Assembly (NCBI GenBank): GCA_040752915.1
Contig: JBFMHB010000032.1
Location: 1-35,877, forward strand
Direction: 5' to 3'
DNA: 35,877 nt
Source: Acidobacteriota bacterium
GTDB lineage: Bacteria > Acidobacteriota > UBA4820 > DSQY01
Shown: positions 1 to 35,877 of the stretch, piece after piece
How the letters are laid out: every line of letters begins with the position of its first letter
Position numbering within the stretch: the first letter of the stretch is position 1
The notes under the pieces: model-generated
Database searches by the model: none
Told to the model about the DNA's origin: nothing
The model's input: only the letters and a program-made list of their open reading frames with translations
Program-made: the position numbers and the translations under genes

Positions 1-1380
1 GCTCCGAACGGACCCCAACGCCGAGGGGAGCCAGAGAAAAACGCGCCCCAGCCCCGCCAGGATCCACAGGAGCCCGTCTCCCGCAAGAGGGACGAAGGCG
101 AGACCCGCCATGTAGGGAATCCCGAAAGCCAACAGTCCGAGGAGGGGAACCGACGCCAGGGGCGTGGCCAGCCATCCCAGGAGGGAGATCCGGTGGAAGG
201 TGAGGGCCAGGATCGGAAGCGTGGCGAGCTGGGCGCACAAGCCGACCCAGAGAAGGCGGAGGACCTGTTGCCGCAGGCCCGGTCCAGAAAGGGACTCGGG
301 GAGGGCATCCCACAGGATCAGGATCCCGAAGGTGGCCGCGAAGGTGAGCTGGAAGCCCGCGTCGAGCAGCCAGGCCGGATGGAGGACCAGCAGGGCCGCC
401 AGGGCGAAGGACCAGGCCCCGAAAGCGCCCTGGGGGCGCGCCAACAGACGGGCCGTCAGGAACAGCCCCGCCATCAGCAGGGCGCGGGTCAGGGAAGCGC
501 TCGATGCGGCCAGGAGTCCGAAGAGGCCCAGGAGGATGAGCCCCGCACCGTCGCGCACGGAGGGGGAGACCCCGGTGGCGTGAGCGAGGAAAGAAAACAG
601 GAGGAGCAGAAGGCCCACGTGCTGTCCGGAAAGGGCCACGAGGTGATAGAGCCCCGAACGGCTGAGCACCTCCACCTGGTCCTCGGAAAGGAGCCCGCGC
701 TCACCCAACAGGACCGCCAGGAGAATGGCGGCGTCGCCTCCCTCCGCCCGCAGGAACCGTGACTCCAGAGCCCTCCTGTATCGGGAGACGAGGCCCAGGA
801 AGGGAGGTGGGGAGGCGCGAAAGAGGCCCGGGCTTCGGCAGGTGGCGACCAGGTCCGTCCCCTCCCGCTCCAGCCGGGCGGCTCGGTCGGGCTGTCCCGG
901 GTTGGTGGGCGGCCGAGGAGCCTCCAGGCGGAGACTGGCTTCGAAGGCGCTTCCTTCCACGGGCGGGGGGATGGGCAGGTAGGCCAGGACCCGGCTGCGG
1001 CACGGATGGTCCCCTCCGGCCCCCCCGAAGGTGGAGACGCGAAGGAGGCAGCGACTGCCATCCACCCACGGCTGGGCGTGGACGACCGAACCGCGCACCC
1101 AGACGAACGCCTCCCCTCCGGCTTCCCGGACGAGTATCTCGAGGCCGTCGGGTTCGGGCTCCCGCAGGCCGAGTCCGCCGATCCAGAGTCCGAGCACGGC
1201 GGCGAAGAGCGCCGTGGAGGCCGTTCGAAGTCGGGGTTTCGAAGCGCAGAGGGCGGCCAGGGCGGCGGAGGCGGCCATTGGGAAGATGGACGTCGCCAGA
1301 AAATTGGCCGCCCCCGCGCCAGCGGCCAGCGCGAGGACGAGCGCGGTCCGGCGGCCGGGTTCAACGCCCACGCGCCCCAC
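1..1380 (-). CDS. comEC: ComEC/Rec2 competence protein, C-terminal part outside window
   Basis: This gene encodes the inner-membrane channel that brings single-stranded DNA into the cytoplasm during natural transformation. Reading the minus strand in the frame whose codons begin at positions 1, 4, 7 and so on gives an open frame to the left edge. It has a hydrophobic N-terminus, a soluble DUF4131-like segment with a beta-rich region, then the family signature LYHLVALSGQHVGLLLL near 601-650, followed by many hydrophobic helices of the Competence domain. The metallo-beta-lactamase-like tail, if present, lies beyond position 1. Start: GTG at 1380 is a reasonable choice, with TTG at 1392 and GTG at 1371 as alternatives; no convincing Shine-Dalgarno decides between them. 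A strong GC hairpin (1411-1441) separates it from the upstream selenoprotein gene. Prepilin peptidase and PilT in the same window fit a competence/type IV pilus setting. Family assignment is confident; the start is not. Confidence 0.9.
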   Translation of the reverse strand, partial: MGRVGVEPGRRTALVLALAAGAGAANFLATSIFPMAASAALAALCASKPRLRTASTALFAAVLGLWIGGLGLREPEPDGLEILVREAGGEAFVWVRGSVVHAQPWVDGSRCLLRVSTFGGAGGDHPCRSRVLAYLPIPPPVEGSAFEASLRLEAPRPPTNPGQPDRAARLEREGTDLVATCRSPGLFRASPPPFLGLVSRYRRALESRFLRAEGGDAAILLAVLLGERGLLSEDQVEVLSRSGLYHLVALSGQHVGLLLLLFSFLAHATGVSPSVRDGAGLILLGLFGLLAASSASLTRALLMAGLFLTARLLARPQGAFGAWSFALAALLVLHPAWLLDAGFQLTFAATFGILILWDALPESLSGPGLRQQVLRLLWVGLCAQLATLPILALTFHRISLLGWLATPLASVPLLGLLAFGIPYMAGLAFVPLAGDGLLWILAGLGRVFLWLPSALGSVRS

Positions 1381-1410
1381 CTCCTCTCCCAAGCCCGGGC
1401 CCGACGCAAA

Positions 1411-1441
1411 GGGCCTCCCACGCGCGGGGCGGGGGAGGCCC
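1411..1441 (-). terminator. GC hairpin between selenoprotein gene and comEC
   Basis: A perfect 9-bp inverted repeat (GGGCCTCCC / GGGAGGCCC) with a 13-nt loop lies in the 73 to 85-base gap between the stop at 1466 and the comEC start. No T-run follows, so it may act as a weak terminator, an attenuator or an mRNA 3'-end stabiliser rather than a canonical intrinsic terminator. Confidence 0.5.
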
Positions 1442-1465
1442 GTGGACCATTCGGATCGACCGAAC

Positions 1466-2533
1466 CTACTCGGCTCCGGCCTCCATCTTGAGGATCTTCT
1501 CCCTCTGACCCTTGAGGTAGGCGTCGTCCGGGTTCTTGGCAACGGCCTTCTCGATGGCGGCGAGGGCCTCGGACCTCTTGCCCATCTTGTAATACACCTC
1601 GGCGAGCGTGTCGAGGATCCCCGGGTCCTCGTGGCTCAGGGTCACGGCCCGCTGGGCGGCCAGAGCGGCCTTGTCGAGCTCCACGCCCAGCTCGGCGCAG
1701 TGCCAGGCGTACCCGTTGAGGAATCCCGAATCGTCCTGCTTGGAGGGGAGGATCTCGTGGTACAGGGCGAGCATCAAGTCCTGGGCCTTTTGCTTCTCCT
1801 CGGGGGACTTCGCGGCTCGGGCCTGCCTGCGGTGATAACCCGACAGTGCGTCGAAGGCCTCATCGGCGTAAGGCTGAGTCCCCTTCAGAGCAAGGCCCTT
1901 CAGGACCTCCTGGCCCCGGGGAGGGTCCTCCCGGAGGAGGGCCTGCCCCTGGATCAAGTCCAGGCCGAGCACCTCCTGGGCCCTGTCGGAAGGCCAGCCG
2001 CTCCGTGCCGTTTCCACCCAGGCCAGAGCGTCCTTGGCCGAGCCGCGCCCGAGGTACTTTTCCGCGATGTCGCGGGCGAGTTCCGGGGAGGCGCCGACCC
2101 GGTGGCGGTCCAGGAGGTCGTCGAGGGTGTCCACTCCGTAGAGGTAGGCGAGGAGCGTTCGGGTCCATTCGGACCGCCCCTCGTATCCGATGATCCGGTC
2201 CACTTCTTTCCCGCGTCCGTCCAGGATCACCGTGGTCGGTATGCCCCGGAGGTTGAAGGCGCGGCTCTGCTCCTTGCCCTCGGGGGTATCCGTGTTCAGG
2301 CGCACCAGAACGGCCGCCTTCGAGAGTTTCTCCAACATGGGGGGCGTCAGGACTTCACGGTCCAGTTTTGTGCAGCTCCCTCACCAGTCGGCGTAAAACT
2401 TGAGGACCACCACCGTCCCCCTCTCCGCGGCCGCGGCCTTGGCCTGGTCCAGGGTGCCCTGAAACCAGCTTCCTTCGGCGGCCGAGAGGGCGAGAGGGGC
2501 GGCCAGAACGAGCGCGCCAATCCAACGTCGCAT
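1466..2533 (-). CDS. Exported thioredoxin-fold/TPR protein, probable selenoprotein (UGA at residue 51)
   Basis: Read from ATG 2533 this is a 355-residue protein with one internal in-frame UGA at 2381-2383. The start follows a near-perfect Shine-Dalgarno (GGAGGTGA) and encodes a signal peptide (MRRWIGALVLAAPLALSAAE). Next comes a thioredoxin fold with FYADW-UGA-GSCTKLD, so the UGA replaces the first cysteine of the CxxC site, giving UGSC at residues 51-54. The cis-proline segment GIPTTVILDG lies about 50 residues later, as expected for the fold. The C-terminal half contains TPR-like helices, the clearest being EDPGILDTLAEVYYKMGKRS. It probably acts as a periplasmic thiol/selenol-disulfide oxidoreductase with a TPR scaffold. 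A caller that treats UGA only as stop would start at 2338 and lose the signal peptide and active site. The alternative is a Cys-to-stop mutation or sequencing error (TGC/TGT to TGA). No Sec-insertion gene is in the window. Confidence 0.8.
2350..2363 (-). promoter_or_regulatory. Possible bacterial SECIS stem-loop
   Basis: On the mRNA, a GGAC / GUCC stem encloses the 6-nt loop CGUGAA, with the loop starting 21 nt after the UGA. As I recall the bacterial SECIS model, it needs a small apical loop 16-37 nt after the UGA with a G in one of the first two loop positions; here G is second. A GGG right after the UGA could pair with the CCC run just before codon ATG 2338 to form a lower helix. The upper stem is short, so this is suggestive only. 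Confidence 0.45.
2381..2383 (-). other. In-frame UGA, probable selenocysteine codon
   Basis: The codon sits between the sequence for FYADW and GSCTKLD in a thioredoxin active site. Its position is exactly that of the catalytic N-terminal cysteine, the standard replacement site in redox selenoproteins. Coding character, signal peptide and ribosome-binding site upstream, and the thioredoxin body downstream, are all in the same frame. Confidence 0.78.
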
Positions 2534-2535
2534 GG

Positions 2536-2543
2536 TCACCTCC
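2536..2543 (-). promoter_or_regulatory. Ribosome-binding site fixing the selenoprotein start
   Basis: GGAGGTGA lies two bases before ATG 2533. It matches the anti-Shine-Dalgarno almost perfectly, though the spacing is short, and supports translation starting upstream of the UGA rather than at the internal ATG 2338. Confidence 0.75.
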
Positions 2544-2570
2544 ATACGTAGAGTAACATGATCGGAGCGG

Positions 2571-4331
2571 TCAGGGTTCCAGCCGGGGGCCCGTCCGCGG
2601 CAGGATCAGGCGGAATCCGGCGCCTCCCAGGTCCGACTTGAAGGCCACGAGATCCCCTCCGTGCTCCCTCGCGATCTTGCGCGCGATGGGTAGGCCCAGG
2701 CCCGTTCCACCGGGTTTCTGGCTGGAAAAGGGCGTGAACACGGACTCTTCCATGCCGGCGGGGAGTCCGGGGCCGTCGTCCTCCACGACGATGGCCACCT
2801 CCCCCGCGGTCTCCGCGGCCTGAAGCCGCACGCGCCCCGGCCGGCCCGCCGAGGTGGCGGCCTCCGCCGCGTTTCGAGCCAGGTTGCGAACGGCCCTCGA
2901 GAGGGCATCGGGGTCGGCTTCCGCTTCAAGGCCTTCGGAGCACTCCACCTCGACTTCAAGGCCCGGGGAGGATTCCCGGAGGAGGGAGGCCTCCTGGAGG
3001 AGCAGTTCCCGCAGGGCCACCTGTTCACGGGCGATGGGCAAGGGGCGGGCGAATTCCAGGAGATTTTGGACCACCTGCTCCACGCGGGCCGCTTCCTCGC
3101 GAAGCGCCCGAAAGTGGCCGTCTCCGGAGAGGCCCGGATGGTCGGCCTCCAGGAGCCTCAGGTGCGCGAGAAGTGCGCCGAGGCTGTTGCGGACCTCATG
3201 GGCCACTCCCGCGGCCACCTCCCCGAGCCGGCTGAGGGACTCGGTTTCCCGCAGGGCCCTTCTCAGGGACGCCACGCCCGTCTGGTCTTTCAATAGGAGC
3301 AGATGACCCTTCCGCTGGTGGAGGAGGTTGAAGAGGGGGATGCCCGCCACCTGGAGGACCACTCCCGGTGCACCCTCCACCTCGTCCCTCAAGGCGATGG
3401 CGCGGGTCTCCCGCGCCTCGTCCAGCACGTCGCGGACGGCCGGCCGGGTCGCCAGGAGCGCCGCCTCCGTGTCTCCCAGCCGCGGGATCTCGGTGAGACC
3501 GAGCAAGCTCCGCGCCGAAGCGTTCAGCCCGATGAGCCGCCCCTCCTCGTCGAACCGCAGAAATCCCGCGTCGAGGTTCGCGCTGAGCGTCTCCGCGAGC
3601 CCCTCCACTTCTTCGAGGCGGCGGCGCTCTCGCGCGTGCAGGGCCTCCAATTCGGTGGTCCGGCTCCTCAGCTCGGCGAGGGCCTTTTGAAAGACCTGAA
3701 TGGCGGCCCCCTCCGTGGGGGAAGGTGCCTCCGAGGCGAGGAGACTCCCGGCTTCCCTCAGGCTGGCTTCCATGCCCCGGTAAGCGCCGTAAAGGCGGCT
3801 GGAGAACCAGGTCATGAGAGCCAGGAGGGCGGCGAGGGCCAACAGGTCCACGGCGAGCGCGGCCACGTACCGCCCGCGCAAGGCCGCGAAGGCGGGAGCC
3901 TGGAACGCCACCACGAGGGTCCGGCCGTCCTCGAAGGTGCGCGCGTAGTGGGGATGGGACCCCTCAAACGCCACCACGTCGGACCCGGCAGGCGGAACCG
4001 CGAGGACCGGTGGGGCGAAACCGGCGTCCCCCCAGAGGACCCGCTTTCCCAGGAGGAGGGCGGCGCCCCGCGGACGGACGGCCGCGTCCTTGGGAGGGGC
4101 CCCAGGAAGGATGCGCCCCGAAAGAGATCCCGAGCCGGGTGACAGGGGGAGGTGGGCCGCCCGCGCCGCGGCCAGCCGCCCGATCATGGAAGCCTGGCTC
4201 TCGACGAGCCCCCTCTCCCGGGCCAGGGAGCGGGACAGGGAGAGGACGAGCCACAGGCCGGCCACGGTGAGGGCGCCGCACAGGAGGAGCCACGTCCACG
4301 CGGAGGCCGTTTTTCGGTCAAAGGCCGTCAT
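2571..4331 (-). CDS. Membrane-bound PAS sensor histidine kinase
   Basis: This is a 586-residue two-component sensor kinase. Transmembrane helices lie near residues 12-32 and 165-187 and bracket an extracytoplasmic sensor. A coiled coil follows, then a PAS-like domain (LDAGFLRFDEEGRLIGLNAS), an H-box HEVRNSLGALL with the phospho-acceptor histidine near residue 378, an N-box NLARNAAEAA, a G1 box VEDDGPGLP, an F-box VFTPFSSQK and a G2 box GGTGLGLPIA. The layout resembles NtrB/AtoS-type kinases that partner sigma54 response regulators, but no regulator is adjacent. ATG 4331 overlaps the prepilin peptidase stop (ATGA), so translation is probably coupled. A far longer open frame to 5702 exists, but its extra N-terminal part is low-complexity Arg/Pro/Ser shadow of the upstream genes. 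Confidence 0.92.
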   Translation of the reverse strand: MTAFDRKTASAWTWLLLCGALTVAGLWLVLSLSRSLARERGLVESQASMIGRLAAARAAHLPLSPGSGSLSGRILPGAPPKDAAVRPRGAALLLGKRVLWGDAGFAPPVLAVPPAGSDVVAFEGSHPHYARTFEDGRTLVVAFQAPAFAALRGRYVAALAVDLLALAALLALMTWFSSRLYGAYRGMEASLREAGSLLASEAPSPTEGAAIQVFQKALAELRSRTTELEALHARERRRLEEVEGLAETLSANLDAGFLRFDEEGRLIGLNASARSLLGLTEIPRLGDTEAALLATRPAVRDVLDEARETRAIALRDEVEGAPGVVLQVAGIPLFNLLHQRKGHLLLLKDQTGVASLRRALRETESLSRLGEVAAGVAHEVRNSLGALLAHLRLLEADHPGLSGDGHFRALREEAARVEQVVQNLLEFARPLPIAREQVALRELLLQEASLLRESSPGLEVEVECSEGLEAEADPDALSRAVRNLARNAAEAATSAGRPGRVRLQAAETAGEVAIVVEDDGPGLPAGMEESVFTPFSSQKPGGTGLGLPIARKIAREHGGDLVAFKSDLGGAGFRLILPRTGPRLEP

Positions 4332-5125
4332 GGCGGGGAGGGGAGGAGGAGCGCCTGGTACCGGCTCCAGAAGGCCGGTCCCCAAAAGAGGGCTCCGAGA
4401 CCGGCGGCGCAAAGAAACGTGCCGAAGGGCAGGGGGGTTCGGCGGTCCTTCCCCGCGGCCAGGAGGTACGCCCCCCCGGCCAGGGTCCCGATCAAGGCGC
4501 CCCCGAAGAGGGCGAGGAGCATCCCCTTCCATCCCAGGAACGCTCCCAGCATGGCCAGGAGCTTCACGTCTCCCCAGCCCATGGCCTCCACCGAGAAGAG
4601 GGCGTAGGCGCCGATGAGGGCCGCGGGCAGGGCCGCGCCGAGGACCGCCCCGAGGAGGGACGCCCAGGGGGTCGTCCAGGGAACGAAGAACGAGGAGCCG
4701 AGCCCCAGCGCGATGCCGGGGAGGGTGAGGCGGTCCGGCAGGATCTGGTGTTCCAGGTCGATGAGTCCCAGGCACAGGGCGAGGAAGGAAAAGAGGGCTC
4801 CGATGGCGGAGGCGGGGCTGGGGCCGAAGGCGGCGGCGCACGCGAGAAAGAGCCCTCCCATGGCCGCCTCCACGAGGGGATACCGGGGGCTGATGGGCGT
4901 CCGGCACGAGGCGCACCGGCCTCGGAGGGCCACCCAGGAGAGGAGGGGGACGTTCTGAAACCACCGGATGGGAGCGGCGCAGGCGGGACAGCGGGAACCC
5001 GGCGAGACCACGGATTCGCCTCGTGGGAGCCGGTGGATCAGGACGTTGGCGAAGGAGCCCCACACCAGCCCCAAGAGCCCGGCGGCGGGCAGAAAGAGGG
5101 AGGCATCGAACAGGGGGCTCACCAT
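4328..5125 (-). CDS. pilD: Type IV prepilin peptidase (leader peptidase/methyltransferase)
   Basis: This 265-residue inner-membrane aspartic protease cleaves and N-methylates type IV prepilins and type II secretion pseudopilins. The N-terminal domain has the two CxxC pairs (CPACAAPIRW and CASCRTPISP) typical of full PilD. The catalytic aspartates lie in GLIDLEHQILPD and GWGDVKLLAMLG, the GxGDxK hallmark, with about seven hydrophobic helices overall. The length is typical. ATG 5125 is preceded by a GGGGAG-like ribosome site, and the start overlaps the end of the upstream TPR gene by 7 bases. With pilT at 8960 and comEC at the left edge it indicates pili and/or competence. Confidence 0.95.
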   Translation of the reverse strand: MVSPLFDASLFLPAAGLLGLVWGSFANVLIHRLPRGESVVSPGSRCPACAAPIRWFQNVPLLSWVALRGRCASCRTPISPRYPLVEAAMGGLFLACAAAFGPSPASAIGALFSFLALCLGLIDLEHQILPDRLTLPGIALGLGSSFFVPWTTPWASLLGAVLGAALPAALIGAYALFSVEAMGWGDVKLLAMLGAFLGWKGMLLALFGGALIGTLAGGAYLLAAGKDRRTPLPFGTFLCAAGLGALFWGPAFWSRYQALLLPSPP

Positions 5126-5994
5126 TGGCCGTAGGCTCCCCTGAAATTGAAGGGCTTGCTGCACCGCACGTCCCCGCTGGAGGGGTCGTACAGGTACGGT
5201 TCCCCGTAGGGGTCCATGGGCACTCCGGGAAGGAAGCCGTCCCGGACCAGGTCCGAGAGGCGCTGGGGACGAGCCCCCTTTGCTTTCGTGAAGGCGTCCA
5301 CCGCGGCCTCCAGCCGCCTGAGGTCGATCTTGACCCGAAGATCGAAGATGTTTCGGTCCGCGGCCAGGCGGAAGAACCGGCCGCGCGAGGAATCGTCGCC
5401 CTCGAACTGGCCGCGAATCTTGGTCCAGAACTCGAGAGATCGCTCGTAATCCCCTCTGTACTTGAGGGAGTTGGCCAGCATGTCCTTGATGAGGATCTCC
5501 TCCGGGTTCCGGTCGTGGGCGATCTGGAAGTAGCGCGCCGCCTGCTCGTAGTCCTTGGCCTGGAAGAAGGCGTAGGTGCCCGCCTCCCATGGCAGAAGCC
5601 AGTTCTTGGAATTGAAGGAGATGCCCTTGTCGGCCAGGCGGTAGAGGGCGTCCCAGTTCTGGTCCAGGGACAGGAAGAGGCACCCGAAGATGTACGCCTC
5701 ATAGAATCGAGGGTCCAGGTCCGTCAGGGTGTCAAAGGTCCGCGAGAGGTAGGTGCCCCGCACCTCCTTGCCATACCGGTCGAAGTACTGCACCGCCCAT
5801 ACGAAGATCAGGTCCGCCCAGAGATTCCTCTGGCCCAGGCTGGCCACCTTCATGTATCCGCTGGAGGGTATGTAATACGAGCGAAACTCGTCGGAGTACC
5901 CGGCGCGGAGGTCGGCGAGGCTCGAGTGAAGCGACCCCGCCGTCACCAGCAAGGCCGCCAGAAGGATCAAGGCCAGGGCGTGCCGGAGGTTCAT
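5119..5994 (-). CDS. Exported or membrane-anchored TPR-like protein
   Basis: The 291-residue product has an N-terminal signal/anchor (MNLRHALALILLAALLVTAGS). Helical TPR-like repeats include DLDPRFYEAYIFGCLFLS, NSKNWLLPWEAGTYAFFQAK and YEQAARYFQIAHDRNPEE. The C-terminal stretch DGFLPGVPMDPYGEPYLYDP resembles a conserved segment in type II secretion/pseudopilin-like proteins, which is a loose resemblance. No enzymatic motif is visible. The start overlaps the ABC permease stop (ATGA) and the end overlaps pilD, so it belongs to one translation-coupled series. It may be an assembly or scaffold factor at the cell envelope; its specific function is unknown. Confidence 0.8.
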   Translation of the reverse strand: MNLRHALALILLAALLVTAGSLHSSLADLRAGYSDEFRSYYIPSSGYMKVASLGQRNLWADLIFVWAVQYFDRYGKEVRGTYLSRTFDTLTDLDPRFYEAYIFGCLFLSLDQNWDALYRLADKGISFNSKNWLLPWEAGTYAFFQAKDYEQAARYFQIAHDRNPEEILIKDMLANSLKYRGDYERSLEFWTKIRGQFEGDDSSRGRFFRLAADRNIFDLRVKIDLRRLEAAVDAFTKAKGARPQRLSDLVRDGFLPGVPMDPYGEPYLYDPSSGDVRCSKPFNFRGAYGQW

Positions 5995-6791
5995 AGGAGG
6001 TCTCGACGTCGGAAACTCAGGGCCGAGGCCGACAGGAGGATCACCACGAACAGGAGCGTGTAGAGGGTGGCCCGGGGCGTGAACCCGGGCGCCACCGGAA
6101 GGTCGTGGGCGACGAGGTCCGTGATGCTCAACATGTTCAGGTCGGGAAGCACGTGGTACAGGAGGACGATGATCTTGCGCCCGAAGACCGACTCCACCTG
6201 GGGAAGGAGAACCTCGGGCAGGGCCGAACTCGTGTGGCCGATCACGTAGAAGGCGGCGGTGCACAACGCGCTGACCACGGGCGAAGCCACGGAGGAGAAG
6301 AAGATCGCCACCGCCGTGAGCACCATCAGTTCGAGGGCCGTGAAGTAGGCGGCCGCGAAGATCCGCGGCGTGAATCCACCCACGAGGACGAGGACCAGGG
6401 ACAGGACCGCCACCATGGCGGCGAGGTTCACCAGGAGCACGAGGAGGAGGCCGGCGTAGCGTCCCAGGATGAAACGGCCCCGATCCACCGGCTTGGAAAG
6501 AATGTTGTAGATGGTCTTCTTTTCGATCTCCTGGTAGACGAGGCCGATCCCGACGAAGATGGCGGTGAGCGCCGTGAAATAGGAGATGGTGGACAGGCCC
6601 ACGTCCAGGACGACCTTGCGAAGGATCCCCACGGCGAGAAAGCCGAGAACGTAGGAGAATCCCAGCAGGCCCACGGCGAATGCCAGCAGGATGTAAAAGA
6701 CGCGGCTGCGGACAGACTCCCGGAAGGTGTTGCGGGCGATGGCCCATACCTGGGCGCGAAAGAGGCGCGCCGATTCGCGGGTCGGGATCAT
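5991..6791 (-). CDS. ABC-2 type transporter permease
   Basis: The 266-residue integral membrane protein has about six hydrophobic helices and the organisation of ABC-2 permeases of the NosY/multi-copper type. An N-terminal cytoplasmic segment (WAIARNTFRESVRSRVFYIL) leads into helix 1, and the loop YQEIEKKTIYNILSKPVDR is typical of this subfamily. It overlaps the ATPase gene by 4 bases (ATGA) and should form a two-gene exporter with it. The substrate is unknown. Confidence 0.88.
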   Translation of the reverse strand: MIPTRESARLFRAQVWAIARNTFRESVRSRVFYILLAFAVGLLGFSYVLGFLAVGILRKVVLDVGLSTISYFTALTAIFVGIGLVYQEIEKKTIYNILSKPVDRGRFILGRYAGLLLVLLVNLAAMVAVLSLVLVLVGGFTPRIFAAAYFTALELMVLTAVAIFFSSVASPVVSALCTAAFYVIGHTSSALPEVLLPQVESVFGRKIIVLLYHVLPDLNMLSITDLVAHDLPVAPGFTPRATLYTLLFVVILLSASALSFRRRDLL

Positions 6792-7714
6792 GGCGCGGCC
6801 CCCGGCGGCACCTGGGCCAGAAACAGGTCCTCGAGGGACACCTTCTGAGGGGTCACGGATCGGACCCGGGCGCCCGCCCGGCGCGCCTCGTCCAGGAGGG
6901 TCTGAAGGGCTTCCTCCCGGGAGACCCTGACCAGGACTTGGGACCCCATCCGGGCCAGGATCTCCGCATCCGGAGGGGGCGCGAAGGCCGTCTGGGCCAG
7001 AAGCGTCACGTCCCAGAACCGGACCTCCGAGCCCAACAGGCTGTCCAGGGGTCCCTCCCGGACCACGCGGCCTCCCATGAGAATGGCCACCGCGTCGCAG
7101 ATGGCTTCGGCGTCGGCGAGGATGTGGGACGAGAAGAAAACCGTCTTTCCCTGGTGCCTGAGGTCCAGGATGAGGTCTCGGATCTCGCGGCGGCCGATGG
7201 GATCCAGGCCGCTCATGGGCTCGTCGAGGAGGACGAGTTCGGGATCGTTGATGAGCGCCTGGGCCAGGCCGATCCGCTGAAGCATCCCTTTGCTGTACTT
7301 CCGCAGCTGGAGCCCGCCCTTGCCCTCGAGGCCGACGGTCCGGAGCAACCGAGTCCCCCGGTCCGCTGTTTCGCGCGCGGAGAGCCCGAAGAGGCGCCCC
7401 ATGAAGTCCAGGAGTTCGGACCCCGTGAGGTAATCGTAGAAATAGGGCGCCTCGGGAAGAAACCCGATGCGGGCCCTCGCCGACGGATCCCCAAGGGGCC
7501 GGCCGAGGATCCGCACGTGGCCCGAATCGGCGAAAAGCAGGCCCATGAGGATCTTGAGCGTGGTCGTCTTTCCCGCGCCGTTGGGACCGAGGAACCCGTA
7601 GATTCCGCCGCGGGGAACCTCCAGGGTGACCCCCTTCAACACGGGGTGCCTGCCCACGGAGAGGTGGCCCTTGAAGGACTTGGTCAGGTCCTCGATGGCA
7701 ACGGCCGGAACCAT
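6788..7714 (-). CDS. ABC transporter ATP-binding protein
   Basis: The 308-residue ATPase has Walker A GPNGAGKTT, signature YSKGMLQRIGLAQAL, Walker B LVLLDEPMSGLDP and switch His SSHIL. A C-terminal extension of about 80 residues is of the kind found in ABC-2 export ATPases. ATG 7714 was chosen because it begins the conserved strand VAIEDLTKSF and follows an AGGAG ribosome site; a longer open frame to 7924 would run into the divergent threonine aldolase gene. It is the first gene of the leftward operon, just inside a plausible promoter at 7738-7767. Confidence 0.92.
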   Translation of the reverse strand: MVPAVAIEDLTKSFKGHLSVGRHPVLKGVTLEVPRGGIYGFLGPNGAGKTTTLKILMGLLFADSGHVRILGRPLGDPSARARIGFLPEAPYFYDYLTGSELLDFMGRLFGLSARETADRGTRLLRTVGLEGKGGLQLRKYSKGMLQRIGLAQALINDPELVLLDEPMSGLDPIGRREIRDLILDLRHQGKTVFFSSHILADAEAICDAVAILMGGRVVREGPLDSLLGSEVRFWDVTLLAQTAFAPPPDAEILARMGSQVLVRVSREEALQTLLDEARRAGARVRSVTPQKVSLEDLFLAQVPPGAAP

Positions 7715-7737
7715 CGACTCTCCTACGGTAGAGCCCC

Positions 7738-7767
7738 AGGATAGACCAGGGGTCTTTCCCGAGGCAA
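7738..7767 (-). promoter_or_regulatory. Candidate sigma70 promoter for the leftward operon
   Basis: On the minus strand TTGCCT and TATCCT are separated by 18 bases, with TATCCT about 24 bases before the ABC ATPase start. It shares the intergenic region with the opposite promoter at 7775-7803. Confidence 0.4.
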
Positions 7768-7774
7768 CCCCGCG

Positions 7775-7803
7775 TTGGGCTCCCCGGCGGGAGCGTCTAT
7801 AAT
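7775..7803 (+). promoter_or_regulatory. Candidate sigma70 promoter for threonine aldolase
   Basis: TTGGGC and a perfect TATAAT are separated by 17 bases, about 50 bases before the ATG at 7854. A consensus -10 box in such GC-rich DNA is unlikely by chance. Confidence 0.6.
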
Positions 7804-7853
7804 AAGACGCCCGAGCGGCGTCGAGGCCGCGGGAGGGACGGGGGAGGATCAGC

Positions 7854-8885
7854 ATGGACGCTCGCTGGGTGGACCTCAGGTCGGACACGGTGACGCATCC
7901 CACGCCCGCCATGCGCCGGGCCATGGCGGAGGCGGAGGTGGGCGACGACGTCTACGGAGAAGACCCCACCGTCAACCGGCTTCAGGAGGCGGCCGCAAAG
8001 GCCGTGGGGAAGGAGGCCGCCCTCTTCTTCCCGTCGGGCACGATGGCCAATCAGGCCGCGGTCAAGGTGCACACCCAGCCGGGCCAGGAGGTCATTTGCG
8101 AGGCCTCTTGCCACATCTACAACGTGGAAATGGCCATGATGGCGGCCTTCTCGGGGGTTCTCGCCCGACCCGTTCCGGGTCTTCGAGGCCAGCTGGATCC
8201 TGGGGACGTGGAGGCCGCCGTCCGCCCCAGGAGCTACTACCTGGCCCAGACGGGGCTGGTCGCGGTCGAAAACACGGCCAACCTGGCGGGCGGGACCGTT
8301 TGCCCGCCCGGCCACGCCGCCGCCATCGGCGAAGCGGCGCGCCGCTTCGGCCTTCCCACCCACCTGGACGGGGCGCGCATCTTCAACGCCGCGGTGGCCC
8401 TCGGGGTGTCCGCGGCGGATCTTGCGGCCCCCTTCGATTCGGTCATGTTCTGCGTCTCCAAGGGGCTCTGCGCCCCCGCCGGATCCCTGCTGTGCGGGAG
8501 CGCCGATTTCGTGGAGCGCGCCCGGCGCGTGCGGAAGATGATGGGCGGAGGCATGCGGCAGGCGGGCGTCCTGGCGGCGGCGGGGCTGGTGGCCCTGGAG
8601 GCCATGACCGGACGCCTCGCCGAGGACCACCGCCGGGCGAAGGCCCTGGCCCGACGCCTGGCGGAAACGGACCTCTTCGATGTGGACCTCCCCTCGGTGG
8701 AGACCAACATCGTCGTGACCTCCGTGCGGCCGCCCCTTGCGGCGCCCCGCGTGGGCGAGGTGCTCAAGGAGCGGGGCATCCTCTGCCACGTCCTGAACGA
8801 GCGGTCCATCCGCTTCGTGACCCACCACGATCTCGACGACGAGGGGCTCGCGCGCGCCCTGGAGGCCCTGGGCGGACCCTTTTAG
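7854..8885 (+). CDS. ltaE: Low-specificity L-threonine aldolase
   Basis: This 343-residue PLP enzyme of fold type I cleaves threonine/allo-threonine to glycine and acetaldehyde. The N-terminal signature [20 protein letters not shown], the segment [15 protein letters not shown], and [12 protein letters not shown] (cofactor phosphate region) are diagnostic. The PLP lysine lies in [13 protein letters not shown]. Length and order match the family. It is a single-gene unit with its own promoter upstream and a convergent terminator hairpin after it. Confidence 0.93.
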
Positions 8886-8929
8886 GACGGTGCGGGGGAA
8901 GCCTGCAAGCCGGTAAGCGGGATGCCCGA

Positions 8930-8950
8930 GCGCCCCAGGGCGAGGGGCGC
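8930..8950. terminator. Bidirectional terminator-like hairpin
   Basis: A perfect 7-bp GC stem (GCGCCCC / GGGGCGC) with loop AGGGCGA lies between the convergent threonine aldolase and pilT stops. It has no T-tract. Confidence 0.45.
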
Positions 8951-8959
8951 GGCGGCCCG

Positions 8960-10039
8960 CTAGCCCTCGAGCATGAGGGCGCGCTCGAGCTCGGCGGGGT
9001 TGCTGAAGGAGGCCTTCGCCACGTCCAGGTCGATCTTTCCGGCCTTCACGAGTTCCAGGATGTTCTGGTCGAAGGACTGCATCCCGTAGACGTCGCGGCC
9101 CTTGTCCATGTGGCCCGGGATCTCGGCGAGTTTCTCCGGATCCCGGATGCACTCCTGGATGGTTCGTGTGACGCGGAGCACCTCCACCGCCGGGATCCTT
9201 CCCAGGACCGATTTCTGCGGCAGGAGCCGCAGGCAGATCACGGCCATGAGAGCGTCCGAGAGCCGCTTCCTCACGGAGGTCTCCTGGTCCGGAGGGAAGA
9301 ACCCGATCATCCGGTTGATGGTCTTGACCGCGTCCGTCGTGTGGAGGGAGGCGAGGACCAGGTGGCCGGTCTCCGCCGCCTTGAGGGCCGTGTCCGCCGT
9401 CTCCCCGTCGCGCATCTCTCCGATGAGGATCACGTCCGGGTCCTGCCGCAACACGGCCTGAAGGGCCTTGGCGTAGGACGGCGTGTCGCTCCCCAGCTCC
9501 CGCTGGGAAATCACCGAGAGCTTGTGGCGGAAAAGGAACTCGATGGGGTCCTCGATGGTGACGACGTGGGCCCGCCTCGTCTGATTGATGTACTCCAGCA
9601 TGGCGGCGAGGGTGGTGGACTTTCCGTTTCCGGTGGCTCCGGAGACGAGGACCAGCCCGCGGCGCAAGTTCGCCACCTGCTCGAGGACGGGAGGCAGGTT
9701 GAGTTCGGCGAAGGAGAGGATGGAAGCGGGGATGACCCTCAGGACGATGGAGAGGGTGCCGCGCTGCCTGAAGATGTTGACCCGGAACCGTCCCTGGCCC
9801 TCGAGGCCGTAGGAGACGTCCAGTTCCGAGATGTTCCCGATCTTGTCTCCGAAAAACGTGTGGGAGAGGATCTCCCGCGCCACCGCCTCGGTCTCCTCGG
9901 GTTCCAGGGGATGGTACTTCACCTCGAGGAGCTCGCCGTTCACCCGAAGGAGCGGGGGGTAGCCGACCTGGAGGTGGATGTCCGACGCGTTCTTCTGGAT
10001 GGCGCTGACGAGGAGCTTGTGAAAGATCGTCACGTCCAT
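8960..10039 (-). CDS. pilT: Type IV pilus retraction ATPase, PilT family
   Basis: The 359-residue hexameric secretion ATPase powers pilus retraction and twitching/DNA uptake. An N-terminal PAS-like domain (SAIQKNASDIHLQVGYPPLLRV begins it) is followed by Walker A GATGNGKST, an Asp box, Walker B DPDVILIGEMRD and His box HLVLASLHTTDA. The start is at MDVTIFHKLL with AAGGAG upstream; a longer frame to 10153 would cross the divergent promoter region. The N-terminal zinc-binding CxxC region of PilB is absent. PilU is the alternative name; without the usual C-terminal AIRNLIRE motif I cannot separate PilT from a PilT paralogue. Confidence 0.92.
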   Translation of the reverse strand: MDVTIFHKLLVSAIQKNASDIHLQVGYPPLLRVNGELLEVKYHPLEPEETEAVAREILSHTFFGDKIGNISELDVSYGLEGQGRFRVNIFRQRGTLSIVLRVIPASILSFAELNLPPVLEQVANLRRGLVLVSGATGNGKSTTLAAMLEYINQTRRAHVVTIEDPIEFLFRHKLSVISQRELGSDTPSYAKALQAVLRQDPDVILIGEMRDGETADTALKAAETGHLVLASLHTTDAVKTINRMIGFFPPDQETSVRKRLSDALMAVICLRLLPQKSVLGRIPAVEVLRVTRTIQECIRDPEKLAEIPGHMDKGRDVYGMQSFDQNILELVKAGKIDLDVAKASFSNPAELERALMLEG

Positions 10040-10058
10040 CGGGAGTCTCCTTCCCCAC

Positions 10059-10087
10059 AAGATAGCACTCCGCGGCTGCATCGGCAA
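10059..10087 (-). promoter_or_regulatory. Candidate sigma70 promoter for pilT
   Basis: On the minus strand TTGCCG (10087-10082) and TATCTT (10064-10059) are separated by 17 bases, about 20 bases before the pilT ATG. Confidence 0.45.
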
Positions 10088-10100
10088 AGGCCCGCCCGCT

Positions 10101-10130
10101 TTGCGCCACCGGACCGGCGTGTGGTATAAA
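10101..10130 (+). promoter_or_regulatory. Candidate sigma70 promoter for the polysaccharide operon
   Basis: TTGCGC and TATAAA are separated by 18 bases and lie about 25 bases before the aminotransferase ATG at 10156. It is the only AT-rich -10-like box in the divergent gap on this strand. Confidence 0.45.
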
Positions 10131-10155
10131 ACCGTACGCATGGAGGGTGCCAATC

Positions 10156-11319
10156 ATGAGCGTTCCCGTCCTCGACCTCACCCGGCAGTTCCGTCGCATC
10201 GAGACCGAGATCCAGCAGGCCGTAGCGGAGGTGTTCACGACCCAGCATTTCATCCTTGGAAAGCACGGGAAGGCCCTCGAGAAAGAAGCCGCCGAACACC
10301 TCGGAGCGGGGCACGCGGTGGGGGTCGCGTCGGGGACCGACGCGCTCCTTCTGGGCCTTCGGGTTCTCGGCCTCCGGCCTGGGGAGGGCGTCATCACGTC
10401 TCCCTTTACCTTCTTCGCCACCGCCGGAGCGATCCATAACGCGGGGGGGAGGCCCTTTTTCGTGGACGTGGATCCCGAGACCTTCAACCTCTCCCCCCGG
10501 GCCCTCCAGCGGTTCCTTGAAGCGGAGTGCCATCGGGGCGAAGGGGGACGACCGGTGCACGGGCCCACGGGAACCGTGATCCGCGTCCTCCTGCCCGTGC
10601 ACCTGTACGGGCTCTGCTGTGACATGGACGCGCTCAATAGCCTCGCCAAGGACTGGGGGCTCCTCGTTCTGGAGGACGCGTGCCAGGCCTACGGCTCCTC
10701 GTACAAAGGGCGTCGCGCGGGCGTCCTGGGAGACATGGCCGGGTTTTCCTTCTTCCCCACGAAGAACCTGGGCGGGGCCGGCGACGGCGGCCTCGTCACG
10801 ACGGGGGACGGAGCCCTGGCGGAGGCCCTGCGCATGTGGCGGGTCCACGGGAGCCGGGAGCGGTACGTCCACGAGACCATCGGATACAACTCCCGGCTGG
10901 ACGAGGTCCAGGCGGCGGTCCTGCGGGTCAAGCTGCGCCACGTGGACGATTGGAACAGGGAGCGGGCCCGCGTGGCCGAGAGATACGGCCAGGCCCTCGA
11001 GGGCATCCCGGGGGTGGCGGTGCCCCGCGCACCCGAGGGGTACGTCCACATCTACCACCAGTATGTGATCCGCACGCCCGAGCGCGACGCGCTCAAAGCC
11101 TTTCTGGACGGGAAGGGGATCGGGTCCATGATCTACTACCCCATCCCCCTCCACCTGCAGTCGTGCTTCCGTTTCCTCGGGTACCAGGAGGGGGCCTTCC
11201 CCGAATCCGAGAAGGCGGCGGCGGAGGTCCTCGCCCTCCCGGTTTTCGCGGAGTTGCGAGAGGAGGAGGTCCAGGAGGTGGCTCAGGCCATCCGGGACTT
11301 CCACGCCGGTCGTCGCTAG
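10156..11319 (+). CDS. DegT/DnrJ/EryC1-family nucleotide-sugar aminotransferase
   Basis: The 387-residue PLP-dependent enzyme should transaminate a keto-sugar nucleotide. Recognisable family elements are VPVLDLTRQFRRIETEI at the N-terminus, GVASGTDALLLGLR (cofactor phosphate site), SPFTFFATAGAI, LEDACQAYGSSYKG, and SFFPTKNLGG carrying the PLP lysine near residue 202. The C-terminal IYYPIPLHLQ segment is typical. ATG 10156 follows GGAGGG at a good spacing; GTG 10147 in the same frame is less likely. It leads the polysaccharide operon, and its stop is immediately followed by the ATG of the NusG-like gene. The exact sugar is unknown; 3- or 4-amino-deoxy sugars are usual. Confidence 0.93.
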   Translation: MSVPVLDLTRQFRRIETEIQQAVAEVFTTQHFILGKHGKALEKEAAEHLGAGHAVGVASGTDALLLGLRVLGLRPGEGVITSPFTFFATAGAIHNAGGRPFFVDVDPETFNLSPRALQRFLEAECHRGEGGRPVHGPTGTVIRVLLPVHLYGLCCDMDALNSLAKDWGLLVLEDACQAYGSSYKGRRAGVLGDMAGFSFFPTKNLGGAGDGGLVTTGDGALAEALRMWRVHGSRERYVHETIGYNSRLDEVQAAVLRVKLRHVDDWNRERARVAERYGQALEGIPGVAVPRAPEGYVHIYHQYVIRTPERDALKAFLDGKGIGSMIYYPIPLHLQSCFRFLGYQEGAFPESEKAAAEVLALPVFAELREEEVQEVAQAIRDFHAGRR

Positions 11320-11823
11320 ATGCTCGTGGACCTTCGGAGCGTGCGAAGGGTCTGGGCGGTTCTGGCCGTCAAGCCCCGGAAGGAGGAGGTGGCTTCGGCC
11401 GTTTTCGCCCGGGAGGGGTACTCGACCTATGCCCCCAAGTTCCGGGGACCGGGGTCCAAGGATGCGCTGCGGCCCCTCTTTCCGGGGTACCTCTTCGTCT
11501 GGCTCTCGCCATCGGTGGATTTGCCCCGGGTGAGGTATTTTCCCGCCGTCCTGCGCCCCTTGCTCTTCGGGGACCTGCTGGCGGGAGTGGAGGAGGACCT
11601 GGTGGACCACTGGCGCACGCGGGAGGCGGGGAGGGGATACCTCACGCCCGAGCCGCTCCCCGCCTTCGTGGTGGGCCAGCGCGTCCGCTTCAAGGAGGGG
11701 GTCTTCGCCGGCCTCGAGGGCGTGGTTCTCGAGAATTTCGCGTCCAGGGAGAGGGTCAGGGTCTTGCTCGACTACCTGGAACATTCCCTGCCTCTCGAAG
11801 TGGATCGCGACATTCTGGTGTAG
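11320..11823 (+). CDS. NusG/RfaH-like transcription antitermination factor
   Basis: This 167-residue NusG paralogue has an NGN domain (RVWAVLAVKPRKEEVAS, LFPGYLFVWLSP) and a C-terminal KOW motif (VGQRVRFKEGVFAGLEG). It is distinct from housekeeping NusG in sequence and setting: it lies as second gene inside a glycan operon with no gap from the first, as do RfaH-, UpxY- and LoaP-type specialised factors. It probably binds RNA polymerase and lets it read through the long downstream operon. No ops-like recruitment site was identified. Confidence 0.88.
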   Translation: MLVDLRSVRRVWAVLAVKPRKEEVASAVFAREGYSTYAPKFRGPGSKDALRPLFPGYLFVWLSPSVDLPRVRYFPAVLRPLLFGDLLAGVEEDLVDHWRTREAGRGYLTPEPLPAFVVGQRVRFKEGVFAGLEGVVLENFASRERVRVLLDYLEHSLPLEVDRDILV

Positions 11824-11866
11824 TTTCAAATACGAAACAAATGAAGGCGGAGTTTTTAGAAAGCCA

Positions 11867-12931
11867 ATGGCAAATACCGTGAAATCTGTGAATAGCGATG
11901 AATTGTATGTCGCCGTCTTGGCGGGCGGCTCCGGCACGCGCCTCTGGCCTTTGAGCACGTCCGCCCGGCCCAAGCCCTTTGTCTCCCTCGGTCCCCTGGG
12001 GAGCCTCTACTCCGCCACGGCCCGCCGGGTCAGGCGGCTCCGTCCCTCCGGGGCGGTCACCATTGGATCCCCCGCCCTCGCTCGCTGGTGCCGGGCCAAG
12101 GGGCTCACCTATCTGGCCGAGCCGGCGCCCAGGAACACCGCGGCCGCCGTGGCTCTGGCGGGAGCGGACGCCCTCCGCCGGATGGGGCCGGATGGCCTCC
12201 TGCTCGTCCTTCCGGCGGACCATCACGTCGGCGACCCCGGCCGCTTCGCCCTGACCGTGGCTCGCCTGGCCCGCGTATGCAAGGCTCACCGCGTCCTGGG
12301 AGTCATGGGCATTCGGCCCACAGGACCCGAAACGGCCTACGGGTATATCGAATCCGGGGACCCCCTCGGGGAGGGCTTCCGCCTCCGGCGTTTCGTGGAG
12401 AAGCCCGACCGCGAGAAGGCCCAGGCTCTCCTTGCGGAGGGGCGCGCCTCCTGGAACTCGGGGATGTTCCTTTTTCCCGTGGGGCGTCTGCGGGAGGAGA
12501 TGGGGCTCCATTGCCCGGGGGTGTGGGAGGCTTCGGAGGCGTGGCTCGAGCGCGGGGACCCGCGCCCCTATCTCGCCCTCCCTTCCATTTCCGTGGACTA
12601 TGCGCTCATGGAAAAAAGCGCCGGGGTGGCCATGGTCCCCGCGGACTTTTCCTGGAGCGACGTGGGGACCTACCCTTCCCTCCACCGGATCCTCCCGCGG
12701 GACCCGGAGGGAAACGCGGGCTGGGGCCCCCGGCGCGTCGAAAACTGCTCGGACTGCCTGCTGATCACCGACCGTCCGGCCCTCTTCAAGGACCTGCGGG
12801 GCATGGCGGTGATTCGCACTCGGGAGGGAAGCCTCGCGGTTCCTCTCGATGGGGCCGACGGAATCCGTTCCGGCGTGGAGGCCCTTCAGGAAGACGTCCG
12901 CTCTCGCGAGAGGACGAGCGTTCGCTGGTAA
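11867..12931 (+). CDS. manC: Mannose-1-phosphate guanylyltransferase
   Basis: The 354-residue nucleotidyltransferase makes GDP-mannose. It shows the signature VLAGGSGTRLWPLSTSARPK, EPAPRNTAAAVALA, VLPADHHVGD, the sugar-binding FVEKPDREKA and SWNSGMFLF, and ends with the mannose-type DVGTYPSLHRI. The C-terminal isomerase domain of bifunctional ManC/AlgA proteins is missing, so this is the short form. Start: ATG 11867 lacks a good ribosome site; GTG 11879 also fits and would overlap the stop of a 13-codon upstream frame (11841-11882). The first 45 bases are unusually AT-rich compared with everything around. Confidence 0.9.
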   Translation: MANTVKSVNSDELYVAVLAGGSGTRLWPLSTSARPKPFVSLGPLGSLYSATARRVRRLRPSGAVTIGSPALARWCRAKGLTYLAEPAPRNTAAAVALAGADALRRMGPDGLLLVLPADHHVGDPGRFALTVARLARVCKAHRVLGVMGIRPTGPETAYGYIESGDPLGEGFRLRRFVEKPDREKAQALLAEGRASWNSGMFLFPVGRLREEMGLHCPGVWEASEAWLERGDPRPYLALPSISVDYALMEKSAGVAMVPADFSWSDVGTYPSLHRILPRDPEGNAGWGPRRVENCSDCLLITDRPALFKDLRGMAVIRTREGSLAVPLDGADGIRSGVEALQEDVRSRERTSVRW

Positions 12932-13002
12932 ACCCCTGACGAAGGTCCCGGCGGGGGTGCGCCAGCCGCCGTCCCGGGCCTTCCCCATGTCTGGAGTCGC
13001 GA

Positions 13003-13725
13003 ATGAAAGGCGTGATCCTGGCCGGAGGGACCGGCTCCCGTCTCTATCCCCTCACGAAGGTCACCAACAAGCACCTGCTCCCGGTGGGGAAGAAGCCCAT
13101 GATCTACTACCCCATCGAGAAACTCCTCGAAATCGGGATTCACCACATTCTCATCGTGACGGGAACGGAGCACATGGGCGCCGTGGTCAACCTCCTGGGC
13201 TCGGGCAAGGACTTCGGCTGCGCCTTCACGTACAAGGTGCAGGACGAGGCCGGAGGCATCGCCCAGGCCCTCTCCCTGGCGGAGAACTTCTCGGGAGGGA
13301 GCCCCCTCACCGTGATCCTGGGGGACAACCTCTTCGAGGACGGCCTGTCCTCCCTCACCGAGCGGTTTCTGAGGGACCAGAAAGGCGAGGGCGCGCGCAT
13401 CGCCCTCAAGGAGGTTCCCGATCCCCACCGGTTCGGAGTGGCCACCCTCGAAGGGGACCGCGTGGTGAAGATCGTGGAGAAGCCCAAGGAGCCCGAAAGC
13501 CGTTGGGCGGTGACGGGCGTGTATGTGTACGACGCCCAGGTCTTCGACCTCATCCGGACGCTCAAGCCCAGCGCCCGCGGCGAACTGGAAATCACCGACG
13601 TGAACAACGCCTACATTCAAATGGGCCGGCTGGGGTACGAATTCCTTCAAGGCTGGTGGACGGATGCGGGCACCTTCGACAGCCTCGCCCACGCGAATAC
13701 GCTCGTGGCAGGAGGGACGCCATGA
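13003..13725 (+). CDS. rmlA: Glucose-1-phosphate thymidylyltransferase, short form
   Basis: The 240-residue enzyme makes dTDP-glucose, the first step to dTDP-rhamnose. It has the pyrophosphorylase signature GVILAGGTGSRLYPLTK with PVGKKPMIYYPIEKLLE, nucleotide-binding VILGDNLFED, and the sugar site EKPKEPESRWAVTGVYVYD. It lacks the C-terminal extension of approximately 290-residue RmlA enzymes, as in short-form relatives. ATG follows TGGAG. It overlaps rmlC by ATGA. Confidence 0.9.
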   Translation: MKGVILAGGTGSRLYPLTKVTNKHLLPVGKKPMIYYPIEKLLEIGIHHILIVTGTEHMGAVVNLLGSGKDFGCAFTYKVQDEAGGIAQALSLAENFSGGSPLTVILGDNLFEDGLSSLTERFLRDQKGEGARIALKEVPDPHRFGVATLEGDRVVKIVEKPKEPESRWAVTGVYVYDAQVFDLIRTLKPSARGELEITDVNNAYIQMGRLGYEFLQGWWTDAGTFDSLAHANTLVAGGTP

Positions 13726-14180
13726 TCCACGACGTGAAGGTCAAGAAACTGAAGGTCATCCCCGATGACCGGGGCCGCCTTATGGAAATGCTCCGGAGCG
13801 ACGACGAGTGCTTCGAGCACTTCGGCCAGATGTACCTCTCCACGACCTACCCCGGAGTCGTCAAGGCCTGGCACTACCACAAGCTCCAGAAGGACAACTT
13901 CGTGTGCGTCAAGGGGACCGTGAAGCTCGTCCTCTGCGACACGCGGGAGGGCTCCCCCACGAAGGGGGCCATCGACGAGTTCGTCATCGGGGAGCACAAC
14001 CCCCTCCTCGTGCAGGTCCCCATCGGGGTGTACCACGGTTGGAAATGCCTCGGGACGGAGGAGGCGTACGTGGTGAACGCTCCCACCCGGCCTTACGACT
14101 ACGAGAACCCGGACGAGTACAGGCTGGCGGCCCACGACAACGGCGTGATCCCCTACGACTGGACGACCCGGGACCGGTGA
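13722..14180 (+). CDS. rmlC: dTDP-4-dehydrorhamnose 3,5-epimerase family protein
   Basis: The 152-residue cupin is the third step of dTDP-rhamnose synthesis. Family motifs are PDDRGRLMEMLRSDD, QMYLSTTYPGVVKAWHYH with the catalytic histidine, QKDNFVCVKGTVKLVLCD and VPIGVYHGWKCLG. It is shorter than typical RmlC (about 180 residues), lacking part of the C-terminus, so it belongs to the short subgroup and specificity could differ. ATGA overlap with rmlA and an upstream AGGAGGG site fix the start. Confidence 0.87.
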   Translation: MIHDVKVKKLKVIPDDRGRLMEMLRSDDECFEHFGQMYLSTTYPGVVKAWHYHKLQKDNFVCVKGTVKLVLCDTREGSPTKGAIDEFVIGEHNPLLVQVPIGVYHGWKCLGTEEAYVVNAPTRPYDYENPDEYRLAAHDNGVIPYDWTTRDR

Positions 14181-14253
14181 GCGGGAGGAGGGGGGCGGGG
14201 AGAGAAGGGATGAGCCTTACCGCCCCGGCCCGACGAGAGGGCAGGGCCGGCCC

Positions 14254-15138
14254 GTGAGAATCGTCCTGCTGGGCTCGGACGGCATGTTCGGCCGGGACGC
14301 CGTGCCCCTCCTCTTGGAAGCGGGCCACTCGGTTCTGGCCGGGGACCTCCCGCGGGTGGACATCACCGACCTTCGGGCCCTGCTGGAGTTTCTCTCCGCG
14401 GAATCGGCCGACGTGGTGGTCAACGCGGCGGCCTTCACCGACGTGGACGGGGCCGAAGCCAGGCGGGAGGAGGCCTTCCGGGTCAACGGCGCCGGGGCCG
14501 AAAACGTGGCTCGGGCCTGCCTCCGCCTCGGCTTGCCCCTCGTCCATCTCAGCACGGACTACGTCTTCCCGGGCGACCGTCCGGAAGGGTACGGCCCCGA
14601 TGACCCGCCGGGCCCGGCGGTCAACGCCTACGGGGAAAGCAAGCTCGCCGGGGAAAGGGCCCTCGCGGAGCACCTGTCTCCGGACCGGTACCTCATCGTG
14701 AGGACCCAGTGGCTTTACGGCCGCCACGGGCGGAACTTCGTGGACACGATTCTGCGTCTGGCCAGAGAGCGGGAGTCCATCCGGGTCGTGGACGATCAGT
14801 ATGGAGCACCCACGTGGACCGTGTCCCTGGCCCGGCGGGTGGAGGGGCTCCTGAGCCGCGGCGCCCGGGGGACGGTCCACGCCGTCGGCGCCGGCGGCCC
14901 CATCACCTGGTTCGAATTCGCCCGGGAGATCGTTCGCCTGGCCGGCCTCCCCTGCACGGTGGAAGCGTGCCGCACCGAGGAGTATCCCCGTCCCGCCCGC
15001 CGCCCCCGCCACGCATGGCTCCGGCAGCCGGGGCCGGAGGAGGGAGCACCCTGGACGGAGGATTTGAGGGCCTTCTTTCGGGCGACGCGGGGGGAGGGGC
15101 CGTCCCTTGGAAGCAGTGCCGGCGGTTCGGGAGAATGA
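14254..15138 (+). CDS. rmlD: dTDP-4-dehydrorhamnose reductase
   Basis: The 294-residue NAD(P)H-dependent SDR enzyme reduces dTDP-4-keto-rhamnose to dTDP-rhamnose. It has the dinucleotide-binding LLGSDGMFGRD, VVVNAAAFTDVDGAEA, LSTDYVFPGD and the catalytic NAYGESKLAGE (YxxxK), all typical of RmlD. The start is GTG 14254, which overlaps the stop of a 15-codon frame beginning at ATG 14210 (GTGA). The last residues (GSSAGGSGE) are low complexity. Confidence 0.92.
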   Translation: MRIVLLGSDGMFGRDAVPLLLEAGHSVLAGDLPRVDITDLRALLEFLSAESADVVVNAAAFTDVDGAEARREEAFRVNGAGAENVARACLRLGLPLVHLSTDYVFPGDRPEGYGPDDPPGPAVNAYGESKLAGERALAEHLSPDRYLIVRTQWLYGRHGRNFVDTILRLARERESIRVVDDQYGAPTWTVSLARRVEGLLSRGARGTVHAVGAGGPITWFEFAREIVRLAGLPCTVEACRTEEYPRPARRPRHAWLRQPGPEEGAPWTEDLRAFFRATRGEGPSLGSSAGGSGE

Positions 15139-15139
15139 G

Positions 15140-15607
15140 ATGGACGTCCAGCGATTCTTCAAAATCCTGATCGAAATCGAGAGCCGCCTGGCCGAGCTCT
15201 ACGGGTGGTTCAGCGAGGTCTACGCGGAGGACGCCGAGGCCTCGGCCCTGTTCTACCGCATGGCCCGGGACGAGAGGTCCCACGTGGCCCTCATCCAGTA
15301 CGAACGCCGGCTTCTCAGGAAGGAAAAGGACCTCTCCTTCAAAGTGGATCTCTCCCCCAAGGAACTCGAAGACACGGCCTGCGAGGTGAGCAAGCTCCTC
15401 CTCTTGCGGAGCTCGCCCTCCCTGCCGGAAGCGCTGGGTCTGGCCCTCCGCTTCGAGAACAGCGCCGCGGAGAACCACATGGAAGGGATCGAAATCCGCG
15501 AGGCTCCGGGCCTTTCCCGCCTCCTCAAGAGTCTGGGCCGGGAGGACCGAAAACACTACTCGGATCTCGCGGCCTTCGCCAAGAAGCGAGGCATCGCCGC
15601 GCCATGA
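15140..15607 (+). CDS. Ferritin-like/rubrerythrin-type four-helix protein
   Basis: The 155-residue all-helical protein has a diiron-like pattern: an N-terminal glutamate in EIESRLAELYGW, ARDERSHVALIQ (ExxH), then RFENSAAENH and REDRKHYSDL in the second half. The second-half ligand motif is E-D-R-K-H rather than a clean ExxH, so metal binding there is uncertain. It probably handles iron or peroxide in the cytoplasm. It sits between rmlD and rmlB with overlaps or very short gaps on both sides, an odd place for an iron/redox protein. ATG 15140 is preferred over TTG 15107, which lies inside rmlD and has no ribosome site. Confidence 0.78.
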   Translation: MDVQRFFKILIEIESRLAELYGWFSEVYAEDAEASALFYRMARDERSHVALIQYERRLLRKEKDLSFKVDLSPKELEDTACEVSKLLLLRSSPSLPEALGLALRFENSAAENHMEGIEIREAPGLSRLLKSLGREDRKHYSDLAAFAKKRGIAAP

Positions 15608-15624
15608 GCGCGTGCGACCCCATC

Positions 15625-15630
15625 GGAGGT
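15625..15630 (+). promoter_or_regulatory. Ribosome-binding site fixing the rmlB start
   Basis: GGAGGT lies six bases before ATG 15637 and favours it over ATG 15604, which overlaps the preceding stop (ATGA) but would add 11 non-conserved residues. Confidence 0.65.
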
Positions 15631-15636
15631 CGAAGC

Positions 15637-16716
15637 ATGGCCAATCGAACGGTTCTGGTCACGGGCGGCGCGGGCTTCATCGGCAGCAATTTCGTTCGAC
15701 TGGCCCTCCGGGAGCGACCCGACTGGCGGGTCGTGGTCCTCGACGCCCTGACCTATGCCGGGAACCTCGAGAACCTGGAGGGGCTGGAGGCCTCCTTCGA
15801 GGGCCGGTACCGCTTCGTCCGGGGGGACGTCACGGATGGCTCGGGACTGGAAAGGCTCTTTCAGGAGGAGCCCATTGACGGCGTCGTCCACTTCGCCGCC
15901 GAGAGCCACGTGGATCGCTCCATCCTGGGACCCCTGGCCTTCGTGCGGACGAACGTCATGGGGACGGCCCATCTCCTGGAGAGGTGCCGCCTGGCCTGGA
16001 AGGATCGTCCGGGCCGGTTCCTCCTCATCTCCACCGACGAAGTCTACGGGGCCCTCGGGGAGGAGGGGCGCTTCACGGAAGAGACCCCCCTCCGGCCATC
16101 GAGCCCGTACTCGGCCAGCAAGGCCGCCGCGGATCAGATGGCCCTGGCCTACCACCGGACCTTCGGCCTCCCCGTCGTGGTCACGCGTTGCTGCAACAAC
16201 TACGGGCCCTATCAGTTCCCCGAAAAGCTCATCCCCCTCATGATGGTCCGCCTGCTCGACGGCCAGCCCCTTCCCGTGTACGGGAAAGGGGAGAACGTGC
16301 GGGACTGGATCCACGTGGATGACCACAACCGGGGCGCCCTTCTCGCCTTCGAGAACGGGAGGCCAGGGGAGGTTTACAACCTGGGCGCCCGGTGCGAACT
16401 CCGCAACATCGATCTCGTGCGGGCCTTGATCCGCGAGGTCTGCGCCCGGAAGGGGTGGACGGAAACGGACCCCGATTCGCGGATCGCGTTCGTGAAGGAC
16501 CGGCCCGGTCACGATTGGCGGTACGCCATCGACCCCTCCAAGGCGGAGCGCGAGCTCGGTTTCCGCCCACGAGTGTCGTTCGAGGAGGGTCTGCGGGACA
16601 CGGTCCGCTGGTACCTGGACCATGAGGGGTGGTGGCGTCGGATCCTCAGCGGCGAATACGTCGAATTCGTCCGCCGCCTCTACGCCGGCCGCGAACCCGG
16701 GGTGGGATCCGAATGA
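15637..16716 (+). CDS. rmlB: dTDP-glucose 4,6-dehydratase
   Basis: The 359-residue extended SDR enzyme converts dTDP-glucose to dTDP-4-keto-6-deoxyglucose. It has the NAD-binding VTGGAGFIGSNFVRLAL, the substrate-site AAESHVDRSILGP, the catalytic triad region STDEVYG (Thr-Asp-Glu), YSASKAAADQ (YxxxK), and TRCCNNYGPYQFPEKLIPL. All catalytic residues of the family are present. It is followed directly (ATGA overlap) by a diverged duplicate. Confidence 0.95.
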   Translation: MANRTVLVTGGAGFIGSNFVRLALRERPDWRVVVLDALTYAGNLENLEGLEASFEGRYRFVRGDVTDGSGLERLFQEEPIDGVVHFAAESHVDRSILGPLAFVRTNVMGTAHLLERCRLAWKDRPGRFLLISTDEVYGALGEEGRFTEETPLRPSSPYSASKAAADQMALAYHRTFGLPVVVTRCCNNYGPYQFPEKLIPLMMVRLLDGQPLPVYGKGENVRDWIHVDDHNRGALLAFENGRPGEVYNLGARCELRNIDLVRALIREVCARKGWTETDPDSRIAFVKDRPGHDWRYAIDPSKAERELGFRPRVSFEEGLRDTVRWYLDHEGWWRRILSGEYVEFVRRLYAGREPGVGSE

Positions 16717-17768
16717 CGGGAGCCTCCCCGCGCTCCAGCGGGGCCTCCGGGGTCTCGGAAAGGCCGTCTCCGGACCGGCCCGCGAGCCTGCTCATCACCG
16801 GGGGGGGAGGCTTCGTGGGAGGCGCCTTTGTCCGCCTGCTCCTCGCCGAAAGGCCCGCGTGGACGCTGACGGTCTTCGACAGCCTCACGGGCGGCCCCGG
16901 TGCGAGATTCCTCGCAGGCCTCGAAGCCAGCCACCCCGGCCGCCTTCGGTTCGTGAGGGGCCGCGTGACCGACCCCCGCGACGTGAAGTCCCTTTTCACC
17001 TCCGCCGCCTTCCATGCCGTCGTCCACTTCGCGGCGCGGAACCCGTCGGGGCTGGAGATCGAGTCGCCCCTCTCCTTCTCTCAGGTGAACGTGCTCGGCA
17101 CGGCGATGGTCCTCGAGGAGGCCCGAAAAGCCTGGTCGGGCTCGGGCGGGACCTTCCTCCACCTCTCCTCCTACGAGGTGTACGGGGAGGGCGCAGCGGA
17201 GCGCTTCACCGAGGCGTCGCCCCTCAATCCCTCCACGCCCTACGCCGCCAGCAAGGCTTCGGCCGACGTCCTCACGCTCGCCTACCACTCGACCTTCGGC
17301 ATCCGGACCCTCGTCACGCGGACCACGAACATATATGGCCCCCGTCAATCACCGGACAAGCTCATCCCCAGCGTGGCGGAGCGCGTGCGGAGGGGAGAGC
17401 CCATCCCGGTCTACGGGTCCGGCGGCCAGAGCCGGGACTGGATCCACGTGGAGGACCACAACCGGGGCGTCCTCGCGGTTCTCGAGGGAGGGAGGCCCGG
17501 TGCGGTGTACCATCTGGGTGCGCGGTGCGAGCGGACCAACCTCGAGGTGATCCGGCTCGCCGCCCGGGCCGCCGCGGAGTGCCTCGGCCGAGACCCCCGT
17601 GAGGCGGAGGCGCGGCTCGACTTCGTGGAGGACCGCAGCGCCCACGATTTCCGGCGCGCGCTGGATCCGGGTCGGGCGGAGAGGGAGCTGGGCTTTCGTC
17701 CTCGGGTGGCCTTCGAAGAGGGGGTAAGGGACGCCGTTCGCTGGCAGATTCGGGAGGGCGGGGAGTGA
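16713..17768 (+). CDS. Diverged RmlB-like NAD-dependent epimerase/dehydratase
   Basis: This 351-residue protein is similar to the preceding rmlB along its length (NIYGPRQSPDKLIPS, DWIHVEDHNRGVLA, VYHLGARCE), so it looks like a tandem duplicate. Key positions have changed. The TDE catalytic trio is SYE here (LSSYEVYGEG), losing the general-acid aspartate. AAESHVDRS has become AARNPSGLE. The glycine motif is GGGGFVGGAF. The YAASK tetrad and NAD fold are kept. A classical 4,6-dehydratase reaction is therefore unlikely; an epimerase, a decarboxylase-like role or a regulatory subunit for RmlB are possible. Its N-terminus carries about 35 extra Ser/Pro-rich residues. Confidence 0.85.
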   Translation: MTGASPRSSGASGVSERPSPDRPASLLITGGGGFVGGAFVRLLLAERPAWTLTVFDSLTGGPGARFLAGLEASHPGRLRFVRGRVTDPRDVKSLFTSAAFHAVVHFAARNPSGLEIESPLSFSQVNVLGTAMVLEEARKAWSGSGGTFLHLSSYEVYGEGAAERFTEASPLNPSTPYAASKASADVLTLAYHSTFGIRTLVTRTTNIYGPRQSPDKLIPSVAERVRRGEPIPVYGSGGQSRDWIHVEDHNRGVLAVLEGGRPGAVYHLGARCERTNLEVIRLAARAAAECLGRDPREAEARLDFVEDRSAHDFRRALDPGRAERELGFRPRVAFEEGVRDAVRWQIREGGE

Positions 17769-18232
17769 GCGACGGGGAGAGGCCGAAGGGGGAGGCGAAG
17801 GAATCCATGGGCAAACAGGCGGCAGACGGCGAAATGGACTTCCGAGATCGGTCGGCTCTGGAGGCCGTGCGCGGGCTTCTGGAAGCCTACGCGAAGGGGG
17901 ACGCCGATGCGGGAGAGACCTTCGTCCACCTCCCCACCTCCGAGATCATCGAATGGAAAGGCCTGGCCAACATCTGGCACGCCAACGTGGACGAGTTCCG
18001 GCAGACGGTGGAGGCCCATCGGGAGGAGCCCCTTACCCAAGTCCCCGTGGGCGCCGAGGTGGAGTGGATCTCGGAACTGACGGCCCTCGTTCGGATGCGC
18101 GTCAAAACTTCCCTGCGGGACGGGCGGTCCTTCGAGTCCCCGGCTCTCTTTCTCGTGGCCCCCGACCGCACGGGCATCTACAAGGTGGCCCTTTCCTGGT
18201 GGGGCGCGTTTCCCGACTGGTTCCAGGGATGA
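17765..18232 (+). CDS. Small SnoaL/NTF2-like protein of unknown function
   Basis: The 155-residue product has a charged, disordered N-terminus and then an alpha+beta body beginning ALEAVRGLLEAYAKGDAD and ending in strands such as TGIYKVALSWWGAFPDW, which resembles the NTF2/SnoaL cone fold. No catalytic residues can be assigned. GTG 17765 overlaps the upstream stop (GTGA); ATG 17807 is an alternative that would remove most of the disordered part. It is the last gene in the overlapped polysaccharide series. Confidence 0.7.
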   Translation: MSDGERPKGEAKESMGKQAADGEMDFRDRSALEAVRGLLEAYAKGDADAGETFVHLPTSEIIEWKGLANIWHANVDEFRQTVEAHREEPLTQVPVGAEVEWISELTALVRMRVKTSLRDGRSFESPALFLVAPDRTGIYKVALSWWGAFPDWFQG

Positions 18233-18368
18233 TGCCCCGAGGGAAGGCCTTTCCGACTCCGCCGGTGGGGACACCGCCCTCGGCCCCCCAGCGGCCCCTC
18301 GCTTTCTGAGCAACGCAACGCGCCGATCCGGGCGCGATCCCGCGGTACGACACAGGGAGAGAAGATCC

Positions 18369-19181
18369 GTGTTCGGGTACGAGATGGTGTGCGTGCACGG
18401 CGCGTGGGAGGGCCCCTGGATCTTCCGGGCCTGGACCGCGTTCTTCGCGGGGGAAGGCTGGTCCGTCCGGAGCCTCACCCTCCCCGGCCACGAGCCGGGG
18501 GGGGACGTGCGCGGAGTCGGCCTCAAGGAGGCGGCGGCCGCCGTGGCGGAAGGCGTCCGCGACCCGGAGCGGACCGTGGTCGTGGGCCACAGCCTGGGAG
18601 GCTGGCTCACGCTCAAGTACCTGGAGCGGCGCGCGGTGGCGGCGTCCGTCCTGCTCATGCCCCTCCCGCCACGGGGCCTCTCGCCGGAAGCCCGCAGGAG
18701 GGTCCGTTCCCACGGTGGGTGGCGGCTCAAGGCCCGGCTTCTCGGGGGGCTGGACTGCCCCATCCAGAACGCCGAGGCCGTGCGCGCCTTGGGCTTCGGG
18801 GAGGTGGGTTGCGAGGCCTCCGTGAAGCGGTTCCTCGCCGAGTGCGTCCCCGAGAGCGGACGGCTCCTGAGGCAGATCGCCCTCCTGCCCGTCGCGTCCC
18901 GGGTCGGGTGGGGGCTTCGGGAGGGGCGCCTGAGCAAAACGCAGCGCGGTCGCCCCCATCTCATCGTGGCCTCCGAAGCCGATGCCCTGGTGTCCCCCTC
19001 CGACCTGGAGGGGGTGGCGCGGCTTCTGGGCGCCGAGATGCTGCGGCTGGAGTCGGCCCCCCACGTGTTCCTCCTCACGGACCATGCCCTGCCCCTCGCG
19101 GGTCAGGTGAACGCCTGGCTCTCCCGCCGGCTGCGGCCCGCGGGAGGATTTGACGAAGGCCCTGAAAAAGCGTATATTTAG
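18369..19181 (+). CDS. Alpha/beta hydrolase
   Basis: The 270-residue serine hydrolase has the oxyanion HGAWEGPWIFRAW, the nucleophile elbow GHSLGGWL, an acid in ASEADALVSP and a C-terminal histidine near APHVFLLTDHA. It has no signal peptide. GTG 18369 follows GGGAGAG. The substrate cannot be predicted. The promoter of the next gene overlaps its 3' end. Confidence 0.85.
   Translation: MFGYEMVCVHGAWEGPWIFRAWTAFFAGEGWSVRSLTLPGHEPGGDVRGVGLKEAAAAVAEGVRDPERTVVVGHSLGGWLTLKYLERRAVAASVLLMPLPPRGLSPEARRRVRSHGGWRLKARLLGGLDCPIQNAEAVRALGFGEVGCEASVKRFLAECVPESGRLLRQIALLPVASRVGWGLREGRLSKTQRGRPHLIVASEADALVSPSDLEGVARLLGAEMLRLESAPHVFLLTDHALPLAGQVNAWLSRRLRPAGGFDEGPEKAYI
19150..19178 (+). promoter_or_regulatory. 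Sigma70 promoter for the exported DUF3887-like gene
   Basis: TTGACG and TATATT are separated by 17 bases, close to the full sigma70 consensus. It overlaps the last codons of the alpha/beta hydrolase gene and gives a leader of roughly 80 bases before ATG 19268. Confidence 0.65.
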
Positions 19182-19267
19182 GGGCGTCTCGCCGGCCTTC
19201 GGCCGCAGGAAGAAACCGGCCCGGGACGTGTTTCCGTTTTAGCGTTTGCGCAAAGGAGGACCCGTAC

Positions 19268-19729
19268 ATGAAGCGCTTCAACACTCCCCTTCGGGCCGTC
19301 ACTCTGCTGGCCGTCGCCATGGTGGCCTTCGGCGCCCTCTACGCCCAGGCCAACGACCTGGTCGTGGCCAAGGCCTCGGAGTTCGTCACCCTTCTCCAAA
19401 AGGGGGATTTCCAGGGGGCCTATCAGAAGGTGGACTCGAACCTCGGCTTCAAGTCCAACCCCGACACCTTCAAGAAGTACTGGCAGGCGCTCGAATCCAA
19501 GGCGGGGAAGCTCGTCGAGGTGAAGCGATCCAGCATCGAGAGCAAGGACGGGTACTTCGTCGTGACGCAGGTGGCGAAATTCGAAAAGGGCCACGTGGAC
19601 CTCAAGGTCGCCCTGGACAACATGATGCGCGTCTCGGGGTTCCAGTACGCCAACCACAAGGACGACTCCTCCGGCTCCAGTCCTCAGGCCTCGTCCCAGC
19701 CGGCGCCGGCCGCCACCCCCGCTTCCTGA
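19268..19729 (+). CDS. Exported DUF3887-like small protein
   Basis: The 153-residue protein has a clear signal peptide (TLLAVAMVAFGALYAQA), a compact alpha+beta domain (VAKASEFVTLLQKGDFQGAY, then VTQVAKFEKGHVDLKVAL) resembling DUF3887, and a Ser/Ala/Pro-rich tail. It probably acts in the periplasm or outside the cell; its function is unknown. It has a strong AAAGGAGG ribosome site, a near-consensus promoter and a strong hairpin after it, so it is likely a highly expressed single-gene transcript. Confidence 0.8.
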   Translation: MKRFNTPLRAVTLLAVAMVAFGALYAQANDLVVAKASEFVTLLQKGDFQGAYQKVDSNLGFKSNPDTFKKYWQALESKAGKLVEVKRSSIESKDGYFVVTQVAKFEKGHVDLKVALDNMMRVSGFQYANHKDDSSGSSPQASSQPAPAATPAS

Positions 19730-19764
19730 TTTCCTAAGTCTCCATTCCATCCGCGATCCATCCT

Positions 19765-19792
19765 CCGCCCCGGGGTTCTTCCCCCGGGGCGG
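19765..19792 (+). terminator. Strong hairpin after the DUF3887-like gene
   Basis: A perfect 11-bp stem (CCGCCCCGGGG / CCCCGGGGCGG) with loop TTCTTC starts 35 bases after the stop. No T-run follows. Confidence 0.65.
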
Positions 19793-19879
19793 GGTTCGGT
19801 GTCTCCCCGGCCCCTCTCGCCGAGGGGGGGGATCTCGTTCTTGACCCGCGCTTCCATCCGCGAACGAAGGGAGGGCCCC

Positions 19880-21226
19880 ATGGCCGAAGGAGCAAGAGCG
19901 CCCCGAAACGAGGACGCCCCCGAACTCGTGGTCCGCCCCGAAGAGCTCTCTGGGCTGGACCACTCCCCCGCCTCCATGATCGACATCCCGGGTTCCAGGA
20001 TGTTCGAGATCCGGGACGCCCTGGCCGTGTACCACCGGGATTTCCCCGGGGGAGAGGAGTTCGACGCGAGCCAGGGCGACGGAGGCGCGAGCCTTCCGGG
20101 CATTTCGGCGGAGCTGTGGGAGCGGGCCCACGCCCTCCAAAGGGAGCATGGATCGGCCTACGACCAGCCCTTCGGGACCGCGGCCTTTCGAAAGTCCGTC
20201 GTGGAGAAGTACTGGCAGCTGGACGCGGACACGGGATGGGGCCCCGAGAACGTCCTGGGCTGTCAGGGCGGTCGGGACGCCCTCCTCAAGGCCTACGACG
20301 CCATGCAGTTTCTCGGTCACGGGCGGAGGGGCGACTTCGTGGTCGTGTCCCGCGTTCCCTGGATCTCCTACAACTGGGGGCCCTACGCCGTGGGCGCCAA
20401 TGTCCTTCTGGCGCCGGGGCGCGAGGCCGACGCCTGGGCGCTTACCCCGGAAGGCATCGCCGAGTCGGTTCGTTTTGCCGAGCGGGCGGGGGGCCGCAAG
20501 GTGGCGGGGCTGGTCGTGACCTCCCCCGACAACCCCACCGGGAGGACGATTCCCCTCACGGAGCAGATCGACCTCGCCCGAGCCGCCTTCGGCGCCGGCG
20601 TGCCGTACGTCCTCTTCGACTGGATCTACCACCGCGTGACCGACGGCGAACCCCACGACGTGAACGCCTTCCTGAGGGCCCTCGAACCCGCCGAACGGGA
20701 GCGGGTGATCCTCCTGGACGGGATCACCAAGTCCCTCGGGGCGAGCAACGTGCGCAACGCCCACCTCCTCGCCTCCAGGAAACTGGTCAAGTTCATGCAG
20801 AACCGCGCCTCCCACGGCGTCATCCCCTCCTTTCACAGCCAGGCCGTCGCCATGGCCGCCTACTCCATGGGCTTCGACCGGGCCGCCGCCCCCATCGTGG
20901 TCCCCACGAACGAGAGCCGGAAGGTCCTCTCGGCCTTCCTGGCCGAGAAGGGGATCCGAGCCATCCTGGGAAAGGGCTACTACGCCTTCCTCGACGTGGG
21001 GCCTTGGATGGACGCGGGGGGGATGAGCGACAGCTCCGCCATGGGCGCCTACCTGGCCGAGCGCTTCGGCCTGGCCGTCGTCCCGGGGGTGTATTTCAGC
21101 GACTACGGGTCCCGGTGGGTGCGCTTCTCCTACGCCCTCCCACCGGACAAGACCGCCCGGGCGGCGGAGCGGCTCTGGGCGGCCCTCTCCCAGGTGAAGG
21201 GCGCCGGGGACGGAGGAGCGGCGTGA
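19880..21226 (+). CDS. Class I/II PLP aminotransferase
   Basis: This 448-residue fold-type I enzyme is related to aspartate aminotransferases. It has SPDNPTGRTIPL (Asn/Pro motif), YVLFDWIYHRVTDGE, the PLP lysine in LLDGITKSLGASNVRN and a C-terminal substrate-carboxylate region GSRWVRFSYALPP. The first 90 residues include an unusual acidic, non-conserved segment. ATG 19880 follows AAGGGAGGG. It is 76 bases ahead of the ligase/M20 fusion, and a shared pathway is likely. Its amino-group acceptor is unknown. Confidence 0.88.
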   Translation: MAEGARAPRNEDAPELVVRPEELSGLDHSPASMIDIPGSRMFEIRDALAVYHRDFPGGEEFDASQGDGGASLPGISAELWERAHALQREHGSAYDQPFGTAAFRKSVVEKYWQLDADTGWGPENVLGCQGGRDALLKAYDAMQFLGHGRRGDFVVVSRVPWISYNWGPYAVGANVLLAPGREADAWALTPEGIAESVRFAERAGGRKVAGLVVTSPDNPTGRTIPLTEQIDLARAAFGAGVPYVLFDWIYHRVTDGEPHDVNAFLRALEPAERERVILLDGITKSLGASNVRNAHLLASRKLVKFMQNRASHGVIPSFHSQAVAMAAYSMGFDRAAAPIVVPTNESRKVLSAFLAEKGIRAILGKGYYAFLDVGPWMDAGGMSDSSAMGAYLAERFGLAVVPGVYFSDYGSRWVRFSYALPPDKTARAAERLWAALSQVKGAGDGGAA

Positions 21227-21249
21227 GGCGCCCGGCCGGGGAGGCTTCC

Positions 21250-21306
21250 ATGCCTTTTCGCATATCGTCCCGCCGTTCGATCCGGGGAGGGCGGCTTCGG
21301 CCATGA
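21250..21306 (+). CDS. Possible 18-codon leader peptide
   Basis: ATG 21250 follows GGGGAGGC at a good distance and encodes a short, Arg-rich peptide (MPFRISSRRSIRGGRLRP) whose stop overlaps the ATG of the large fusion gene (ATGA). This arrangement would couple translation of the fusion to the leader. It could equally be chance. Confidence 0.3.
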   Translation: MPFRISSRRSIRGGRLRP

Positions 21307-24206
21307 AATCCGGCGACTGGGGCACCTTCGCCGAGAAATTCCGCCTGGCCGTGGAGTCCTCCCTGGAGACCCATTTCGGGAGGGGCCTCTCGGGCCTGGA
21401 GCTGGAATTCAACATCCTGGACCGGGGGCTCCGGCCCGTGACCGCCGTGGGGTACGGTCCCGAGAGGAGGTCCTTCGCGGATCACCTCATGGACCGGTAC
21501 CTGCCCGAGGCCGCGCGCCCCAGGTTCCAGCTCGAGGTGTTTCACTGGATGATCGAGGGGGCCACCCGCCCCTACTATTCGGCCCGCGGGACGGCCCTGG
21601 AAGGGAGGCTGCTCGAGGCCGCCACCTGGAACGCGCTGGCCCGCGCCGGCCTCGCCTTCGGAGAGCGATTCTTCGCCCTCCACGGAAACGTCCCCTACCC
21701 GGTGGAGGTCAACGGGGACGCCATCCCCGACGGCTGGAGCCTGGCGAAGAAGAAGTACCTGGCCCGGTGCGTGGCCCTCTTCGGCCCCAACCTGGCCACG
21801 GCGGGCATCCACACCAACCACTCCTACCCCGAGTCCCTTCTCTCCTGGGACTTTTTCCATCTCCCGCGCCACCGGCGGGAGGGCCGCACCCTCATCGACT
21901 TCCGCAACGACGCCCTGATCCGGGCCACGCGCCTTCTGCGGCCCTTCTGCCCCCTCTTCATCGCGGTTTCCGCCTCCACGCCCTTCGCCTGGGAGATCGT
22001 GGAAGGGCACCCCGCCGTGGTGCTCACGGAGCGGGACAGCAACCGCCTCCTCACCTTCCCGAACCCGCCCGAACTGGATGTGCCGTATTTGTACGCCAGC
22101 CACGCCGATTACCTCCGGATCTCCTATGACCTGGTGCGCCGCGGGGTGCGCTTCGGGGCCAACAACTGGACGCCCGTCCGCGCCCGCTCCGACGTGGATC
22201 CGGTGAATCGAAACATCTGGGCCACCAGCGAACAGCTCCAGCGCCTGTACCAGAAAGGCCTGTACCGGGCGGGGGAGCGCGCCGATTTCGAGGAGGCCGA
22301 GCGGGCCCTCCTCGTCGAGAATCTGTGCGCGCGGGTGGATCTCCCCATGACCCGGGTGGAGGTGCGCACCGATGAGGGCGGGGACGACCTCGGCCTGTCG
22401 CTGGCGAAGATCGTCTTCAAGGAGCTCCTCTTGCTCCGGATCTATGCGGACGAGTCCTTCGGGGCCGCCTTCGTCTACGACGCCGACGACGTCCAGCGGG
22501 CGCGCCGAAACGAGGAGGCGGCAGCCCGGTCGGGTCTCGAGGCCCGGATTGAGGACCCCTTCACCGGCTCCCCCCTTCTCCTTCGAGAGTTCCTCGCGGC
22601 CACCCTCTCCGACCTCGACCCGCTGGCGCGGGCCTTGGAATGGAGGGAGGCCCTTGCCCCCCTCGCCGAGATGGCCGCAGGGGGGGCCAATCCCGCCGGC
22701 CGAACCCGGGAGTGGTTCCGCTCGCGTCTGGGTTCGCCGCGGAAGGCCCCCTCGGGCTCCCCCATCGTCCCCGGGGAGGTCTTCACCGAATGGCTCGAAG
22801 CGCGGGGCCGGCTCCTTCAGGAGGAATTGAGGGACGCGGACTCCCTGGCCAGGGGCCTGGGGGACGAGGAGGCAAAGGTCCGCCCGCTCCTTTTCGAGGC
22901 GGCCCAGGAGTCCGAGTCCGAGGCCGTGGCGGCCGTTCGGATCGGGGCGGCGGCCCGCCCGCAGGTCCTGGCGGTTTCGGAGGACCCCGTGGGAGAGACC
23001 GTCGGCCTGTCCGCCGAACTCATCCGGATCCCCTCCGTCACCAACTGCCCCCGGGAGCGGCTCAAAGAGGTCTGGCGGTGCGCGCGGTTCCTCGCGACCC
23101 GTCTCCAGGAAGCGGGTGCGGAGGTCCGCCTCTTCGAAGGCGGGAAGTACCCCGCCGTCCTCGCGGGCTTTCCCGGCCGGCTGCTGGCGCCCGTGGTCCT
23201 TTCGGGCCATTTCGATGTCGTGGAGCCGGACCCCGACGACCTCCAGTTCGAGCCCCGCGTGGAAGGGGACTACCTCTGGGGTCGCGGAAGCGCGGACATG
23301 AAGACCGTGGTGGCCTCGGACCTCGTGTGGATGCGCAGAAGGATCTTGCAAGGCCCGCCCTTCCCGCCCGTCTGTCTCCTCTTCGTGGGCAACGAGGAGA
23401 ACGGCGAATCCGAGCCCTGCGGCACCCCCCACGTCCTCGAAGAACTCCGCCAGACCCACGGGTGGTCGCCGGGCCTCATGATCCTCGGGGAGCGCACCGG
23501 GGAGAAGGGGGACGAGCGCTTCGGAGAGATCTGCACCTCCAACCGGGGCGTCGTCCGGCTCCGCGTCACCGCGCGGGGGGAGCGGGCCCACACGGGGATG
23601 GCCGGGGCGCCGGACGATCTCTCGGAACGGCTCATCGCCGCCCGGGCCGCCATCCACGAATTGCTCGAAGACCGGTTCACTCGGAAGGCGGAGGATGGAT
23701 GGGTCACGGGCGTCCGGTTCCCCTTCCTCTCCTTCGGGGAGCCCGGCGTCTACAACATCACGCCCGGCGAGGCCGTCCTCGGCATCGAGGTGCGGCCCAT
23801 CCCCGAGGACGATGTGGACGGCTTCCTGGAGGCGCTACGCCTCCTCTGCGGGGCCTCGGGCCTCGAGGTGGAGGCCGAAGTCCGCGAGGCGGGAGTCACG
23901 TGCCCGCCGGAGAACCCCTACCTGGCGGCCCTCCTTCGGGCCGCCCGGTCCGTACAGGGAGCCCCGCCGCGAATCGGTCGCAAATTGGCCGGAACCTCGG
24001 CCCGTTTCGCCCCCGGCGGGGCCGCCGTGGTCTGGGGCCAGACCGGAATCGGTCCCCACACCCGCCACGAGCGCCATTTCATTCCGAGCATCGCCCCCTA
24101 CCTCGACACCCTCGACGCCCTGTCGGAGGATCTGGCCGGGTGGGCGGTGGAGGGGGTTCGCGCGCCGAGGTTCCAGGGGGAGACGGCCAGGAGGGAGGAT
24201 CCATGA
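21303..24206 (+). CDS. Fused glutamate-cysteine-ligase-like and M20 metallopeptidase enzyme
   Basis: The 967-residue protein has two catalytic modules. Residues 1 to about 500 look like the glutamine synthetase/GCS2 carboxylate-amine ligase fold: SGLELEFNILD (metal-binding ExE), QLEVFHWMIEG, GIHTNHSYPESL and a long helical end. Residues of about 560-960 form an M20 di-zinc amidohydrolase: VVLSGHFDVVEPD (HxD), LWGRGSADMKT, FVGNEENGESEP (catalytic EE), RGERAHTGMAG and the final histidine region GPHTRHERHFIP. The M20 part is complete and certain; the ligase call is by motif only. One polypeptide would thus form and break amide bonds. It is flanked by an aminotransferase and a mini ferritin-like gene, and overlaps the latter by ATGA. 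No frameshift separates the modules. Confidence 0.82.
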   Translation: MKSGDWGTFAEKFRLAVESSLETHFGRGLSGLELEFNILDRGLRPVTAVGYGPERRSFADHLMDRYLPEAARPRFQLEVFHWMIEGATRPYYSARGTALEGRLLEAATWNALARAGLAFGERFFALHGNVPYPVEVNGDAIPDGWSLAKKKYLARCVALFGPNLATAGIHTNHSYPESLLSWDFFHLPRHRREGRTLIDFRNDALIRATRLLRPFCPLFIAVSASTPFAWEIVEGHPAVVLTERDSNRLLTFPNPPELDVPYLYASHADYLRISYDLVRRGVRFGANNWTPVRARSDVDPVNRNIWATSEQLQRLYQKGLYRAGERADFEEAERALLVENLCARVDLPMTRVEVRTDEGGDDLGLSLAKIVFKELLLLRIYADESFGAAFVYDADDVQRARRNEEAAARSGLEARIEDPFTGSPLLLREFLAATLSDLDPLARALEWREALAPLAEMAAGGANPAGRTREWFRSRLGSPRKAPSGSPIVPGEVFTEWLEARGRLLQEELRDADSLARGLGDEEAKVRPLLFEAAQESESEAVAAVRIGAAARPQVLAVSEDPVGETVGLSAELIRIPSVTNCPRERLKEVWRCARFLATRLQEAGAEVRLFEGGKYPAVLAGFPGRLLAPVVLSGHFDVVEPDPDDLQFEPRVEGDYLWGRGSADMKTVVASDLVWMRRRILQGPPFPPVCLLFVGNEENGESEPCGTPHVLEELRQTHGWSPGLMILGERTGEKGDERFGEICTSNRGVVRLRVTARGERAHTGMAGAPDDLSERLIAARAAIHELLEDRFTRKAEDGWVTGVRFPFLSFGEPGVYNITPGEAVLGIEVRPIPEDDVDGFLEALRLLCGASGLEVEAEVREAGVTCPPENPYLAALLRAARSVQGAPPRIGRKLAGTSARFAPGGAAVVWGQTGIGPHTRHERHFIPSIAPYLDTLDALSEDLAGWAVEGVRAPRFQGETARREDP

Positions 24207-24496
24207 CGGCGAACCGGAGAGTGAAGCGGGTGGAAGCGGCGAAGCCTCCGAAGGCGGAGGCCCCCGGCTCGGGCCCTTCGGCACGGCGCATCCACCGTCT
24301 CTTCGACATCTTTCAGGAGGCCGTCGAGGCCGAGCGGAGCGCCCGGCGGCGCTACGAGGAGGCGGCCACCCTCTGCGAGGACGCCCAGCTCAAGGCCATC
24401 CTGCTCGAGTTCGCCGAGGACGAACTCAAGCACGAGCGCGAGATCCTCCTGCGGTTCCAGGAAGTCGCCCGAAAGATCCAGGGCGAGGTCCACTGA
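24203..24496 (+). CDS. Half-size ferritin-like/rubrerythrin-type protein
   Basis: The 97-residue protein has a charged, Ala/Pro-rich N-terminus followed by two long helices: FQEAVEAERSARRRYEEAA and FAEDELKHEREILLRF. The pattern E...ExxH is one half of a ferritin-like diiron site, so a dimer could form a full four-helix bundle. It is translation-coupled (ATGA) to the ligase/M20 fusion, which suggests a joint function. Confidence 0.7.
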   Translation: MTANRRVKRVEAAKPPKAEAPGSGPSARRIHRLFDIFQEAVEAERSARRRYEEAATLCEDAQLKAILLEFAEDELKHEREILLRFQEVARKIQGEVH

Positions 24497-24569
24497 GGCG
24501 AGGCGCCCCGGTCCCCGCCTTCGGTTCCGGACGCGCTTTTTGCTGCGAGAAGGCACGGGTTCCGCCCCC

Positions 24570-24598
24570 TTGACAGGTTCGAGTCCTTCCCCTAGTCT
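24570..24598 (+). promoter_or_regulatory. Sigma70 promoter for the ribbon-helix-helix gene
   Basis: A perfect TTGACA and TAGTCT are separated by 17 bases, about 20 bases before ATG 24619. It probably starts transcription of the phosphodiesterase/sulfotransferase region. Confidence 0.6.
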
Positions 24599-24618
24599 AC
24601 ACTCTTATTGGAGTGCGA

Positions 24619-24831
24619 ATGGAGCCACGAGTCACGCTCAAGATCCCGAGGCCTCTCTACGAGCGTCTCTCCGTCCTCATCGAGGGCAGCGGCTTCGCCT
24701 CGGTGACGGAGTTTGCGGTCTACGTCCTGCGGGACCTCGTTTCTCACCAGGAAGGGGCGCCCGAGGGCACCCTCTCGGCCCGCGAGGTGGAGGCCATTCG
24801 CAAGCGCTTGAAACACATGGGGTATTTGTAG
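24619..24831 (+). CDS. Ribbon-helix-helix (CopG-like) small protein with LKxMGYL tail
   Basis: The 70-residue protein starts with a beta strand and helices (RVTLKIPRPLYERLSVLIEG, FASVTEFAVYVLRDLVSH) matching the MetJ/Arc fold used for DNA binding. It ends EAIRKRLKHMGYL, a tail shared with three other proteins downstream. It could be the regulator of the downstream cluster or, given the tail, a partner of a shared complex. ATG 24619 follows TGGAG; GTG 24613 is in frame but lies within the ribosome site. An octanucleotide repeat array begins inside its stop codon region. Confidence 0.75.
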   Translation: MEPRVTLKIPRPLYERLSVLIEGSGFASVTEFAVYVLRDLVSHQEGAPEGTLSAREVEAIRKRLKHMGYL

Positions 24832-24833
24832 GT

Positions 24834-24897
24834 GAGTGGGAGAGCAGGTGAGTAGGTGAGTAGGTGAGTAAGTGAGTAGGGGAGTAGGTGAGTAGGG
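24834..24897 (+). repeat. Octanucleotide tandem array, 8 units of GAGTAGGN
   Basis: Eight consecutive 8-base units fit GAGTAGGT with few substitutions (first two GAGTGGGA, GAGCAGGT). The array begins 2 bases after the TAG of the ribbon-helix-helix gene. The same unit forms a longer array at 35453-35572. No gene lies in the rest of the gap to 24985. Confidence 0.9.
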
Positions 24898-24985
24898 AAG
24901 GAAAAAGCCCACGGCGGGAAGCCCGGCCCTTCCAGGCGCCTCCCCTTCCTATCGCCTTCCACGATCCTCTCGGAGGACGGCCCGC

Positions 24986-26368
24986 GTGAAAGACAAGAAG
25001 GTCTTCATCTTCGGCATGGACTGCATGGAACCGAGCCTCGTCTTCGGCGAGTGGAAGGACGACCTGCCCAACCTGCGCCGTCTCGCGGAGGGCGGGGCCT
25101 GGGGGCCCATGAAATCCACGGTGCCCGCCATCACGGTGCCCGCATGGACCGCCATGATGACCAGCAAGGACCCGGGCACCCTGGGTTTCTACGGCTTCCG
25201 AAACCGCAAGTCCTACGACTACGATGAACTCTTCTTCGCCAACGCCGCCTACGTCAAGGAGAAGACGCTCTGGCAGCACCTGTCCCGAAACCGCCTCTCG
25301 AGCGTGGTCCTCGGCGTTCCCCAGACCTACCCCCCCAAGCCCCTCAACGGGACCCTCGTGGGCTGTTTCCTCACGCCCGACAAGGGGGTCCAGTACACCT
25401 GGCCCGACGAGGCCAAGCACGAGCTCGACCGCCTGGCCGAGGGCGACTACATCATCGACGTGAAGGACTTCCGGACCGAGAACAAGGCGGCCCTCCTCGA
25501 TCAGATCTACGTCATGACCAGGCGCCGGTTCAAGGTGGTGCGGGAGTGGGTCAAGACCAAGCCCTGGGACTTCTTCATGTTCGTGGAGATGGGCGTGGAC
25601 CGCATCCACCACGCCTTCTGGCGTTACCACGACCGGGAGCACCGGCTCTACGAGAAGGGCCACCCCTTCGAGTTCGCCATCCGGGACTACTACCGGTACC
25701 TCGACGGGGAGATCGGGTCGGTCCTGGACCTTCTCCCCCAGGGCGTTCAAACCTGGGTGGTCTCGGACCACGGGGCGCGTACCATGCGCGGGGCCATCTG
25801 CGTCAACGAGTTCTTCCGCCGGGAGGGACTCCTCGCCCTCAAGGAGGAACCCGCGGAGCCGCGCAAGCTCAAGACGAGCGACATCGACTGGTCGCGGACC
25901 ACCTGCTGGGGCGAAGGGGGCTACTACTCCCGCATCTTCATGAACGTGAAGGGGCGAGAGCCCCGAGGCGTCGTGGAGCCGGCCGACTACGAGAAGACCC
26001 GGACCCTCATCAAGGAGAAGCTCGAGGCCCTGGGCGACGAGGCAGGCCGCCCCATCGGGACCGTGGCGCACCGCCCGGAGGACCTCTACCGGAAGGTCAA
26101 CGGTGTGCCCCCCGACCTGATCGTGTACTTCGGGGACCTGGCCTGGCGCAGCGCGGGCAGCGTGGGGACGGGCGCCATCCATGTCTTCGAGAACGACACG
26201 GGCCCCGATGACGCCAACCACGCCCAGTTCGGCCTGTTCATCCTCAACGGGCCCGGCGTGGCGCCGGGCCGGCGGGAGGGCGTCACGCTCTATGACGTGG
26301 CGCCCACCGTCCTGCGGACGTTCGGAATCCCGGTTCCCGACGATCTGATTGGGAGGGGAATCGAGTGA
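24986..26368 (+). CDS. Type I phosphodiesterase/nucleotide pyrophosphatase family protein
   Basis: The 460-residue alkaline-phosphatase-superfamily enzyme has metal ligands in FIFGMDCMEPS, the nucleophile Thr in AITVPAWTAMM, and further ligands in EMGVDRIHHAFW, WVVSDHGART and DDANHAQFG. There is no signal peptide or membrane segment, so it acts in the cytoplasm, unlike many members. GTG 24986 follows GGAGGA. It overlaps the sulfotransferase start (GTGA), which suggests they act on the same molecule. The substrate is unknown; phosphodiester or sugar-phosphate compounds are plausible. Confidence 0.88.
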   Translation: MKDKKVFIFGMDCMEPSLVFGEWKDDLPNLRRLAEGGAWGPMKSTVPAITVPAWTAMMTSKDPGTLGFYGFRNRKSYDYDELFFANAAYVKEKTLWQHLSRNRLSSVVLGVPQTYPPKPLNGTLVGCFLTPDKGVQYTWPDEAKHELDRLAEGDYIIDVKDFRTENKAALLDQIYVMTRRRFKVVREWVKTKPWDFFMFVEMGVDRIHHAFWRYHDREHRLYEKGHPFEFAIRDYYRYLDGEIGSVLDLLPQGVQTWVVSDHGARTMRGAICVNEFFRREGLLALKEEPAEPRKLKTSDIDWSRTTCWGEGGYYSRIFMNVKGREPRGVVEPADYEKTRTLIKEKLEALGDEAGRPIGTVAHRPEDLYRKVNGVPPDLIVYFGDLAWRSAGSVGTGAIHVFENDTGPDDANHAQFGLFILNGPGVAPGRREGVTLYDVAPTVLRTFGIPVPDDLIGRGIE

Positions 26369-27159
26369 CCGGCGGCCTTCTCCCCCGGCTCGCCCGCCTC
26401 CGCCGCCGCATCGACGGCCCGAAGGTGCTCGTCACGAGCCTTCCCAAGTCCGGGACCCACCTCCTCCTCAACGCCCTTCTGGCCTCTCCCGGCATGCGGC
26501 TTCGGGAGGGGGGGAGAAACTGGTCCCTGGACGCGGGTGAGCGCGAACGGCTGCTGGGTTCCATCGGGCGGGGCGAGGTCCTGTACGGGCACTACCCCTA
26601 CGGGCCCCGGGACGCGGACATCCTGAGGCGATGCGGCGCCCGCGTCGTCCTCATGCTTCGCGATCCCCGGGACGTGGCCGTCTCCCTCGCCCACTACATC
26701 CTCAAGCAGGGCGACGCCCACCGGCTGGGCCCGTACTTCCGCGACCGGCTCCCGGACTTCGACGCCCGGCTCATGGCCTGCATCCGCGGCGTCTCGGCGG
26801 AGGAGTCGGGCGCGGCGAGCGGTCTGGAAGACCTGGGCACCCGATTCCGTTCCTTCCTGGGATGGGCCCGCGAGGGCGCCGCGCACCTGTGCCGATTCGA
26901 AGACCTGGTGGGCGCCCGGGGCGGAGGCTCCGAGGACCTTCAGCGCAGGGCCCTGGGAGACCTCTATCGGTTCGTGGGCCTTCCTTCCTCGGGGGCCATG
27001 GTGGAGGAGGCGGCCCTTCAGCTCTATTCAACGGGCAGCACCACCTTCCGCAAGGGGGTGGTGGGAGACTGGAAAGAACATTTCAAGCCGTCGCACGTGG
27101 AGGCCTTCGCGGCCGTGATGAACGGCGCCGAGGCGCAGGCCGGCTACGGACCGGCGTGA
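26365..27159 (+). CDS. PAPS-dependent sulfotransferase
   Basis: The 264-residue enzyme moves sulfate from PAPS to an acceptor hydroxyl or amine. The 5'-phosphosulfate loop is [11 protein letters not shown] (residues 24-34), the 3'-phosphate site is [15 protein letters not shown] near residue 98, and the C-terminal signature [16 protein letters not shown] is characteristic of cytosolic-type Sulfotransfer_1 proteins. GTG overlaps the previous stop. The next gene encodes APS kinase, supplier of PAPS. The acceptor is unknown; a glycan or lipid head group is plausible. Confidence 0.92.
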
Positions 27160-27193
27160 CGGGAATCCGCGACGGCGGGACAGGAGCGAGAAG

Positions 27194-27817
27194 ATGGCGG
27201 GAAACGGAAAGGGATTCGTCCTCTGGTTCACGGGGTTGTCCGGGTCGGGCAAGTCGACCCTGTCCAAGCTGGTGGAGGACCGCCTCCTCGAGCGCGGCGT
27301 TCCGGTGGAGGTCCTGGACGGGGACGAAGTCCGCACGAACCTCTCGAAGGGGCTCGGCTTCTCCAAGGAGGACCGGGACACCAACATCCGCCGCATCGGG
27401 TACGTGGCCAAGCTGCTCGCCCGGAACGGCGTCTGCGCCATCACGGCGGCCATCTCGCCCTACCGGGAGATCCGGGATGAAGTCCGCGCCGGGGTGGAGG
27501 AGCGCTCCATCTTCGTGGAGTGCTACCTCGACTGCCCCCTGGAGAAGCTCATGGAGCGGGACGTCAAGGGCCTGTACAAAAAGGCCCTCGCGGGCGAGAT
27601 CCCTCACTTCACAGGGGTGTCCGATCCCTACGAGCCTCCCCTCAAGCCCGAGGTCGTGGTCTACACCGGCGGGGAGCCGCCGGAGCAGTCCTGCGCCCGC
27701 ATCGTCAAGACCCTCGAGATGCTTCAGCTCGTTCCCGCTGTCGTGGGGGACGACTACGGCGCCGAGGAGGAAGCCGTCGTCGCGGCCCGCCTCAAGGACC
27801 TGGGGTATCTGGGGTGA
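27194..27817 (+). CDS. cysC: Adenylylsulfate (APS) kinase
   Basis: The 207-residue P-loop kinase phosphorylates APS to PAPS. Walker [10 protein letters not shown] sits at residues 14-22, followed by [20 protein letters not shown], the family hallmark [15 protein letters not shown] and [12 protein letters not shown]. The catalytic body ends near residue 175. An additional tail of about 30 residues ends [18 protein letters not shown], absent from standard CysC and similar to the ends of three neighbours. No ATP sulfurylase gene is in the window. Confidence 0.93.
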
Positions 27818-27821
27818 GGGC

Positions 27822-27876
27822 GTAAGACGCCAGACGCAAAACGTTTGACGTGAGACGCTAGACGCCAGACGTGAAG
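27822..27876 (+). repeat. Degenerate GACGC-type microrepeat tract
   Basis: Short repeats built on AGACGCCAGACGC and GTGAGACGCTAGACGCC follow the APS kinase stop. The word GTGAGACG recurs at 32285-32292. The rest of the 156-base gap to the PHP gene contains nothing recognisable. Confidence 0.6.
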
Positions 27877-27973
27877 CGCGGGGACGGTGCAGGGCGGCTG
27901 TGGCGCCGGCCTTTGACGTCGAACGCGTTCGACTCTTTTCGGTTCACGTACCCCGGGAGCTCCTTCGAAGACG

Positions 27974-28831
27974 ATGATCGACCTGCACATGCACTCCACG
28001 TGTTCGGACGGGACCTTCCGTCCCGCCGACCTCGTGCGCGAAGCGCGCGGGGCGGGGATCACGCGGATGGCCCTCACGGACCACGACACGGTGGAGGGCC
28101 TGGCCGAGGCCGCCGAAGCGGCCCGCGTCGAAGGCGTGGGCTTCCTCGGCGGCCTGGAAATCTCCGCCGAATACGGTCCGGGCACGCTCCACATCCTCGG
28201 CTACGGGTTCGACCCGGAGGAGCCCCGCCTCCTGGAGCGACTCGCCTTCGTCCAGAAGTGCCGCGCGGACCGGAACCCCATCATCGTCGAGCGGCTCAAC
28301 GCCCTGGGCCTGGACGTGACCCTCGAGGAGATCGCCTCCCGGGCGGGCGGGGACCTCGTGGGGCGGCCCCACTTCGCCCAGACCCTGCTCGACAAGGGCT
28401 ACGTCTCGAGCCGCCAGGAGGCCTTCGACCGGTACCTCGCCAAGGGCCAGCCCGCCTACGCCGACAAGGTTCGCCTGAGCCCCGCCGAGAGCATCGAAAT
28501 CATCCGCCGGGCGGGCGGCGTGGCCGTCCTGGCCCATCCCCTCCAGCTCAAGATCGACGATCCGGACACCCTGGACGCCTTCGTGCGCGATCTCAAAGAC
28601 CTCGGCCTCCAAGGCATGGAGTGCTACTACCGCAACCACACCGAAGAGGACGAGGCCCGCTTCACCGCCCTGGCCCGGAAATACGCCCTCCTCCCCACGG
28701 GTGGCTCGGACTTCCACGGCGCCAACCGCCCCCGAATCCGCCTCGGCGTCGGCGAGGGCCGGCTGAAGGTTCCCGAGGCGTGCTGGGAGGGACTGGCCGA
28801 CTGGTTAGGAAGTCAGGATGTGGGGAAGTGA
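27974..28831 (+). CDS. PHP-domain phosphoesterase, possible pAp phosphatase
   Basis: The 285-residue PHP enzyme has metal ligands in MIDLHMHSTCSDGT (HxH), ALTDHDTVEG, a glutamate in GGLEISAEY, LAHPLQLK and GGSDFHG. The layout is that of the YciV/RnaAM-TrpH group, which includes a PHP enzyme characterised as a 3',5'-nucleoside bisphosphate phosphatase. Its position after a sulfotransferase and APS kinase suggests it clears pAp, the by-product of sulfation, in place of CysQ; that is inference. The last residues (LGSQDVGK) are encoded by a TTAGGAAGTCAGGA-type repeat, so the original C-terminus may have been replaced. Confidence 0.85.
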   Translation: MIDLHMHSTCSDGTFRPADLVREARGAGITRMALTDHDTVEGLAEAAEAARVEGVGFLGGLEISAEYGPGTLHILGYGFDPEEPRLLERLAFVQKCRADRNPIIVERLNALGLDVTLEEIASRAGGDLVGRPHFAQTLLDKGYVSSRQEAFDRYLAKGQPAYADKVRLSPAESIEIIRRAGGVAVLAHPLQLKIDDPDTLDAFVRDLKDLGLQGMECYYRNHTEEDEARFTALARKYALLPTGGSDFHGANRPRIRLGVGEGRLKVPEACWEGLADWLGSQDVGK

Positions 28832-28834
28832 GGA
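28804..28834 (+). repeat. GGAAGTCAGGA repeat, left flank of S23 relic
   Basis: The tract TTAGGAAGTCAGGATGTGG continues to AGTGAGGAGG and matches, in inverted orientation, the tract at 29263-29308; the 14-base core TTAGGAAGTCAGGA is shared exactly. It forms the end of the PHP coding sequence. Confidence 0.6.
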
Positions 28835-28885
28835 GGCGGGAACCACCGGCATCGCGGCATCTTGGGGAAACAAAGGCCTCAGTTC

Positions 28886-29289
28886 ATGCTTTCAGGTATC
28901 AAAGGCCCCATGAAAGCCTCGAGTGCTGGAAGGAAGCCGTTCATCCAGCGGTCCTTGGGAACGAAGCCACACAGACCCTGCCCGCCGAGGTGCGCTGCGG
29001 CCTGACGTCTCAGCCACGCCGGGCGGCGGTCAGCGTTCCGGCGAACATCACGGAGGGAGCGGCAGGGCGCGGTGATGCGGAAAGGCGGCAGTTCATCCTC
29101 ATCGCGAGAAGTTCGTTGAGCGAACTCGAAACTCACTTGGTCATCGTGGAACGCCTCGGATACTTGGCATCCGAGACGACAGCCCCGCTGTTCGCCCTCA
29201 CCGGGAAGATCGGCGCCATGCCAAACGGCCTCCTCCGCCGTTGGGGCCGAGTCGCCCATACCGCCCTTCCTGACTTCCTAACTTCCTGA
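28886..29289 (+). pseudogene. Decayed S23/IVP-type four-helix-bundle protein
   Basis: One frame encodes most of a 23S intervening-sequence-type four-helix protein: RPHESLECWKEA, SQPRRAAVSVPANITEG, RRQFILIARSSLSELETHL and IVERLGYL. The natural-looking start ATG 28886 lies 23 bases before the codon aligned to the second histidine position, where the intact relative at 35579 has 21, so a frameshift separates start and body. The usual FPKEExYGLT region is also eroded (LPAEVRCGLT). The only in-frame start is GTG 28828 overlapping the PHP stop, which would add a long non-conserved lead. I call it a relic; a functional product from GTG 28828 is possible. Confidence 0.62.
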
Positions 29290-29308
29290 CGTCCTCACCT
29301 TCCCACCC
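29263..29308 (+). repeat. Inverted partner of the GGAAGTCAGGA tract
   Basis: CTTCCTGACTTCCTAACTTC and the bases after it are the reverse complement of the repeat at 28804-28834, bracketing the S23 relic as an imperfect inverted repeat. Confidence 0.6.
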
Positions 29309-29317
29309 GGAGGCACG

Positions 29318-30625
29318 ATGGCTCTCCTGAACGGACTGTTCTCGAAAAAAAAGCCCCGCGCGGTCCTCATGGGCCTGGACGGAGTTCCCTACACCCTCCT
29401 CCAGAAGCTCGTCGCCCGGGGCGTGACGCCGAACCTGGGCCGGCTCGCCGAGGGAGGCGGGAAGCGTTTTCAACAGATGGACGCCTCGCTCCCGGAGATC
29501 TCCTCGGTGTCCTGGTCGTCCTTCATGACGGGGGTGAATCCCGCCCGCCACGGCATCTACGGGTTCATGGACCTCAAGCCCGGGACGTACCAGATGTTCT
29601 TCCCGAGCTATCCCCACCTGAAGGCGCCCCCGCTCTGGGACGACCTGGGGAAGCGGGGCAAGCGATCCGTGGTCCTCAACCTGCCGGGCACCTATCCCGC
29701 CCGCGCCCACGCGGGGGTCCTCGTCTCGGGCTTCGTGGCCATCGACCTCAAGAAAGCCGTCCACCCGCCCGCGGCCCTCCCCGTCCTGGAGAAGATGGGA
29801 TACCGCATCGACGTGGACACGGCCAAGGCCCAGGACGCGGACCACCTGTACCGGGATCTCGACGAGACCCTCGCCGCGCGCGAGCGGGCCTTCGATCACT
29901 TCTGGAAGGACGAGGACTGGGACCTCTTCGTGGCCGTCATCACCGGCACCGACCGGCTCCAGCACTTCCAGTGGGACGCCGTGGAGGACGAGGCCCACCC
30001 CAACCACGCCCGGGCCATGGAGTTCTACCGCAAGGCCGACGCCGTCGTGGGGAGGCTCGCGGACCGGCTCGGCGCCTCCGACGCCCTGTACGTCATGAGC
30101 GATCACGGCTTCTGCGGCATCCGCAGCGAGGTCTACCTGAACCGGTTCCTCGTGGAGAAGGGGTACCTGAAATGGGAGAAGGACCCCCCCGAATCCTACG
30201 CGGACCTCTCCGGCGAAAGCCGCGCCTTCGTCCTCGACCCCTCCCGCGTCTACCTCCACCGGAAGGGGCGCTACCCCAAGGGGACCGTGGAGGAGGCCCA
30301 GGTCCCCGCCTTGCGCGAGGAACTGAAGGCCCTCTTCCTTTCCCTCGAGCATAAGGGGCGCCCGGTCATTCGGGAGGTCTTCTTTCCCGAGGCGATCTAC
30401 GAAGGGCCTGAGTTCGACAAGGCTCCCGACCTCGTGCTCCTGACGAACGACGGCCTCGACCTCAAGGGCAACATCCGCAAGGAGGCGGTCTTCGGCCGCA
30501 CCCACTTCACGGGGATGCACACGCGACACGACGCCTTCCTGATCTCCAGCCGGGACCTGCCCGAAAAGCGCCCCCACATCCAGGACGTCCACGGCCTGCT
30601 CCGTTCGGCCCTCGGCGTGGAGTGA
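29318..30625 (+). CDS. Alkaline-phosphatase-superfamily phosphodiesterase, second copy
   Basis: The 435-residue protein is related to those at 24986 and 33814. Metal sites: AVLMGLDGVPYTLL, ITGTDRLQHFQW, YVMSDHGFCG and GMHTRHDAFL. The nucleophile position is serine rather than threonine (EISSVSWSSFMTGVNP), which still fits a phosphate-transfer enzyme. It has no signal peptide. ATG follows GGAGG. It is separated by only 7 bases from the sulfatase-like gene. It lacks the LGY tail. Confidence 0.87.
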   Translation: MALLNGLFSKKKPRAVLMGLDGVPYTLLQKLVARGVTPNLGRLAEGGGKRFQQMDASLPEISSVSWSSFMTGVNPARHGIYGFMDLKPGTYQMFFPSYPHLKAPPLWDDLGKRGKRSVVLNLPGTYPARAHAGVLVSGFVAIDLKKAVHPPAALPVLEKMGYRIDVDTAKAQDADHLYRDLDETLAARERAFDHFWKDEDWDLFVAVITGTDRLQHFQWDAVEDEAHPNHARAMEFYRKADAVVGRLADRLGASDALYVMSDHGFCGIRSEVYLNRFLVEKGYLKWEKDPPESYADLSGESRAFVLDPSRVYLHRKGRYPKGTVEEAQVPALREELKALFLSLEHKGRPVIREVFFPEAIYEGPEFDKAPDLVLLTNDGLDLKGNIRKEAVFGRTHFTGMHTRHDAFLISSRDLPEKRPHIQDVHGLLRSALGVE

Positions 30626-30632
30626 GTCACCC

Positions 30633-31937
30633 ATGCTGATCCTGCTCATCACCCTGGACTGCGTGCGCACGGACCACCTGGAGGGGGCCGGCCTGACCCC
30701 GAATCTGGACGCCCTGGCCCCCGAGTGGACCACCTTCACGGAGGCCTTCGCCCAGAGCCAGAACACGCTCTCCTCGCACCTGTCCATGCTCACCTCCAAC
30801 TACCTCTGCCGCCACGGCGTGTACTCCAACTACGTGCGGAAGGACCTTCCCGCCCACGCCCTCAGCCGGAGGCTCGCCCAGAGGGGCTTCGAGACCCGGG
30901 CCTTCACGAGCGTGGACTTCCTCGCCCAGCTCCTGGGCAACCAGGTGGGTCAGGCCGACGCGAGATTCCCCGGGGCGGGCCCCGAGGGGCTCCTGCGAAA
31001 GATCCGGCGCAGGCTCCTGGGTCCCCGGCGCCGGGCCCGTGCCGGAGAGACCCTGGGGGCGGGCCTCCGGTGGCTCTTGCGGCCCGAGAGGCGGCGCGAC
31101 GTCTTCCTGTGGCTCCACCTCTTCGACGCCCACATGGTCTACGAGGCCCCGCGGGACTTCCTCCGAAGCCACGTGGCCCCGACCCGGGCCGACGTGCCCG
31201 TGCGCGAACAGTTCCGGAAAGCCGGCTGGTTCAGCCCGGACTTCCCCGAGTACGCCTGGAAGGTCCCCCTGGAGCACTTTCCCCAGCGCTACCGAGCCGC
31301 CGTGGCCTACCAGGACGCCTGCCTCGGCCGTTTCTTCGAGGTGCTGAAAGCCCGGGGCGCGTGGGATGAGTCCCTGGTCTTCCTCACCGCCGATCACGGC
31401 GAGTGCCTCCTGGGAGATCACGGGGTCTACTGCGCCCACAAGAAGCTCTTCGACACGACGGTCAAGGTGCCCCTGAGGGTCCGCTTCCCCGGCGGCCGGC
31501 ACGCGGGGGAGCGGGTGGACGCCCTCGTCCAGCACGTGGACATGGCGCCCACGGCCGCGAGCCTCGCGGGCTTCGAGGAGCCGCTCTACGAGGGCAGGGA
31601 CCTCTCCGCCGTGGCGGCGGGCCGGGACGGCGGGCACTCCGTCGTGTTCGCCGAGCACGTGGACAACTTCCTGAGGGCCGCTCGGGATCGCGAATGGGTG
31701 CACGTGGAGCAGGTCCCCGGTTCTCCGAACAAATGGGGGCTCGCCCTGGAGGAGGGGACCCTCTTCCGGCGCGACGGCGCGCCGGCCCCGGCCCGAGCGG
31801 CGGAAGCCGGAGCGCGCCTTCAGGCGGCCCTCGGCGCCTGGCTCTCCTCGCGCCCCGAAATCCGCGCGGCCTGGGGCGAGGCGGGGGACGCCGAAGGGGA
31901 GATCGCCGGGCGGCTCAAGGAACTCGGATACATGTAG
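30633..31937 (+). CDS. Sulfatase-like hydrolase with Thr in place of formylglycine Cys/Ser
   Basis: The 434-residue sulfatase-fold protein starts LILLITLDCVRTDHL and has FLTADHGECLLGDHGVY and VKVPLRVRFPGG, all Sulfatase-family hallmarks. In the active-site block the residue that should be Cys or Ser for formylglycine is threonine (SQNTLSSHLSMLTS), so it is unlikely to be a true sulfatase and more likely a phosphodiesterase or phosphotransferase. It has no signal peptide. It ends EIAGRLKELGYM, the tail shared with neighbours. The name sulfatase would therefore mislead despite the nearby sulfotransferase. Confidence 0.87.
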   Translation: MLILLITLDCVRTDHLEGAGLTPNLDALAPEWTTFTEAFAQSQNTLSSHLSMLTSNYLCRHGVYSNYVRKDLPAHALSRRLAQRGFETRAFTSVDFLAQLLGNQVGQADARFPGAGPEGLLRKIRRRLLGPRRRARAGETLGAGLRWLLRPERRRDVFLWLHLFDAHMVYEAPRDFLRSHVAPTRADVPVREQFRKAGWFSPDFPEYAWKVPLEHFPQRYRAAVAYQDACLGRFFEVLKARGAWDESLVFLTADHGECLLGDHGVYCAHKKLFDTTVKVPLRVRFPGGRHAGERVDALVQHVDMAPTAASLAGFEEPLYEGRDLSAVAAGRDGGHSVVFAEHVDNFLRAARDREWVHVEQVPGSPNKWGLALEEGTLFRRDGAPAPARAAEAGARLQAALGAWLSSRPEIRAAWGEAGDAEGEIAGRLKELGYM

Positions 31938-31956
31938 CGCCTCGGGAGCCCGATGG

Positions 31957-31980
31957 AGGCGCGAGACGAAGAAAGGACAT
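31957..31980 (+). repeat. Left copy of imperfect direct repeat around a 300-base insert
   Basis: AGGCGCGAGACGAAGAAAGG followed by ACAT resembles the stretch at 32281-32313, which begins AGGCGTGAGACGAAAGACG and also ends GGACAT. It lies just after the sulfatase-like gene. Confidence 0.5.
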
Positions 31981-32280
31981 TTGGGATTTGGAATTTGGGA
32001 TTTCGGACACGGCTTTCCTAGATCTTTTTGGGCCCGCATTGTGCTGTCTGCCTTCCGGAGCGAAGCGGAGGAAGGCCCGTCCCGGGCCGCCGGCGCAGCG
32101 CCGCGCCTAGGGCGCGGCCAGGGCCCGGCCGCGGTTCGAAGGCGACAAGCAGTCCTATTTTGGACAGGCATGGATTTCGGGTTTAGACGCAATGGCGACC
32201 AGCAAGATCGTAGGGCGGGGCCCTCGCGCGCCTGTCTTCGATTCTTCCCAGTCCCTTCGTCCCCTAGTCCCGGCGAGGGG
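31981..32280. other. Non-coding 300-base segment with microrepeats and GC hairpins
   Basis: This stretch has no convincing gene. It starts with an AT-rich tract of TTTGGGAT/TTTGGAAT units (to 32004). It then has a hairpin with arms GCCTTCC (32050-32056) and GGAAGGC (32070-32076), and a perfect 8-bp hairpin GCCGCGCC / GGCGCGGC with loop TAG (32100-32118). Base composition shifts from AT-rich to extreme GC inside it. It is bracketed by imperfect direct repeats and looks inserted. Confidence 0.55.
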
Positions 32281-32313
32281 AGGCGTGAGACGAAAGACGC
32301 AAGGCGAGGACAT
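32281..32313 (+). repeat. Right copy of imperfect direct repeat
   Basis: This copy carries extra AGACGCAAGGCG and contains the ribosome site (GGCGAGGA) and start region of the flippase gene. GTGAGACG is shared with the tract at 27822-27876. Confidence 0.5.
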
Positions 32314-33817
32314 GATGAAGGTTGACGCGAAGGCCCCCGGGGAGAAGGGGCGCGGGGACCCACTGGGCGCCACGGCCCGCCAGGGGTCCTGGGCGGGGGT
32401 GTTGAACCTGGGCGGGGCCGGGGTCCGCTACCTCAATACGCTGATCCTGACCCGCATGCTGGGCGCCGATCTCTTCGGCGTGTACAGCCTGGCCAATACG
32501 GTGGTCACCGTCTCCACCGTGCCGGCCTCCCTGGGCTTCCCCACGGCCCTCACCCACTTCGTGGCGGGAGCGGCGGAGACCTCCCAGTGGGCGAGGCTCC
32601 GGTGGACCCTTTCGTGGGTCCTGCGGGTGGCTCTCGTCTCGGGCCTCATGGGGGCCCTTTCCCTCGTGGTCCTCAGCCTCTGGCTGGCCGTGGACGTCTT
32701 CGGAAAGGAAGACCTGGCGCTCCCCCTGGCGGGTCTGGCGCTGGCGCTCCCCTTTCTCGTCCTGTACAACGTCTGCGCGGGCGGGCTCCAGGGCCTCAAG
32801 GCGATCCGTGAAAAGGTCTTCATCGAGCGCGTGGCCCACCCGCTGGTCTTCACCCTGCTCCTCCTCGGCGCCCTCGGCGTGTCGCGGACGGTGGAAGCGG
32901 TGGTCCTCTGCTTCGGAGCGGCGGCCCTCCTCGTCCTCCTGGCCGGCGCCTGGAGCCTGAAGCGGCGCCTGGCCGCCCTGCCCGCCGGACGGGACGCGAA
33001 CGGCGACCGGCGCGGCATCCTGCGCTTCTCCACGCCGGTCATGTTCCTCAACCTGATGAACTACCTGATCCTCTGGTCCGACGTGCTGGTGATGGGCGCC
33101 TTTCGGACCCGGGCGGAGGTGGGCATCTACGTCGTGGCCTCGCGCCTGGCCACGGCCGTGAACATGCCCACGGAGGCCCTCTCGGCCTCCCTGGCCCCCT
33201 CCTTCTCCGGACTGAAGGAGAAGGGCGACTCCGACGGACTCGCGCGACTCTACCGCACCTCCACCCGCTGGATATTCCTCGCCTCCACCTTCGTCGCCCT
33301 GCCCCTGGCGCTGGCGGGAAAGTACGTCCTGGCCCTCTTCGGCCCCGAGTACGCGGCGGGCGCCCTCGCCCTCCTGATCCTGGCCCTCGGGCAGGCCTTT
33401 TCGGGAGCCTTCGGCGCCAACGGGACCCTCATCACCATGACGGGACACCCCAAGGTGAACCTCGCCAACGCGGTGTGCTTCGGGCTCGGAAACCTGGGCC
33501 TCATGTTCCTCCTCATCCCCCGCTACGGTCCCTTGGGCGCCGCCGTTTCCGCGGCCCTCTCCCTCTGCCTCGTGAACGTGGCCCGGGCCGTGGAAATCTG
33601 GGTCCTTCTCAAGATCGCCCCCTGGGACCGCACCCTCCTCAAACCCGGCCTCGCCCTGGCGCTCTCCGCTTCGGCCGGGGCCGCCGTCGCCTTCCTCGTT
33701 CACCCCGTCGCCGGCGCCGCCCTCTCGGTCCTGGCCTACCCTTCCCTCTGGTGGCTCCTGGGCCCCGAACCCGAGGAGCGGGAGCTGGTGGGGAAGCTTC
33801 GAAGGAGCCTCCCATGA
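32312..33817 (+). CDS. Wzx-like oligosaccharide flippase
   Basis: The 501-residue membrane protein of the MATE/MVF polysaccharide-export type has about 12-14 helices. Its N-terminal ARQGSWAGVLNLGGAGVRYL and TRMLGADLFGVYSLANTV are typical of the family start. It probably flips a lipid-linked glycan across the inner membrane. ATG 32312 (or 32315) follows GCGAGGA; a longer frame to 32192 is non-conserved and lies in the repeat insert. It overlaps the next phosphodiesterase by ATGA, so the two are made together. It may serve the glycan built by the 10156-17768 operon. Confidence 0.9.
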   Translation: MMKVDAKAPGEKGRGDPLGATARQGSWAGVLNLGGAGVRYLNTLILTRMLGADLFGVYSLANTVVTVSTVPASLGFPTALTHFVAGAAETSQWARLRWTLSWVLRVALVSGLMGALSLVVLSLWLAVDVFGKEDLALPLAGLALALPFLVLYNVCAGGLQGLKAIREKVFIERVAHPLVFTLLLLGALGVSRTVEAVVLCFGAAALLVLLAGAWSLKRRLAALPAGRDANGDRRGILRFSTPVMFLNLMNYLILWSDVLVMGAFRTRAEVGIYVVASRLATAVNMPTEALSASLAPSFSGLKEKGDSDGLARLYRTSTRWIFLASTFVALPLALAGKYVLALFGPEYAAGALALLILALGQAFSGAFGANGTLITMTGHPKVNLANAVCFGLGNLGLMFLLIPRYGPLGAAVSAALSLCLVNVARAVEIWVLLKIAPWDRTLLKPGLALALSASAGAAVAFLVHPVAGAALSVLAYPSLWWLLGPEPEERELVGKLRRSLP

Positions 33818-35421
33818 GCCGCCTCGTGGTCCTCGGCCTCGACGGCGCCACGTGGGATTTGATCAAGCCCTGGGCCGATGCGGGCCGCCTCCCCTTTTTC
33901 CAGCGGCTCATGGCGGAGGGCGCCTGGGGCCCCCTCCGCTCGGTGACGCCCAACCTGACCCCGCCGGGGTGGACCACGGCCTTCACGGGCGTGAACCCGG
34001 GAAAGCACGGCGTCTTCGACTTCTTCACCCTCGATGAGGGGGCCTGGGCGCCGCGCGTCCTCTCCTCCTCGGACCGGCGGGCGCCCGCCCTCTGGGAGAT
34101 CCTCTCCTCGGCGGGCCGCCGGGTGGGCGTCTTCAACGTGCCCTGCACCTATCCCGCCGATGCGGTGGAGGGCTTCTTCGTCACGGGCATGGGAACGCCC
34201 GGCCTGGAGGGCCCGTGGGCCCATCCCGAGAGCGAGCGCCGGGCCCTGCCCCGGGACTTCCCCGGCTTCCGCCTGGGGGCCGATCCCCACCTCATCGCGG
34301 CGGGAAGGCTGGAGGCGTACCTCGACCAGCTCTACGCCCTCACGGACCTCCAGGAGCGGCTGTTCCTGGACCGCATGGAGCGGCACTCCTGCGACGCGGG
34401 AATCTTCGTCTACGACGACCTGGACCGGGTCATGCACTTCTTCTGGCGCTTCATGGACGAGGCCCACCCCCGCCACGAGGAGGCCCCTCCCCGCCTCAAG
34501 AACGCCGTCCTGGATTACTACCGCCGCGTGGACGAGGGGATGGAGCGGCTGAGCGCGGCCCTGGGTCCGGAGGCGGACGTGTGCGTCCTGTCGGACCACG
34601 GCTTCGGCCCCCTCCACACGGACGTCTTCTTCAACCGCGTCCTGTGCGACCGCGGCTACCTGGCCCCCCTGCCCGTATCGCGGGAACTGATCCGCAAACC
34701 CCTGTGGAAGCGCGCCCTCAAGGCCGCCGTCCCGGCGGGGGCGAGGACCTGGCTGAGGCGCAACGTGAAGGCCTCGCCGCTGGCCAATCCCCTCGGCTTC
34801 ATCGACTGGAGCCGCACGCGGGCCTTCTACGCCTCCGTGTCGGGGCGCTCCATCTACCTCAACGTCCGGGGCCGCCAGCCCGTGGGCACCGTGGAGCCGG
34901 GGCCGGAGTACGAGGCGCTGAGGGAGGAACTGAGGCGCGAAATCCTCTCCCTGAAAGACCCCGCCACGGGCCTCCCCGTGGCCGAGGCCGTCCACCTCCG
35001 GGAAGAGGTCTACCATGGGCCCTTCGTCCACGAAGCGCCGGATCTCCTCATCCAGGAGGATGGGCGCTTCGCCTACCGCGTGGACTGGAGCGAGTCCGCC
35101 TTCGCGCCCGCCTCCCAGTACGGAGTGGACAAGTCCGGCTCGCACCGGAGGGACGGCATCCTCCTCCTCCACGGGCCCTCCTTCCGAAAGGCCGACCTCT
35201 CCGGCGCCACGCTGGAGGACGTGACGCCCACCCTTCTCGCCGCCCTGGGCCTGCCCCCGGGAGACGACATGGACGGCCGCGTCCTCCATCGGGCCCTCCG
35301 CTCCGCTCCCTCCCCCGCCACCGCCTCGTACGCCCACCTCCGCGGCGCCTCCGGCCCCTCCCTCGCCCAGGGCGAGGAGGCCGAACTCGCCGAAAAGCTC
35401 AAGGGGCTGGGGTATATGTAG
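33814..35421 (+). CDS. Alkaline-phosphatase-superfamily phosphodiesterase with LGYM tail
   Basis: The 535-residue protein is the longest of the family here. It has RLVVLGLDGATWDLI (metal Asp), nucleophile Thr in NLTPPGWTTAFTGVNPG, FVYDDLDRVMHFFW, CVLSDHGFGPLHTD and SGSHRRDGILLL. It has no signal peptide. An inserted basic helix region (LWKRALKAAVPAGARTWLRR) could touch the membrane surface. It ends ELAEKLKGLGYM after a low-complexity linker. Coupling to the flippase (ATGA, AAGGAG) suggests a role in making or trimming the exported lipid-linked substrate. Confidence 0.88.
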   Translation: MSRLVVLGLDGATWDLIKPWADAGRLPFFQRLMAEGAWGPLRSVTPNLTPPGWTTAFTGVNPGKHGVFDFFTLDEGAWAPRVLSSSDRRAPALWEILSSAGRRVGVFNVPCTYPADAVEGFFVTGMGTPGLEGPWAHPESERRALPRDFPGFRLGADPHLIAAGRLEAYLDQLYALTDLQERLFLDRMERHSCDAGIFVYDDLDRVMHFFWRFMDEAHPRHEEAPPRLKNAVLDYYRRVDEGMERLSAALGPEADVCVLSDHGFGPLHTDVFFNRVLCDRGYLAPLPVSRELIRKPLWKRALKAAVPAGARTWLRRNVKASPLANPLGFIDWSRTRAFYASVSGRSIYLNVRGRQPVGTVEPGPEYEALREELRREILSLKDPATGLPVAEAVHLREEVYHGPFVHEAPDLLIQEDGRFAYRVDWSESAFAPASQYGVDKSGSHRRDGILLLHGPSFRKADLSGATLEDVTPTLLAALGLPPGDDMDGRVLHRALRSAPSPATASYAHLRGASGPSLAQGEEAELAEKLKGLGYM

Positions 35422-35452
35422 CTTCGAAGGAGGCCGGTGGGGGGGGAGAGGT

Positions 35453-35572
35453 GAGTAGGTGAGTAGGTGAGTAGGAGAGTAGGAGAGTAGGTGAGTAGGT
35501 GAGTAGGTAAGTAGGTCAGTAGGGGAGTAAGAGAGTAGGAGAGTAAGTGAGTAGGGGAGTAGGAGAGTAGGG
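35453..35572 (+). repeat. Octanucleotide tandem array, 15 units of GAGTAGGN
   Basis: Fifteen uninterrupted 8-base units, all close to GAGTAGGT (last base varies T/A/G; a few G-to-A or G-to-C changes), start 32 bases after the phosphodiesterase stop and end 6 bases before the ATG of the S23-type gene. The final GGGGAGAG supplies that gene's ribosome-binding site. Confidence 0.93.
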
Positions 35573-35578
35573 GAGAGA

Positions 35579-35877
35579 ATGCTGGGAAGAGCCCGGCCGC
35601 ATGAGAGTCTGGAGGTGTGGAAGGTCTCCATGGACCTTGCTCAAGCGGTGTACGCGGCCACAGGCCGGTTTCCGAAGGAGGAACTCTACGGAATGACGGC
35701 GCAAGTGCGGCGGGCGGCGGTGAGCATCCCCGCCAACATCGCGGAGGGAATGGCCCGAAGAGGCCAGCAAGAGCGGCGACAATTTTTCTACATCGCCCGT
35801 GGATCGCTGAGCGAGGTGGAGACCTTGCTGGCGCTGTCTGCTCGCCTTGAGTTCGTGGAGGGAGCGGCCTTCGAGGA
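35579..35877 (+). CDS. S23/IVP-type four-helix-bundle protein, 3' end outside window
   Basis: The first 99 codons encode RPHESLEVWKVSMDLAQAVY, FPKEELYGMTAQVRRAA, VSIPANIAEGMARRG and QFFYIARGSLSEVETLLAL, the conserved core of the four-helix-bundle family first seen in 23S rRNA intervening sequences. Relatives occur widely as stand-alone genes with unknown role; the retroelement accessory protein Avd shares the fold. No rRNA or reverse transcriptase is nearby. The frame is intact to the right edge. It is a closer match to the family than the relic at 28886. Confidence 0.88.
   Translation, partial: MLGRARPHESLEVWKVSMDLAQAVYAATGRFPKEELYGMTAQVRRAAVSIPANIAEGMARRGQQERRQFFYIARGSLSEVETLLALSARLEFVEGAAFE

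Follow-up and report, generated by a model that had tools for sequence, protein, structure and literature searches.

A thioredoxin–TPR gene with one in-frame UGA

The window (the whole stretch of DNA analysed, 35,877 nucleotides from an Acidobacteriota bacterium) contains a gene for a putative selenocysteine (Sec) protein, in which a thioredoxin domain is followed by a tetratricopeptide repeat (TPR) domain (Table 1). Between the ATG at 2533 and the TAG at 1466 on the minus strand, the reading frame has a single interruption, the TGA at 2383–2381, and the 355-residue readthrough product has the active-site context KFYADW-U-GSC-TKLD. Pfam matches on this product are Thioredoxin_7 (3.5e-15), Thioredoxin_2 (4.1e-10), Thioredoxin (4.2e-9) and TPR_19 (3.4e-6). 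The orthologues described below are likewise preceded by GGAGG-type ribosome sites, and in all of them the N terminus, inspected by eye, is basic and then continues into a hydrophobic stretch. Standard ORF finding places the start at 2338 and yields an ORF of 290 residues, so that 65 residues are lost, active site included. This loss had been predicted in a preliminary description of the locus, of which the signal peptide, ribosome site, FYADW-UGA-GSCTKLD context and cis-proline loop all hold in their coordinates; the fusion of thioredoxin to TPR that it had read from the sequence is borne out by the Pfam matches.

Table 1 Features of the thioredoxin–TPR gene, in window coordinates
Feature	Position	Strand	Basis or remark
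Putative Sec-containing thioredoxin–TPR gene	1466..2533	−	355 residues and stop, with one UGA read through
Ribosome binding site GGAGGTGA	2536..2543	−	Direct reading; precedes ATG 2533
Predicted signal peptide, approximately residues 1–19 (MRRWIGALVLAAPLALSAA), no lipobox	2477..2533	−	Judged by eye
Thioredoxin domain, residues 24–124	2162..2464	−	Pfam, AlphaFold2 model, Foldseek
UGA, probably read as selenocysteine 51; UGSC motif, residues 51–54	2381..2383	−	
Cys54, resolving cysteine of UGSC	2372..2374	−	Invariant in alignment A1
Cis-proline 99, GIPTT loop	2237..2239	−	P99 invariant in alignment A1
Helical TPR domain, residues 137–353	1475..2125	−	TPR_19, TPR_2; all-helix part of the model
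SECIS-like hairpin GGAC-CGUGAA-GUCC	2350..2363	−	Loop begins 21 nt past the UGA
Near-frozen synonymous codon block AAA CTG GAC CGT GAN GTC CTN ACG	2345..2368	−	

Upstream of the gene and in the same direction lie a histidine kinase gene, the end of which is 38 bases before the start codon, a prepilin peptidase gene (A24_N_bact and Peptidase_A24; window 4328–5152, minus strand), an ORF that matches TPR weakly, and a pair of ABC permease and ATPase genes. Directly downstream is ComEC/Rec2 (window 1–1391, minus strand), which is cut by the window end. The gene order is common to relatives in both families of the order, and from this context a connection with pili or DNA uptake can be put forward as a hypothesis. 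A specific service to the type IV pilus or competence machinery would fit the neighbours conserved in both families (histidine kinase, prepilin peptidase, ABC transporter genes and ComEC/Rec2), but the case is drawn from the neighbourhood, and at three loci (L165, L166 and L168) another ORF, in L166 a diguanylate cyclase, lies between the selenoprotein gene and ComEC; we regard so specific a role as unlikely.

Conservation of the UGA among orthologues

A search of 100 related genomes returned nine UGA orthologues besides the window gene, seven from the same family (47–52% identity) and two from a sister family (42% identity). TGA thus occupies the same codon in 10 genomes of two families, the window’s own counted; in G009, for which two TGA codons are tabulated, the second is the ordinary terminal stop. 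With TGA retained there in all ten, its presence in the frame is not a matter of chance. A full-length orthologue of the sister family, gene L024 of genome G010 (39% identity), has TGC instead. TGA in the ten genes and TGC in L024 fall in the same column, so that an in-frame UGA at a redox residue is matched by a Cys-containing homologue. The preliminary description had placed the UGA exactly at the catalytic N-terminal cysteine and proposed a search for Cys relatives aligned at residue 51; the alignment agrees with the former and L024 provides the latter.

A maximum-likelihood tree built from 35 thioredoxin domains places the G010 Cys gene in a starred grouping together with the Sec genes found in its order. 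The tree was used for this grouping alone and was left out of the Sec/Cys counts, because three partial rows (L217_0, L220_0 and L216_0) bear a Cys label in it while the corresponding genes have the UGA. Genome G012 was left out of the Sec-to-Cys cases because its Cys gene is a paralogue, not an orthologue. A scan of viral contigs (viral_contigs) gave short thioredoxin-like matches alone, with 26–42% identity.

The 290-residue ORF that standard calling finds from 2338 would be expected if the UGA were a true stop, either in a pseudogene or at the end of the first of two ORFs, the second being re-initiated at ATG 2338. Against such a stop, the TGA lies at the catalytic Cys codon in ten genomes with their frames intact and the protein conserved on both sides of it; a re-initiated product would lack both the active site and the signal peptide; and, of the nine UGA orthologues, just two, L019 and L021, share the ATG at 2338. 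Termination at this codon is accordingly very improbable in our estimate. The window comes from a draft assembly (genome G000; 3.07 Mb, 98.3% complete, 153 contigs), which leaves room for a sequencing or assembly error that turned TGC or TGT into TGA, but the same TGA in ten genome assemblies makes the chance of this negligible. Both candidates, the stop and the error, were rejected on the conservation of TGA in ten genomes.

A SECIS-like hairpin after the UGA

Past the UGA, all ten UGA genes have AAACTGGACCGTGANGTCCTNACG in common, the sole change being ATA for AAA in one orthologue (L022). Pairwise identity of synonymous codons is highest, at 0.89, over the 12 codons that follow the UGA, versus 0.55 gene-wide. 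Counted over amino-acid-conserved, degenerate columns, one codon is used in all ten genes in six of the seven columns of the block (codons +3 to +13; TGC, CTG, GAC, CGT, GTC and ACG), versus 2 of 43 elsewhere (Fisher p 1.2e-5). Folded, the block gives a hairpin, GGAC-CGUGAN-GUCC, that has a stem of 4 bp, a loop of 6 nt, G at loop position 2 and a spacing of 21 nt.

The published bSECIS model has a stem of 4–16 bp and a loop of 3–9 nt with G in its first two positions, located 16–37 nt from the UGA, and a free energy of at most −7.5 kcal/mol (PMC13188914). The hairpin of the window gene falls within this geometry in stem, loop, G position and spacing. At 4 bp, however, the stem is a short one. 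When the hairpin is enforced in the 54 nt from the UGA, energies range from −5.1 to −15.6 kcal/mol across the ten genes; the window gene (−11.5 kcal/mol) and five orthologues stay within the −7.5 limit and four orthologues miss it (−5.1 to −6.6 kcal/mol), the stretch behind the published limit possibly differing from the one folded here.

Plain folding of the 62 nt that surround the UGA gives a stability no better than that of shuffled sequences (z 0.12), and Rfam gave no match to the whole window or to a 331-base stretch around the UGA. Within the order, covariation amounts to one double change, with 58 of 500 shuffles as high, and is uninformative because the stem varies too little there. 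The corresponding block of G010 reads CTT GAC AGA GAA GTT TTT GTT, and the hairpin is absent from L024: it is present in the ten genes with TGA and gone where Cys is encoded, a pattern that also counts against an assembly error. Support for a putative SECIS element stems from this comparison between species and not from folding energy. A bacterial SECIS fold, which the preliminary description had put forward as a check, is therefore upheld in its geometry and in the synonymous constraint, and not by the plain fold or by Rfam.

Selenocysteine machinery

All four Sec genes, a search for which had also been proposed from the first reading of the locus, are present over cut-off in the genome of the window: selA (447 bits, cut-off 268), selB (306 bits, cut-off 242), selD (346 bits, cut-off 125) and selC, the tRNA-Sec (72 bits, cut-off 47). 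The SelD gene (L070, G000:C36:20074-21000) is itself that of a selenoprotein: a single in-frame TGA lies at its known UxxK site, and GGCGGAGGUUCUCCGCC after this TGA forms a strong hairpin. In G010, the Cys case, selA had no match and selB, selD and tRNA-Sec had none over cut-off; that genome is 90% complete, and a chance absence of all four is therefore unlikely. The selB model also gave translation-factor-like matches at G004:C121:63573-64733 and G001:C50:8158-9318, each containing a single internal TGA; these may be no more than alignments crossing a normal stop.

UGA is reassigned to Trp or Gly in some bacteria, and by that precedent the codon could be read as an amino acid other than Sec, through a code change or suppression. 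We hold this to be extremely unlikely, given the complete Sec machinery with a second UGA at the known Sec site of SelD, the position of the UGA exactly at the catalytic Cys, and the use of TGA as an ordinary terminal stop in several orthologues. Judged from sequence comparison, the selenoprotein reading of the UGA appears strongly supported.

Relatives across the phylum

Relatives occur well beyond the genome of the window. A profile of the eleven proteins, run on 396 Acidobacteriota genomes, found more thioredoxin–TPR proteins whose genes have a single internal TGA; they belong to families f14, f26, f41, f48, f62 and f81. Their motif is again UxxC, and TPR matches were seen in the three that were checked. 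The genes of f41, f48, f62 and f81 have a hairpin of their own in nearly the same place, for example CUGCUG-GGU-CAGCAG or CUGCUC-GGU-GAGCAG. Across 12 such other-family sequences, 72 of 72 pair cells are paired and two pairs are changed on both sides; the resulting five double-change cells are reached in 0 of 500 shuffles, and slid versions of the stem all score lower.

The selA gene was found in 16 of the 17 tested genomes with UGA forms; in five genomes that have Cys homologues (G067, G371, G197, G247 and G105) it was either missing or scored far under the cut-off. Two genomes, G023 and G104, have selA though their thioredoxin homologues are distant Cys forms alone; selA by itself therefore does not predict the Sec form. 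The exception among the UGA genomes, G275 (92% complete), has no selA match, and its UGA form (L214, G275:C123:10154-10906) carries an AGACC-GGGU-GGUCU hairpin; the explanation is either an assembly that lacks selA or a stranded UGA.

Tandem arrays of UxxC thioredoxin–TPR-like genes were observed at four loci, with three genes in L230 (G295:C31:213500-220500), four in L231 (G145:C101:25000-33500) and pairs in L232 (G335:C124:1500-6500) and L233 (G319:C138:1000-6000). Each of these genes has one UGA and a CUGCUN-GGU-NAGCAG hairpin in the same place.

We lean towards a separate, phylum-wide selenoprotein family of Acidobacteriota, made up of exported UxxC thioredoxin–TPR proteins that act as envelope chaperedoxins or oxidoreductases, with Sec genes multiplied in some lineages into tandem arrays of two to four, and with conversion to Cys forms where the Sec machinery has been lost.

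Structural model and proposed function

The AlphaFold2 model has two confidently predicted domains (pLDDT 89.9, pTM 0.81), a thioredoxin fold at approximately residues 24–131 and helices at residues 137–353, most blocks of which exceed pLDDT 90. The thioredoxin part fits Thermus thermophilus thioredoxin (2lst) and DsbD gamma at 2.4–3.1 Å in Foldseek.

Our main reading, to which we assign a probability of about 0.9, is that of an exported selenoprotein with Sec51 inserted at the UGA, a thiol–disulfide role in the envelope and a TPR platform for clients. SelB with Sec-tRNA-Sec would be recruited by the GGAC-CGUGAN-GUCC hairpin downstream of the UGA, selenocysteine would go in at position 51, and the predicted signal peptide would take the protein out of the cytoplasm. 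There the Sec51/Cys54 pair may form or cleave disulfides, the most likely activity being that of a reductase or isomerase that receives its electrons from a DsbD-type donor in the membrane; the genome encodes a DsbD C-terminal-like domain at C129. The TPR domain may bind client or partner proteins, and we infer a periplasmic oxidoreductase in which the TPR region selects clients.

The selenoprotein could instead act mainly as an envelope chaperedoxin, a holdase with redox protection like CnoX, and not as a reductase or isomerase. The Foldseek match with the best E-value (1.8e-7) is Escherichia coli YbbN/CnoX (PDB 3qou), in which the domains come in the same order, and CnoX unites holdase and redox functions (PMC8129009). 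CnoX, however, passes its clients to GroEL/ES, which is cytoplasmic (PMC8129009), whereas export is predicted for the window protein; the two proteins superpose poorly when both domains are included (TMq 0.23, r.m.s.d. 24.6 Å, Foldseek); and no YbbN chain, neither 3qou nor 3qdn, is among the best 60 of 94 PDB sequence-profile matches at 1e-6. A mainly chaperedoxin role seems to us a minority prospect. The activity may thus be reduction, isomerisation or CnoX-like client protection.

Novelty and comparison with known systems

The preliminary description had held the protein not to belong to a standard selenoprotein family. As to the combination this is borne out: NCBIfam gave 21 weak matches, none over its curated cut-off and none assigning a named selenoprotein family, and the 2026 inventory of 119 entries contains no TPR fusion, its text being free of ‘TPR’, ‘tetratricopeptide’ and ‘Acidobacteri’ (PMC13188914). 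No report of a Sec thioredoxin–TPR protein was found in the open-licence literature, an earlier one elsewhere being possible. The components are not new, thioredoxin–TPR fusions (CnoX) and UxxC thioredoxins each being known separately; as far as tested, it is the exported Sec thioredoxin–TPR combination that appears new and is absent from the inventory. With it, the selenoproteome of a large phylum, most of which is uncultured, gains a domain combination not yet listed, in genes that standard calling would cut, losing the active site. G010 offers a natural experiment in Sec-to-Cys conversion, in which the SECIS-like hairpin and the Sec genes are both lost, and the tandem arrays of two to four raise the question of which envelope process needs many selenium-based thioredoxins.

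Like CnoX/YbbN, the protein carries its thioredoxin domain N-terminal to the TPR domain. The E. coli protein has an SXXC motif and partners with GroEL/ES in the cytoplasm (PMC8129009), whereas the motif here is UGSC and an N-terminal signal peptide, seen by inspection in the window protein and its orthologues, predicts export. Periplasmic domains of DsbD gamma and DsbH are among the closest solved thioredoxin folds, both by structure and among the sequence matches listed, but they are Cys-based and without TPR. Thioredoxin_7 is known from the CxxU PDZ selenoprotein family (PMC13188914, PMC9312934); this family, NF041199, likewise joins Thioredoxin_7 to a C-terminal protein-binding domain, but combines CxxU with PDZ where the window protein has UxxC with TPR, and the latter scores 14.8 bits against the NF041199 cut-off of 300.

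The listed selenoprotein families with a UxxC motif are thioredoxin (PF00085) and thiol:disulfide interchange protein (PF13098) (PMC13188914, Table 1). The domain of the window protein exceeds both Pfam cut-offs and shares with these families the predicted replacement of the N-terminal Cys of CxxC by Sec, the motifs of the Sec thioredoxin–TPR group being UGSC, UGAC, UGGC and UHWC. Unlike them, as judged from their Table 1 entries, it has approximately 215 residues of TPR fused to the thioredoxin domain and a SECIS-like element of its own.
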